Origin: Pleomorphomonas diazotrophica
GTDB taxonomy: Bacteria; Pseudomonadota; Alphaproteobacteria; Rhizobiales; Pleomorphomonadaceae
NCBI RefSeq assembly: GCF_002844595.1
Contig: NZ_PJNW01000010.1
Coordinates: 1-44,906 of the forward strand
DNA: 44,906 nucleotides
Direction: 5' to 3'
Below the pieces are notes generated by a model. It did not search any database and was not told the DNA's origin. It worked only from the letters and a program-made list of their open reading frames with translations. Shown one piece after another: positions 1 to 44,906 of this stretch. A program made the position numbers and the translations under genes. Each line of letters begins with the position of its first letter. Positions within the stretch are counted from its first letter, which is position 1.

Positions 1-54
1 GCGAAAGCGAGGACCTCAGGACGAGAAGGCGAGGGGGCCATATCACGCTCCATC
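1..54 (+). repeat. Dispersed repeat, family A, copy 1
   Basis: This stretch carries GAGGACCTCAGGACGAGAAG followed by GCCATATCACGCTCCAT. A near copy lies at 31145-31201 and a more diverged one, on the other strand, at about 44850-44905. The copies share a GGACCTCAGG-like block, a GAGAAGG/GAAAGG-like block and a GCCATATCACGCTC-like block in the same order and spacing. No coding function is visible. It is probably a member of a genome-wide intergenic repeat family; this is inference from three copies in one window. Confidence 0.55.
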
Positions 55-212
55 CGCACCGACACCGCCGCACTGCTTCCTTGGCACCAATGAACTGGCA
101 GCAGACACCATAACTGAGTGCTAACTCATTGATAATACTCATGTATATTCTTGATTTTCTGCCCGCAGATTGTTAGCCTGCTCCTGTTTTTGGCGAACAT
201 GCGAGGTGCCAG

Positions 213-485
213 ATGCTGGTTTCCCCAGAGTTCCGTAAACAGCTTGAAGGCTACGGTCTGACCACTGCCGAAATCCTCTACTACCGCCCCGATGCTCCGA
301 GCCTGCTGCAGACCTACATCTGGCAGGATCTCGATATCTTCCCTGATTTCCCGACGCTCCGGCGCTTCCTGGATTTCTGGACGCGGAAGCTCGACGGCCC
401 CTTGCACTCGGTGCAGGTCGCCCACAACCGGCTGATCAAGCCGGCCGAGTTCGTCATGCGCGACGGGACCTATACGATCAACTGA
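213..485 (+). CDS. usg: Usg family protein
   Basis: A 90-residue protein matching the small Usg family of alphaproteobacteria, named from an unknown ORF near tryptophan genes. Its biochemical function is not established. Family features visible include an N-terminal LTTAEILYYRPDAPSLLQ-like stretch, an aromatic IWQDLDIFPDFPTLRRFLDFW segment (quoted here with its key W, D, F and L residues) and a C-terminal H..LIKPAE motif. Length is normal for the family. The ATG at 213 is preceded by GAGGTG at 203-208, a good ribosome binding site. No tryptophan gene lies downstream, so the gene stands alone here. Identification is by recognition of the family and is confident; the role is unknown. Confidence 0.85.
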   Translation: MLVSPEFRKQLEGYGLTTAEILYYRPDAPSLLQTYIWQDLDIFPDFPTLRRFLDFWTRKLDGPLHSVQVAHNRLIKPAEFVMRDGTYTIN

Positions 486-554
486 GCCATCCGCCCGATC
501 ACCCGGTAACGCTCCGGCCAGATGCCGGGGCGTTCGCCCGCGGCCGCCGTCTTC

Positions 555-929
555 CTACTCGGAGACGACGCAGAAGTTGTTGCCCTCGATATCCTTCAGC
601 ACGGTGTAGCCGTCGCCCTCACGGACGAAGCTGGCGCCCAGCGCCTTGAGCCGTGCGATCTCGGCGGCGGCATCCGTTGCGGCAACGTCGAAGTGAATGC
701 GGTTGCGCTCGGGACGCGGCCCCGTTCGGAGGTGAAAGCAGATGCGCGTCCCCGGACCGACGACCATGACGCTCGGATCGGTCTCCGGCGTCAGGCCCAG
801 CGCCGCCAGCCGGGCGATTTCCGCATCGTCATAGGGCAGGATGTCATAGCCGTCGAGCACCTCGCTCCAGAAGCGGGCCATCTTAGAGGGCACGTCGCAA
901 TCGACCACCACTTCCTTGAACCGCGCCAT
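555..929 (-). CDS. VOC family (glyoxalase-like) protein
   Basis: A 124-residue protein with the vicinal-oxygen-chelate fold pattern: an N-terminal strand FKEVVVDCDVPSKMARFW, a central strand ending FHLRTG, then NRIHFDVAA and the C-terminal DIEGNNFCVV. The H of RIHFDV and the E of DIEGN are at typical metal-ligand positions, but no substrate can be read from the sequence. Members include glyoxalases, dioxygenases and antibiotic-binding proteins. I chose the ATG at 929 because AGGGAGG stands 8-10 bases upstream; an ATG two codons earlier (935) and a TTG at 962 are also open. It follows the FtrA-type regulator gene on the same strand at close spacing and is probably cotranscribed with it. Confidence 0.8.
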   Translation of the reverse strand: MARFKEVVVDCDVPSKMARFWSEVLDGYDILPYDDAEIARLAALGLTPETDPSVMVVGPGTRICFHLRTGPRPERNRIHFDVAATDAAAEIARLKALGASFVREGDGYTVLKDIEGNNFCVVSE

Positions 930-958
930 GACCATAGCCTCCCTGCCAATGACCGGAC

Positions 959-2002
959 TCAACCGTTAAGGTCCATCACAGGGTCAGGTTTTGCAAGCCG
1001 CATGGTCTCGCTCAACCCCCGCTCCAACTTGAGAAACCGCGAACGATACTCGGTCGGCGTCAGGCCCACCTTCCTGCGGAAATGATGGCGGAGCGCATGG
1101 GCGCTGCCGAAGCCGACGGCGGCGGCCACTGCCTCGATGGCGTGATCGTGTGACGACAGCAGGTTTTTCGCCGCCTCGACGCGCTCGGAGATCAGCCAGT
1201 CGCCGGGGCTAGCGCCGGTGGATTCCTGGAAGCGGCGCAGGAAGGTACGAAGGCTCATGCGGCAGGCCCGTGCCATCGCCTCGGTCGTCCAGTCGCGGTC
1301 GAGCGTCTCGCGCATCCTGTCGAGGAGAGGCGCCACCTCACCGGTGGGGCGGGCCGGCACCGGCCGTTCGAGGAACTGCGCCTGCCCGCCGGAGCGATGG
1401 GCCGGCACCACCAGCCGCCGCGCCACCGAGTTGGCGGCCTCCGCCCCGAAATCCCGCCGCACGATCTCGATGAGAAGGTCGATGCCGGCCGCGCTGCCGG
1501 CCGAGGTGAAGACGCGGTCGTGCTCGCGATAGAGCGAGGCGGCGTCCACCGTCACCGCCGGAAAGCGCCGCTGCAAGGCCTCGGCATAGCGCCAGTGGGT
1601 GGAGACCGTGCCGCCGTCAAGAAGCCCGGTCGCCGCCAGCACGAAGGCGCCCGAGCAGATCGAGACGAGCCGCGCGCCGCGGGCATGCGCCGCCCGGAGC
1701 CGCGCGCGCAGTTCCTCCGGCACCGGCACGTCGGCGCCCTTCCAGCCGGGCACGACGATGATATCGGCCTGATCGACCGCCTCCGGCCCCTCGTCGGGCG
1801 TTATGGTGAAGCCGCCATGCGCCCTGAGCGGCCCGGCATCGATGGCCGCGCTCGAAAAGCGATACCAGGAAGGCCCCATCTCCGGCCGGTAGAGGCCGAA
1901 CACCTCGGAGACGATGCCGAACTCGAAGGTACAGAGCCCGTCGTAGAGCAGCGCCACGGCGAGTGGACCTTCAGGAATGATGCAGGCGTGATCCTTTGGC
2001 AT
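959..2002 (-). CDS. ftrA: GlxA/FtrA-type transcriptional regulator (DJ-1/PfpI + AraC HTH)
   Basis: About 347 residues in two parts. Residues ~10-180 form a DJ-1/PfpI amidotransferase-like domain, with LLYDGLCTFEFGI at the start and the nucleophile-elbow Cys in SICSGAF. Residues ~225-330 form an AraC/XylS double helix-turn-helix ending in VGLTPTEYRSRF. This matches GlxA-type regulators and most closely the FtrA group, in which a rhodanese gene is a common neighbour; a divergent rhodanese gene is present at 2092. The sensor domain probably binds a small ligand rather than catalysing. The start is uncertain: ATG at 2002 is preferred because the conserved domain begins just after it, but ATG at 2023 and 2038 are open and none has a strong binding site. 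The symbol is by resemblance. Confidence 0.82.
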   Translation of the reverse strand: MPKDHACIIPEGPLAVALLYDGLCTFEFGIVSEVFGLYRPEMGPSWYRFSSAAIDAGPLRAHGGFTITPDEGPEAVDQADIIVVPGWKGADVPVPEELRARLRAAHARGARLVSICSGAFVLAATGLLDGGTVSTHWRYAEALQRRFPAVTVDAASLYREHDRVFTSAGSAAGIDLLIEIVRRDFGAEAANSVARRLVVPAHRSGGQAQFLERPVPARPTGEVAPLLDRMRETLDRDWTTEAMARACRMSLRTFLRRFQESTGASPGDWLISERVEAAKNLLSSHDHAIEAVAAAVGFGSAHALRHHFRRKVGLTPTEYRSRFLKLERGLSETMRLAKPDPVMDLNG

Positions 2003-2091
2003 GATCTTTACGTACAATGTCATCCACGCCAATTGCAAGCCGGGGCCACCGGCGGCACGATCCTGTCATCCACTTGAGACAGGAGAGACCA

Positions 2092-2490
2092 ATGAAATCA
2101 GCGGTGACCGAGATCCCCGCCGCGCCGAGCGACATCGCCCGCGAACATTTTTCGGCCGAGTTCACCTTCGAGACCGATTGCTGGGACGTGCATGACGCGC
2201 TGTCGAAAGGCGCCGACTTCGTGCTCATGGACGTGCGCAGCCCCGCCCTCTTCGCCAAGGGGCACGTGCCCGGCGCCATCAACCTGCCTCATGGCAAGAT
2301 CATCCGCTCCAAGCTGACCGAGTGGCCGGAGGAGACGCTGTTCGTCACCTACTGCGCCGGCCCGCATTGCAACGGCGCCGCCCGCGGCGCCCTGCGCCTC
2401 GCCGACCTCGGCCGCCCCGTTAAGATCATGACCGGCGGCCTCACCGGCTGGATCGACGAGGGCTTCGAGCTGGAAACCGCTGACTCTTAA
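2092..2490 (+). CDS. Rhodanese-like domain protein
   Basis: A 132-residue single-domain rhodanese (sulfurtransferase fold). Visible family marks are the VLMDVRSPALFAKGHVPGAINLPH stretch (CH2A region: D, R, F, GH, PGA, N, P) and the active-site loop YCAGPHCNGAA. The first Cys of that loop is at the usual persulfide-carrying position. The C-terminal MTGGLTGWIDEGF is typical. The ATG at 2092 follows AGGAGA at 2081-2086. It is divergent from the FtrA-type regulator, with about 90 bases between the starts, so that regulator probably controls it. The second Cys in the loop (C..HC) may confer reductase-like or redox-sensing chemistry; substrate unknown. Confidence 0.85.
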   Translation: MKSAVTEIPAAPSDIAREHFSAEFTFETDCWDVHDALSKGADFVLMDVRSPALFAKGHVPGAINLPHGKIIRSKLTEWPEETLFVTYCAGPHCNGAARGALRLADLGRPVKIMTGGLTGWIDEGFELETADS

Positions 2491-2499
2491 TCAGCGTGA

Positions 2500-3528
2500 T
2501 CAGCTGGCGCCGCTGGCCGTGAGCCGGGCCGGCAGGTCGGGCGTGTAGGGGTCGGCCAGCGCCGCGTCGGGCTGGCTGACCGGCGTCTTCTCCGAGGTCA
2601 TCTTGGAGAGCTTCTGGACACCCTTGTCCTGGAGGATGGCGCGGAAGGCCGGGTGCATGCCGCCGTCGACATAGCTCATGGCGGGCATCGCCGGGTTGGC
2701 GGCGGCGATCGCCACGGCGGCCGCGTCGTCCTGGGCGGCCTTGGCGGCGACGGCGGCGGAGAGCGTCGCATCCGTCTGAAGCGGCGGACAGGGGGCGAGC
2801 GGGTCGGCCTCAGGATCAAGACCCTCGGCGTTGAACACGTAGCGCCGTCCGCAATAGCCAACCTGCGGCGCCTTGCGCGTCAGCTCGAAGGCGTCGCTGC
2901 CTTCCTTGAGGTTGCGCCAGAAGGGCATGTTGGGATCGTCGCGGTGCAGCGCCAGATTGGCCGGCGTCATGCGGAAGGGCAGCGCCTCCACCTGGAAGGC
3001 CGGCTGGCCGCCCTTGAAGGCCTCGCGCGCCAGGGCGTAGATCTCGAAGGCGGCGTTGTCGGTCACCGCGTAGCAACCGCGCGACGAACAGGCGCCGTGG
3101 ATCATCAGCGCCGACCCCTCATAGCCGAGCGCCGCCTCCAGCCTGTTGGGGAAGCCGAGGTTGAAGGAGAGGTAATAGCGGCTGTCGGGGTTCATCTGCG
3201 ACGGCGCCACCGAATAGAAGCCCTCGGGCGTCTGGCGGTCGCCTTCCGTCGTCTTCGGCCCCAGCTTTCCCGACCAGCGGCAGATCGGATAGGTCTTCAG
3301 AAGCGCATAACGGCCGGTGCGGTCCATCTTCCACAGTTCGAGCTCGCTCTCCTGCTTGAACACGCGGATCAGGATGGGCGAGGTGGCGCTCATGCCCTTG
3401 CTCGACATAGCCGAAACCAGCTTGGGCGGCAGCGGCCGCTCCGATCGCTTGAGGTCGTCTCCGAACAGCGCGCAGCCCGAGAGCGCCGCCGTGGCGAGAA
3501 GAAGGAACGCGGCCGAACGCAAATTCAC
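2500..3528 (-). CDS. L,D-transpeptidase-like (YkuD/YafK) lipoprotein
   Basis: A 342-residue protein. Residues 1-19 are a lipoprotein signal with lipobox LSGC (Cys19), so it should be anchored in a periplasm-facing membrane. Residues ~50-190 are a YkuD domain with catalytic motif HGACSSRGCYAV: His144 and nucleophile Cys152. TPEGFY and the SFNLGFPN stretch are typical of the YafK (DpaA/LdtF) branch. In E. coli that branch cleaves Braun lipoprotein from peptidoglycan rather than cross-linking. The C-terminal ~150 residues extend beyond the ~246 residues usual for YafK and include an Ala-rich segment; I cannot assign them. It is the only cell-wall gene in this stretch, and its transcription converges on the rhodanese gene. 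Confidence 0.85.
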   Translation of the reverse strand: MNLRSAAFLLLATAALSGCALFGDDLKRSERPLPPKLVSAMSSKGMSATSPILIRVFKQESELELWKMDRTGRYALLKTYPICRWSGKLGPKTTEGDRQTPEGFYSVAPSQMNPDSRYYLSFNLGFPNRLEAALGYEGSALMIHGACSSRGCYAVTDNAAFEIYALAREAFKGGQPAFQVEALPFRMTPANLALHRDDPNMPFWRNLKEGSDAFELTRKAPQVGYCGRRYVFNAEGLDPEADPLAPCPPLQTDATLSAAVAAKAAQDDAAAVAIAAANPAMPAMSYVDGGMHPAFRAILQDKGVQKLSKMTSEKTPVSQPDAALADPYTPDLPARLTASGAS

Positions 3529-3624
3529 GGAAACAAGCCTTTCATCAAGCCAGGCACAATCCTCGCACCCGTCGCGGACGCGCTAGCGCATCCGGCTGTG
3601 ATTTGGCAACCATCGCCCGCCCGG

Positions 3625-3918
3625 TCAGGCCGCCTCGCAGGGCCGGATGCGCTCGAGCGCCTCGGCCATGTCCTCGGCCGCGGTCGAGAGGTCGTATTTG
3701 GACTGCATGGTCATGAACCACTGCGGATCGAAGGCAAGGTATCGACCGAGCCTCAGGGCGATGCTCGCCGACATCCCCTGCCGGCCGTTGCAGATCTCGC
3801 CCATCAGGCTGCTGGAAACGCCGATCGCTTCGGCCAGCGCCTGGACGGAGATCCCCATCGGCTTGAGGAACTCCTCCCTGAGGACGATGCCGGGATGCAG
3901 CGACATATCGCGTGGCAT
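3625..3918 (-). CDS. higA: HigA-type antitoxin, XRE family, without an adjacent toxin
   Basis: 97 residues with the HigA addiction-module pattern: HPGIVLREEFLKPMGIS, helix-turn-helix VQALAEAIGVSSSLMGEICNG, then the ALRLGRYL..DPQWFMTMQSKYDL block. HigA proteins bind their own promoter and neutralise the mRNA interferase HigB, normally encoded immediately upstream. No HigB-like frame is found here; the upstream gene is a HicB-type antitoxin ending 44 bases before this start. The ATG at 3918 has AGGAGG 8-10 bases upstream. It may be an orphan antitoxin kept as a regulator, or the remains of a module. The family call is firm; the role is inferred. Confidence 0.85.
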   Translation of the reverse strand: MPRDMSLHPGIVLREEFLKPMGISVQALAEAIGVSSSLMGEICNGRQGMSASIALRLGRYLAFDPQWFMTMQSKYDLSTAAEDMAEALERIRPCEAA

Positions 3919-3962
3919 GGTCGTGGCCTCCTGAATGATCGTCGATGACGGAAGAGAAGGGC

Positions 3963-4346
3963 CTAAACCTTCAAGCTGGCGCGGATAGCCTCGGCGATCT
4001 TCTCCGAGCGGGTGGCGCCGCTGGCCCTCGCGGCGCGGTCGAGCGCGGCGAGCAGGTGCTCGTTGAGGGTGATCTGCACCGGCACGGACTTGCCCGGCAG
4101 GTCCACCGGCACGGCGGCAATGATCGCCTCGTGCAGTTCCTGGGTGCGGCGGATGTCGTCGAGCGTCCTGAGGATCGGCATCTTGCCCGCGTCGAGGTTC
4201 TTCACATGGGCGGCCAGCGCCACGGCGGCCCGGGCGATCGCGTCGTTGAGGTTGGTTGCCGCCGAATGGCAATCGGGGAAATCCGGGAAAGACACGCCAA
4301 AACTGCGGTTTTCTTCTTCATGAATCAGCGCGACGGCGTAGGCCAT
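3963..4346 (-). CDS. hicB: HicB-type antitoxin, without an adjacent HicA
   Basis: 127 residues: an N-terminal HicB-like partial RNase-H fold (AYAVALIHEEENRSFGVSFPDFPDC..A, followed by NLNDAIARA) and a C-terminal ribbon-helix-helix segment at ~85-125 (VPVQITLNEHLLAALDRAA..G.TRSEKIAEAI) for DNA binding. HicB usually neutralises the double-stranded RNA-binding toxin HicA, encoded next to it. No HicA frame with the SGKEVIKLLEK-type pattern is present in the 300 bases upstream or 44 bases downstream. ATG at 4346 is preceded by AGGAGG. It is probably cotranscribed with the HigA-type gene, giving a tandem of two antitoxins. A copy of the TetR-linked motif lies at about 4547-4568, upstream of this gene. 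Confidence 0.82.
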   Translation of the reverse strand: MAYAVALIHEEENRSFGVSFPDFPDCHSAATNLNDAIARAAVALAAHVKNLDAGKMPILRTLDDIRRTQELHEAIIAAVPVDLPGKSVPVQITLNEHLLAALDRAARASGATRSEKIAEAIRASLKV

Positions 4347-4546
4347 GTGAGCCTCCTGGCTCGGAAGTGGACAACGAATGGGGAGTTCCCGCGAAGGGAA
4401 GACGACCGCGGCGAGAAGCCAACCAACAGGGCTTCCTCGCAAAGCGAAAACCTCGGAGCCGGCAACGGCGCGCCCAGTATCGGCCCGAGACGGTTAACGG
4501 TCGCAAAACAAAGTAAACAAAATCTTAATCTGAGGCCAGAAGTCAT

Positions 4547-4568
4547 TTTATACCGCTTCGCTTTATAA
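4547..4568. promoter_or_regulatory. Candidate TetR-linked operator, copy upstream of hicB
   Basis: TTTTATACCGCTTCGCTTTA here shares the core TACCGCTTCG (4551-4560), with a T-rich left flank, with the site at 5271-5290 between tetR and gap. The two copies lie on either side of the tetR gene. The site sits about 200 bases upstream of the hicB start, in an AT-rich stretch that also contains likely promoter elements. Assignment to the TetR protein is inference. Confidence 0.4.
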
Positions 4569-4644
4569 GAAAAAATACGACGGTTTCCCGGGAACCGTGG
4601 CAAGGATGTGCCAACCGAAGCGAACCGAGCCATTCGGCCGTCGC

Positions 4645-5271
4645 TCATGACCGGCCGGCACCCGCCGCCTTGAGCACCAGCGCCACATGTGCCCGGGCGA
4701 TGGCGATGAGCTCCGGCCGGGGCGTGCCGGCGCGGGCCCGGAGCGCCAGGCTGTGCTGCAGCGCCGCCAGCATGGCCGCGAGCCCCCGGACATCGGCGTC
4801 GGCGGCGATCTCCCCCGCCTCGGCGGCGATGGTCATGCGCCGCTGGAGCAGGCTGTCGGACCTGCCGATGGCGGCGGCGAGCTCCGCCCCGATGACGGGA
4901 TCGGCCGCCGCCTCGCCGGAAATGACGCTGAGCACCGGGCAGCCGAGCGGCTCGCCGTCACCCGAGAAATAGGCGTCGATGATCGCGGCGAAATAGTCCT
5001 CGAGGCCCTTTTGCAGCGACGGTTCCTCGAACAGGGCATGCCGCCGTCGCTCGGCCGTCTGCTCGGAATAGCGCGTGACGGCCCGGCGGTAGATCTCGAA
5101 CTTGTTGCCGAAGGCGGCATAGAGGCTCGGCCGCGCCATCTTCGTGGCGTCCGACAGATGGTCGAGCGAGGTGGCGGTGTAGCCGCGCCGGCGGAACTCG
5201 CCGAGGGCGGCCGTCAGCGCCGCCTCCGGATCATACTCCCTGGGCCTGCCACGGGTGGGTTTGCTTTTCAT
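4645..5271 (-). CDS. TetR/AcrR family regulator, divergent from gap
   Basis: 208 residues. The N-terminal helix-turn-helix (~residues 10-57) reads GRPREYDPEAALTAAL..F..RGYTATSLDHL..ATKMARPSLYAAFGNK, the typical TetR DNA-binding domain. The C-terminal ligand/dimer domain contains LGCPVLSVISGEAAADPVI, a pattern common in this branch. The ATG at 5271 faces gap with about 85 bases between the starts. That gap contains TTTTGTACCGCTTCGCAAAA, which overlaps the tetR start and is repeated beyond the gene's 3' end. It probably represses itself and gap, and possibly hicB. No ligand can be predicted. Confidence 0.85.
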   Translation of the reverse strand: MKSKPTRGRPREYDPEAALTAALGEFRRRGYTATSLDHLSDATKMARPSLYAAFGNKFEIYRRAVTRYSEQTAERRRHALFEEPSLQKGLEDYFAAIIDAYFSGDGEPLGCPVLSVISGEAAADPVIGAELAAAIGRSDSLLQRRMTIAAEAGEIAADADVRGLAAMLAALQHSLALRARAGTPRPELIAIARAHVALVLKAAGAGRS

Positions 5272-5290
5272 TTTGTACCGCTTCGCAAAA
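5271..5290. promoter_or_regulatory. Candidate TetR operator between tetR and gap
   Basis: TTTTGTACCGCTTCGCAAAA is a partly symmetrical site (TTTTG ... CAAAA) that overlaps the start codon region of the TetR gene and lies about 70 bases upstream of gap. Its core TACCGCTTCG is repeated exactly at 4551-4560. The location fits autoregulation and control of the divergent gap gene. Binding is inferred. Confidence 0.5.
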
Positions 5291-5356
5291 AATTAATCGA
5301 CGACCCATTTTATGCGACCTAGTATGAAAATGTGAGAGGAAAAATGGAGATTGCAA

Positions 5357-6358
5357 ATGGCTGACAAGCTTCGCATCGGCATCAACGGTTTCGGCCGCAT
5401 CGGCCGCATGGTTTTTCGCGCCGCGAGGTCCCGCGACGATCTGGAGGTGGTGGCGGTGAACGACCTGCTGCCCATCGACCACCTCGCCTATCTCCTGAAA
5501 TACGACAGCGTGCACGGCGCCTTCCCCGGTACGGTGGAAACGGCGGACGGCGCCCTCGTCGTCGACGGCCGGACCGTCCTGGCCTTCGCGGAAAAGGACC
5601 CGGCGGCCCTGCCCTGGGCCAAGGCCGACGTCGATCTGGTGATCGAGTCGACCGGTCGCTTCCTGACCCTCGACAGCACTGAGGGGCACATCAAGGCCGG
5701 CGCGAAGAAGGTGGTGATCTCGGGTCCGCCCACCGACAACACGCCGGTTTTCGTCATGGGCGTCAATGCCGCCGCCTATGCCGGCGAGACGATCGTTTCC
5801 AACGCCTCCTGCACCACCAACTGCGTGGCGCCGCTCGCCAAGCTGATCAACGACCTCTACGGCCTCGAAGAGGCGCTGATGCTGACCGTCCACGCGGTCA
5901 CCGCCAGCCAGAACCCCGTCGACGGCGTGGCGCGCAAGGACTGGCGCTTCGGCCGCGGCATCCTCAACAATATCATCCCAGCCACGACCGGCGCGGCGCG
6001 CATGGTGGGCAAGGTCATTCCCGAACTGAGCGGCCGCATCAACGGCATGGCGGTGCGCGTGCCGGTGGCCGACGTGTCGATGGTCGACCTCACCTGCCGC
6101 TTCCGCACCAAGGTTTCCTATGACGAGATCAGCAAGGCGATCCGCGACGCCTCGGCCGGCGCCTACCGCGGCATCCTGCAATGGTGCGACGACCCCGTCG
6201 TCTCCACCGACCTCCGCGGCAATCCCCACAGCGCCATCTTCGACGTCGCCGCGGGCATGCAGACCTCCGAGGGTCTGACCAAGCTGATCGCCTGGTACGA
6301 CAACGAATGGGGCTACGCCAACCGCTGCCTCGATCTGGCAGCACACATGATGAAGTAA
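5357..6358 (+). CDS. gap: Glyceraldehyde-3-phosphate dehydrogenase, type I
   Basis: 333 residues, full length. The NAD-binding domain begins RIGINGFGRIGRMVFRAA, with an Asp in AVNDL that favours NAD over NADP. The catalytic motif SNASCTTNC has its Cys at 152, and the base His is in LTVHAVTASQ at about 180. The C-terminal WYDNEWGYANR is conserved. It oxidises glyceraldehyde 3-phosphate to 1,3-bisphosphoglycerate, in the cytosol. ATG at 5357 with GGAG 8 bases upstream is preferred over the in-frame TTG at 5351. It is not next to pgk or tkt, its usual neighbours, but is divergent from a TetR gene, which suggests an auxiliary, inducible paralogue; an erythrose-4-phosphate dehydrogenase activity is possible but not shown by the sequence. 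Confidence 0.95.
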   Translation: MADKLRIGINGFGRIGRMVFRAARSRDDLEVVAVNDLLPIDHLAYLLKYDSVHGAFPGTVETADGALVVDGRTVLAFAEKDPAALPWAKADVDLVIESTGRFLTLDSTEGHIKAGAKKVVISGPPTDNTPVFVMGVNAAAYAGETIVSNASCTTNCVAPLAKLINDLYGLEEALMLTVHAVTASQNPVDGVARKDWRFGRGILNNIIPATTGAARMVGKVIPELSGRINGMAVRVPVADVSMVDLTCRFRTKVSYDEISKAIRDASAGAYRGILQWCDDPVVSTDLRGNPHSAIFDVAAGMQTSEGLTKLIAWYDNEWGYANRCLDLAAHMMK

Positions 6359-6371
6359 GGCTGATCGTGGG

Positions 6372-6398
6372 CGGGCTTCCTCATCAAAAGGGAGCCCG
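6372..6398 (+). terminator. Weak hairpin after gap
   Basis: CGGGCTTCC (6372-6380) pairs with GGGAGCCCG (6390-6398), nine pairs including one G-U, around a 9-base loop. It begins 14 bases after the gap stop codon. No T-run follows, so it is at best a Rho-assisted or weak terminator. Confidence 0.35.
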
Positions 6399-6420
6399 AT
6401 CCCAGCCGCGCCGGCCTTTC

Positions 6421-6474
6421 CTGCCCAAGGTCCACCTTGAATTCACGTGTGAATTCAAGGTGGACCTCAGGCAG
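6421..6474. repeat. Near-perfect long inverted repeat
   Basis: A perfect 19-base arm at 6428-6446 (AGGTCCACCTTGAATTCAC) pairs with 6449-6467 across only a 2-base centre. After a 2x2 mismatch, a further 5 base pairs form between CTGCC (6421-6425) and GGCAG (6470-6474). The centre is too short for a stable RNA loop without opening a few pairs. It is not followed by a T-run. It lies between gap and the convergent TetR gene. It could be a cruciform-forming site, a dyad operator or a repeat element. Confidence 0.7.
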
Positions 6475-6662
6475 AACGAGGCGCAACGCCGATATCATGC
6501 TCCCGTATGAAGGGCTCCAAGGGGCTGAGCCGAAATTCGCTGGGGTGAGGCAGTTGGCGACGGCTTCGAGAACCGAAGCGGAGCGGACTTCCTGTCCGTG
6601 AGCACCGGAAGCGCAGAAGACTAAGCCAAATGCCCGCCCCAGTAGAATTTCCGGTCAGGCCC
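6475..6662. other. Non-coding stretch between gap and the second tetR
   Basis: No gene is supported. Around 6552-6645 the sequence includes CGAGAACCGAAGCGGAGCGG, CGGACTTCCTGTCCG (a short inverted repeat) and GAGCACCGGAAGCGCAGAAG. This combination of GAAGCGGAGCG and GCACCGGAAGC blocks reminds me of intergenic repeats common in Hyphomicrobiales; that resemblance is from memory and was not checked. Confidence 0.3.
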
Positions 6663-7313
6663 TCAGTCCCGCGCGCTGTAGTAGCTCATGAACACGTCCA
6701 GCCCATTGTCGACGATACGCTTGGCCTCCTCCGACGTCGGCCGGAGTGCGCCGCCGAACAGCGCCTTCTTCATCACCTCGGACGTACAGAGGGCGATGAA
6801 GTGGTGGGCGGCGACGGTGGGGTCGCAGGGCTTCAGGCGGCCGTCGGCCACGGCCTCACCGAACACCTCGGTCAGTCGCGTCGTGCCGCGCTCGGCGCCG
6901 GCGCGGAAGAACATGGCGCCGACGGCGGGGAACTTCTCCACCGCGCCCACCACCATGCGAATGGTCGACATATGGTTCTCGCCGGTGAGCAGCTCGTTGA
7001 AGCTGATGGCAAAGGCGCGGAGGTTCTCGCGAAAGCTTTCCGCGGTCGGCTGGAAGGCGTCGAGCGCGGCGGCCAGCTCCTGCTTCTCGTCGGTGATCAG
7101 CCGCTCGAACAGCTCGTCCTTATTGGTGAAATAGACGTAGAGCGTACCCTTGGAAACGCCGGCCGCCTTGGCGATGGCGTCCATTGAGGCGCCCTCATAG
7201 CCCTTGGCGCGGAACACCTCGCGGGCGCCATCAAGGATCTGCCGGCGTTTCTCGCTGTCCTGACCCTCACCGCCGGCCGCCGTCTCGCCGGGCCGCGCCG
7301 ATACCTTGCTCAT
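6663..7313 (-). CDS. TetR/AcrR family repressor of the adjacent efflux pair
   Basis: 216 residues from the preferred ATG at 7313, which is preceded by AGGGGTGG; an ATG at 7385 would add 24 residues. The helix-turn-helix (~residues 22-70) reads KRRQILDGAREVF..KGYEGASMDAIAKAAGVSKGTLYVYFTNKDELF, a canonical TetR domain. The C-terminal half is an AcrR/AefR-like ligand domain. It is divergent from an EmrAB-type pair. A perfect 19-bp palindrome lies inside the pump promoter at 7492-7510 and is the obvious binding site. It most likely represses the pump and is released by a transported toxic compound. The wiring is inferred from layout and operator. Confidence 0.88.
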   Translation of the reverse strand: MSKVSARPGETAAGGEGQDSEKRRQILDGAREVFRAKGYEGASMDAIAKAAGVSKGTLYVYFTNKDELFERLITDEKQELAAALDAFQPTAESFRENLRAFAISFNELLTGENHMSTIRMVVGAVEKFPAVGAMFFRAGAERGTTRLTEVFGEAVADGRLKPCDPTVAAHHFIALCTSEVMKKALFGGALRPTSEEAKRIVDNGLDVFMSYYSARD

Positions 7314-7490
7314 CCACCCCTGCCCTCGCGGCGCCCTGTCAGCCCGCGTTGTTTCATTGTCGGCGCCCTGGCCGGAGAGGGCCATGCTGCCTTTGGCGAT
7401 CGCCGTTCACGGAAATCCGGCCGGCCGATCACGTTTTGCTGAGACTGCCCCCGAAAGGGCCAAATCGTCAACCAAGCGCCAATACTGCGA

Positions 7491-7519
7491 TTGACCGAAC
7501 GGTTCGGTCATGAGATAAC
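7491..7519 (+). promoter_or_regulatory. Promoter of the efflux operon with embedded TetR operator
   Basis: -35 TTGACC (7491-7496) and -10 GATAAC (7514-7519) are separated by 17 bases. The spacer is filled by a perfect palindrome at 7492-7510: TGACCGAAC, a central G, then GTTCGGTCA. Repressor bound here would cover both the -35 and the spacer. This is the arrangement expected for a TetR-repressed pump, about 100 bases upstream of the first pump gene. Confidence 0.75.
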
Positions 7520-7620
7520 ACTTTCGACGCTTAGGAACAATACCTAAGACTTTCGGATTAGAGCGCCGGTAACAGACGCTCTCGCATCAAGGTCCGACGG
7601 CGGACCAACGGAGATTTCCA

Positions 7621-8865
7621 ATGGCCAAGCGCGAAGCCAACGCCGCCCATGACAGCGACGGCTCGGAAGCCACTGTCACCCAGATCCGCCCGGCCGCCGA
7701 GGCCGCGCCCAAGCACGTCGACGAGGCGCCCGAGGCGCCGCGCCATGCCGCGGGCGACGGCAAGCCGGCCGCACAGCCGAAGAAGCCGCGCAGCGTGGTG
7801 AGCCGCCTCGTTCTCATCGCCCTTCTCGGCACCGCCGCCTGGTTCGGCGGCAAGACCGGTTATGCCTGGTGGACCGACGGCCGCTTCCTGGTCACCACCG
7901 ACGACGCCTATGTCGCCGCCGACATCACCACGCTGGCCGCCAAGGCCTCCGGCTACGTCACCGAGGTGATGGTGGCCGACAATCAGGCCGTGAAGAAGGG
8001 CGAGGTGATCGCCCGCGTCGACAGCGGCGACTATGTGCTGGCCGTCGCCCAGGCCGAGAACGCGCTCGCCGGCAACCTTGCCACCATCGCCCGCATCGAC
8101 AAGCAGATCGCCGCCGGCGAGGCGCAGGTGGCCCAAGCCAAGGCCGGCGTCGCCTCCGCTCAGGCGAGCCTTGAATCCAAGGACATCAACTTCGCCCGCC
8201 AGTCGACGCTGGTGACGAACAAGGTGTCGGCCCAGTCGCAGCTCGACGACGCCCGCACCGACCGCGACGCCGCCCGCGCCACCGTCGCCTCCGCCGAGGC
8301 GGCCGTCGCGGTGGCCGAGGCCAATATCGAGGTGCTCCGCGCGCAGAAGGCCGAGGCGGAAGCCACCGGCCGCACGTTGCAGACCGCCCTCGACAAGGCC
8401 AAGCGCGACCTGTCGTTCACCGAGATCCGCGCGCCCGTCGACGGCGTCGTCGGCAACAAGGCGCTGGAAGTCGGCACCTATGTGACGCCCGGCCAGCAGC
8501 TTGCCTCGCTGGTTGCCACCGGCAGCGCCCACATCGAGGCCAACTACAAGGAAACGCAGCTCGCCGAGCTCACCCCCGGCGAAACCGTTCGCATCACCGT
8601 CGACGCCCTCGGCGAGGAGGAGACCATCCTCGGCAAGGTCGAGAGCCTGTCGCCGGCCACCGGCTCGGTGTTCAGCCTGCTGCCCGCCAACAACGCCACG
8701 GGCAACTTCACCAAGGTGGTGCAGCGCCTGCCGGTGCGCATCTCGGTGCCCGCCGACGTCGCGACGAGCGGCAAGCTCCGCCCCGGCCTCTCGGTCGTGG
8801 TCGCCGCCGACCCGCGCACCGCGCCGACCAATACCCAGACGGCCGGCATCGCGCCCGCCAGCTAA
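7621..8865 (+). CDS. emrA: HlyD/EmrA-type membrane fusion protein
   Basis: 414 residues. A cytoplasmic N-terminus rich in Ala, Glu and Lys (1-57) precedes one membrane segment (~60-80: VSRLVLIALLGTAAWFGG). The periplasmic part has a biotinyl-lipoyl half (DDAYVAADITTLAAKASGYV..V.V.DNQ.VKKGEVI), a long coiled-coil hairpin rich in Ala, Glu and Gln (~125-265), the returning lipoyl half (FTEIRAPVDGVVG), and a beta-barrel ending in RPGLSVVVAAD. It links the inner-membrane pump to an outer-membrane channel such as TolC, which is not encoded here. The start of the DHA2 gene lies 57 bases after this stop, so they form one operon. Confidence 0.92.
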   Translation: MAKREANAAHDSDGSEATVTQIRPAAEAAPKHVDEAPEAPRHAAGDGKPAAQPKKPRSVVSRLVLIALLGTAAWFGGKTGYAWWTDGRFLVTTDDAYVAADITTLAAKASGYVTEVMVADNQAVKKGEVIARVDSGDYVLAVAQAENALAGNLATIARIDKQIAAGEAQVAQAKAGVASAQASLESKDINFARQSTLVTNKVSAQSQLDDARTDRDAARATVASAEAAVAVAEANIEVLRAQKAEAEATGRTLQTALDKAKRDLSFTEIRAPVDGVVGNKALEVGTYVTPGQQLASLVATGSAHIEANYKETQLAELTPGETVRITVDALGEEETILGKVESLSPATGSVFSLLPANNATGNFTKVVQRLPVRISVPADVATSGKLRPGLSVVVAADPRTAPTNTQTAGIAPAS

Positions 8866-8921
8866 CCTCTAGCGTGGCCGGTCCCTGAGGGCCGGCCGCC
8901 AGCCAGCCATCGGTCACGTCC

Positions 8922-10487
8922 ATGTCCGCCATTGCCTCGGCCGGTGCCGGCCCCACGTTCACCACCCGCCGGCTGTTCACCTTCATCTGCATGGTGTTCG
9001 GCATGTTCATGGCGATCCTGGACATCCAGATCGTCTCGGCTTCGCTCAGCGAGATCCAGGCCGGCCTCGGCGCCGCCAACGACGAGATTTCCTGGGTTCA
9101 GACCTCCTATCTCATCGCCGAAGTGATCATGATCCCGCTGTCGGGCTACCTGTCGCGCATGATCTCGACGCGCTGGATGTTCACCATCGCGGCCGGCGGC
9201 TTCACCTTCGCCTCGATGATGTGCGCCTTCTCATCCTCGATCAACGAGATGATCCTGTGGCGCGCCGTGCAGGGCTTCATCGGAGGCGGCATGATTCCCA
9301 CCGTCTTCGCCTCCGCCTACACCATCTTCCCGCGCGAGAAGATGGGGCTGGTGACGCCGATCATCGGCCTCGTCGCCACCATGGCGCCGACCATCGGTCC
9401 GACGGCCGGCGGTTATCTCACCGAGCTCTTCTCCTGGCACTGGCTGTTCCTGGTCAACATCATCCCCGGCATCTTCGTGACGGTGACCAGCTATTTCCTG
9501 ATCGATTTCGACGAGCCGGACTTCAGCCTGTTCAAGGTGTTCGACTGGTGGGGCCTCGCCGCCATGGCCGCCTTCCTCGGCAGCCTCGAGTATGTGCTGG
9601 AGGAAGGCCCCAGCAAGGACTGGCTGGCCGACGAGCGCATCGCGTTTCTCACCGGCGTCATGACCATTGCCGGCATCGTTTTCTTCTTCCGGGCGCTGAC
9701 CCGCGAGAACCCGATCGTCGACCTCAGGGCCTTCGTCAACCGCAACTTCTCCCTCGGCAGCGCCTTCTCCTTCTGCCTGGGCATCGGCCTCTACGGCCTC
9801 ACCTATCTCTACCCGGTCTACCTCGCGCGCATCCGCGGCTTCTCGGCCTTGCAGATCGGCGAGACCATGTTCGTCTCCGGCGTCGGCATGCTGATCGCCG
9901 CGCCGATCGCCGGCCGCCTCTCCACCAAGCTCGACCCGCGCGTCATGATGGCCATCGGCTTCCTGGGCGTCGCCGTCGCCACCTGGCTCTCCACCGGCTT
10001 CACCGCCGACTGGGACTTCTGGGAGCTGTTCTGGCCGCAGATCTTCCGTGGCGTGTTCATGATGATCTGCATGATCCCCATCAACAACATCGCGCTCGGC
10101 ACGCTGCCGCCGGCCGAGATGAAGAACGCCTCCGGCCTCTTCAATCTCACCCGCAACCTCGGCGGCGCCGTCGGCCTCGCGCTGATCAACCAGATCATGA
10201 CCAACCGCACCGATCTCCACTTCGACCGGCTGCGCGAGGCGGTCAGCATTTCGAGCTCGACGGCCATGTCGACCATCGCGGGCATGGAGCACAGCCTCTC
10301 CGAGCTCGGCAGCAATGCCCATACCGCCGCCATATCCAGGCTGACCGGCCTTGCTCAGCAGCAGTCGACCATCATGTCCTTCAACGACATCTTCCTGATG
10401 CTGACCGTGCTCTTCCTCGCCCTCATCCTCGCCATGCCCTTCGTCAAGAAGCCGGCGGCCCAGGGAGGCGGTGGCGGCGGGCACTGA
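8922..10487 (+). CDS. emrB: DHA2 family MFS multidrug transporter (EmrB type)
   Basis: 521 residues, about 14 membrane segments, typical of the DHA2 drug:proton antiporter family. Visible marks are LDIQIVSASLSEIQ near helix 1 (motif D1-like), GYLSRMISTRWMF (motif A-like loop), GGGMIPTVFASAYTIFP and the motif-C-like stretch GPTAGGYLTELFSWHWLFLVN. It works with the upstream fusion protein to expel hydrophobic compounds across both membranes. The C-terminus ends in a Gly-rich tail with a final His. Operon and regulation are with the upstream EmrA-type gene and the divergent TetR gene. The drug specificity cannot be read from sequence. Confidence 0.93.
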   Translation: MSAIASAGAGPTFTTRRLFTFICMVFGMFMAILDIQIVSASLSEIQAGLGAANDEISWVQTSYLIAEVIMIPLSGYLSRMISTRWMFTIAAGGFTFASMMCAFSSSINEMILWRAVQGFIGGGMIPTVFASAYTIFPREKMGLVTPIIGLVATMAPTIGPTAGGYLTELFSWHWLFLVNIIPGIFVTVTSYFLIDFDEPDFSLFKVFDWWGLAAMAAFLGSLEYVLEEGPSKDWLADERIAFLTGVMTIAGIVFFFRALTRENPIVDLRAFVNRNFSLGSAFSFCLGIGLYGLTYLYPVYLARIRGFSALQIGETMFVSGVGMLIAAPIAGRLSTKLDPRVMMAIGFLGVAVATWLSTGFTADWDFWELFWPQIFRGVFMMICMIPINNIALGTLPPAEMKNASGLFNLTRNLGGAVGLALINQIMTNRTDLHFDRLREAVSISSSTAMSTIAGMEHSLSELGSNAHTAAISRLTGLAQQQSTIMSFNDIFLMLTVLFLALILAMPFVKKPAAQGGGGGGH

Positions 10488-10526
10488 CGGAGGCGGACAT
10501 CACCTGGGTATCGGGCGTTCGATGGA

Positions 10527-10943
10527 TTACCCCTGCTCACCAAGAGAGAGCCCCCGGGCGGCAAAGACCTCCTTGGCCGCGAACAGGCCGTTGAGCGCCG
10601 CCGGAAAGCCGGCGTAAACGGCCATCTGAATGATGATCTCGATCACTTCCTCCCTGGTCAGGCCGACATTCAGGCCCGCCTCGATATGCACCTTCAGCTG
10701 CGGCGTGGCATTTCCCATCGCGGTCAGGGCCGCGATGGTGGCGATCTCTCGGGCGCGCAGGTCGAGGCCGGGGCGGCTGTAGATGTCGCCGAACGGAAAC
10801 TCGAGAATGTAGGTTGCGAAGTCCGGGGCGATGTCCTGAAGAGCGGCGATCACCTTGTGCCCGGCCTCGCCGTCGATCTCAGCGAGCACCCGCTTGCCGC
10901 GGTCCAGCCGGCTTTCGCCGGCGTTCGGGGATTGATGCGTCAT
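10527..10943 (-). CDS. Carboxymuconolactone decarboxylase family protein
   Basis: 138 residues matching the CMD family (PcaC-like): residues ~45-125 contain SRPGLDLRAREIATIAALTAMGN, followed by QLKVHIEAGLNVGLTREEVIEIIIQMAVYAGFPAALN. The CxxC redox pair of the AhpD branch is absent, so a peroxidase-reductase role is unlikely. PcaC itself decarboxylates 4-carboxymuconolactone, but no other protocatechuate gene is present, so the substrate is unknown. ATG at 10943 has GAGGAAG upstream. The first 65 bases overlap the 3' end of the MerR gene in another frame, implying cotranscription and probably translational coupling. Confidence 0.88.
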   Translation of the reverse strand: MTHQSPNAGESRLDRGKRVLAEIDGEAGHKVIAALQDIAPDFATYILEFPFGDIYSRPGLDLRAREIATIAALTAMGNATPQLKVHIEAGLNVGLTREEVIEIIIQMAVYAGFPAALNGLFAAKEVFAARGLSLGEQG

Positions 10944-11307
10944 GGTCAATCTTCCTCTGTGTCGTGCCGGCATAGCCGGCAATCTTGGTGTCGAGGACGA
11001 GAAGACAGGCTTGAAGCTCCGCCACATGGGCGCGGACACGCTCGCGATGCCGTTCGAGCACCGCGCTGCGCTCCCGTTCCGTGCCGGCGCCGCGCTCCCG
11101 CAAGGCCGCGTAGAGCAGCATTTCCCGGATAGGCATCCCGGTCGCCTTGAGACGGTCGAGAAACTCCATCCAGGTCAGGATCGACGCATCGTAATTGCGT
11201 TGGCCCGATCGATCCCGGTCGGCCTGGGGAAGCAGCCCGATCCGCTCGTAATAGCGAATGGTGTAGGTCGACAGTCCCGAACGCCGTGCCAGTTCGCCGA
11301 TCTTCAT
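10879..11307 (-). CDS. MerR family transcriptional regulator (YyaN type)
   Basis: 142 residues. The winged helix-turn-helix (~1-70) reads MKIGELARRSGLSTYTIRYYERIGLLP..DR..GQRNYD, followed by the hinge LDRLKATGMPIREMLLYAAL and a dimerisation coil ending HVAELQACLLVLDTKIAGY. No Cys metal-binding pattern is present, unlike MerR or SoxR. The ATG at 11307 is chosen because the predicted -10 element lies at 11338-11343, which would leave the in-frame ATG at 11334 at about the transcription start. The C-terminal ~25 residues run into the CMD gene by 65 bases. It probably controls itself and the CMD gene from the promoter at 11338-11368. Confidence 0.88.
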   Translation of the reverse strand: MKIGELARRSGLSTYTIRYYERIGLLPQADRDRSGQRNYDASILTWMEFLDRLKATGMPIREMLLYAALRERGAGTERERSAVLERHRERVRAHVAELQACLLVLDTKIAGYAGTTQRKIDHDASIPERRRKPAGPRQAGAR

Positions 11308-11337
11308 GGCCGCCCATCTCTCATCATGACGCATGGG

Positions 11338-11368
11338 AAGCTACCGGTTAGAGCGCACTCTAAGTCAA
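11338..11368 (-). promoter_or_regulatory. MerR-type promoter with 19-base spacer and dyad
   Basis: On the minus strand, -35 TTGACT (11368-11363) and -10 TAGCTT (11343-11338) are 19 bases apart, the long spacing that MerR proteins correct by twisting the DNA. The spacer holds the dyad TTAGAG..CTCTAA (11348-11363), which is typical for this branch. The match in spacing and symmetry strongly supports autoregulation. Confidence 0.78.
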
Positions 11369-11446
11369 CCCACTAAAAACAGAGGCGCAGACACTCGCCT
11401 CACCGGCACCTGTCTGGCGCTGGCAGGCGTCGCCGGGTGGGAGAAA

Positions 11447-11878
11447 CTAGGCCTTCTCGACGGTTTGCTTGAGGTGGTTCAGCATCATGTCCCAGTTGGC
11501 GGCGAACTCCGCCCGGGTCTTGTCGTCGATGTCCTGATTGCCGTGGTTGAACTGGGTGAGCCGGACGGTCGTGCGGCGATCGTCGCCGGTCAGTTCATAG
11601 CGCACGGTGTGATAGTTCTCCGGTCGATCCTCCGTGCCGGACAGTTCGCTCCAGTGGGTGAACTCCAGCCGTGCCTCGGGCTCGACGGCCACGATCTCGC
11701 CCCGGTCCTGATAGGGCCGTCCCTTCCAGTTGCCAGAAAACTGGATCGGGTGCCCCACCTGCCAATCGGTCTCCACCTTGGACTGCGGAAACAGGGCGGT
11801 GTCGGGCGCCACCATCGCCTTCCAAACGGCGGCGCGCGGCGCCTCGATGAGTTTTTCGACTTCAGCGGCTTTCTTCAT
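11447..11878 (-). CDS. SRPBCC (START/AHSA1-like) family protein
   Basis: 143 residues of the SRPBCC helix-grip fold: N-terminal KLIEAPRAAVWKAMVAPD, then VGHPIQFSGNW, RGEIVAVEPEARLEFTHW and the C-terminal helix FAANWDMMLNHLKQTVE. These features place it with the AHSA1-like, SRPBCC-domain proteins that bind small hydrophobic ligands. No catalytic residue is defined. The ATG at 11878 follows AGGAGG. It begins 23 bases after the stop of the squalene-cyclase-like gene, so the two form an operon. The pairing suggests a shared hydrophobic substrate; this is inference. Confidence 0.85.
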   Translation of the reverse strand: MKKAAEVEKLIEAPRAAVWKAMVAPDTALFPQSKVETDWQVGHPIQFSGNWKGRPYQDRGEIVAVEPEARLEFTHWSELSGTEDRPENYHTVRYELTGDDRRTTVRLTQFNHGNQDIDDKTRAEFAANWDMMLNHLKQTVEKA

Positions 11879-11901
11879 GGTTGCCTCCTGAGAGAGGTTT
11901 C

Positions 11902-12876
11902 TCAGTGGGTTTGCTCGTCCCACCATCGAAGCACCCGGAGCGCCTTGAGGGTGATCCACGGCGACGGCGAGCCGATGCCGCCGTCCATGTGGAACCAGAC
12001 GCGCCCGGGCGTTTGCCATGTCACCAGCCAGCGCCCATTATCATCTCTCCTGGACCTCAATATGGCGACGGCTTCACCAAGGCGCGGATCGGGCGGCGTT
12101 CCGAACTGCCGACCGGCCTTGCGGAAATAATCGAGGGCGCGAAGGATGTCGTAGCGCCAGCGGTGGGGGTAGAGCGGCATCAGGAAGGCGGGGTCGGCGA
12201 CCTCTCCGGTGGCGAGACGCCGGAACAGCCCGCGCTCCAGCAGGAACGCCTCGCCCGACCGGCGGGCCGACCGGACGGCCTCCGATCCACCGGTGGCGAT
12301 CTCGTACTCCAGCAGCCCTTCGAGGACGTTGATGGTGCTGGCAAAGGACGACCGGATGGAGCCTCGGCAGCGGGCGCAGTTCCAGCCGCCATCCGGCTGC
12401 ACGTCGCCGAGCAGCCTGTCGGCGATCCCCGCCACGTCGGTGCCGAAATAGGCACCGTCCGCCAACGTCCGCCCGTTGATGCATTCCTCGACCTCGCCGT
12501 CCCAGAAGGGCTGCCCGCCCTCCTCCCAACGGCAGGTCCGCCCGACCAGATCGACGGTGCGCCGGGCGCTGTCCGATGAGGGATCGAGCCCGAACTCGCG
12601 GAGCTGCGTCAGGACGAAGGAGGTCGCCGTCCACGGCTGCCCCTCCCTCCTCCACTCCGCCCCGTCGAACCCCTTCGGCACGAAGGCGCCGCCGGCCCAT
12701 TGGCCATCCTCGTCCTGGTGGGACAGCAGCCGGGCGCCCCACCCCTCGGTCTCCACCTTGGCGCGCTCGGACCGCCATGCCGACTCCGGCGCGTCCAGGA
12801 GGTCGCGCATCGCCTGCCAGCGAAGCGCCGGATCGAGTTGCAGCAACCAGTCCGTGGCCGGCTCGGTCCCAGGCAT
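11902..12876 (-). CDS. Squalene-cyclase-like alpha/alpha-toroid repeat protein, no catalytic DxDD
   Basis: 324 residues with repeats that resemble the QW motifs of prenyltransferase/squalene cyclase toroids: QDEDGQWAGG, VQPDGGWNCA and DDNGRWLVTW. It is about half the length of squalene-hopene cyclase, and no DxDD proton-donor motif or DxxDD prenyl motif is seen, so cyclase activity is unlikely. The Cys pair in WNCARCRGS could bind metal. The ATG at 12876 has an almost perfect Shine-Dalgarno, GGAGGTGATC, directly upstream, suggesting strong translation. Similar proteins are annotated only as prenyltransferase/squalene oxidase repeat proteins. The function is unknown. Confidence 0.7.
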   Translation of the reverse strand: MPGTEPATDWLLQLDPALRWQAMRDLLDAPESAWRSERAKVETEGWGARLLSHQDEDGQWAGGAFVPKGFDGAEWRREGQPWTATSFVLTQLREFGLDPSSDSARRTVDLVGRTCRWEEGGQPFWDGEVEECINGRTLADGAYFGTDVAGIADRLLGDVQPDGGWNCARCRGSIRSSFASTINVLEGLLEYEIATGGSEAVRSARRSGEAFLLERGLFRRLATGEVADPAFLMPLYPHRWRYDILRALDYFRKAGRQFGTPPDPRLGEAVAILRSRRDDNGRWLVTWQTPGRVWFHMDGGIGSPSPWITLKALRVLRWWDEQTH

Positions 12877-12959
12877 CGATCACCTCCCTGTCCGCCGCTG
12901 AACCCAAACTGCGGCATGCCCGCCGACCCGTCTTGAACGATTGTGACGGGACGCCCCGA

Positions 12960-13742
12960 CTAATGCGGATCCGGCGCATTGGCCGCCCCGCCAATGGCGC
13001 CGTCCAGGAAACCCGCCCTCACCATGTGACGCCAGGCGCCGGGAGGGGCGCCGGTGACCGATGCGATGGCACGGGTCATGTGGGACTGATCGGCGAAGCC
13101 GGTATCGGCGGCGATCTCAGCCAGCGGCTCGCTGCCCGATATCACCCGAAGCCATGCCGAGCGGGCATGCAGCTCGCCGGCGAAGGCGCGAGGCGACACC
13201 CCGAAGGCGCGCCGAAAGCCACGGGAAACCGTCTCCCGCGCCAGACCGTGAGCCCGGGCCCAGTCGTCGATGCCCACCAGTCCCGACCTCAGGTCGGCGG
13301 CCAGAAGGTCGGGCCAGTCCCAGATCGGCACCGGCTCGGGGACGGCATCATCGATGAGCTCGGCCAGCAGCCCCGTTGCGCCGCGCGGATCGCGCTCGGC
13401 CGTCCGGATGACCAGATCGATCGACGGCAGGTGGTAGACGCCGCGGAACGCCGTCTCCATCCGCCAGGGCAGGTGCAGAACATGGGCGCCGCGCGGATGG
13501 GGCGTTTCGTTGGCGTGGCGATCGAGCGCCGGCTGGACCAGCACGTCGCCCGGCTCCAGGCGCAGCCGGCCGGCGTAGCCGTTCTGCACGTCGCCTGAGG
13601 CCAAGGTGATGCTGACATGGGCACTGAGATGCCCGTGGCGGGGCGCCAGCGAACCCGTGTCATAGCGCTCGAACCCGGCGCGTCGTGCCAGCAGGTAGTC
13701 GCGTGCCGCGGTGGGGCCGGGAACCGAAATGATGGTGGTCAT
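12960..13742 (-). CDS. AraC family transcriptional regulator
   Basis: 260 residues. The N-terminal half is a cupin-like sensor (H..HLSAHVSITLASGD, then LEPGDVLVQPALDRHAN, with His residues and RLEPGDV typical of AraC arms). Residues ~155-245 are the AraC DNA-binding domain, with GLARETVSRGFRRAFGVSPRAF and PLAEIAADTGFADQSHMTRAI. It is divergent from the DUF1801 gene with about 130 bases between the starts. It also lies just upstream, on the same strand, of the squalene-cyclase-like operon with a 83-base gap. Either may be its target. The inducer is unknown. Confidence 0.85.
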   Translation of the reverse strand: MTTIISVPGPTAARDYLLARRAGFERYDTGSLAPRHGHLSAHVSITLASGDVQNGYAGRLRLEPGDVLVQPALDRHANETPHPRGAHVLHLPWRMETAFRGVYHLPSIDLVIRTAERDPRGATGLLAELIDDAVPEPVPIWDWPDLLAADLRSGLVGIDDWARAHGLARETVSRGFRRAFGVSPRAFAGELHARSAWLRVISGSEPLAEIAADTGFADQSHMTRAIASVTGAPPGAWRHMVRAGFLDGAIGGAANAPDPH

Positions 13743-13874
13743 CCGTCAGTCCCTTGAGGTCGGTCGCAAGCGACGGTCACCGCCGTCACATGCATTCAAG
13801 ACGCATTGGCGCCTGACTGCAAGACTGGCATCTCGGGCATTGCCCGATCTTGCAACTCAGGAGGCTCCCAGACC

Positions 13875-14255
13875 ATGACCGACAAGAAACCCGGCCCGAA
13901 GGACGTCGACGCCTATCTGGCGCAACTGCCGCCACCCGTCGCGGCGGTACTCCGGGATTTGCGAGCCGCGATCCGCAATGCCGCGCCGGACGCCGAGGAG
14001 ATCATGCGGATGGGCGCTCCCACCTATGTGCATCGGGGCAACCTCGTCTCCTTCGCGGCGGCCGCCAAGCATTGCTCCTTCTACGTGATGAGCCCCGGCC
14101 CCATCGCCGCGAGGGCCGATGTCCTCAAGGGCTTCGACACCGCCCCCACGGCCATCAAGTTCAAGCCGGACAATCCCTTGCCGCTGGCGCTGGTGGAGGC
14201 GATCGTGAAGGAGCGCATGCGCGAGAATGAGGCCCGGCAGCCCGCCCGTCGGTGA
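13875..14255 (+). CDS. DUF1801 (YdhG-like) family protein
   Basis: 126 residues with the DUF1801 pattern: DVDAYLAQLPPPVAAVLRDLR..I....PDAEEIMRMGAPTY, followed by the aromatic strand HCSFYVMSPG and a Lys-rich C-terminal part. The fold is that of the frataxin-like YdhG proteins, described as putative intracellular iron chaperones; that role is not firmly shown. The ATG at 13875 follows AGGAGG at 13858-13863. It is divergent from the AraC gene, and its transcription converges with the next hydrolase gene, leaving only 3 bases between the stop codons. There is no clear terminator between them. Confidence 0.83.
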   Translation: MTDKKPGPKDVDAYLAQLPPPVAAVLRDLRAAIRNAAPDAEEIMRMGAPTYVHRGNLVSFAAAAKHCSFYVMSPGPIAARADVLKGFDTAPTAIKFKPDNPLPLALVEAIVKERMRENEARQPARR

Positions 14256-14258
14256 TCA

Positions 14259-15158
14259 TCACCGACCATCGATGAAGGCCAGCGCGGTCTCCGCCATGCG
14301 GGGATCGGCGAAGATGGTGTAATGCGTCGCGCCGGGGAGAACGGCCAGCCTGTTGGCGTTCATCGCCGAACCGTCCCAGAGCGCGTCGTGAAGGCCGCCG
14401 CCGAGAAGCGCGAAGAAGTCCACCGCGTGCGCCATCCGCACCGCGTCCCAGTCGCCGTAGATGAGGAGGGTGGGCGCCTTGATGGCGCGGATCTCGGCGG
14501 ACCAGTCGTAGTCGCGCGCGTTCAGCTCGGCGATCTTGTCGAGCAGGACCGGCCAATCCTGAACGCGCGGCGCGTGAGCCGCATAGAGAGTATAGAGCGG
14601 CATTTCCTTCAGATAATCCGCGACGTCATGGGTCGTCCGCGCCATGCCCTCGAGGTTTTCCTTGTGCCAGCCGGCGCGGGAGAAGGGCGCCGATACGGCA
14701 ACGAGGCGGTGGACGAGGTCGGGGTGCTGGATGGTCATCCGCATCGCCACGCCGCCGCCGATGGAATAGCCGACGAGATCCACCTTGCCCAAGTCCAGTT
14801 GAACGACGAGCGCCGCCACATCGTCGGCCATGGCCTCGAACGACAGGGGGCGCGGGATGTCGGCCGTTCCGCCGTGGCCCTGAAGATCGACGGCGATCAC
14901 CTCGTGGTCGCGCGCGAGGATCGGGATGATCGGCTCGAACATGCCGATGGCGCCAAGGCCGCCATGCAGCAGGATGATGGGCGAACCCTCGCCGTAGCGC
15001 GCGTAGTTCAACACCATGCCGTTGACCTCCGCGTGGAGCATTTTGGTCGCCATCGGCAACTCCGCTGCCCCCGCCGACGGGATGGGCAAGAAAGCCGCCG
15101 ACAGGCCGAGCAAGGCCGACAGAAGGGCGCGGCGCGTGGCGCGGAAAGAATACGGCAT
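14259..15158 (-). CDS. Exported alpha/beta hydrolase
   Basis: 299 residues. Residues 1-32 form a signal peptide with a twin-arginine-like start (TRRALLSALLGLS) and an SAGAA cleavage region, so the enzyme is probably periplasmic. The catalytic domain shows oxyanion motif HGG (65-67), nucleophile elbow GYSIGG with Ser132, an acid in LLIYGDWDAV and His279 in GATHYT. The triad is complete. The closest groups are esterases, haloperoxidase-like and meta-cleavage hydrolases; the substrate is unknown. It is the first gene of the hydrolase/SnoaL array but stands apart from the next gene by 230 bases. Confidence 0.88.
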   Translation of the reverse strand: MPYSFRATRRALLSALLGLSAAFLPIPSAGAAELPMATKMLHAEVNGMVLNYARYGEGSPIILLHGGLGAIGMFEPIIPILARDHEVIAVDLQGHGGTADIPRPLSFEAMADDVAALVVQLDLGKVDLVGYSIGGGVAMRMTIQHPDLVHRLVAVSAPFSRAGWHKENLEGMARTTHDVADYLKEMPLYTLYAAHAPRVQDWPVLLDKIAELNARDYDWSAEIRAIKAPTLLIYGDWDAVRMAHAVDFFALLGGGLHDALWDGSAMNANRLAVLPGATHYTIFADPRMAETALAFIDGR

Positions 15159-15389
15159 GTCCTGGATCTCCCGAGCGGTTCCGTCACGATCGTGCCGAGC
15201 GCCCTGAGCGGGCGCCGATCGGGACCTACTTTCGCCGGGGCGATGCCGCCTGTCTTGAAGCGACGTGACCTCTCCGCGATGGCATTGCCCCGCCTCCAGT
15301 CACGAGACGCAAAAGGAGGCGGAACAAGCGGGATCAGGTTGCCGATGCTTCGTCAGCCCAGTCGGCTTTTGCGTTGGCCTGGGTACCGC

Positions 15390-15782
15390 TCACCCTGCAT
15401 TTTCAAGCAGGGACGGCAGGCTCGCGCCGGCGGCATGGTCGATCACGTAAAGCCAACGGCCGTCCGGCTGCTGGCGGATGATCTCGGCCGTACTGCCCGA
15501 TGCGATCACCAGCCCATCGGGGGCAACCAGTTGCCAGTCCGCCCTGAGGAGCGCAATCCGGTCATGCTGGAGGCAGAAGTTGTTGCCCCCCTTCATCGAT
15601 CCGGGAATGGCCAGCAGTTCGGTCAATAGCTTTTCGATTTCGAGCTTTCCCCGAGCCACTTTCCCTTGGTCTGCAAGCAAAGCATCCTCTTCATAGAGAT
15701 CAAGAAGGTTTGCGACTTTGCCCGAGTTGAATGCTTCCATCCACACGGCATTGAAATTCTGAGGTTGGCGGACGATGTACAT
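15390..15782 (-). CDS. NTF2/SnoaL-like protein 1 (DUF4440 type)
   Basis: 130 residues with the cone-shaped NTF2-like pattern: NAVWMEAFNSGKVANLLDLYEEDALLADQGKVARGK at the N-terminus, then a beta-sheet with HDRIALLRADWQL and the C-terminal strand GRWLYVIDHA. The DUF4440/ketosteroid-isomerase-like branch fits best. No polyketide cyclase triad is evident. The ATG at 15782 follows GAGGAGAG. It is divergent from the HxlR gene at 15858, with 75 bases between starts. It is the first of three consecutive SnoaL-like genes with this layout. A small hydrophobic ligand or substrate is likely, but unproven. Confidence 0.82.
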   Translation of the reverse strand: MYIVRQPQNFNAVWMEAFNSGKVANLLDLYEEDALLADQGKVARGKLEIEKLLTELLAIPGSMKGGNNFCLQHDRIALLRADWQLVAPDGLVIASGSTAEIIRQQPDGRWLYVIDHAAGASLPSLLENAG

Positions 15783-15857
15783 GTTTCTCTCCTCGCATCA
15801 GGACCCGGAGAGCAAATCACACGGAAATGCAGCTATCCAAACGGTGAGCACAGCAGG

Positions 15858-16211
15858 ATGCATCTGTCGGACGACTATGTTTTTGATGCGCCTGCTCCCC
15901 GGGCTGCCACCGACTGCCCGGTCGAGGACTGGCTGGAGTTCCTGGGCCACCGGTGGAACGCCTCCATCTTGTGGCACCTCTCCGTCGGGCCGCGCCGCTT
16001 CAACCTTCTCGCCGAGCATCTTCCGGGCATAACGCCCAAAGTGCTGTCTGAGCGGCTGCAGGCCTTGGAGATGCGGGGCCTCGTGGAGCGGCACGAAGGC
16101 CGCACCTTCCCGCGCAGCGTAACCTACGCGCTGACACCCGACGGAGCTCAAGTCAACTCGGTCATCCAGCTTCTCGAGCCGCTGTCCAAGAGGCTGGGCG
16201 AGCGCGGTTGA
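15858..16211 (+). CDS. HxlR family regulator 1
   Basis: 117 residues of the HxlR winged helix: CPVEDWLEFLGHRWNASILWHLSVGPRRFNLLAEHLPGITPKVLSERLQALEMRGLVER, then the wing SVTYALTPDG. The N-terminal Cys in DCPVED matches the position of the redox/ligand-sensing Cys of many HxlR proteins. ATG at 15858 is favoured by homology; only a weak site (AGCAGG) precedes it. It is divergent from SnoaL-like gene 1 and probably regulates it. The two HxlR proteins here share only the family core, so they are not a recent duplication. Confidence 0.86.
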   Translation: MHLSDDYVFDAPAPRAATDCPVEDWLEFLGHRWNASILWHLSVGPRRFNLLAEHLPGITPKVLSERLQALEMRGLVERHEGRTFPRSVTYALTPDGAQVNSVIQLLEPLSKRLGERG

Positions 16212-16265
16212 CGCAGCCGGACAATCCCTCGCCGGAACGGCTCCAGCGGACCGCGACCTCCGGCG

Positions 16266-16703
16266 TCAGCCTGCGCCTGGGCTACCGGCAAGACCCAACT
16301 GCCGCTGCAGGATGGACGCGGCGTTGTAGCAATGGAAAGAGACGACTTTTCCGTCCCTGAGGTGAAACACGTCGCAACAGGGAACATCGATGGTCTTGCC
16401 GGTTGGTGCGACCGTTCCCGCAGGCGTCATCAGCGGGCCCGTGTGCGTGCCGCGAATGGCAAGCTCGACGACGACGACGTCGCCCATCGCATAGATGCTG
16501 AAGAGTTCCCGGTGAATGTCCGGAAAGGCCTGCGCCATGCCCTGTGCCACCATGGCGATGTCCTGCCCACGAAACTCCATGTTCGTCGGGATATCCCGCA
16601 CATAGGCATCGGCCGCGAAGCAGGAGACGAACCGGGCCACATCCAGGCTCTCACCCTCTGCCGCCGCGTATAGCTCTCTTATCCTCTGAACATCGTCTGT
16701 CAT
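16266..16703 (-). CDS. SnoaL-like protein 2 (ester-cyclase type)
   Basis: 145 residues with the SnoaL polyketide-cyclase pattern: RIRELYAAAEGESLDVARFVSCFAADAYVRDIP, FRGQDIAMVAQGMAQAFPDIHRELFSIYAMGD, RGTHTGPLMTPAGTVAPTGK and DVFHLRDGKVVSFHCYN. The P.TG(K) and DGK..S elements are shared with SnoaL-like ester cyclases. SnoaL enzymes use an Asp/His pair for an aldol ring closure in anthracycline synthesis, but most family members are of unknown role. The ATG at 16703 follows AGGAGG. It is divergent from HxlR gene 2, with 119 bases between the starts and an ACTTAC/GTAAGT inverted repeat between them. Confidence 0.85.
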   Translation of the reverse strand: MTDDVQRIRELYAAAEGESLDVARFVSCFAADAYVRDIPTNMEFRGQDIAMVAQGMAQAFPDIHRELFSIYAMGDVVVVELAIRGTHTGPLMTPAGTVAPTGKTIDVPCCDVFHLRDGKVVSFHCYNAASILQRQLGLAGSPGAG

Positions 16704-16775
16704 TGACGCCTCCTTGCCGAACGTTTCGACTGACCCGGCCTCTGCCGGCCAGCAACGGAAGACATATGGACGCGT

Positions 16776-16811
16776 ACTTACTTCTTGGGTAGAACGTACC
16801 AAAATGTAAGT
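16776..16811. promoter_or_regulatory. Candidate HxlR operator
   Basis: ACTTAC (16776-16781) and GTAAGT (16806-16811) form an inverted repeat with a 24-base spacer in the divergent region just ahead of the second HxlR gene. A second GTAC pair (16774-16777 and 16796-16799) lies inside it. HxlR-family sites often contain GTAC/ACTTAC-like half-sites. Suggestive only. Confidence 0.4.
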
Positions 16812-16822
16812 GTGAGTTTTCT

Positions 16823-17191
16823 ATGGACAGACTGACGACCCAATGCGGGCTGGACGTGTCGCTGTCGGTCATCGGCGGCAAGTGGAAGCCCCTGATCCTC
16901 TATCATCTTCAGGACGGCCCGACCCGGTTTTCCGAGATCCGCAGACGCGTCGGCGGCATCAGCGAGAAAGTGCTGATGCAGCAGTTGCGTGAGCTGGTCG
17001 CGATGGACGTTCTCGTCCGCCACGATCATCAACAGGTGCCACCGGTGGTCGACTACACGCTGACACCATTCGGCAAGACGCTGGTTCAGGCTCTGGTTCC
17101 GCTCTGCGAGTGGGGCAATCGGCATCGCGCGCAAGTCACGGAAACGCTGCGGCGGGCAGCGTCCCCGGACGGTCGGACAAGGTCCGCTTGA
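16823..17191 (+). CDS. HxlR family regulator 2
   Basis: 122 residues; canonical HxlR winged helix: CGLDVSLSVIGGKWKPLILYHLQDGPTRFSEIRRRVGGISEKVLMQQLRELVAMDVLVR, then the wing PPVVDYTLTPFGKTL. The Cys at position 8 is in the place of the conserved sensing Cys in HypR/QorR-like members, which respond to aldehydes, quinones or oxidants. It is divergent from SnoaL-like gene 2 and most probably regulates that gene and itself. Whether it responds to electrophiles is inference from the family. Confidence 0.9.
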   Translation: MDRLTTQCGLDVSLSVIGGKWKPLILYHLQDGPTRFSEIRRRVGGISEKVLMQQLRELVAMDVLVRHDHQQVPPVVDYTLTPFGKTLVQALVPLCEWGNRHRAQVTETLRRAASPDGRTRSA

Positions 17192-17252
17192 CGGCCGATG
17201 CGGAATGACCGCGAGCCTTGCTCTCGGGCTCGACGGCCATTGCTGCAAGCAA

Positions 17253-17684
17253 TCAGCGAGCGTAAGCCCTGGCCATCGCCTCCTGGCCGCCAAGCGCCGC
17301 GATCAGGACCTGCGGGTTCCAGTAATCCTTGAAGAGGGCGATCTTGCCGTCGCGCAGATGCAGCACGCAAATATAGTGCTGATGATAGGGAAGGCCCGTT
17401 TCGGTACCCCGTCCCTCGCAGCTGGCCTCGAAGATGACGACGTCGGCCAGATCATGCACGGCTTCCAGCGTCAGTTCCCCGAAATCGAGCAGCGTCCCCA
17501 GGCGGACGGCGTGAGCGGCGATGCTGTCCTTGCCGACGAGCTGTTGCGGGGTGCCGGCGGGCGCAAAGGGATAGTGCACGACGGCATCGTCGGTAAAGAG
17601 ATCGAGAAAATCGGCAGCTACCGATGCCCTCTCTCCCAAGGCTGCACAGATGAGTTCAAACAACGATGGATACTTGTTGCCCAT
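17253..17684 (-). CDS. SnoaL-like protein 3 (PhzA/NTF2 type)
   Basis: 143 residues. It shows the SnoaL_2/NTF2 pattern: ASVAADFLDLFTDDAVVHYPFAPAGTPQQLVGKDSIAAHAVRLG, then FEASCEGRGTETGLPYHQHYICVLHLRDGKIALFKDYWNP. The final motif (DGKI..FKDYWNP) resembles PhzA/B and SnoaL proteins, where this strand lines the pocket. The ATG at 17684 follows AGGAGA. It is divergent from the TetR gene at 17741 with only 56 bases between the starts. It is the third SnoaL-like gene in the array, and it differs clearly in sequence from the other two. Confidence 0.85.
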   Translation of the reverse strand: MGNKYPSLFELICAALGERASVAADFLDLFTDDAVVHYPFAPAGTPQQLVGKDSIAAHAVRLGTLLDFGELTLEAVHDLADVVIFEASCEGRGTETGLPYHQHYICVLHLRDGKIALFKDYWNPQVLIAALGGQEAMARAYAR

Positions 17685-17706
17685 GGCGCTTTCTCCTATG
17701 GATGGA

Positions 17707-17716
17707 ACGGATCCGT
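17707..17716. promoter_or_regulatory. Short palindrome between SnoaL-like 3 and tetR
   Basis: ACGGATCCGT is a perfect 10-bp palindrome in the 56-base divergent region. A direct repeat GATGGAACG occurs at 17701-17709 and 17740-17748, the second covering the tetR start codon. Either could be the TetR-family operator. Confidence 0.35.
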
Positions 17717-17740
17717 CTCGACCACATAGGATAGTCAACG

Positions 17741-18361
17741 ATGGAACGCAAGCGTTCCGACCAAAAAACGAGAGCGCCTTCCGGAGCGGCGGTGCAAAGC
17801 GTCGAACTCACCGAAGCGCTGTATCGTGCGTTGTTCGCCGAATGGGCTGAACACGGCTTCTCGGCGCTCAGCCTCGAAAGGGTGGCGGCACGCGCGGGGG
17901 CAGGCAAAGCCGCCATATATCGCCGCTGGCCCGGAAAGCTTCAGTTCGCGGACGAGGCCATCAACACGATAGCCCTGAGGATGGCGGCATTCGAGGACAA
18001 GGGCTCGCTTGAGGCTGACGTGAGGGCATTTCATCGCCGTCTGCGTTCGGTGTTCAGGCATCCTCTTGTTCGCCGGATCCTTCCCGACATCTATGCGGAA
18101 GTTGCCCGCTCGGAGGCAATGGAGGCGATCAGCGAGCGCGTCGCGCAGACACGACGTGACGAGGCTGCAAAAGTCATCGAACGCGCGATCGCGCGCGGAG
18201 AACTGCCGGGTGCGCTCGACCGCGAGATTGCCCTCGATTTCCTGCCTTGCTCGATCTACTGGCGGATGATGGTGACCAGACGCTCGCTACCGGATGCGCA
18301 ACTGGACCTCTACGCTCAGGGGACGACGGCCGCGATCAAGGCATTGGCATCGGCACCCTGA
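17741..18361 (+). CDS. TetR/AcrR family regulator
   Basis: 206 residues. The DNA-binding domain (~20-68) reads LTEALYRALFAEWAEHGFSALSLERVAARAGAGKAAIYRRWPGK, a TetR helix-turn-helix of the branch that ends in IYRRWPGK. The C-terminal domain (~80-200) is of the TetR_C_11-like kind with LRSVFRHPLVRRILPDIYAEVARS. It is divergent from SnoaL-like gene 3 and probably represses it. It replaces, at the third cassette, the HxlR protein found at the first two. No ligand is predicted. Confidence 0.87.
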   Translation: MERKRSDQKTRAPSGAAVQSVELTEALYRALFAEWAEHGFSALSLERVAARAGAGKAAIYRRWPGKLQFADEAINTIALRMAAFEDKGSLEADVRAFHRRLRSVFRHPLVRRILPDIYAEVARSEAMEAISERVAQTRRDEAAKVIERAIARGELPGALDREIALDFLPCSIYWRMMVTRRSLPDAQLDLYAQGTTAAIKALASAP

Positions 18362-18382
18362 TCGGAGAGTACCGCCACCTGC

Positions 18383-18952
18383 CTACACCTCGCCGAGAAA
18401 CCGCAGCGCCCGCGCCCAGGTCTCCTCGGTGGCGAGCCGGTGATGGTCGGGAAGGCTGGGGTCGGTGTAGAAGTGGCCGGCGCCGGGGTAGATGAAGAGC
18501 TCGGCGGCCATGCCGGCCAGTTCCGCCGCCATCTGCCAGCGCCGGAGGTCCTCGGCCGGCCAGAGATCGTCGCGCTCGCCGACATGCAACTGCGCCCGCC
18601 GTCCCGTGATATCCATGCCGCTTGGGATGTCCGCCGGGGCGTGCAACAGCAGCACGCCGGGGGTCTCGGGGCGCTCGGGCCAGACGGACGCCACCACGCC
18701 GCAGCCCATGGAAAAGCCGGCGAGAACCGTCGCGGCCGGCAGGCCCGAGAGGGCGGCTTTCGCCCGCTCGCAGATGCGATCCCAGCCGATCTCCTCGACG
18801 AGCTCCATGCCCCGGTCAACCGTATCGGCGACAGCCCCGGCGAAGAGGTCGGGCACCGACACGCTGTGCCCGGCCGCGCGCATCCGCTCGGCGGCGGCAA
18901 GCTCCACCGGCCTCAAGCCGAGCACCGAGTGGAAGAGAACCACGGACGCCAT
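18383..18952 (-). CDS. Dienelactone hydrolase family protein with Ser nucleophile
   Basis: 189 residues of the DLH alpha/beta-hydrolase type: VVLFHSVLGLRPVELAAAERMRAAGHSVSVPDLFAG, nucleophile elbow GFSMGCG (Ser81), Asp in VGERDDLW (about 128-129) and His160 in PGAGHFY. Classical dienelactone hydrolase has Cys at the elbow; here it is Ser, so the enzyme may be an esterase or lactonase. The ATG at 18952 is preceded by GGGAGGG. It lies downstream of the 307-residue hydrolase gene on the same strand, with a 127-base gap that holds a perfect 15-bp palindrome, so it may have its own promoter. Confidence 0.83.
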   Translation of the reverse strand: MASVVLFHSVLGLRPVELAAAERMRAAGHSVSVPDLFAGAVADTVDRGMELVEEIGWDRICERAKAALSGLPAATVLAGFSMGCGVVASVWPERPETPGVLLLHAPADIPSGMDITGRRAQLHVGERDDLWPAEDLRRWQMAAELAGMAAELFIYPGAGHFYTDPSLPDHHRLATEETWARALRFLGEV

Positions 18953-19014
18953 CACATACCCTCCCCGCCTCGGCCCGGACCTGGTCCGGGCGCCGCCGAA
19001 GGCCCGAAAGCTTT

Positions 19015-19029
19015 CATGCAGTCTGCATG
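19015..19029. promoter_or_regulatory. Perfect 15-bp palindrome with an extra half-site
   Basis: CATGCAGTCTGCATG (7-base arms, central T) lies between the two hydrolase genes, about 65 bases upstream of the DLH-type start. A third CATGCAG follows at 19046-19052, 31 bases from the first on the same strand. The arrangement looks like a regulator site. The cognate protein is not evident. Confidence 0.45.
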
Positions 19030-19079
19030 CTGGCCGGGCTTTGTCCATGCAGCGTTCGGTCAGGTCGGCCTTGGGAGCG

Positions 19080-20003
19080 TCAGGCCATGAAGCGGGCGAA
19101 CCATTCCAGCATCGGCTCGGGGTCGCGCTGGAAATAGGTGTAGCCATCCCAGCGCCGCGTCGATCCCTCGATCCACAGGAGCGTCTTGTCGGCCACCGGC
19201 AGGTTGTCGAACATGGCCTCGATGTCGCTCGGCCGCGTGTAGACGTCGTCCCGCACCTGATAGAGGAAGGTCGGAATGCCGACGCTCTTCGCCCAGGGGA
19301 CCGGCGATAGCTGGTCGATGGTGAAGCTGGTTTGCAAGCGGATGCGCCGGTTCAGCTCCTCCATGTGGCTCAAGGGAATGCCGAGGCGTTCGAGCGCCCG
19401 TTCCAGCGCCACGCCGGGCGACAGCGGCTGCGGCGCCACCATGCAGCGGACGCCCTCGAAAACCTCCGGGCGGCGCGTCATCGCGAACATCGTGGCATTG
19501 CAGCCGACGCAGCGGCTGAACAAGCCGATCGTCATGCCACGCATGTCCTCGCGGCGGCGGATGTAATCGAGCGATCCCACGACATCGCGCGACTCATAGC
19601 GGCCGACGGAGAAGACGCCGCCGTTGGCGGTGCCGCTGTGCCCGAAGTTCCTGAGGTCATAGGCGAGCACGTTGTAGCCGGCGTCATGCAGGATCTTGTA
19701 GTCGGGGATGAAGTTGACCTCGAAGTCGTTGCCGGCCGAGCCGCCGAACGACTTCCAGGGCTCCAGGTGAGACGGCAGCCCCGCCCGGTTGAACCAGCGG
19801 GGATGGTTGGCGATGATCACCTTGTTCGATCCCTCGCAGGGGATGAACCACCCCTCCAGCGGCACGCCATCCTCGGAGGGAAAGAACACGTCCTCGTAGT
19901 CCAACCCCGCCTCGTCCGGCCAATGCAGGATGGGCGCCTGCGGCCAGGAGCGAAAGCCCTCGGCCATGCGTTGCAGGATGCTGTCGATCTCGTCGGGTGT
20001 CAT
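19080..20003 (-). CDS. Alpha/beta-hydrolase-fold protein with atypical active site
   Basis: 307 residues. The N-terminal ~60 residues are followed by the alpha/beta hydrolase core: KVIIANHPRWFNRAG, GYNVLAYDLRNFGHSG, and the elbow GLFSRCVGCNA. Aligned to GxSxG, the elbow reads S-R-C-V-G, putting Cys165 at the nucleophile position. At the C-terminus, where the catalytic His is expected, there is LLWIEGSTRRWDGYTYF without His. So the triad is altered, or the protein is not a simple hydrolase. It is divergent from the TetR gene at 20130 with 126 bases between the starts and is probably repressed by it. Confidence 0.8.
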   Translation of the reverse strand: MTPDEIDSILQRMAEGFRSWPQAPILHWPDEAGLDYEDVFFPSEDGVPLEGWFIPCEGSNKVIIANHPRWFNRAGLPSHLEPWKSFGGSAGNDFEVNFIPDYKILHDAGYNVLAYDLRNFGHSGTANGGVFSVGRYESRDVVGSLDYIRRREDMRGMTIGLFSRCVGCNATMFAMTRRPEVFEGVRCMVAPQPLSPGVALERALERLGIPLSHMEELNRRIRLQTSFTIDQLSPVPWAKSVGIPTFLYQVRDDVYTRPSDIEAMFDNLPVADKTLLWIEGSTRRWDGYTYFQRDPEPMLEWFARFMA

Positions 20004-20129
20004 GGTGCTCTCCGCAGTGCCCGCTGCGCATGCGGCATCGGCGCGGCCAGAGGGCGCGTCCGGCCGGCGTCAGCGGCCTTGTTTGAAATGTGATGGGCAC
20101 CATTCAATATATGCGTAGATGTACCATCT

Positions 20130-20780
20130 GTGGATTCGCATATGCCCGCCAAGCTGCCGATCACGCTGGAGCCCCGAAAAGCGCCCCGTCAGGCCCGGTC
20201 CGAGGCGACGGTCGACGCCATCTTCGAGGCAACCGTTCAGGTTCTCATGGCCGGCAACACCCGGTATCTGACCACCACGCGCGTCGCCCGGCGAGCCGGC
20301 GTCTCCGTCGGCACGCTCTACCAATACTTCCCGCACAAGGAGGCGCTGCTCTACGCGCTGATCGGCGCCTGTCTTCAGAAGGTGGCGACCCGCGTCGAGC
20401 ATGTCTGCCGGGAGCACCGGGGCATGCCAGCCGAGATGGCATCCGACGCCTTGGTGTCCGCCTACATCGACACCAAGGTGCGCGACGTCGAGACCGCGCG
20501 CGCCCTCTATCTGGCCTCGGCCGAGATCGACGTCATGGATCTGGTGAGCGCCGCCTACGGGCGCTTCCGGCAGGCCGCCGCCGGAATGTTCGCCACCGCG
20601 CCCGACGGAGGGCTTGGCGATATCGACCGGGTCTCGTTCAATCTGATCGCCATGCTGACGGGGGCAACGCGCGTCGCCGTGGAGAGCGGGCTCGACGCCC
20701 GCGACCTCCAGGGCTTTCGCGAGCAGATGATGCTCACCTGCCGGACATGCCTCCGGGGCGATCTTGCGCGCACCGGATAG
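20130..20780 (+). CDS. TetR/AcrR family regulator
   Basis: 216 residues from the GTG at 20130, or 212 from the ATG at 20142; neither has a strong binding site. The helix-turn-helix (~20-70) reads RQARSEATVDAIFEATVQVL, then TTTRVARRAGVSVGTLYQYFPHKEALLYAL, typical of TetR. The C-terminal domain contains ARALYLASAEIDVMDLV and LTGATRVAVESG, common in this branch. It is divergent from the atypical hydrolase. The gap holds GATGTACCATC and ATGGGCACCAT, two short dyads around an AT-rich ATATATG, a plausible promoter-operator. Two Cys near the C-terminus (TCRTC) could sense redox or metal. Confidence 0.87.
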   Translation: MDSHMPAKLPITLEPRKAPRQARSEATVDAIFEATVQVLMAGNTRYLTTTRVARRAGVSVGTLYQYFPHKEALLYALIGACLQKVATRVEHVCREHRGMPAEMASDALVSAYIDTKVRDVETARALYLASAEIDVMDLVSAAYGRFRQAAAGMFATAPDGGLGDIDRVSFNLIAMLTGATRVAVESGLDARDLQGFREQMMLTCRTCLRGDLARTG

Positions 20781-20782
20781 GG

Positions 20783-21415
20783 TCAGGCCAGCGCCGGGAA
20801 ACCCTGGTACCACTCTGCATGGCTGCCTCCATGGTTGTCCATGCCGGGCTTGGTCAGGCAGCCCTTGGGGTCGACGTAGCTGTCGATGCGGCGCACCGGG
20901 CTTTCGGACCAGGTGATGTTGAAGGCGGCGAGCTTGGGGAAGAAGCAGAGGGCGGAGTACGGCAGGTGATCGTGGATCCACCAGGCGAGGCCGCGCCAGT
21001 CGGCGCCCTCGGCATAGCGGTCGGCGAACCAGGGAATGACAATGCAGGCGGTGGCGCCGATGCGGCCGTTCCTGTCCCGGCGATCCCAGATATGGCCGGC
21101 GAAGTTGCTCTCGTTGGAGCCGCAGCCGTAGCCCTTCCTGCCCGCCCGCTGCTGCTCGCTGCAATAGCCGTTGACGGCGACCGACCGGAAGGCCGAGCGG
21201 ATCACCACCTTGCCGAAGCTGGCCTGGAGCGGCTCCAGCAGTTCCTCGCAGAGCCGCCGGCCCACGGCGATCGCCAGGTCCGGATCGTCGGGGATGTTGG
21301 GAATGCCGTGGAAACTCGCCACCTCGCTGTGCAGGAACTCCCGCATGAAGAAGGACTTCGACAGCCGAACCCGGCCGAAATCGTCGAGCGCGGCAACGCT
21401 GGCAATGGCTTTCAT
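20783..21415 (-). CDS. Conserved protein, peptidase M15-like
   Basis: 210 residues. It begins with the FMREFLHSEVASFHGIPNIPDDPDLAIAVGRRLCEELLEPLQ..FG pattern, then VIRSAFRSVAVN, HIWDRRD and WWIHDHLPYS, with conserved His and Asp residues at spacings that recall M15-type D-Ala-D-Ala carboxypeptidase folds (SxFRSxxVN; HxxxxxxD; WxH). No signal peptide is seen, so it is probably not a cell-wall enzyme of the periplasm. It is a family I recall as hypothetical in Hyphomicrobiales. I prefer ATG at 21415 (GGGGG upstream); an ATG at 21448 is open. It converges on the TetR gene with 2 bases between stop codons. Confidence 0.6.
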   Translation of the reverse strand: MKAIASVAALDDFGRVRLSKSFFMREFLHSEVASFHGIPNIPDDPDLAIAVGRRLCEELLEPLQASFGKVVIRSAFRSVAVNGYCSEQQRAGRKGYGCGSNESNFAGHIWDRRDRNGRIGATACIVIPWFADRYAEGADWRGLAWWIHDHLPYSALCFFPKLAAFNITWSESPVRRIDSYVDPKGCLTKPGMDNHGGSHAEWYQGFPALA

Positions 21416-21510
21416 CTGAGCCCCCGAGCATGTGACAATCCGCCGCATCCTGGGGAAGCGCCGCGGCAGGACCTGTCAGCACCGTCCTTGAACCCTCCCC
21501 CAAAACGCCA

Positions 21511-21543
21511 GCGAGGCGGACTCCGGGGGGAGGTCCGCCTCGC
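21511..21543 (-). terminator. Strong hairpin downstream of the sugar operon
   Basis: GCGAGGCGGAC (21511-21521) and GTCCGCCTCGC (21533-21543) form a perfect 11-bp stem with an 11-base loop. On the minus strand the stem is followed by TGGCGTTTT. An alternative stem between 21494-21501 and 21525-21533 overlaps it. It could be a back-up terminator for the operon ending at 21764. Confidence 0.45.
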
Positions 21544-21717
21544 GTCCGACGCCGGGGGGCGTGATGCGCGGTTGGGAAGCGACCGCGCGTTCTCCGGCGG
21601 CGCGGGAGTTTTCGCCACCGGAAACCCGATGAGGCGGAGCGCATCCAGCCTCTGAAACTTTGAAATCCTCCCGCCAACTATCCTATCGAAACGATTCATT
21701 GACAAGGTGGAAGGCGT

Positions 21718-21740
21718 GCCGGGGAGACATCCTCCCCGGC
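21718..21740 (-). terminator. Hairpin just after the glycosidase gene
   Basis: GCCGGGGAG (21718-21726) and CTCCCCGGC (21732-21740) form a perfect 9-bp GC-rich stem with a 5-base loop, 24 bases past the stop codon of the family 3 glycosidase. A T-run is lacking on the minus strand. It is the likely 3' end of the operon mRNA. Confidence 0.5.
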
Positions 21741-21763
21741 GGCGTGGCTTTTATGTCGTACTT

Positions 21764-24136
21764 TTACGCAACGGAGAACCGGCTCTCCATGCGCCAGTCT
21801 TTCGGCAGCTTGCGCGTCTTGCCGGTGACCTCGACTTTCACGCGCTGGCGGATGTCGGCGCTGGAGGCGCCGAGCTGCAGCTCGTGCTCGCCCGGCTCGA
21901 CGATGCGGTAGCCCTCGGGACCGGTGAAGCAGAGCATGTCCACCGGCACGGTGAAGGTGACCGTCCTGGTCTCGCCCGGCTGAAGCTCGACGCGGCCGAA
22001 GGCCTTCAGCTCCTTGACCGGCCGCACCACCGAGGCGAGGCAGTCGCGGATGTAGAGCTGCGGCACGGCGACGCCCTTGCGGCTGCCGGTGTTCTTCACC
22101 TTGAAGCTCACGGCGATCTCGCCCTTTTCCACGTCCACCTTGTCGGACGCGAGCTTCAGGTCCTCGAACTCGAAGCTGGTGTAGGAAAGGCCGTGGCCGA
22201 AGGGATACTGGCTGCCGAAGTGGCGGGCGATCGGCGTGCCCGAGCTCTTGAGCTTGTGGTTGTAGAAGTAGGGCGCGGCGCCGACGCTGCGCGGCACCGA
22301 CAGCGTCAGGCGGCCCGACGGCTCCACCTTGCCCGAGAGCACGTCATAGAGGGCGTTGCCGCCTTCCTGACCGGCGAAATAGGTCCACACCTGGGCGGCG
22401 ACCTTGTCTTCGAGGCCGCCGAGGTTGTACTGGCGGCCCGCCGACAGCACCACCACCACCGGCGTGCCGGTGGCGACCACCGCTTCCAGCAGCTTCTGCT
22501 GCACGCCCGGCAGTTCCAGCGTGTCGGCGTCCGAGCCCTCGCCCACCGTGCCGGTCTGGAAGATGCCCGAGAGGTCGCCGACGCAGACGATGGCCACATC
22601 CGCCGCCTTGGCCGCCTCGACGGCATCGGCGATCATGTCGGTGCGCGTCGACACCGACGACACCTGCTTGATCACCGATGTGTCGTCGACGTCGCCGGGA
22701 AACACCGGCGCGCCGGCCTTGCGCTCGTCGAGGATGTTGCAGCCGCGGGCGTAGATCAGGTTGGCGTTGCCGGCGGCGGCCTGGAAGGCGGCGCGCGGCG
22801 TCACCACCGTGGCGGCGCTCTCGTTGGAGTCCGACAGGATGAGGTGCACCGGGAAGGAATAGTCGCCGAGGAGCGCCAGCGGGTCGTCGGCCGACGGGCC
22901 GATCATCGCCACCTTCTTCTTGGGATCGAGCGGCAGGATGCCGCTGTTGGAGACGATGGTCACCGACTGCTCGGCCACCTTGCGGGCAACGGCAATGGCT
23001 TCCGGGCTCTGCAGGCGGATCGCCTTGTCGTCGGCATAGGGCTTCTCGAAGATGCCCAGACGGAATTTCTCGGTCAGCACGCGACGGACGATCTCGTCGA
23101 TCTTCTCCAGCGTGATCAGGCCCCGGTCGAGCGCTTCCTTGAGATGGGTGGCGCAGTCCTCGCCCGGCAGTTCCTGGTCGAGGCCGGCGTTGAAGGAAAG
23201 CGCCGCCGCCTCGGCCTGGTTGGAGGCAAGGCCGTGGTGCTGGTAGAGCAGGCTGACGCCGATATAGTCGGCGACCACCAGGCCGTCGAAGCCCCAGTCC
23301 TCGCGCAGCACCTTGGTGAGCAGGTGCTTCGAGGCATGGCTCGGCTCGTTGTCGATGTCATGATAGGCCGGCATCACCGAGCCGGCGTTGGCCTGCTTCA
23401 CGGCCATCTCGAAAGGCAGGAGGAAGATGTCGTTGAGCTCGCGCCAGCCGAGATGGATCGGCGCGTGGTTGCGGCCGCCTTCCGAGAAGGAATGGCCGGC
23501 ATAGTGCTTCAGCGTGGCGAGGAAGTCGCGCTTCGGCCCCTGCATGCCGCGCACATAGCGGGTGGCCATGACGCCGACCAGATACGGATCCTCGCCGAAG
23601 GTCTCCTCGGTGCGGCCCCAGCGGGCGTCGCGGGCGACGTCGAGCACCGGAGCGAGGCCCTGGTGGCCGCCGAGCGAACGCACCTCCTCGCCGATGATCT
23701 TGCCCACTTCCTCGATCAGCTCGGGATTGAAGGTGGCGCCATAGGCGAGCGACGACGGGAACAGCGTGGCGCCGCGCGCCATCATGCCGGAGAGGCATTC
23801 CTCATGGCTGATGGCGGGAATGCCGAGGCGCGTTTCCTCGACCAGGAACTTCTGCAGGCTGTTGAGCGCGCGCACGCCTTCGGCCGGGTCGACCGAGCGG
23901 GTGCCGAGCGGCCGGGTGATCTGCCCGAGGCCCTTCTTCAGCATGTCGGTCAGCGTCGTCTCGTCCGACTGGCCGATGAAGGCATCCTGGATGCGCGGGG
24001 CGTGCTTGCCGTGCTCGTCGAGCACCAGCCACATCGCATGCAGCTGGGCGATCTTCTCGTCGATGGTCATGCGGCCCATGAGGTCGGCGACGCGATCGGC
24101 GATCGGCTTGCTGGGGTCTTTGTAAACGAGGGTCAT
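21764..24136 (-). CDS. Glycoside hydrolase family 3 (beta-glucosidase-like)
   Basis: 790 residues in the usual GH3 order: (beta/alpha)8 domain (~10-350), alpha/beta sandwich (~385-640) and fibronectin-III-like domain (~690-780). The nucleophile is Asp290 in GLVVADYIGVS. The general acid/base is probably Glu533 in TVGEGSDADTLELPG. KHYAGHS and GRTEETFGEDPYL are conserved substrate-binding blocks. No signal peptide is present, so it should act in the cytosol on oligosaccharides imported by the adjacent ABC transporter. It hydrolyses beta-glucosides or beta-xylosides; the sequence does not decide. ATG at 24136, GAAGAG upstream. It is the last gene of the LacI-controlled operon. Confidence 0.93.
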   Translation of the reverse strand: MTLVYKDPSKPIADRVADLMGRMTIDEKIAQLHAMWLVLDEHGKHAPRIQDAFIGQSDETTLTDMLKKGLGQITRPLGTRSVDPAEGVRALNSLQKFLVEETRLGIPAISHEECLSGMMARGATLFPSSLAYGATFNPELIEEVGKIIGEEVRSLGGHQGLAPVLDVARDARWGRTEETFGEDPYLVGVMATRYVRGMQGPKRDFLATLKHYAGHSFSEGGRNHAPIHLGWRELNDIFLLPFEMAVKQANAGSVMPAYHDIDNEPSHASKHLLTKVLREDWGFDGLVVADYIGVSLLYQHHGLASNQAEAAALSFNAGLDQELPGEDCATHLKEALDRGLITLEKIDEIVRRVLTEKFRLGIFEKPYADDKAIRLQSPEAIAVARKVAEQSVTIVSNSGILPLDPKKKVAMIGPSADDPLALLGDYSFPVHLILSDSNESAATVVTPRAAFQAAAGNANLIYARGCNILDERKAGAPVFPGDVDDTSVIKQVSSVSTRTDMIADAVEAAKAADVAIVCVGDLSGIFQTGTVGEGSDADTLELPGVQQKLLEAVVATGTPVVVVLSAGRQYNLGGLEDKVAAQVWTYFAGQEGGNALYDVLSGKVEPSGRLTLSVPRSVGAAPYFYNHKLKSSGTPIARHFGSQYPFGHGLSYTSFEFEDLKLASDKVDVEKGEIAVSFKVKNTGSRKGVAVPQLYIRDCLASVVRPVKELKAFGRVELQPGETRTVTFTVPVDMLCFTGPEGYRIVEPGEHELQLGASSADIRQRVKVEVTGKTRKLPKDWRMESRFSVA

Positions 24137-24173
24137 GATGAACTCTTCGCGGCCATGCGGCCGTCCTGCTGGG

Positions 24174-25292
24174 TCAGATGTGGTTGAGCGCGAGGCCGTC
24201 GGCGTCGAACAGGTGGCAGCAGTCGGCCGGCGCCTGATAGGTGGCGCTGTCGCCTGCCTTGACGCCGCCATCGCCCGGCACCTTGGCGATCAGCGGCGCC
24301 GGGGTGCCGCCATCGAGATAAACGAAGCTGTATTCGCCGAAATGCTCCACCGCCGACACCTTGCGCGTCAGCGTCTGGGCGCCCGGCGCAGCAACGGGGG
24401 CGAGATGCTCGGGCCGGACGCCGAGGGTGACCGGCGCACCCGAGGCCAGCGCCGAGCCGTCCACCGGCACCACGATCTCCTCGCCGCCCTTCAGCACCAC
24501 GCGGGCGCCAGCCGGCTCCTGGGCGACGAAGCTCGCTTCCAGGAAGTTCATGGTCGGCGAGCCCAGGAAGCCGGCGACGAACAGGTTGCGCGGCCGGTGG
24601 TAGAGGTCGAGCGGCTTGCCGACCTGGGCGATCGAGCCGTGCTTCAGCATGTCCTTGCCGGCATGCAGCAGCACGATCTTGTCGGCGAGCGCCATGGCTT
24701 CCGTCTGGTCATGCGTCACGTAGATCATCGACGCCGCCGGGAAGTTCCGGTGCAGCGTGGCGATTTCCGAGCGCATGTGGACGCGCAGCGCCGCGTCGAG
24801 GTTGGAGAGCGGCTCGTCGAACAGGAACACCTTGGGCTGGCGGACGATGGCGCGGCCGATGGCGACGCGCTGCCGCTGGCCGCCGGAGAGCGCCTTGGGC
24901 ATGCGGTCGAGCAGCGGCTCGATCTGCAGGATGCGGGCGGCTTCCTTGACACGACGCTCGATCTCGTCCTTGGCCGTCTTCGCCTGACGAAGGCCGAAGG
25001 CCATGTTGTCGTAGACGGTCATGTGCGGATAGAGCGCGTAGTTCTGGAACACCATGGCCACCTCGCGGTCGGCCGGTTCCACCTTGTCGACCACGCGGTC
25101 GCCGATCTGGATCTGGCCGGTGTAGGCGGTCTCGAGGCCGGCGACCATGCGCAGGAGCGTCGACTTGCCGCAGCCCGACGGGCCGAGGAAGACGCAGAAC
25201 TCGCCGTCGTCGATGGTGAGGTCGACCCCGCGGATGACGGGGAAGTTGGCGCCGAAGGACTTGTTGACGCCGGAGAGGGTGATCTTGGTCAT
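24174..25292 (-). CDS. Carbohydrate ABC transporter ATPase (MalK/UgpC type)
   Basis: 372 residues. Walker A is GPSGCGKST (~39-47), the Q-loop is in VFQNYALYPHMTV, the signature is LSGGQRQRVAIGRAI, Walker B is VFLFDEPLSNLD and the switch His is in VTHDQTEA. The C-terminal ~120 residues are the TOBE/OB-fold regulatory domain found in MalK-like ATPases (VTLGVRPEHL). One such ATPase forms a homodimer driving the two permeases. ATG at 25292 with CGGAGAC upstream. The gene lies 37 bases before the glycosidase and 17 bases after the permease gene in the operon. Confidence 0.96.
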   Translation of the reverse strand: MTKITLSGVNKSFGANFPVIRGVDLTIDDGEFCVFLGPSGCGKSTLLRMVAGLETAYTGQIQIGDRVVDKVEPADREVAMVFQNYALYPHMTVYDNMAFGLRQAKTAKDEIERRVKEAARILQIEPLLDRMPKALSGGQRQRVAIGRAIVRQPKVFLFDEPLSNLDAALRVHMRSEIATLHRNFPAASMIYVTHDQTEAMALADKIVLLHAGKDMLKHGSIAQVGKPLDLYHRPRNLFVAGFLGSPTMNFLEASFVAQEPAGARVVLKGGEEIVVPVDGSALASGAPVTLGVRPEHLAPVAAPGAQTLTRKVSAVEHFGEYSFVYLDGGTPAPLIAKVPGDGGVKAGDSATYQAPADCCHLFDADGLALNHI

Positions 25293-25309
25293 GAAATGTC
25301 TCCGAAGCC

Positions 25310-26149
25310 TCAGCCCTTGAGCGAGCCGGCCATCATGCCCTTGACGATCTTCTCCTGCCCGAAGGCATAGGCGACGACGAGCGGCAGCGATGTGAGGGTG
25401 ACGACGGTAAGGATTGCCGGAATGTTGGCGGTGTACTGGCCCTGGTAGTCCCAGATGGCGAGCGGCAGCGTGCGGGTGCCGGTCGAGGACGTCAGCACAT
25501 AGGCGAAGATGAACTCGTTCCACAGCATGATGCCATTGTAGATGGCGATGGTGGAAAGTCCCGGCCCCGACAGCGGTAGGAACACCTTGAAGAAGATGGC
25601 GAAGGGACCGCAGCCGTCGAGCCGCGCCGCCTCCTCCAGCTCCTTGGGGATCTGCCGCATGAACTCGGTGAGGATGAACACCGAGATCGGCAGCGAGGTC
25701 GCCACATAGGGGCCGATCAGCGCGAACTGGCTGTCGTAGAGGCCGAGCTGGCGCGTCATCAGGTAGATCGGCACCAGGGTGATGTGGATGGGCACGATCA
25801 TGCCGGCGACGATCAGCCCGAAGATCGCCTCGTTGAAGCGGAAGCGCATGCGGGCGAAGGCGAAGGCGGCCATCGACGAGATCAGCATGATCAGGAGGAC
25901 CGAGATCACCACCACCATCACCGAATTCTTGAAGTAGGTGAGGAAGGGGCCGGAGAGCACGTCGTTGTAGTTGACGAGGTCCAGCGCCTCGGGCAGTGCC
26001 CAGACGGAACTCGAGAAGGACTCCTGCTGCGACTTGAAGCTGGTCATCACCATGAACAGGAAGGGCACGGTGGTGACGGCGAGCCAGAACAGGCCGAGGA
26101 CGGGGACGGCGACGCGGCCGGTGGCGCGGGCGACGGGGGAACTGGCCAT
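25310..26149 (-). CDS. Carbohydrate ABC permease, MalG type
   Basis: 279 residues with about six membrane segments. The ATPase-contacting EAA loop is visible as [28 protein letters not shown]. The N-terminal segment [25 protein letters not shown] and the motif [18 protein letters not shown] are typical of the MalG/CUT1 inner-membrane subunit. It starts 2 bases after the upstream permease stop, and its GGAGG lies within the last codons of that gene, so translation is coupled. With the MalF-type partner it forms the sugar channel. A sugar oligomer is the probable substrate. Confidence 0.95.
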
Positions 26150-26151
26150 GG

Positions 26152-27084
26152 TCAGACCTCCGTCTCGTAGCGCTTGGAGAAGCGCAGCAGCACCGAGGCT
26201 ATGAGTATCACGATGATGAACATGCCCGAGGCCACCGTGCTGCCATAGCCCAGCTGGAAGGAGGAAAAGACGTTGCGATACATGTAGGTGGCCATCAGTT
26301 CCGAGGCGCCCTCGGGCCCGCCGCCGGTCATCACGTAGATGAGGTCGAAGTAGCGCAGCGCGCCGATGACGGAGAGCACCACGGCGGTGCGGATCGTGCC
26401 CTTGAGGTGCGGCAGCTTCATCTTCCAGAAGATGGTGGTCTCCGAGGCACCGTCGAGCTTGGCGGCCTCCGAGATCTCGGCCGGGAAGGAGGCGAGACCG
26501 GCCATGAACAGCACCATGTAGAAGGGGATGTACTGCCAGCAGACGACGGCGATGACCGCACCGAGCGCCAAGCGCGTGTCGCCGAGCCAGTCCTGGGCGA
26601 GATAGCCGAGGCCGACGAAGTCGAGGATGGCGTTGAGCGGACCGAAGGTGACGTCGTAGAAGTATTTGAACAGGACGCCGAGGGCGACCGACGACATCAG
26701 AAGCGGCAGGAAATAGAGGATCTTGAGGATGCGCGAGCCGCGGCCGGCATTGTCGAGCACCACCGCGAGGACGAGGGCGATCGGCATCTGCACCAGCACC
26801 GAGAAGACGGCGAGCAGGATGTTGTTCCAGGCGGCTTCCCAGAACAGCGTGTCGGAAGCGAGCTTCTTCCAGTTGTCGAGCCCGACGAAGCGGGCGTCCG
26901 AGCCGAGGCCGTTCCAGTCCAGGAGCGACAGGCGGAAGCTGTCGACAAGCGGATAAAGCAGATAGACGGCCAGCATCAAAATGGCCGGGGCCAGGAAGAT
27001 GGCCGGCGCCAGTGTCCTGAGCGACAGGGCCGCCCCTCCCGCTCCGCCTTCGGCGGGGCGCGTCACAATATCGGTCAAGGTCAT
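26152..27084 (-). CDS. Carbohydrate ABC permease, MalF type
   Basis: 310 residues with six predicted membrane segments. The EAA loop is present as [27 protein letters not shown]. The N-terminal [32 protein letters not shown] and the FVGLDNW motif are characteristic of the CUT1 family's MalF/UgpA-like subunit. ATG at 27084 follows GGGAGG. It lies 69 bases after the binding-protein gene, in a gap that holds a 9-bp hairpin likely to lower permease expression relative to the binding protein. Confidence 0.95.
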
Positions 27085-27107
27085 CCTCCCGATCCAAAAC
27101 TAGTAGT

Positions 27108-27137
27108 GCCCCGCCGGCGGCGAACCGTCGGCGGGGC
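27108..27137 (-). terminator. Intercistronic hairpin after the binding-protein gene
   Basis: GCCCCGCCG (27108-27116) pairs with CGGCGGGGC (27129-27137) across a 12-base loop. On the minus strand it is followed by ACTACTAGTTTT. It stands between the solute-binding protein and the first permease, where many sugar ABC operons have a structure that raises binding-protein mRNA over permease mRNA. Confidence 0.55.
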
Positions 27138-27153
27138 TGTTCTCAGGAGGAGG

Positions 27154-28437
27154 TTACTTCAGCTCTGCCTTGGCGGCGGCCTCGAATTCCTCGGCCACCT
27201 GCTCGGGCGTCTTGGAGAGGCCGAACAGCGCCTGCGAGGTGTCCTTGTGCAACTCGCCGAGCTTCGGCGGCAGCTCCTGGTCCCACCAGAGCTGCACGCT
27301 CTTGGCTTCGCTGACCAGCTTGGACACGTCCTGCAGGAAGGGGTTGTCGACCTTGAGGTTCTTGATCGGCGGCAGGCGCGAGTCGGCCACGCGGCCGGCG
27401 GCGGCGATGTCGTCGGTCAGGAACTTGACGAGTTCGACGGCCTTGTCCTTCTCGGGGCAGGCATTGGTGACGGAGACGAAGTTGTCGCCGAGCGTGCCCA
27501 GGAGGTCGGACGGGTCACCCTTGCCGCCGGGAACCGACGGGAACGGGAAGAAGCCGAGCTTCTTGGCGAACTCCGGGTTCTCGTTGCCGATGGTCGACGC
27601 TTCCCAGGTGCCCATCAGCTCCATGGCGGCCTTTTCGGTATAGAGAAGGCGACGCGAACCGCCGACGTCATAGTCGAGGCCGTTGTAGCCCTTCTGGAAG
27701 GCGCCGAGGTTGACCAGCTCCTGCAGGCGCTTGCCGGCCTCGACGAACACCGGATCGGCGAACGAGCCGCCATCCTTGCGCTGGGCGGCGTTGGCGAAGG
27801 CCTCGGGGCCGCCGATGCGGTCGACGAGGTAGCCGTAGTACATCGAGCCCGTCCACTTGTTCTTGTTGGCGAGCGCGAAGGGAGCGATGTCGTTCTTCTT
27901 GAGGACGTCGATCACCTGGAGCAGTTCGTCCCAGGTCTTCGGCGGCGTCAGGTTGAGCTTCTCGAACATCTCCTTGTTGTAGAAGACGACGGCGATGGCG
28001 GTGTTCTCGGCCGGCAGGCCGTAGATCTTGCCGTCGACCGTGACGGCGCCGAAGCTGGCCGGCGCGAAGCGGTCCTTGAAGGCCGGATCCTTGTCGAGAT
28101 ACGGCGTCAGATCGACCACCTGGTTGGCGGCGACATACTCGCGGAACGGACCACCGCCCCAGGAGCTGAACACGCAGGGCGGCTCGTTGGCGCCGAAGGC
28201 GATCTTGATCTTGGTCTTGTAGGCATCGTTGAGGATGTGGGTATCCTCGACCTTGTAGCCCGGGTTGGCCTTCTCGAAGCGGTCGGCAGCGTCACGAATG
28301 ACCTTGACCGCGCCGTCGGTGGTCTGAAGGTCCCACACGGTGATGACCTTGTCGGCCGAATGCGCCGCGAACGGAGCGATAGCGACCATGGCGGCGCCGC
28401 AAGCGAGCGCCGAAAGTTTGGAAACGAATTTAGACAC
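27154..28437 (-). CDS. Periplasmic sugar-binding protein (extracellular solute-binding family 1)
   Basis: 427 residues. A Sec signal peptide ([25 protein letters not shown]) precedes the mature [18 protein letters not shown]. Typical family-1 features are [69 protein letters not shown] and [15 protein letters not shown]. It captures the sugar in the periplasm and hands it to the permease pair. The start is GTG at 28437, with a strong GGAGGAG upstream; a longer frame to 28524 would cross the ribosome binding site and operator region. It is the first gene of the operon, transcribed from the promoter overlapped by the 20-bp palindrome. Confidence 0.94.
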
Positions 28438-28536
28438 CTTCTCCTCCCAAGGATCACGTTGAGCCAGAAAGCCGCATCGGTCCCCCGAAAACCGAAATCC
28501 ACTTTTCGGCCGATGCTCTGGCAACGGGTGACGGCC

Positions 28537-28567
28537 GAACGTTAGCGCTAACGTTCTGTAGCGTCAA
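28537..28567 (-). promoter_or_regulatory. Sugar operon promoter with LacI-type operator
   Basis: On the minus strand, -35 TTGACG (28567-28562) and -10 TAACGT (28544-28539) are 17 bases apart. GAACGTTAGCGCTAACGTTC at 28537-28556 is a perfect 20-bp palindrome that covers the -10. LacI-family sites usually have a central CG flanked by symmetrical arms, as here (TTAG CG CTAA). The adjacent LacI protein is the obvious ligand-controlled repressor. Confidence 0.82.
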
Positions 28568-28692
28568 CTCTACCAGTGGAGCGTTGACGGATGAGCTGTG
28601 GAAGCTCTTGCTGGGGCTGTGAATCTCGTCGCGCACCACCCGCATCAGGCGGTTTTCCGCGTATTTTCAACGCTGGAGAGCCGCCGGCGCAG

Positions 28693-28727
28693 TTGACAGC
28701 CCGCGGGGCATCGGACAAACAGTTTGT
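28693..28727 (+). promoter_or_regulatory. Possible lacI promoter and dyad
   Basis: TTGACA (28693-28698) is a perfect -35 element on the plus strand; no good -10 is seen at 16-18 bases. ACAAAC, A, GTTTGT (28715-28727) is a perfect 13-base palindrome overlapping where the -10 and transcription start would fall, 24 bases ahead of the lacI ATG. It differs from the 20-bp operator, so a second regulator may act here. Confidence 0.4.
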
Positions 28728-28750
28728 AGCCCCGGAAACCATTCGACCAA

Positions 28751-29803
28751 ATGATGAAGCGACAGTATCCAACGTTAGCCGAGGTCGCCAAGGTTGCCGG
28801 TGTCTCCCTGATGACGGCCTCGCGGGCGATCAACAACCGCCCCGGCGTCTCGCCCGAAAAGCGCGAGGACATCCTGCGCATCGCCGACGAGATGGGCTAT
28901 GTCGTCAACCGCGCCGCCCAGAAGCTGACGGGCGCCCGCACGCGCATCATCGCCGTGGTGGCCGAGCTGCACACGCCCTTCACCTCCGACCTGCTTCTCG
29001 GCATGGGCGCGGTGGCGCGCGCCGCCGATTACGAGATGCTGGTCTATTCGCTGCCGGTGCGCGACCGCCGGCCGCCGGGCTCCATCCTCGACCTTCTCCG
29101 CCAGATCGTCGACGGCGTCATCGTCATCCTGCCCTACGAGTCCGACTATCTGGAATCCATGGCCACCGCCCACATCCCCGTGGTGACCATCGAGCAGGGC
29201 ACCGAGTCGGTGTTTCCCTCGGTCACCGCCGACAACTACCAGGGCGGCCTCTCGGCGCTGCAGCACCTCATCGAGCTCGGCCACCGCCGCATCGCCTTCA
29301 TCTCCGGCCACGACCGGCTGACCTCGGCGCGCGACCGCCGCCGCGCCTATCACGACATTCTCGCCCAGGCCCGCCTGCCCTACGACCCCGACCTCGAGGT
29401 GGACGGCGACTTCTCGCGCAAGGGCGGCTTCGAGGCGGCGCAGAAGCTGTTGGCGCTGGCCGACCGGCCCACCGCCATCTTCGCCGCCAACGACATTTCC
29501 GCCTATGGCGCCATCGCCGCCATCCGCGAGGCCGGCCTCAGCGTGCCCGGTGACATCTCCGTCGTCGGCTTCGACGACATCCCCATCGCCTCGCAACTCC
29601 ACCCCCAGCTCACCACCATCCGCCAGCCCCTCCAGCAGATGGCCCGCGCCTCCGTCAACCTCCTCCTAGCCCTCGTCGCCGGCCTCGACGCCCCGTCGGA
29701 ACAGATCGTCCTGCCGACCCAGCTGATCGTTCGGGAATCGACGACGGCGCTGAAGGCGAAGAGGAAGAAGGAAGAGGCGGTGAAGGTGGGCGTTGGGAGG
29801 TAG
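28751..29803 (+). CDS. LacI family transcriptional regulator
   Basis: 350 residues. The helix-turn-helix (~6-27) reads PTLAEVAKVAGVSLMTASRAINNRPGVS, followed by the hinge helix region NRAAQKLTG. The effector domain (~63-335) has the periplasmic-binding-protein fold with GHRRIAFISG, AIFAANDISAYGAIAAIREAGL and PGDISVVGFDDIPIASQLHPQLTTIRQP, all typical of sugar-responsive LacI/GalR proteins. It is divergent from the sugar operon, whose -10 is covered by a 20-bp palindrome. A half-site of that palindrome, AACGTTAGCC at 28771-28780, lies inside codons 7-10 and uses the rare TTA codon. The C-terminal tail is Lys-rich. Confidence 0.94.
   Translation: MMKRQYPTLAEVAKVAGVSLMTASRAINNRPGVSPEKREDILRIADEMGYVVNRAAQKLTGARTRIIAVVAELHTPFTSDLLLGMGAVARAADYEMLVYSLPVRDRRPPGSILDLLRQIVDGVIVILPYESDYLESMATAHIPVVTIEQGTESVFPSVTADNYQGGLSALQHLIELGHRRIAFISGHDRLTSARDRRRAYHDILAQARLPYDPDLEVDGDFSRKGGFEAAQKLLALADRPTAIFAANDISAYGAIAAIREAGLSVPGDISVVGFDDIPIASQLHPQLTTIRQPLQQMARASVNLLLALVAGLDAPSEQIVLPTQLIVRESTTALKAKRKKEEAVKVGVGR
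28771..28780. promoter_or_regulatory. Half-operator inside the lacI coding sequence
   Basis: AACGTTAGCC matches one arm of the 20-bp operator at 28537-28556 over its first nine bases. It encodes part of Thr-Leu-Ala-Glu with a TTA codon, which is very rare in this GC-rich DNA. Its distance to the main operator (about 230 bases) would allow looping or roadblock autoregulation. Functional status is inference. Confidence 0.4.
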
Positions 29804-29805
29804 GG

Positions 29806-30093
29806 ATGGAAACGATCAGCGAACGCTACGCCTCCGTTTGGGATGCCATCAGCGACACGCCCGCCGAAGCTCTCGACCGGAAAATGCGCTCGGACCTGAT
29901 GATCGCGCTGAAGAAAATCATCAAGGCGAAGGGCTGGACGCGGGCGGAAGCAGCCAAGCATCTGGGCGTAACCCAGCCGCGCCTTTCCGACCTTCTGCGA
30001 GGCAAGATCAGCCTGTTCGGGCTCGACAGCCTCGTCAACATGGTGGCTGCGGCCGGCCATACCGTCGACGTAAAAGTGCGAGACGCCGCCTGA
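29806..30093 (+). CDS. XRE-type (HTH_37-like) antitoxin/regulator without a toxin
   Basis: 95 residues. It starts METISERYASVWDAISDTPAEA, then the helix-turn-helix RAEAAKHLGVTQPRLSDLLRG and the tail LDSLVNMVAAAGHTVDVKV. This pattern is typical of small XRE proteins that follow RelE/HigB-like phage toxins (HTH_37 group). No toxin gene lies upstream; the neighbour is lacI, ending 2 bases before this ATG, with GGGAGG in its last codons. So it may be cotranscribed with lacI. It is likely an orphan antitoxin that retains DNA binding, but an ordinary small regulator is possible. Confidence 0.8.
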   Translation: METISERYASVWDAISDTPAEALDRKMRSDLMIALKKIIKAKGWTRAEAAKHLGVTQPRLSDLLRGKISLFGLDSLVNMVAAAGHTVDVKVRDAA

Positions 30094-30121
30094 CGGAATG
30101 GTGGGGACGGAGGCTGCAGCC

Positions 30122-30310
30122 ATGACGGACAAGAGCAAGAAGGCGGAGTTCCAACCCGGACGCGGCTATAGCAAGGCCGACTGGGACGCGATCTCCGACA
30201 GCCCCGAGGCGACGGACGAACAACTGGCTGACGCCAAGCCGTTCGCCGAGGTTTTTCCAGAGCTCGCCGAGAAGATGCGGCGCAGCCGCCATCCGCCAGC
30301 GCGCCCCTGA
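30122..30310 (+). pseudogene. BrnA-like antitoxin, C-terminally truncated
   Basis: 62 residues: AEFQPGRGYSKADWDAISDSPEATDEQLADAKPFAEVFPELAEKMRRS, then a stop after HPPARP. This corresponds to the N-terminal part of BrnA-type antitoxins (YxxxDWDAxxxxPExTDEELAxAxPFxEVFPEL). BrnA proteins normally continue with a GRP stretch and a ribbon-helix-helix domain (RLDxDVxxxF), which is missing here. No BrnT toxin is nearby. It starts at ATG 30122 with GGAGG upstream, 28 bases after the XRE gene. It is probably a remnant or a minimal toxin-binding peptide; it may still be translated. Confidence 0.6.
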
Positions 30311-30321
30311 CGACGCCCCCC

Positions 30322-30753
30322 CTACTCCGGCAGCTCCACAAACGGATCGATCCCCCTCACCGGAAACACAGCGAAGTGCTTCGTGTTCCGCGTAAGCACG
30401 ACCAACCCGTTCGCCGCCGCCGTGGCGGCAATGGCGGTGTCGGCGAAGCCGGGAGCTTGGCCTGCGGCGCGGGCGAGGTCGGTGAACTCTCCGGCCTTTC
30501 GCGCTTCCGGCAGGCCGAAGGGGAGGATGCGAGCGCCGTAGAGGTGTTCCACCGCGCCCCACCAGTCTGCGAGACGATCGGCCTTGGCGGTCGAGCCCAT
30601 GCGGCGGAGCTTGGCGATGCCCGCCACCACCTCTGTCGCCGTGATGGCGGAGACGTAGAGGTCCGCCGAGTGACGGTCGAGCCAGTCGACCAGGGCCGGA
30701 CGGGGAACAGGCGCCGCGAGGTCCGACAGAACATTGGTGTCGACGAGATACAT
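30322..30753 (-). CDS. vapC: VapC-type PIN domain toxin
   Basis: 143 residues, a complete PIN domain. The acidic metal-binding residues are Asp5 (YLVDTNVLSDL), Glu41 (TATEVVAGI) and Asp105 (GFADTAIAATA), followed by LVVLTRNTKHF, where the fourth position is usual. VapC proteins are Mg2+-dependent endoribonucleases that cut tRNA or rRNA. ATG at 30753 overlaps the Phd-type antitoxin stop codon by one base (TGATG), so the pair is translationally coupled. Unlike its neighbours on the other side, this toxin-antitoxin pair is intact. Confidence 0.93.
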   Translation of the reverse strand: MYLVDTNVLSDLAAPVPRPALVDWLDRHSADLYVSAITATEVVAGIAKLRRMGSTAKADRLADWWGAVEHLYGARILPFGLPEARKAGEFTDLARAAGQAPGFADTAIAATAAANGLVVLTRNTKHFAVFPVRGIDPFVELPE

Positions 30754-30992
30754 CAGCCGCCGAAATCCCTTGGAGGCGTTTCGTCGCGGTCGAGATCGCC
30801 GGAGACGAGGCCCGAGGAGGCCAGCAGGCGGCCGAAGGACGGCACCGACGACAGGCGCTGGTAATCCTCGAACGACAGGACGACAGCTTCCTTCCGGCCG
30901 TGCCGGGTGATGACCGAGGGCTCGCCCGCGACGGCCTGATCGACAACGGCCGACAGGCTCGCCTTCGCGTCTCTCAACTGGATTTCGCGCAT
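30753..30992 (-). CDS. Phd/YefM-type antitoxin
   Basis: 79 residues with the Phd/YefM pattern MREIQLRDAKASLSAVVDQAVAGEPSVITRHGRKEAVVLSFEDYQRL, and a disordered C-terminal tail that binds the toxin. It blocks VapC and represses its own operon. ATG at 30992 (AAAGG upstream) is chosen; an in-frame ATG at 31022 would lie inside the predicted -10 TATAAT. The perfect palindrome at 31007-31021 lies between the promoter and the start and is the probable operator. It forms an operon with vapC, with a one-base overlap. Confidence 0.92.
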   Translation of the reverse strand: MREIQLRDAKASLSAVVDQAVAGEPSVITRHGRKEAVVLSFEDYQRLSSVPSFGRLLASSGLVSGDLDRDETPPRDFGG

Positions 30993-31006
30993 TCCAAGAC
31001 CTTTCG

Positions 31007-31026
31007 TGACTACAGTAGTCATTATA
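31007..31026 (-). promoter_or_regulatory. phd-vapC -10 element and operator
   Basis: On the minus strand TATAAT (31026-31021) is a perfect -10. TGACTAC, A, GTAGTCA at 31007-31021 is a perfect 15-base palindrome directly after it and 15 bases ahead of the antitoxin ATG. This is the expected position for autoregulation by a Phd-type antitoxin. Confidence 0.72.
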
Positions 31027-31144
31027 GGATGGCGGGGAGTGGCGATCAAGGATGGGCTAGCCTGCGTGAACGGGCTTCTGGGCGCGCGCCTTAGAAGGAG
31101 ACACGCTATCCGTCTGTTCCATATATATAATTCTGTCATCCTGC

Positions 31145-31400
31145 GCGCAGGCGCAGGACCTCAGGCCGAAAGGGGCAATCGGCCGATATCGCGCTTCCAT
31201 GACCGCAAAGAGGCGCCCTATATCTCCCCCTCGCTCCATCCTGCCTGAGGTTCTCTGCCTTCGCAGAGAATGACAGCTTGATGGAGAGGGGAGAGAGCTG
31301 GATAGCGCGGAACGCTCGGCGGTGCAGATACTTCCCCCTCGCCTCATCCTGCCCGAGACCCTCTGCCTTCGAGAGAGGGGACATCTTGATAGTTGAGGCG
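31145..31400. repeat. Cluster of family A dispersed repeats
   Basis: 31145-31201 holds GCGCAGGACCTCAGGCCGAA followed by GGCCGATATCGCGCTTCCAT, closely matching the copy at 1-54. On the other strand, 31238-31287 and 31343-31382 carry CATCCTGCCTGAGG and CATCCTGCCCGAGA followed by CTCTGCCTTCG, related to the same left block (reverse complement of GGACCTCAGG..). The 31238-31287 copy also folds: CCATC..GATGG and CTCTGC..GCAGAG. The region 31023-31633 contains no convincing gene. Confidence 0.5.
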
Positions 31401-31633
31401 ACATGCCGCCCCTCCCCTCTCCTTGACTTTGCCCCCGACCTCGTCAAACAATCGCGCATGGTCGAACCGGACACCCACATTGTCTCCCGCTTGGCCGGCA
31501 TCTCCACGGTGGGGTGCCGGGGTGTCGACCACGCAAGCTGAACCAGCGGATCGCCAAACCCTGGCCTCGCCCTCACGGACGAGGTTTTTGGCGTTGGACC
31601 GTGCCTCGTCCTGTCCTATTCAAGGAAATGACC

Positions 31634-32368
31634 ATGGCACAGAACATCTACGACAACCCCGAGTTCTTTTCCGGCTACACCCAGTATCCCCGGCAGGTGA
31701 TCGGCCTCGACGGCGCCACCGAGTGGCCGACGGTGCGCGCCATGCTGCCGCCGATCCAGGGCAAGCGGGTGGCCGATCTCGGCTGCGGCTTCGGCTGGGC
31801 CTCGCGCTGGATGCGCGAGCAAGGCGCGGCCTCGGTGGCGGGCTTCGATCTTTCCGAGAAGATGATCGCCCGCGCCCGGCATGACACCGCCGATCCGGCC
31901 ATCGACTATCGCATCGCCGATCTCGAAACGCTGGAGCTGCCCGAGGCGGCCTTCGATCTGGTCTATAGCTCGCTCGCCTTCCACTACGTCAAGGATATCA
32001 GGCGCCTGATGCGCACCATCCACGACGCGCTGGTGCCTGGCGGCGACCTGGTGTTCACCACCGAGCACCCGATCTACATGGCGCCGGCACAGCCGCGCTG
32101 GATCACCGAGGAGGACGGCCGCAAGTCCTGGCCCGTCAACAGCTACTCGATCGAGGGAGAGCGCCGCACCGAGTGGTTCGTGAAAGACGTGCTGAAGTAC
32201 CACCGCACCATGGCCACCACCCTCAACACCCTGATCGAAGAGGGCTTCACGCTCCGCCGTCTCAAGGAGTTCGGCCCGACGCCGGAGGAGGTCCGCCGCT
32301 CTCCCGACCTCTCGGAGGAGGAGGTGGAGCGGCCGATGATGCTGCTGGTCGCGGTGCACAGGCCGTAA
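31634..32368 (+). CDS. Class I SAM-dependent methyltransferase
   Basis: 244 residues. SAM-binding motif I is VADLGCGFGWASRWM (~46-60), followed by VAGFDLSEKMIARA (motif for the ribose) and the LELPEAAFDLVYSSLAFHYV motif (~95-115), then HDALVPGGDLVFTTEHPI. It is of the ubiE/Methyltransf_11 type. A substrate cannot be assigned; related proteins are annotated only as class I methyltransferases. ATG at 31634 is chosen because AAGGAA (31622-31627) lies 6 bases upstream; ATG at 31628 directly abuts it. It stands alone, with a repeat-rich 600-base region upstream. Confidence 0.92.
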   Translation: MAQNIYDNPEFFSGYTQYPRQVIGLDGATEWPTVRAMLPPIQGKRVADLGCGFGWASRWMREQGAASVAGFDLSEKMIARARHDTADPAIDYRIADLETLELPEAAFDLVYSSLAFHYVKDIRRLMRTIHDALVPGGDLVFTTEHPIYMAPAQPRWITEEDGRKSWPVNSYSIEGERRTEWFVKDVLKYHRTMATTLNTLIEEGFTLRRLKEFGPTPEEVRRSPDLSEEEVERPMMLLVAVHRP

Positions 32369-32377
32369 CCGGCACCG

Positions 32378-32434
32378 AAGCAGTTCCGGTTTTGCGTCCG
32401 GAGCTGCGCCTTTGCAAAGACCGAGCCGCCCTTG
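32378..32434 (+). repeat. Dispersed repeat, family B, diverged copy
   Basis: GTTCCGGTTTTGCGTCCGGA followed by GCTGCGCCTTTGCAAAGACCGAGC matches the centre and right part of the 63-base unit at 39058-39120 (CCGGTTTTGCGTCCGGAGTTGCG ... ACAAAGAGACTGAGC). It lies just after the methyltransferase stop. Probably an intergenic repeat. Confidence 0.5.
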
Positions 32435-32527
32435 CCGCAAGCTGGGGCAGCTCCTGATTGTCGTTTTTCCTGATCATCCCCATCTGTCGCCCCAGCGGGA
32501 TCTTCCGCCTACCCCATGGGGTCCATC

Positions 32528-32998
32528 ATGCGCTTTGCCGGCAATGCCATCTGGTTCGTGTTCGGGGGCGCCTTCACGGCGCTGTTGTGGCTCCTGGGCG
32601 CGGCGGTCTTCGCGCTGTCCATCGTCGGGCTGCCGCTGACGCGGGCGGCGATCGAGATGGCCAAGCTCAGCGCCTTTCCCTTCGGCAAGGACGTGGTCCA
32701 CGTCCGCGAGCTCGACGGCAAGGGCCTGACGCCGGTCACCGCGGTCACCGGCACCGTCGGCTTCGTCTTCAACGTGCTGTGGCTCCTGACCTTCGGCCTC
32801 GCGCTCTGCCTTTCCTATCTCGTGCTCGGCGTCGTCTACTGCCTGACGATCATCGGCATTCCCTTCGGCCTGCAATGCTTCAAGCTGGCCGGCATCTCGC
32901 TGTGGCCGGTCGGCCGGCGCGTGGTCAGCATCGAGCTGGCCGACATCGCCCGCACCCACGCCGCCGAGGCGACATTCGCCCGCTACCGCACCCACTGA
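32528..32998 (+). CDS. YccF domain inner-membrane protein 1
   Basis: 156 residues. Two YccF-type hydrophobic blocks are present: GNAIWFVFGGAFTALLWLLGAAVFALSIVGLPLTRAAIEMAKL (~4-46) and NVLWLLTFGLALCLSYLVLGVVYCLTIIGIPFGLQCFKLA (~80-120). The second carries the signature IGIPFGLQCFKLA, followed by LWPVGRRVV. YccF is a small membrane family of unknown function; it may relate to channel or transporter assembly. ATG at 32528 matches family N-termini; an ATG at 32516 is also open. A diverged paralogue follows at 33146. Confidence 0.88.
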   Translation: MRFAGNAIWFVFGGAFTALLWLLGAAVFALSIVGLPLTRAAIEMAKLSAFPFGKDVVHVRELDGKGLTPVTAVTGTVGFVFNVLWLLTFGLALCLSYLVLGVVYCLTIIGIPFGLQCFKLAGISLWPVGRRVVSIELADIARTHAAEATFARYRTH

Positions 32999-33145
32999 AG
33001 GGTGTTCGCCTAGATGCGTATTGGAGGCGATCCAATCTTAAGCTTTATCGCAACAACCACCACCCTGACGTTTCCACTCTCTTGCCAGACAACTTCGGAA
33101 ATGTATCCTGCCTCCGTCAAATAGCCCTTGTGTCGGAGTGGGTTC

Positions 33146-33676
33146 GTGCATTTCACGGGCAGGTTCGTGTGGTTCGCGCTGGGCGGGAGCTGGACGGCGA
33201 TGATCTGGCTGCTCGGTGCGGCCGTCGCTCATCTCATCGTCGGCGGGCAGCCGCTGGCCAAGGCTGCCATCGAGATGGCCGGGCTCAGCATTTTGCCCTT
33301 CGGCCGTGAGGCCGTGCATATCCGCGAGCTCGGCGGGCAGGATCCGGCGCCAACGACCACCGCCGCCCGGCTGATCGGCCCCGCCCTCAACGTGGCGTGG
33401 CTGCTGACCTTCGGCCTCGTGCTTTGCGCAGCCTATCTGGTGCTCGGCGTCCTCTGCTGCCTGACGGTGCGGGCCATCCCCCTGGGCCGCCAATGCTTCA
33501 GGCTGGCCGGCCTGTCGCTCTGGCCGGTGGGGCAGCGCGTCATCAGCACCGATCTGGCCACCGTCCCCCGGCAGCAGGCGGCGGTCGAGCGCTTCGCCCG
33601 TACCCGCCTGCTCCAGTCGAGCCAAAGCGATCGCATCGGACCGCCCCGCGACCTTCCCCCCGCGGCGGCAAACTGA
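33146..33676 (+). CDS. YccF domain inner-membrane protein 2 (diverged paralogue)
   Basis: 176 residues, clearly homologous to the preceding YccF protein over its whole membrane part: FVWFALGG..TAMIWLLGAAVAHLIVGGQPLAKAAIEMAGL and NVAWLLTFGLVLCAAYLVLGVLCCLT. The signature has drifted: IGIPFGLQCFKLA has become RAIPLGRQCFRLA. The C-terminus is 20-25 residues longer, ending in a polar tail. The start is GTG at 33146, with GGAG at 33135-33138 and an N-terminus (MHFTGRFVWF) that aligns with its paralogue. It is probably a tandem duplicate under relaxed or changed selection. A bidirectional hairpin follows. Confidence 0.78.
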   Translation: MHFTGRFVWFALGGSWTAMIWLLGAAVAHLIVGGQPLAKAAIEMAGLSILPFGREAVHIRELGGQDPAPTTTAARLIGPALNVAWLLTFGLVLCAAYLVLGVLCCLTVRAIPLGRQCFRLAGLSLWPVGQRVISTDLATVPRQQAAVERFARTRLLQSSQSDRIGPPRDLPPAAAN

Positions 33677-33714
33677 AGCACGGGCGGGCGGTTCGCGCCG
33701 AGCGCGACAAAGGG

Positions 33715-33733
33715 CCCGCCCCGCCGGGGCGGG
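33715..33733. terminator. Bidirectional hairpin between YccF 2 and catB
   Basis: CCCGCCCC (33715-33722), loop GCC, GGGGCGGG (33726-33733): a perfect 8-bp GC stem between convergent genes. On the minus strand it is followed by CCCTTTGT. It can end transcription of both genes. Confidence 0.5.
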
Positions 33734-33751
33734 ACAGGCGGTGCCGCCGGT

Positions 33752-34381
33752 CTATCGGCTGAGGACCAGCCAATAGCGATGGAGCCCTTCAACGTCGCCG
33801 CTTGTCAGAAGCGGCATGGCGCCGTGGAGCGCGTCGTCGTCCCACTCCCACCACCTCATTTCCATGAGCTGCGCGATCTGCCGGTCGTCGAAGCGTTTGC
33901 GGATCGGCCGTGCCGGATTGCCGCCGACGATTGTGTAGGGATCGACGTCGCGGGTGACGAGGGCGCGGGTGCCGATCAACGCGCCATCTCCCACCTTGAC
34001 GCCGGGCATGACGATCGCCTCCGAGCCGATCCACACGTCATTGCCGATCACCGTGTCGCCCGAGGGACGATAGCCGTTCTCCGCCCCGGCGAAGGCCGGC
34101 ACCTCCGGCATCCAGTAGAAGGGAAAGCTGCTGATCCAGTCGTGCCTGTGGCCCTGGTTGCCGGCCATGATGAAGGCGGCGCCGGAGCCGATCGAGCAGA
34201 AGCTGCCGATGATCAGCCGGTCGACGCCCTCGTCCGGCATCAGGTAGCGGGCGCAATCGTCGAAGCTGTGGCCGTGGTAATAGCCGGAATAATAGCTGTA
34301 GCGGCCGACGACGATGTTGGGATTGGTGACCTGCGTGTCGAGGGTCACGCCCCGAAAGGGGCTGTCGAAATAGTTGTCCAT
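33752..34381 (-). CDS. catB: CatB-type (xenobiotic) O-acetyltransferase
   Basis: 209 residues, full length for the type B chloramphenicol acetyltransferases of the hexapeptide-repeat family. Very strong family blocks: [64 protein letters not shown] and the hexapeptide coils [36 protein letters not shown] with IVGGNPAR. The catalytic His is the one in GNQGHR (~78). It transfers acetyl from acetyl-CoA to hydroxyl groups, such as that of chloramphenicol. ATG at 34381 has only a weak binding site. Being alone in a chromosomal setting without mobile genes, it may be an intrinsic gene rather than an acquired one. Confidence 0.92.
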
Positions 34382-34629
34382 GATGACGATCTCTGAATGC
34401 GTTTGGGCATGTGCTGTCGGCGCGAGAGCCGGAGGGCTTCGCGCTCAAGCCCCGATGCCGATGCGCGGCTCGGGGAGATTCAGAGGGTTCGTCGGGTGGC
34501 CTTCACGCAAATCCTCACTCGTTGGGCGGCGATGAAGATAGGGCAATGCCGGCGGCAGCGTCCAGGCCTGTTTCCGCGCAAAGGCGACCTCACCCCTTGA
34601 ATATCCGAACTCGTCACCTATCTGTCATG

Positions 34630-34735
34630 CTGTGCGTGTACACACACCACTGACGCTTCTGATCCTTGACCACGGATGTACTGGCACTGATCATGGAGGC
34701 GTTGGAGAGAAGGTCGGGTTCGTCCCGGCCTTTTT
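34630..34735 (+). ncRNA. Candidate small RNA ending in an intrinsic terminator
   Basis: A canonical Rho-independent terminator (34710-34735) has no coding region upstream on the same strand for more than 300 bases. TTGAAT (34597-34602) and TATCTG (34619-34624), 16 bases apart, could form a weak promoter giving an RNA of about 105 bases. TTGACC/GATCAT (34666-34671 and 34689-34694) is an alternative that would leave only about 35 bases. The RNA ends are therefore uncertain. No known small-RNA family was recognised. Confidence 0.35.
34710..34735 (+). terminator. Strong intrinsic terminator without an upstream gene
   Basis: AAGGTCGGG (34710-34718), loop TTCGT, CCCGGCCTT (34724-34732) form a 9-bp stem with one G-U pair, and the stem runs into TTTTT (34731-34735). 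It is the best terminator in the window. Confidence 0.75.
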
Positions 34736-34844
34736 GCTATCTGGACTTTGGCGTCGATGACGCCGCCATTCCAAATCTTCACATCCTTTCAAAACATCAC
34801 TCGCCCATCGCGTCAGCCGCCTCGCGACCACCCCCTGCACAATT

Positions 34845-34878
34845 GCTACCTTGCATAAACAGGTAGCTTGTTATATCT
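34845..34878 (+). promoter_or_regulatory. padR promoter and operator
   Basis: GCTACCT (34845-34851) and AGGTAGC (34861-34867) form a perfect inverted repeat with a 9-base spacer. TTGCAT (34851-34856) and TATATC (34873-34878), 16 bases apart, are likely -35 and -10 elements, so the dyad covers the -35. It is 24 bases ahead of the padR ATG, as expected for PadR autoregulation. Confidence 0.65.
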
Positions 34879-34901
34879 CATCCCTCGAAACAGAGGTGCC
34901 C

Positions 34902-35228
34902 ATGGCCGACTCCATCCTGGTCCAGCTCAGAAAAGGCGCGCTCGACCTGTGCGTTCTCGCCGTGCTGTCGCGCGGGGAAAGCTACGGCTACGAGATCGCC
35001 AGCCGGCTGGTCGCCGCCGTCGGCATGGGCGAAGGCACCATCTACCCGCTGATGCGGCGCATGCAGAACGACGGCCTCGTCGCCACCCGCATCGTCGAGT
35101 CGAGCAACGGACCGCCGCGCAAATACTACCGGCTCACGCCGCTGGGCCAGTCGGTGTTCGAGGCTCATCGTCGCGACTGGCGGAGCTTTGCCGGCGCCGT
35201 CGACACACTGCTTGAGGACCTGCCATGA
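34902..35228 (+). CDS. PadR family transcriptional regulator
   Basis: 108 residues: LVQLRKGALDLCVLAVLSRGESYGYEIASRL..AVGMGEGTIYPLMRRMQNDGLVATR, the PadR winged helix, then PPRKYYRLTPLGQSVFEAHRRDW. It is the short PadR type whose genes typically precede HAAS/DUF1700 and DUF2807 genes. ATG at 34902 is preferred over 34851, which would lie upstream of the -10. Its stop overlaps the HAAS start (ATGA). It probably represses the operon through the GCTACCT dyad; the signal is unknown. Confidence 0.93.
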   Translation: MADSILVQLRKGALDLCVLAVLSRGESYGYEIASRLVAAVGMGEGTIYPLMRRMQNDGLVATRIVESSNGPPRKYYRLTPLGQSVFEAHRRDWRSFAGAVDTLLEDLP

Positions 35229-35803
35229 CCAGGGACGCCTTCCTGCACATGTTGAGAGTGGAACTGGCCGGCCTGCCGCCCGCGGAGGTCGACGACATCC
35301 TCGCCGACTACGCCGCCCACTTCGCCGACGCAGAGGGACGCAGCGAGGAGGATGTGGCCGCCGCCCTGGGCGATCCGTCGAGGATTGCCCGCGAACTGCG
35401 CGCCGAGGCCGGCCTCAGGCGCCTCGAGGCCAAGTGGAGCCTCACGAACCTCGCGGGCGCCGCTGCGGCGCTGGCGGGCCTTGCGCTTCTCGACATCGTG
35501 CTGCTGCTGCCCCTCTTGCTCGTGACGCTCATCATCGCGGTCGGCCTTGCCGGCGCGCTGGCCGTCGTCGCGGTGATCGGCGTCAACACCCTGCTCGGCG
35601 CCGGTCCCCTGCCCTTCGGCGACCCGGCGATGACCGGAACGCTGGCGCGCCTTCTGATCGGCGCGGGGCTCCTGAGCTGCGTCATCGGCGGCGGCGCCTT
35701 GTTGCTCATGGGCCTCGGCACGGGCGTCCACCTGCTCGGCCGTTACGCCCGCCTGCACTTCCGCCTCGCCGACCGCGACACCCTCGGAGGACTTGGATCA
35801 TGA
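35225..35803 (+). CDS. HAAS (DUF1700) membrane protein
   Basis: 192 residues. The N-terminal cytosolic HAAS domain (~1-75) reads FLHMLRVELAGLPPAEVDDILADYAAHFADAEGRSEEDVAAALGDPSRIARELRAEA, a helical signalling fold. It is followed by several membrane segments (~80-115, 150-180). HAAS proteins are thought to transmit a signal between PadR regulators and membrane partners. The ATG at 35225 overlaps padR by 4 bases and the end overlaps the DUF2807 start by 4 bases, so the three genes are translationally coupled. Confidence 0.88.
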   Translation: MTRDAFLHMLRVELAGLPPAEVDDILADYAAHFADAEGRSEEDVAAALGDPSRIARELRAEAGLRRLEAKWSLTNLAGAAAALAGLALLDIVLLLPLLLVTLIIAVGLAGALAVVAVIGVNTLLGAGPLPFGDPAMTGTLARLLIGAGLLSCVIGGGALLLMGLGTGVHLLGRYARLHFRLADRDTLGGLGS

Positions 35804-36507
35804 TGGGAAAACTGGCAACCGTCGCCACCGCCGGCCTCGCCGGCGGGCTCGCCCTCCTGGTGGCGGGCATCGGGCTGTCCGGCCACGGTCTGGCCGGCGC
35901 CCGGAAGCTGTGGGGCGCCCTGCCCTCGGCCTGCGGCGGGGCCACCTCCACCAGAAGCGAAGTCACCCTGCCGTTCACCCCCGGCGACAGCCTGCAGATC
36001 AACCTGCCGGCCTCGGTCAGCTACCGGCCCGGCGACAAGGCGGAAGCGATCGTCCGTGGTGATCCGGCGCTTATCGAACACGTGCGGATGGATGGCCGCC
36101 GGCTGACGCTCGACTGCGACCCCGGCTGGCGCGCATCGTCTTTCGAGGTCGCCGTGTCGGGGCCGGCGATCGCCGAATGGAAAATGCTTGGCAGCGGCGA
36201 CCTGATGCTGACGGACATCAAGCAACCTCAACTGACGCTCAGCATCATGGGCAGCGCCGACATCGCCGCCACCGGCGCCGCCGGCGTCGTCTCGGTGAAT
36301 ATCATGGGATCGGGCTCGGCGCACCTCAAGGGCCTGACGGCCAAGTCGGCGGAGATCACCATCCGTGGCAGCGGCGACGCCGAGGTGAATGCGCAAGGAG
36401 AGGCCGACGTGTCGATCTCCGGCAGCGGCAATGTCGAGCTCGCCGGCCGGCCGGTGCTCAGGCGGTCGGAAATCATGGGCAGCGGCCGCATCACCCAGGT
36501 GGAATGA
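35800..36507 (+). CDS. DUF2807 (GIN-domain) putative auto-transporter adhesin head-like protein
   Basis: 235 residues. A hydrophobic N-terminal segment (VATAGLAGGLALLVAGIGLSGHGLA) anchors or exports it. The remainder is a right-handed beta-helix-like repeat region with FEVAVSGPAIAEWKMLGSGDLMLT, LSIMGSADIAA, VNIMGSGSAHL, ITIRGSGDAEV and VSISGSGNVEL: the G-S-G(D/A/S) repeats of DUF2807. It is presumably periplasm-facing. ATG at 35800 (or 35803) follows GGAGG, overlapping the HAAS stop. The PadR-HAAS-DUF2807 order is known from many bacteria, but the biological role is unresolved. Confidence 0.86.
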   Translation: MMGKLATVATAGLAGGLALLVAGIGLSGHGLAGARKLWGALPSACGGATSTRSEVTLPFTPGDSLQINLPASVSYRPGDKAEAIVRGDPALIEHVRMDGRRLTLDCDPGWRASSFEVAVSGPAIAEWKMLGSGDLMLTDIKQPQLTLSIMGSADIAATGAAGVVSVNIMGSGSAHLKGLTAKSAEITIRGSGDAEVNAQGEADVSISGSGNVELAGRPVLRRSEIMGSGRITQVE

Positions 36508-36526
36508 CCCGCTGCCAGAGTAGAGT

Positions 36527-37162
36527 TCACAACTGGGCGAGGCCGCGCAGCAGCGTATAGGCGGCCACGCCCATCAGCAGCAGCCCGGCTGCCCGCCCCA
36601 CCCAGACGGTCAGGCCGGGGTTGGTGACGAGTGCATCGCGGCCGCGCGCCGCCGCCAGCGCCAGACCGCCGTAGACGACGAACTGGGTGGCAACGGTCAT
36701 CGCCCCCATCGCCACCGCCTGCGGCCACAAGGGGCCGTAGACCGGCGACATGAACTGCGGGAAGACGGCGAGGATGAACAGCCAGGCCTTGGGGTTCAGA
36801 AGGCAGGTGACGATGCCCTGCCCGAACACCGTGCGCGACGACTTCGCGAGGCCGCCGTCGACGCTGTCGACGACGATGGAGCTTCTGGCGAGCGTCAGGC
36901 CGATCCACATCATGTAGGCCGAGCCGGCGATCAGCATGACGCTGGAAACGGTGGGGATCAGCCGGCTGAGACCGGCCACCGCCACGGTGCCGAACAGCGT
37001 GTGACAGATGCCGCCCACCATCAGGCCCAGCGTCGCGGCGATGCCGGCGGCCCGGCCGCGCGTCAGCGCATTGGCGAGCACGAACATCATGTCCATGCCC
37101 GGCACCACGATGATGCCGGCCAGGAGGAGGAAATAAAGCCAGAGGTTTTCGCCGTAACTCAT
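36527..37162 (-). CDS. LysE/RhtB family exporter
   Basis: 211 residues and about six membrane segments. The family's N-terminal motif appears as LAGIIVVPGMDMMFVLANALTRGRAAGIAATLGLMVGGICH, with AYMMWIGLTLARS and GIVTCLLNPKAWLFILAVFPQFM following, as in RhtB-type amino acid exporters. It probably exports amino acids such as homoserine, threonine or leucine-like compounds. It converges with the DUF2807 gene; 19 bases separate their stops. No regulator is adjacent. Confidence 0.92.
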   Translation of the reverse strand: MSYGENLWLYFLLLAGIIVVPGMDMMFVLANALTRGRAAGIAATLGLMVGGICHTLFGTVAVAGLSRLIPTVSSVMLIAGSAYMMWIGLTLARSSIVVDSVDGGLAKSSRTVFGQGIVTCLLNPKAWLFILAVFPQFMSPVYGPLWPQAVAMGAMTVATQFVVYGGLALAAARGRDALVTNPGLTVWVGRAAGLLLMGVAAYTLLRGLAQL

Positions 37163-37331
37163 GAGCCGCCGCCGTCCCCATTGCCCAGCAGCTTGTTGCC
37201 ACCGAGTCGCAAGTTGTTCCGGCTAGCTCTATAGATGCCCCTGACACGGAAGTGTCAGTGGCTTCGGCGGACGAATGAGGTTCCCTGGCGCATCCGCTTG
37301 TCCGGAAAGTCTGCAACTTTTCGGGCGAATG

Positions 37332-37637
37332 CTAGGCCCGCCCGAAGGTCTTGCGGATCAGCGCCACCCTGTTGACGACGGGAGGAGACGAGGCGGTGGC
37401 CGGCTCAAGGCTGTCCTGCGGCGCCACCCGCTCGTGGCGCTCCTCGTCGCTGTGGATGCGGTAATGCAACTGACCCTCCGACCAGGGCAGAACGGCGGTC
37501 ACGCGGTAGACGCCGGCGGCCGAGGCATATTGGAAGCTGGGCCTCAGGAACACCCTGTCGCCGACCTTGAAGGCGGCGGGCGCAGGGCTGCGCTTCACGG
37601 GCGGGCTGGCGCGGAGAAGCATGTCGGCGGTGGTCAT
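37332..37637 (-). CDS. Small conserved protein of unknown function
   Basis: 101 residues. It contains FKVGDRVFLRPSFQYASAAGVYRVTAVLPWSEGQLHYRIHSDEERHERVAPQDSLEP, a compact beta-rich unit resembling small KOW/SH3-like or DUF-type proteins seen in Hyphomicrobiales (YRVTAVLP..EGQ..YRI.SD.E.HERV). The C-terminal part ends RVALIRKTFGRA. ATG at 37637 follows AGGAGG. The function is unknown; it may bind nucleic acid, but this rests only on the KVGDRV start and basic tail. Confidence 0.65.
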   Translation of the reverse strand: MTTADMLLRASPPVKRSPAPAAFKVGDRVFLRPSFQYASAAGVYRVTAVLPWSEGQLHYRIHSDEERHERVAPQDSLEPATASSPPVVNRVALIRKTFGRA

Positions 37638-38127
37638 GGGGATTGCCTCCTTGGCGAATGGCGGATCCGACGTCGATGATCCCTCGAGAACTCTCGTGCG
37701 CGCCCCGCCTCAGCCGGCGCCTCATGGACCATCAGCGCGAATATGTCGGCAGTGATTTCGACGCAAGCTCAGGCGAATGGTCGGTTCTCCGGCCATTCAA
37801 GCGACTTCTACTGTCGTAAATTTCAGAAAAAGCTTGGCACAAGGCGCCGAAAAAACCGATTTCCGGCATTTGAAGATTTTCAGAATATGCTCTCCGGCCC
37901 AAATAAAGACAAGGCAAAGACCAGATTTATTTTCAAGAGGTGGCGTTTTGGATTGAAATATCATATAAGAACGATGTGACGTTGATCGGGGGCCCGCACC
38001 GGGAGCCCTCCATCTGTTCCGGAATTGCTCCTTGCCGTGCCGGCAACCCGCCGGTAATAGGGGACGGAACCAGTCGATCGCCTCCCTCACGGGTGGCGCC
38101 CAGCTCTCTCAAAGGATCGGATAATCC
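37638..38127. other. AT-rich gene-free stretch upstream of rpsU
   Basis: The ~180 bases at 37800-37980 are visibly AT-richer than the flanks, with A-runs and T-runs. No convincing gene is seen; a 78-codon open frame there (37743-37979) is basic and lacks family resemblance. The right part is the likely leader/promoter of rpsU. AAAGGATCGG just before the start serves as its binding site. Confidence 0.5.
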
Positions 38128-38406
38128 GTGCAGGTTCTCGTTCGAGACAACAACATCGATCAGGCGCTTCGCGTCCTCAAGAAGAAGATGCAGCGCGAAG
38201 GCATTCTCCGCGAACTGAAGGCGCACAGCGCCTATGAGAAGCCGTCGGAGAAGCGCAAGCGCGAAGCCGCCGACGCCGTCCGGCGCGCCCGCAAGCTCGC
38301 CCGCAAGAAAGCCCAGCGCGAAGGCCTCCTGCCGATGCCGAAGGCCAAGGAACGTCCGGCTCGCCCGCGTCCGGCCGCCATGCCGGTGACCTCTTCCGAG
38401 GCCTGA
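38128..38406 (+). CDS. rpsU: 30S ribosomal protein S21
   Basis: 92 residues. The S21 core is clear: [65 protein letters not shown], followed by the Pro/Arg-rich C-terminal extension seen in alphaproteobacteria. S21 acts near the anti-Shine-Dalgarno region of 16S rRNA at initiation. It starts with GTG at 38128 after AAAGGATCGG. It stands alone, as usual for alphaproteobacterial rpsU; a second copy elsewhere in the genome is possible. Confidence 0.93.
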
Positions 38407-38412
38407 TCCGGA

Positions 38413-38431
38413 GCCGCCCTCGCTGGGCGGC
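38413..38431 (+). terminator. Hairpin after rpsU
   Basis: GCCGCCC (38413-38419), loop TCGCT, GGGCGGC (38425-38431): a perfect 7-bp stem directly after the rpsU stop codon. No T-run follows. Possible terminator or mRNA 3' stabiliser. Confidence 0.4.
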
Positions 38432-38476
38432 CCATCGCGGCAAGCTCGCCTCCCGCACCCTTCCGGGAATGAGGAC

Positions 38477-38998
38477 ATGAGCTTCAAGGCCATCGCGGCG
38501 ATCATGGGCATGGACGACGCCACCTGGGCACGCCATGCCAATCCCTGGAGCGGCTGGTCGCGCCTCACCATCCTGCCGCTCCTGGCGCTTGCCGCCTGGA
38601 GCCGGCTGTGGATCGGCTGGTGGGCGCTGGCGCCGCTCTCCGCCGTGCTCGTCTGGGCCTGGCTGAACCCGCGCCTGTTCCCGCCGCCCCACTCCACCGA
38701 CAACTGGATGTCGCGCGGCGTGCTCGGCGAGCGCGTCTGGCTCACCCGGCACGACGACCCGGCCCTCGCCCATCATCGGCCGGTCGTCAGGGCCTTGACC
38801 GCGCTCAGCACCCTCGGCGCGATCGCCCTTCTTGCCGGCCTCGCCCTCCTCGACCTCACGCTGACGCTCGCCGGCCTCGCCGTCGCCATGCTCGGCAAGC
38901 TTTGGCTCGTCGATCGCATGGTCTGGGTGCATCACGACACCGCTGGCGGCAACGTGCCGCCTGCAACCGGCAAGGCCGATGGCAACATAACTTCGTAG
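38477..38998 (+). CDS. DUF6653-like membrane protein
   Basis: 173 residues. The N-terminus IMGMDDATWARHANPWSGWSR is a characteristic motif, followed by four hydrophobic segments (~28-45, 48-66, 108-128, 130-148), with FPPPHSTDNWMSRGVLGERVW in the loop and a C-terminal WLVDRMVWVHHD. This agrees with a small DUF6653-type family of unknown function. The ATG at 38477 lies 70 bases after rpsU. The C-terminal tail runs to the family B repeats. Function unknown. Confidence 0.65.
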   Translation: MSFKAIAAIMGMDDATWARHANPWSGWSRLTILPLLALAAWSRLWIGWWALAPLSAVLVWAWLNPRLFPPPHSTDNWMSRGVLGERVWLTRHDDPALAHHRPVVRALTALSTLGAIALLAGLALLDLTLTLAGLAVAMLGKLWLVDRMVWVHHDTAGGNVPPATGKADGNITS

Positions 38999-39057
38999 AA
39001 TGCCGCAATTTCGCCAAACTCGCCGAAAGAAAACGCCATAAACCAGTGCCACCACTA

Positions 39058-39183
39058 AGCAACTCCAGCAAAAGTGGAAACCGGTTTTGCGTCCGGAGTT
39101 GCGTGGAAACAAAGAGACTGAGCAACTCCAGCAAAAGTGGGAACCGGTTTTGCGTCCGGAGTTGCGTGGAAACAAAGAGACTG
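39058..39183 (+). repeat. Tandem pair of 63-bp units, family B
   Basis: Units at 39058-39120 and 39121-39183 are identical except for one base (A/G in GTGGAAACC versus GTGGGAACC). Each can fold: GCAACTCC (39059-39066) pairs with GGAGTTGC (39095-39102), and inside it GCAAAA pairs with TTTTGC around an AAACCGGTTT core. Diverged single copies lie at 32378-32434 and 40012-40076. This is an intergenic repeat family, of a type I know from Hyphomicrobiales genomes. Confidence 0.85.
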
Positions 39184-39249
39184 AGCATGCGGGCGAACCT
39201 GAGTTCGCCAGATATGCTTTAGCCACTCGCGGTTTTCCGGGGAAATGAC

Positions 39250-40005
39250 ATGGTCGGCAGCGGTCGGTTGCGGTCTTCCGCCTCCACGGTGATCTTCTGG
39301 CAGTGGGCGCTGGGCATCGGCGTCGGCGCTGCCTGCGCCGGCGCGGTGTTCGTCATCGGCAGCCAGCACGCCGCCCCGCGTCTCGGCGTCATGACGCCCC
39401 GCCTCGCCGAGCTGTCGCGGCCGGTCGAAGCGACGGGCACCGCCACCATCGGCGGCACGCCGCTGACCACCGCCACGCTTGAGGTGCCGCTCACGCTCGA
39501 CGCGCCGCCGGCGGTGATGCTGCCGCCCGAGAAGCCGGCGCTGAAGGCGCCCAAGCCCGCCGTCGCGAAGGCCGCAACACCCACCACCAGAACCTTCCGG
39601 GCGCGCGAGACCGCGCCGGCCGAGGTCGCCCACTTCGACAGCTGCCTGCCCTCCTGCGAAACGCGCGACCCGCTGGTGGCCGGCCAGACGGTCGTGGCTC
39701 CGATGGTGGCGAACCCGACGGTGGTCGTCATGGATCAGCCGGTCTTCGTGCCGGCTCCCGAGGTCGGCGCCGCGGCGCCCCTGGACCCGGGCGTTCCGAT
39801 CGTCTCGGACATCCCGCCCGGCCCGGTCCCGCCGCTGCCGCTGCTCGAAGCGGTGGAGGAGCCCGTTCCGACGGCGCCACGCGGCCCCATCGGCTATGCC
39901 ATCAATGGCGGCAGGTCGCTGTTCGACAAGGTCGAGCACGTCTCCGGCGCCGTCGTCACCGGCACGAGGCGGGCGGTCGACACGGCGGTCGATCTCGTCT
40001 GGTGA
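39250..40005 (+). CDS. Hypothetical membrane-anchored Pro/Ala-rich protein
   Basis: 251 residues. One membrane segment (VIFWQWALGIGVGAACAGAVFVIG, ~14-37) is followed by a long Pro/Ala/Val-rich region (~60-215) with a Lys-Ala-Pro stretch and CLPSC near residue 132-136. The C-terminus YAINGGRSLFDKVEHVSGAVVTGTRRAVDTAVDLVW may form an amphipathic helix. I recognise no family. Codon use agrees with real coding (high GC3), and the frame is long, but function and localisation beyond one membrane anchor are unknown. It is flanked by family B repeats on both sides. Confidence 0.6.
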   Translation: MVGSGRLRSSASTVIFWQWALGIGVGAACAGAVFVIGSQHAAPRLGVMTPRLAELSRPVEATGTATIGGTPLTTATLEVPLTLDAPPAVMLPPEKPALKAPKPAVAKAATPTTRTFRARETAPAEVAHFDSCLPSCETRDPLVAGQTVVAPMVANPTVVVMDQPVFVPAPEVGAAAPLDPGVPIVSDIPPGPVPPLPLLEAVEEPVPTAPRGPIGYAINGGRSLFDKVEHVSGAVVTGTRRAVDTAVDLVW

Positions 40006-40011
40006 CGGCCG

Positions 40012-40076
40012 AGCAACTTCACGAAAAGTGGGAACCGGTCTTCCGTCCGAAATTGCGACAAAGCAAGAGATGGAGC
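40012..40076 (+). repeat. Dispersed repeat, family B, diverged copy
   Basis: GAGCAACTTCACGAAAAGTG, then GGAACCGGTCTTCCGTCCGA, then AATTGCGACAAAGCAAGAGA follow the same order as the 63-bp unit at 39058 (AGCAACTCC, AAAAGTGG, AACCGGT, CGTCCG, GTTGCG, ACAAAGAGA). Substitutions on both arms (ACTTC/GAAAT versus ACTCC/GGAGT) partly keep the pairing. Confidence 0.65.
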
Positions 40077-40112
40077 AGCTCCGGCAAACCGGCTTCCGTG
40101 TTTGCCGGAGCT
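40077..40112. terminator. Long hairpin at the end of the GGDEF-EAL gene
   Basis: AGCTCCGGCAAAC (40077-40089) and GTTTGCCGGAGCT (40100-40112) form a perfect 13-bp stem with a 10-base loop, three bases beyond the stop codon of the convergent PAS-GGDEF-EAL gene. No T-run is present on either strand. It is probably a bidirectional transcript end for the two convergent genes. Confidence 0.55.
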
Positions 40113-40115
40113 TAG

Positions 40116-42206
40116 CTACTCGGCCGACTCCTTCCAGCGTTCATCGGCGCTCGCCCCGCCCATCTGCTCGACGAGCATCGCCTCGAAGGCTTCGGCCGAC
40201 ACCGCCTGCGAGAACAGATAGCCCTGCGCGTAGTCGCAGCCGATGGACTTCAGCACGTTGCGCTGCCGCTCGGTTTCCACCCCCTCGGCCACCACCGTGA
40301 GGCCGAGGCGGTGGGCCATGACGATGATCGCCTCGCAGATGTCGAGGCCGGCGCCTTCGAGATTGGCGACGAAGGACCGGTCGATCTTCAGCGTGTCGAT
40401 GTCGAACTTCCTGAGATAGGCGAGCGAGGAGTAGCCGGTGCCGAAATCGTCGATGGCGATCTCGATGCCGGCATCGCGGAAGGCGATGAGGTTGGCGAGC
40501 ACCAAGGGCTCGGCGTTGAGCAGCAGGCCCTCGGTGATCTCGATGCAGATGGCCGAACCGTCGAGCCCCTGCCGCGACAGTTCCTGCACCCAGCCGATGC
40601 CGTCGAAGGCGGCGCTGCGGAACTGGGCCGGCGACTGGTTGACGGCGATCTGGAAGTCGGCCACCCCGAGGCGCCGGCAGCGCGCCACCTCGGCGATGGC
40701 CTGCCGCGCCACCCAGTCGTCCACCGGCACGATCAGCCCGGCCTCCTCGGCCAGCGGCACGAAGGTGCCGGGGCTGACGAGGCCGCGCGTCGGGTGGTTC
40801 CAGCGCAACAGCGCCTCCGCCTTGACGATCCGCCCGGTCTTGAGGTCGATCACCGGCTGGTAGTGGACGACGAACTGCTGCTCGGCCAGCGCCTGCCTGA
40901 GATCGGTGGCGAGGCGCATGCGGGTGTTGGCCGCCCTCTGCAGCACCGGCGTGAAGAAATGCAGGCAGTTGCGGCCGAAGCCCTTGGCGGCATAGAGCGC
41001 CTGGTCGGCGTTGCGGAACAGCTCCTCCAGCGACTGCGTGTCGCCGGGATAGAGCGAGATGCCGACGCTGGCGGTGATGAACACCAGTTCGTAGTCGATC
41101 TTCACCGGCGTCTCGAAGTGACCGAGCACCCCCCGCGCGATCGCCTCCACCTCGGAAGCGTCGGCGACGTCGGTGAGGATCAGCGCGAACTCGTCGCCGC
41201 CGATGCGGGCGATGGTGTCGCCCGGCCGCTCGCTTTCCCTGAGGCGCGCCGATATCTTGGCGAGCAGCCGATCGCCCGCCGAATGGCCGAGCGTGTCGTT
41301 GACCTCCTTGAAGCGGTCGAGGTCGATGAGCAGCAGCGCCATGGTCTTGCCGCTCTCGGCCGCCTGCCTCGCCCCCTGGGCCAGCCGGTCGCCGAACATA
41401 TGCCGGTTGGGCAGGCCGGTGACGGAATCATAGTTGGCCTGCCAGCGGATGATGTCCTCGGCCGACTTGCGGGCGGTGATGTCCGAGAACACCACGACGT
41501 AGTTCTTGACCTGCCCGAGGGCGTCCTTGACGACGGTGACGGTGGTTTCCCTGAGATAATGCTCGCCCGACTTGCGCTGGTCCCAGAGCTCGCCAGCCCA
41601 CACGCCCTCCGCCTCCACCACCCGGGCGATCTCGGCATAGAAGGCCTCGTCGTGCCGCTCGGACCGGAACATGCGGGGATTGCGGCCTTCCACCTCGGCG
41701 AAGGTCCAGCCGGTGAGCCGCGTGAAGGCCGGGTTGACGGCGATGATTCGCTGATTGGCGTCGATGACCATGATGGCCTCCGACGTCGTCTGGTAGACGG
41801 TGGCGGCGATGCGCTCCTGCTCCTGCGCCTTCTTCTGGTCGGTGATGTCCAGGACGTAGACCAGCCGGTAGGGCCGGCCGTTGCCCGAGGGGAACGACAC
41901 CGAGCTGGCCCAGACGACGCGGCGCTCGCCATCGCGCCGCACCACGTTCCACTCGCCGCTGAAAGGCGCGCCGGCATTGAGGAAATCCTGGTGGCGGATC
42001 ATCACCGCCGCCTGGCTCTCGCCGGGAAAGATCATCATGAAGTTGCGGCCGATCATCTCCTCGTCGGCATAGCCGTAGATCTCGGCATAGGCCGGATTGA
42101 CGGAGATGTAGTGGCCGTCATAGTCGATCACGGCGATGCCGACCGGCGCACGACTGAGAATCGCTCGCATCAGGCGGTCTGGGTCACGGTCCTCTGCTTG
42201 CCTCAT
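40116..42206 (-). CDS. PAS-PAS-GGDEF-EAL cyclic-di-GMP protein
   Basis: 696 residues. PAS 1 (~12-125) and PAS 2 with its PAC (~135-250) are followed by GGDEF (~255-420) and EAL (~435-680). The cyclase motif GGDEF is intact (336-340), with an inhibitory I-site RPGD (327-330) five residues before it. The phosphodiesterase motifs are also intact: EALLRW (464-469), EITEG, DDFGTGYSSL, KIDRSF and EGVE. So both synthesis and breakdown of c-di-GMP are possible, in the cytosol. No membrane segment or haem/FAD signature is clear in the PAS domains. ATG at 42206. No neighbour clarifies the pathway, although a chemotaxis receptor is divergent to it. Confidence 0.94.
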   Translation of the reverse strand: MRQAEDRDPDRLMRAILSRAPVGIAVIDYDGHYISVNPAYAEIYGYADEEMIGRNFMMIFPGESQAAVMIRHQDFLNAGAPFSGEWNVVRRDGERRVVWASSVSFPSGNGRPYRLVYVLDITDQKKAQEQERIAATVYQTTSEAIMVIDANQRIIAVNPAFTRLTGWTFAEVEGRNPRMFRSERHDEAFYAEIARVVEAEGVWAGELWDQRKSGEHYLRETTVTVVKDALGQVKNYVVVFSDITARKSAEDIIRWQANYDSVTGLPNRHMFGDRLAQGARQAAESGKTMALLLIDLDRFKEVNDTLGHSAGDRLLAKISARLRESERPGDTIARIGGDEFALILTDVADASEVEAIARGVLGHFETPVKIDYELVFITASVGISLYPGDTQSLEELFRNADQALYAAKGFGRNCLHFFTPVLQRAANTRMRLATDLRQALAEQQFVVHYQPVIDLKTGRIVKAEALLRWNHPTRGLVSPGTFVPLAEEAGLIVPVDDWVARQAIAEVARCRRLGVADFQIAVNQSPAQFRSAAFDGIGWVQELSRQGLDGSAICIEITEGLLLNAEPLVLANLIAFRDAGIEIAIDDFGTGYSSLAYLRKFDIDTLKIDRSFVANLEGAGLDICEAIIVMAHRLGLTVVAEGVETERQRNVLKSIGCDYAQGYLFSQAVSAEAFEAMLVEQMGGASADERWKESAE

Positions 42207-42749
42207 GTCAGACCGCCCCCGCGCCTGAAGGTGTTATTCGATTGTAGGCAGCCCCCATACGATCCGTGTACGCCTTTGATTTTCCTCTGAAAGGATTCCA
42301 AATTTTCTGATTCGACAAGTATTGCCAGTTTTTACCATGGCGGTAGCGCGGCGCATCTTCTTCAGTAAAAGTAGAATGGCCCATTCACCCGGTCAGGGCG
42401 CGCAGCGCCGCAACAAGCGTCGGTTCACCGCCAGAACGCCCGCAGCCGAATACATCGGAGAAACGGGACAAAACCGCGCATCGCGCGGGATTGGAGCGCC
42501 CGTGAAGGCAATTGTGCCAAGCCAATCAACGGCATCGGCGATGCCGAAACGCATGGGTGAGCCGGCGAGTTCATCTTGATGAACTTGGATTATTCCCGAA
42601 ATGACATTAGACCAATTGCGTAACATAGGTAAAACTCGCAGAAAATTTATCTCTCATCTTAGTCCCTTGTTAACGGCACTTTCCCAAAATTTGTCATCCA
42701 GACCGGGCTACCACCAAAAAGTGCAGCCTGAACTGTGGAGGGCGGTATT
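42207..42749. other. Gene-free stretch between the GGDEF-EAL and chemoreceptor genes
   Basis: The 540 bases carry the divergent promoters of both flanking genes. No coding region is supported. A perfect small hairpin, CCGCGC-atc-GCGCGG, lies at 42474-42488 and lacks a T-run. The right third is AT-rich and probably includes the chemoreceptor promoter; no sigma-28-like site was identified. Confidence 0.55.
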
Positions 42750-44444
42750 TTGTCTTACGCAAATTTGTCAATATTGGCAAAAGTTTCGGGGCTACTGGTA
42801 CTTCTCGGGATCGGCGCCTTGGCCGGCGGCGGCTATGCAGGCTATCAGATGGTCGCCATCGACGATGCCTACGGACAGCTTCTCACCGGGCGTTCGGCGG
42901 CCAGCCTCTACTTCTCCCGGTCCAACCGGGCGGTGTCCGACCTCGCCACCAGCCTCTACTGGAACGCCGCCGCGACCAGCGAGGAGGACAACCGCGCCGC
43001 CGCCACAGCCCGCACCGCCGCCCTCGACGACATCGAAAAGAACATGGGCCTTGCCATCGCGGCCGCGCCGGAGAAGAAGGCCGAGCTGGAGGGCATCATG
43101 TCCTCGGTCAAGGCGCTCATGACCGGCGCCTGCGGCGAGGTGGTCAAGCTGTCCCAATCGACGGATGACGCTGCCAACGCCAAGGCGCTCGGTCTGCTGA
43201 CCGCCGAATGCCACCCGGCCGTCGCCGCCGTGCAGAAGACGTCGGTCGCCATCAACACCACCCTCATCGGCGAGACCCAGGCGATCAGCGACGCCAACAC
43301 CGCGGCGTCCTGGCGGGCGGTGTGGATGACCCTCGGCTTCATCGTCCTGACGGTGGCAGCCGTCATCGCCCTCGCCATCTTCCTGCTGACCCGCGGCGTG
43401 ACGCGGCCGATCGGTCGCATCGTCGACGCCATGCACCTGATGCAGGGTGGCCGCTATGACATCGGCATCGACGGCCTCGGCCGCAAGGACGAGGTGGGCG
43501 AGATCGCCGGCGGGCTCGAATCCTTCCGCCTCAGCCTGATCGACGCCCAGGCCGCCCGCAAGGCGCAGGAGGCGGCCAAGGCCGCCGAGGACGCCGCCAT
43601 GCGCAAGCGGTCCGAGATGGCGGAACGCTTCGTCAGCCGCATGCAGGAACTGGCTTCCGGCTTTGGCTCTTCGTCGATGGAGGTGGCCGACGCCGCCCGC
43701 AGCCTGTCGGCCACCGCCGAGGAGACCGCCCGCCAGGCGCAGGCGGTGACCGGCGCAGCCGAGGAGGCGGCGACCAACGTGCAGACGGTGGCCGCCGGCA
43801 CCGAGGAGCTGTCTGCCTCGATCCAGGAAATTTCCAAGGAGATCAGCCACTCCTCCGTCATCGCCCGCGAGGCGGCCAAGGAGGCGGAGACCAGCTCGCA
43901 GAACGTCCAGACGCTGTCGCAGGCGGCCCAGGAGATCGGCGAGGTGGTGACGCTGATCAGCACCATCGCCGCCCAGACCAATCTCCTGGCGCTGAACGCC
44001 ACCATTGAAGCCGCCCGTGCCGGCGAAGCGGGCAAGGGCTTCGCGGTGGTCGCGGCCGAGGTGAAGCAACTCGCCGACCAGACCGCCAAGGCCACCAGCG
44101 AGATCGGCAGCAAGATCACCGAGATCCAGGCCGCCACCGGCCATACGGTGGAGGCCATCTCGCGCATCGTCAGGACGGTCGGCAACATCCAGGAATCGTC
44201 GGCAGCCATTGCCGGCGCGGTGGAGGAACAGGGCGCCGCCTCGGCCGAGATCGCCCGCAACACCCAGCGGGCGGCGACCGGCACCACCGACGTCACCTCC
44301 AACATCACCGGCGTCAGCACCGCCGCCGAACTGACGGGCGCCGCCTCGACGCAGCTGATGACGCTGTCCGAACGGCTGAACGAGCAGTCGGGCTCGCTGC
44401 AACAGGAAGTCGCCGACTTCGTGAAGAGCCTCAACGCCGCCTGA
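42750..44444 (+). CDS. Methyl-accepting chemotaxis protein
   Basis: 564 residues. TM1 is at ~8-30 ([23 protein letters not shown]), a four-helix-like periplasmic sensor domain with two Cys at ~30-185, TM2 at ~192-215 ([22 protein letters not shown]), HAMP at ~215-270 ([13 protein letters not shown]), and the cytosolic signalling coiled coil. The hairpin tip contains [40 protein letters not shown]. The C-terminus lacks the NWETF methyltransferase-docking peptide. I chose TTG at 42750, because GGAGGG at 42737-42742 has ideal spacing to it and [12 protein letters not shown] resembles other receptor N-termini; the in-frame GTG at 42735 overlaps that site. No che genes are adjacent. Confidence 0.94.
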
Positions 44445-44500
44445 GACGAACAGGAGATCTAGCCGGACGGCCCCGCCACCCCAGCCGCCCGGTTATGAGG

Positions 44501-44686
44501 AACCCCGCCGCTAGTGGTTCGATTCCGACATTTGCCTCCGCTTGATACTAACCTCGGAGCAAATGTCGGAATCAAAAGAACCACTAGCAAGTTTTTGTTT
44601 CTAGTGGAGCTTTTGAATTTGACATTTGAGCTGGAGCCTTATGTCGAGCGGGACTCAAATGTCAAATTCGCTCCACTAGCGGGGTT
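44501..44686. repeat. Composite element of two adjacent long hairpins with terminal inverted repeats
   Basis: Outer arms AACCCCGC (44501-44508) and GCGGGGTT (44679-44686) enclose two long hairpins. Hairpin 1 (44511-44587): CTAGTGGTTC pairs with GAACCACTAG, and GATTCCGACATTTGC pairs with GCAAATGTCGGAATC, with an AAAA bulge on the right. Hairpin 2 (44601-44679): CTAGTGGAGC pairs with GCTCCACTAG, and GAATTTGACATTTGAG with its complement, with a TTTT bulge on the left. Reverse-complemented, hairpin 2 aligns with hairpin 1, and their arm differences are compensatory. They could also serve as terminators of the chemoreceptor gene, since both are followed by T-runs on the plus strand. Confidence 0.85.
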
Positions 44687-44906
44687 TTTCGTGGCTGGTG
44701 GACCAATGCCGCGTCGCTGAAGAGGACCCAGTTGCCGGCGTCCTCGCAACTACGGATGCCAGACCGGTGCCCGCTTTGGCTCTACGGCATGCACACATCT
44801 GCGCTGAGGGGACCTCAGGACAGCGGAGCGCGGCGGATCAGGCTGACACGGCTTTTTGAGCGTGATATGGGCCGCTCGTTTCATTCTGCCCGAGGTACAC
44901 CGTGCA
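44687..44906. repeat. Window-end non-coding stretch with a family A repeat (reverse)
   Basis: No coding region is supported. On the minus strand, from about 44905 to 44850, GTACCTCGGGCAGAATGAAA followed by GGCCCATATCACGCTC resembles the copy at 1-54. A further GGGGACCTCAGGACAGCGGA lies on the plus strand at about 44807-44826. The last bases may run into more of the repeat beyond the window. Confidence 0.45.

What the first reader, a model, noticed from the sequence alone, without database searches (positions are those of the whole stretch)
44501..44686. Paired long hairpins with compensatory arm changes, inside terminal inverted repeats
Seen: two adjacent hairpins of about 77-79 bases share the ends CTAGTGG/CCACTAG and a core GACATTTG/CAAATGTC. 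One is inverted relative to the other. Where their arms differ (GGTTC/GAACC versus GGAGC/GCTCC; ATTCC/GGAAT versus AATTT/AAATT) both arms differ together. Their 4-base bulges (AAAA on the right in one, TTTT on the left in the other) coincide after inversion. An outer AACCCCGC/GCGGGGTT pair encloses both. Covariation of this kind means structure is selected, either as folded RNA or as folded single-stranded DNA used by an enzyme such as a REP-type tyrosine transposase.
Basis: partly seen in the sequence, partly recalled or inferred. Interest (0 to 1): 0.75.

Follow-up and report, generated by a model that had tools for sequence, protein, structure and literature searches.

The report
Double-hairpin jumping DNA in Alphaproteobacteria
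The paired hairpins are one copy of a small DNA element, repeated in many Alphaproteobacteria, that carries no gene of its own and has probably been moved about by an IS630-type jumping-gene enzyme; such two-armed repeats are known, but what moves them has been an open question.

Summary
Window 44511-44679 is a 169-bp element: two inverted hairpins (77 and 79 nt), a 13-nt linker, CTAG at both ends. Three full copies lie in this genome; its arm pattern occurs in 12 of 14 genomes of the genus. A model of it, which also catches sister families, matches 20 of 385 class genomes, this one included. In 74 distinct full copies the arms covary (201 two-sided changes; shuffles 48.5). G-T and A-C cells are equally rare (45 each), so nothing points to RNA.

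The outer AACCCCGC/GCGGGGTT pair is a host terminator that the element split at a CTAG. Another copy's orthologous site lacks the element in nine of nine relatives; one relative of it sits nested in another element's CTAG.

The outer arms resemble ends of IS630-family insertion sequences that also sit at CTAG. REP-type tyrosine transposases are absent here. Best reading: a MITE-like element moved in trans by an IS630-family transposase, built like the CIR repeats of 2003. New are the proposed mobiliser, inner-arm bulges and an IHF-like linker. Movement was not shown; no matching transposase was found in this genome, and several element-bearing genomes show no IS630-type gene.

The parts
44511..44679 (+). 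whole element, 169 bp, A-linker-B, bounded by CTAG at both ends
   Evidence: three full copies in this genome (C2, C4, C40); arm pattern in 12 of 14 genus genomes
44511..44587 (+). hairpin A (outer arm 44511-44535, inner arm 44559-44587 with 4-nt bulge)
44574..44577 (+). AAAA bulge on the inner arm of A
   Evidence: 3-5 nt in 73 of 74 copies, 0 in one; sequence varies
44588..44600 (+). linker between the hairpins
   Evidence: 13 nt; similar linkers in element families with other stems
44585..44597 (+). IHF-like site TAGCAAGTTTTTG (one mismatch to WATCAANNNNTTR; consensus recalled)
   Evidence: 45 of 74 copies within one mismatch, 2.5% of shuffled segments
44601..44679 (+). hairpin B (inner arm 44601-44630 with 4-nt bulge, outer arm 44654-44679)
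44611..44614 (+). TTTT bulge on the inner arm of B
   Evidence: 3-5 nt in 74 of 74 copies
44511..44514 (.). left CTAG (target; contains the TA)
   Evidence: G019 empty site of another copy has one CTAT; nested case has one CTAG
44676..44679 (.). right CTAG (target; contains the TA)
44521..44525 (+). GATTC, a GANTC site in outer arm A; its partner GAATC is at 44569-44573
   Evidence: GANTC in the A outer arm of 57 of 74 copies
44497..44508 (+). left half of the split host terminator (GAGGAACCCCGC); not part of the element
   Evidence: joined flanks fold as GAGGAACCCCGC-CGCTA-GCGGGGTTTTTC, -20.6 kcal/mol
44679..44690 (+). right half of the split host terminator (GCGGGGTTTTTC); shares only the first G with the element
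42735..44444 (+). upstream methyl-accepting chemotaxis protein gene
   Evidence: PF00015 E 1.7e-28, HAMP 4.1e-6

Best explanation
The element is a non-autonomous, MITE-like transposable element. An IS630-family (DDE) transposase encoded elsewhere binds its two outer arms (CTAGTGGNNCGANNNNGACATTTG) and moves the 169-bp unit into CTAG-like targets, leaving a TA on each side. Shown: dispersed copies, sites without the element in relatives, CTAG at the ends, outer ends resembling IS630 ends, pairing of the arms kept by changes on both sides, 3-5-nt bulges on the inner arms, an IHF-like linker. Inferred: that the transposase acts on it; that the bulges shift the spacing of the inner arms so that only the outer arms serve as ends and A-B moves as one unit; that IHF bends the linker so the outer ends meet; that the hairpins matter as DNA.
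For: (1) Dispersed repeat: 3 full copies here, arm pattern in 12 of 14 genus genomes, model match in 20 of 385 class genomes, this one included; 12 plasmid records, 4 of them covering 80% or more. (2) Insertion: the C40 copy's orthologous site lacks the element in nine of nine relatives aligned, two of which hold another repeat there; the best match, G019, reads GATCG-CTAT-ATCCTCGG where this genome has GAGCG-CTAG...CTAG-ATCCTCGG. In L047 a family-1 element sits at the CTAG of a related family-2 element (by eye). The window copy splits a terminator-like hairpin at CTAG. (3) Mobiliser: five IS630 copies in G117, identical over 1,152 bp, lie at five different CTAG sites; after CTAG both ends match an element arm at 16 of 20 positions; 20,000 random TGG-starting 20-mers reach 16 in 0.015% of cases. 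L195, L215 and L220 reach 16 at one end. L177, of the same genus, reaches 17, but its decayed ends were picked by eye; L066 and L154 reach 18 but were found by the element pattern. IS630s with TAGAGCG ends score 6-11. P0001 (L195) and L177 are IS630-family transposases. (4) Eleven solo derivatives join the two OUTER arms without bulges; 8 of 11 keep CTAG at both ends.
Against: No transposase with matching ends was found in this genome: its one DDE_3 match (L040) has no CTAGTG in the 3,399 bases held. In the genus, 5 of the 12 genomes with the pattern (G009, G010, G013, G014, G016) have no DDE_3 match, nor have 13 of 32 genomes chosen by the end pattern. P0001-like IS630s do not co-occur with the element in the class sample (1 of 20 against 13 of 365, p 0.53); DDE_3 in general does (10 of 20 against 78 of 365, one-sided p 0.006), without correction for genome size. 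The second ends of L195, L215, L220 and L177 score only 12-13 of 20, which random TGG 20-mers reach in 2.6-7.8%. Other relatives among the P0001 hits match poorly (L217 11 and 13, L221 10 and 12, L223 13 and 11). The exact junction is readable in G019 only, and there it is CTAT. Movement was not observed. The IHF step rests on a recalled consensus.
Confidence: 0.74

Rival explanations
1. A REP/BIME-like element moved as single-stranded hairpins by a REP-associated tyrosine (HUH, Y1) transposase.
For: Two inverted hairpins around an IHF-like linker resemble BIME-1, whose inter-REP sequence binds IHF (PMC2817692 passages). The empty sites would also fit insertion without duplication. The three family genomes with Y1_Tnp (G011, G012, G019) all carry the pattern.
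Against: Y1_Tnp has no match in this genome nor in 9 of the 12 pattern-bearing family genomes, this one counted. Ends are symmetric and resemble DDE-type IS630 ends. The REPs in the part of the RAYT table seen are some 20-40 nt and mostly begin with or near GTAG/GTGG; these arms are about 80 nt.
Confidence: 0.07
2. A structured RNA (regulator, terminator or attenuator) selected in the host.
For: Strong covariation and a very stable fold.
Against: Watson-Crick pairs dominate (3524 cells); G-T (45) and A-C (45) cells are equal, so neither strand behaves as an RNA. No Rfam family reaches its gathering score in the 1,006 bases searched. The C40 site lacks the element in nine of nine relatives.
Confidence: 0.06
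3. The arms covary not because pairing is selected but because palindromes are corrected by template switching or conversion between arms; the element is simply a decaying MITE.
For: Compact multi-base paired changes (GATTCC to GACCGA on both arms) and few one-sided intermediates fit templated correction. L124 has a bulge-free A hairpin.
Against: Correction would also erase the inner-arm bulges, yet 73 of 74 A arms and 74 of 74 B arms keep 3-5 nt, with varying letters, and most of the 20 loci show them too (by eye).
Confidence: 0.3
4. A host-domesticated DNA site (nucleoid, methylation or gyrase site) that is no longer mobile.
For: GANTC in the A outer arm of 57 of 74 copies; CIR repeats were linked to GANTC methylation (PMC2229807 passages).
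Against: Scattered presence in the class (20 of 385), nesting and absence at the orthologous site point to movement; 17 of 74 lack GANTC in that arm.
Confidence: 0.08

Closest known systems
CIR, Caulobacter CcrM-associated intergenic repeats (Chen and Shapiro 2003; paper not held, known here from passages of PMC2229807 and PMC10969869)
   Same: Alphaproteobacterial intergenic repeat; two long inverted-repeat arms joined by a linker; 5'TA3' at the termini; GANTC. Two 118- and 121-bp loci found with the model, L279 and L280, have GANTC in or at a terminal loop, as described for CIR.
   Different: About 169 bp against about 110; GANTC lies in the stem of A, not in a loop; CIR is tabled as without terminal inverted repeats and with unknown target duplication. 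CIR letters could not be compared.
Bru-RS1 and Bru-RS2 of Brucella (103-106 bp)
   Same: Small palindromic repeats of an alphaproteobacterium; proposed hot spots for IS711, whose target is YTAR.
   Different: Shorter; sequences not available here, so kinship is untested.
IS630-derived MITEs: Correia/NEMIS, RUP
   Same: TA at the ends; named as IS630-derived; an IHF site in some Correia elements.
   Different: No arms or linker; a stem-loop formed by end-to-end pairing, against two separate hairpins with inner bulges here.
BIME-1 (REP-IHF-REP)
   Same: Two oppositely oriented palindromes around an IHF site.
   Different: REPs are tied to RAYT tyrosine transposases; none was found in this genome.

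Membership tests
IS630-family MITE | No own gene, short, terminal inverted repeats | tested here: met
   165-172 bp; outer arms inverted, within 3 mismatches of a relaxed form of the arm pattern (by selection) in 74 copies
IS630-family MITE | TA duplication on insertion, one copy in the empty site | tested here: met
   one readable orthologous junction (G019, CTAT) and one nested insertion (L047, CTAG)
IS630-family MITE | Ends match those of an autonomous IS630-family element | tested here: met
   16 of 20 at both ends of the G117 copies, 16 at one end of L195, L215, L220; second ends weaker
IS630-family MITE | Partner element in the same genome | tested here: not met
   single DDE_3 match without CTAGTG nearby; past presence cannot be excluded, and MITEs can outlive their partner (recalled)
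IS630-family MITE | Mobilised by the IS630 transposase | not testable with these tools
   needs an excision or binding assay
CIR repeats | Two inverted-repeat arms with a linker, TA termini | tested here: met
   against the description
CIR repeats | GANTC at or in a terminal loop, about 110 bp | tested here: not met
   169 bp, GANTC in the A stem; met by L279 and L280
CIR repeats | Sequence similarity to CIR1-CIR4 | not tested
   paper not held
REP/BIME moved by RAYT | Cognate Y1 tyrosine transposase in the genome | tested here: not met
   0 matches in this genome; matches in 3 of 20 family genomes
Rfam structured RNA | Match above a family's gathering score | tested here: not met
   none in 43901-44906

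The most novel reading that the evidence does not exclude
These elements, CIR and perhaps Bru-RS form one superfamily of IS630-driven 'double-hairpin' transposons of Alphaproteobacteria, in which the DNA hairpins are working parts: bulges disable the inner arms as ends, IHF bends the linker, and the two folded arms hold the outer ends for the transposase. Stems are rewritten between families while architecture, CTAG ends, bulges and linker largely stay.
Probability: 0.3. Interest if true: 0.7.

Novelty: new variant of a known kind. Interest (0 to 1): 0.52.

Why it matters
Two-armed intergenic repeats of Alphaproteobacteria were described in 2003; a 2007 review says how such sequences are transposed is a question for future work (PMC2229807 passages). 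The end matches name a candidate enzyme group, and the conserved bulges and linker suggest a mechanism that can be tested at the bench. It also warns that strong base-pair covariation in an intergenic repeat need not mean RNA: comparing G-T with A-C cells is a simple test.

Tried and rejected
Outer AACCCCGC/GCGGGGTT as part of the element: rejected, not in the other copies and explained as a terminator. A general preference for hairpin or terminator targets: not found (61 empty sites against 258 other CTAG sites, one-sided Mann-Whitney p 0.27). Rfam: no family. Y1 transposase: rejected for this genome. The IS630-type gene of this genome (L040) as partner: no CTAGTG near it. Text search of papers for six strings of 7 to 15 letters: 6,699 unspecific papers; of the 40 listed none is about this element by title, and the two longest strings scored 0 in all 40. 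CIR and RIME source papers: not held; Bru-RS letters: not in the passages read. Co-occurrence with P0001-like IS630: none.

Rows dropped or biased: the 74 copies had to have both outer ends within 3 mismatches of a pattern and pass an orientation rule, so truncated and end-decayed copies are missing and outer-arm constancy is partly by selection; 56 of the 113 loci hold such a copy. In alignment A1 three rows (L060, L100, L139) are misaligned near the linker; without them G-T is 40 and A-C 38. Those tallies leave out the weakest of 51 pairs; with it G-T is 49 and A-C 52. The null is labelled 20,000 but its pool held 10,557 sites; I use that. The L177 right end was scored out of register and correctly. 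Of the 20 stretches, two (L278, L282), near copies of others, were left out of the linker count.

Papers: passages only of PMC2229807, PMC2573895, PMC2267715, PMC10800456, PMC2266754, PMC10969869, PMC1273637 and PMC2817692; PMC3973325 was searched for three terms without a hit. All others were seen as search listings.

Full report
What is there. Window 44511-44679 holds two hairpins, A (44511-44587) and B (44601-44679), in opposite orientation, joined by 13 nt (CAAGTTTTTGTTT) and bounded by CTAG. The 201-base stretch folds at -109 kcal/mol as RNA (z -11.9) and -61 as DNA (z -10.7), with no shuffle of 200 as good in either case.

The outer pair is host DNA. The other two full copies of this genome (C4:67681-67849 and C40:304422-304590) have unrelated flanks. 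Joining the window's flanks over one CTAG gives GAGGAACCCCGC-CGCTA-GCGGGGTTTTTC, a hairpin of -20.6 kcal/mol with a run of T, just after a chemoreceptor gene (42735-44444; MCPsignal E 1.7e-28). So the element inserted into a terminator-like loop. This is not a rule: 61 reconstructed empty sites are no more structured than 258 other CTAG sites (p 0.27).

Copies. The pattern CTAGTGG-N5-25-GACATTTG occurs in 12 of 20 family genomes, all 12 in this genus (12 of 14; 0 of 6 in other genera). The genus is probably Pleomorphomonas: the three DDE_3 places of G015 equal those of the genome behind L076, titled Pleomorphomonas sp.. A covariance model of 74 copies matched 20 of 385 class genomes at E 1e-4 or better, this genome included; some of these matches are sister families. 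blastn found 12 plasmid records, 4 of them covering 80% or more of the query.

Covariation. In 74 distinct full copies (165-172 bp), 95.9% of cells pair, 20 of 51 pairs show changes on both sides and 201 cells do; shuffles give 11.8 and 48.5, partners slid by 1-3 columns at most 12 and 27. The outer arms were partly fixed by the search pattern; the inner arms were not. Leaving out one weak pair, 3524 cells are Watson-Crick, 45 G-T and 45 A-C. An RNA read from one strand should favour G-T; the equality argues for constraint, or correction, of DNA. Inner arms carry a 3-5-nt bulge of varying letters in 73 of 74 A and 74 of 74 B hairpins.

Relatives with other stems. Stretches fetched for 20 model hits include elements with quite different stems (GAAGTTCG, CAGATGCG, ACGCTTGG cores; 111-170 bp) but the same plan: CTAG-like ends, two hairpins, inner-arm bulges in most (by eye), and a similar linker. 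The linker region comes within one mismatch of WATCAANNNNTTR (the IHF consensus, recalled) in 45 of 74 copies against 2.5% of shuffled segments and 0.8% of 592 other segments, and in 10 of 19 linkers from the other loci. Copies are related, so these are not independent events.

Insertion. The orthologue of the C40 site was aligned in nine relatives and lacks the element in all nine; G014 and G009 carry another repeat there. The intergenic stretch is too diverged to read the exact junction except in G019: GATCG-CTAT-ATCCTCGG where this genome has GAGCG-CTAG...CTAG-ATCCTCGG. In L047 (621-980) the element lies at the CTAG between hairpin and linker of a related family (by eye).

Mobiliser. IS630-family insertion sequences with CTAGTGG ends exist in Alphaproteobacteria. 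G117 holds five copies identical over 1,152 bp at five different CTAG sites; both ends match an element outer arm at 16 of 20 positions after CTAG. Random TGG-starting 20-mers reach 16 in 0.015%, and 12 in 7.8% (20,000 of 24,678). L195, L215 and L220 reach 16 at one end and only 12-13 at the other. L177, an IS630 in this genus with decayed ends that I picked by eye, gives 17 and 13. L066 and L154 reach 18 but were found through the element pattern. Other P0001 relatives match poorly (L217 11 and 13, L221 10 and 12, L223 13 and 11), L207 14 and 13, and IS630s with TAGAGCG ends 6-11. NCBIfam calls P0001 (L195) and L177 IS630 transposases.

Against this reading: this genome's only DDE_3 match has no CTAGTG in its 3,399-base stretch; 5 of 12 element-bearing genus genomes and 13 of 32 genomes chosen by the end pattern have no DDE_3 match; P0001-like IS630s do not co-occur with the element (1 of 20 against 13 of 365), though DDE_3 in general does (10 of 20 against 78 of 365, one-sided p 0.006, genome size not corrected). 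The simplest reading is that copies outlive the IS that made them (inference).

The tyrosine-transposase idea. Y1_Tnp matches 3 of 20 family genomes (G011, G012, G019), not this one; those three carry the pattern, but 9 of 12 pattern-bearing genomes have no Y1_Tnp match.

Derivatives. Eleven solo hairpins of 72-75 bp join the two OUTER arms without the bulges; 8 of 11 have CTAG at both ends and 3 have one decayed end (a twelfth row, L124, is hairpin A of a full copy).

What is known. Delihas 2007 (PMC2229807; passages read) describes CIR: about 110 bp, two arms and a linker, TA at termini, GANTC at or in a terminal loop. The original paper is not held. L279 and L280 (118 and 121 bp) have GANTC in or at a terminal loop of the second hairpin, so they may be CIRs. 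The window's element shares the plan but not the size or the place of GANTC. Literature searches listed no paper that, by title or by the passages read, ties such two-armed elements to IS630; papers outside the held library were not searched.

Verdict. A MITE-like double-hairpin element, most likely moved by IS630-family transposases: confidence 0.74 for that statement, about 0.3 for hairpins, bulges and IHF as working parts.

Noticed in passing
L011 around 1520-1581 (C4 copy's left flank); query 392-467: A second, abundant intergenic repeat (about 45-75 bp, AGTTCCGGACGCAAAACCGGTTCCCGCTTTTGCTGGAACTG) shows in 12 of 14 genus genomes in a truncated list; a similar sequence fills the orthologous C40 site in G014 and G009.
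   Followed up: no
L114 6239-6494: A-linker-B followed by a second linker and a third, family-2 hairpin: a three-hairpin array sharing CTAG boundaries.
   Followed up: partly
L154 7757-7882, viral contig: An IS630-like left end begins at a CTAG inside the inner arm of a family-1 A hairpin; the contig ends inside it.
   Followed up: partly
L157-L160, viral contigs: A variant in which inner ends changed from CTAG to CGCG or CTCG while most outer ends keep CTAG.
   Followed up: no
L156 220-385, viral contig: Another palindromic repeat (ATTGCGAGCGAAGCGAAGCAATC type) follows directly on an element outer arm.
   Followed up: no
L173 895-2067: IS630 with near-perfect ends CTAGTGTCCCGTCCCGCAAAT, resembling the outer arms of the family-2 hairpins (CTAGTGTCCCGATTCCGAAATTCG).
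   Followed up: partly
L010 1563-1715 (C3 copy): Decayed copy: a 72-bp A hairpin and what looks like a remnant of B about 65 bp further on.
   Followed up: no
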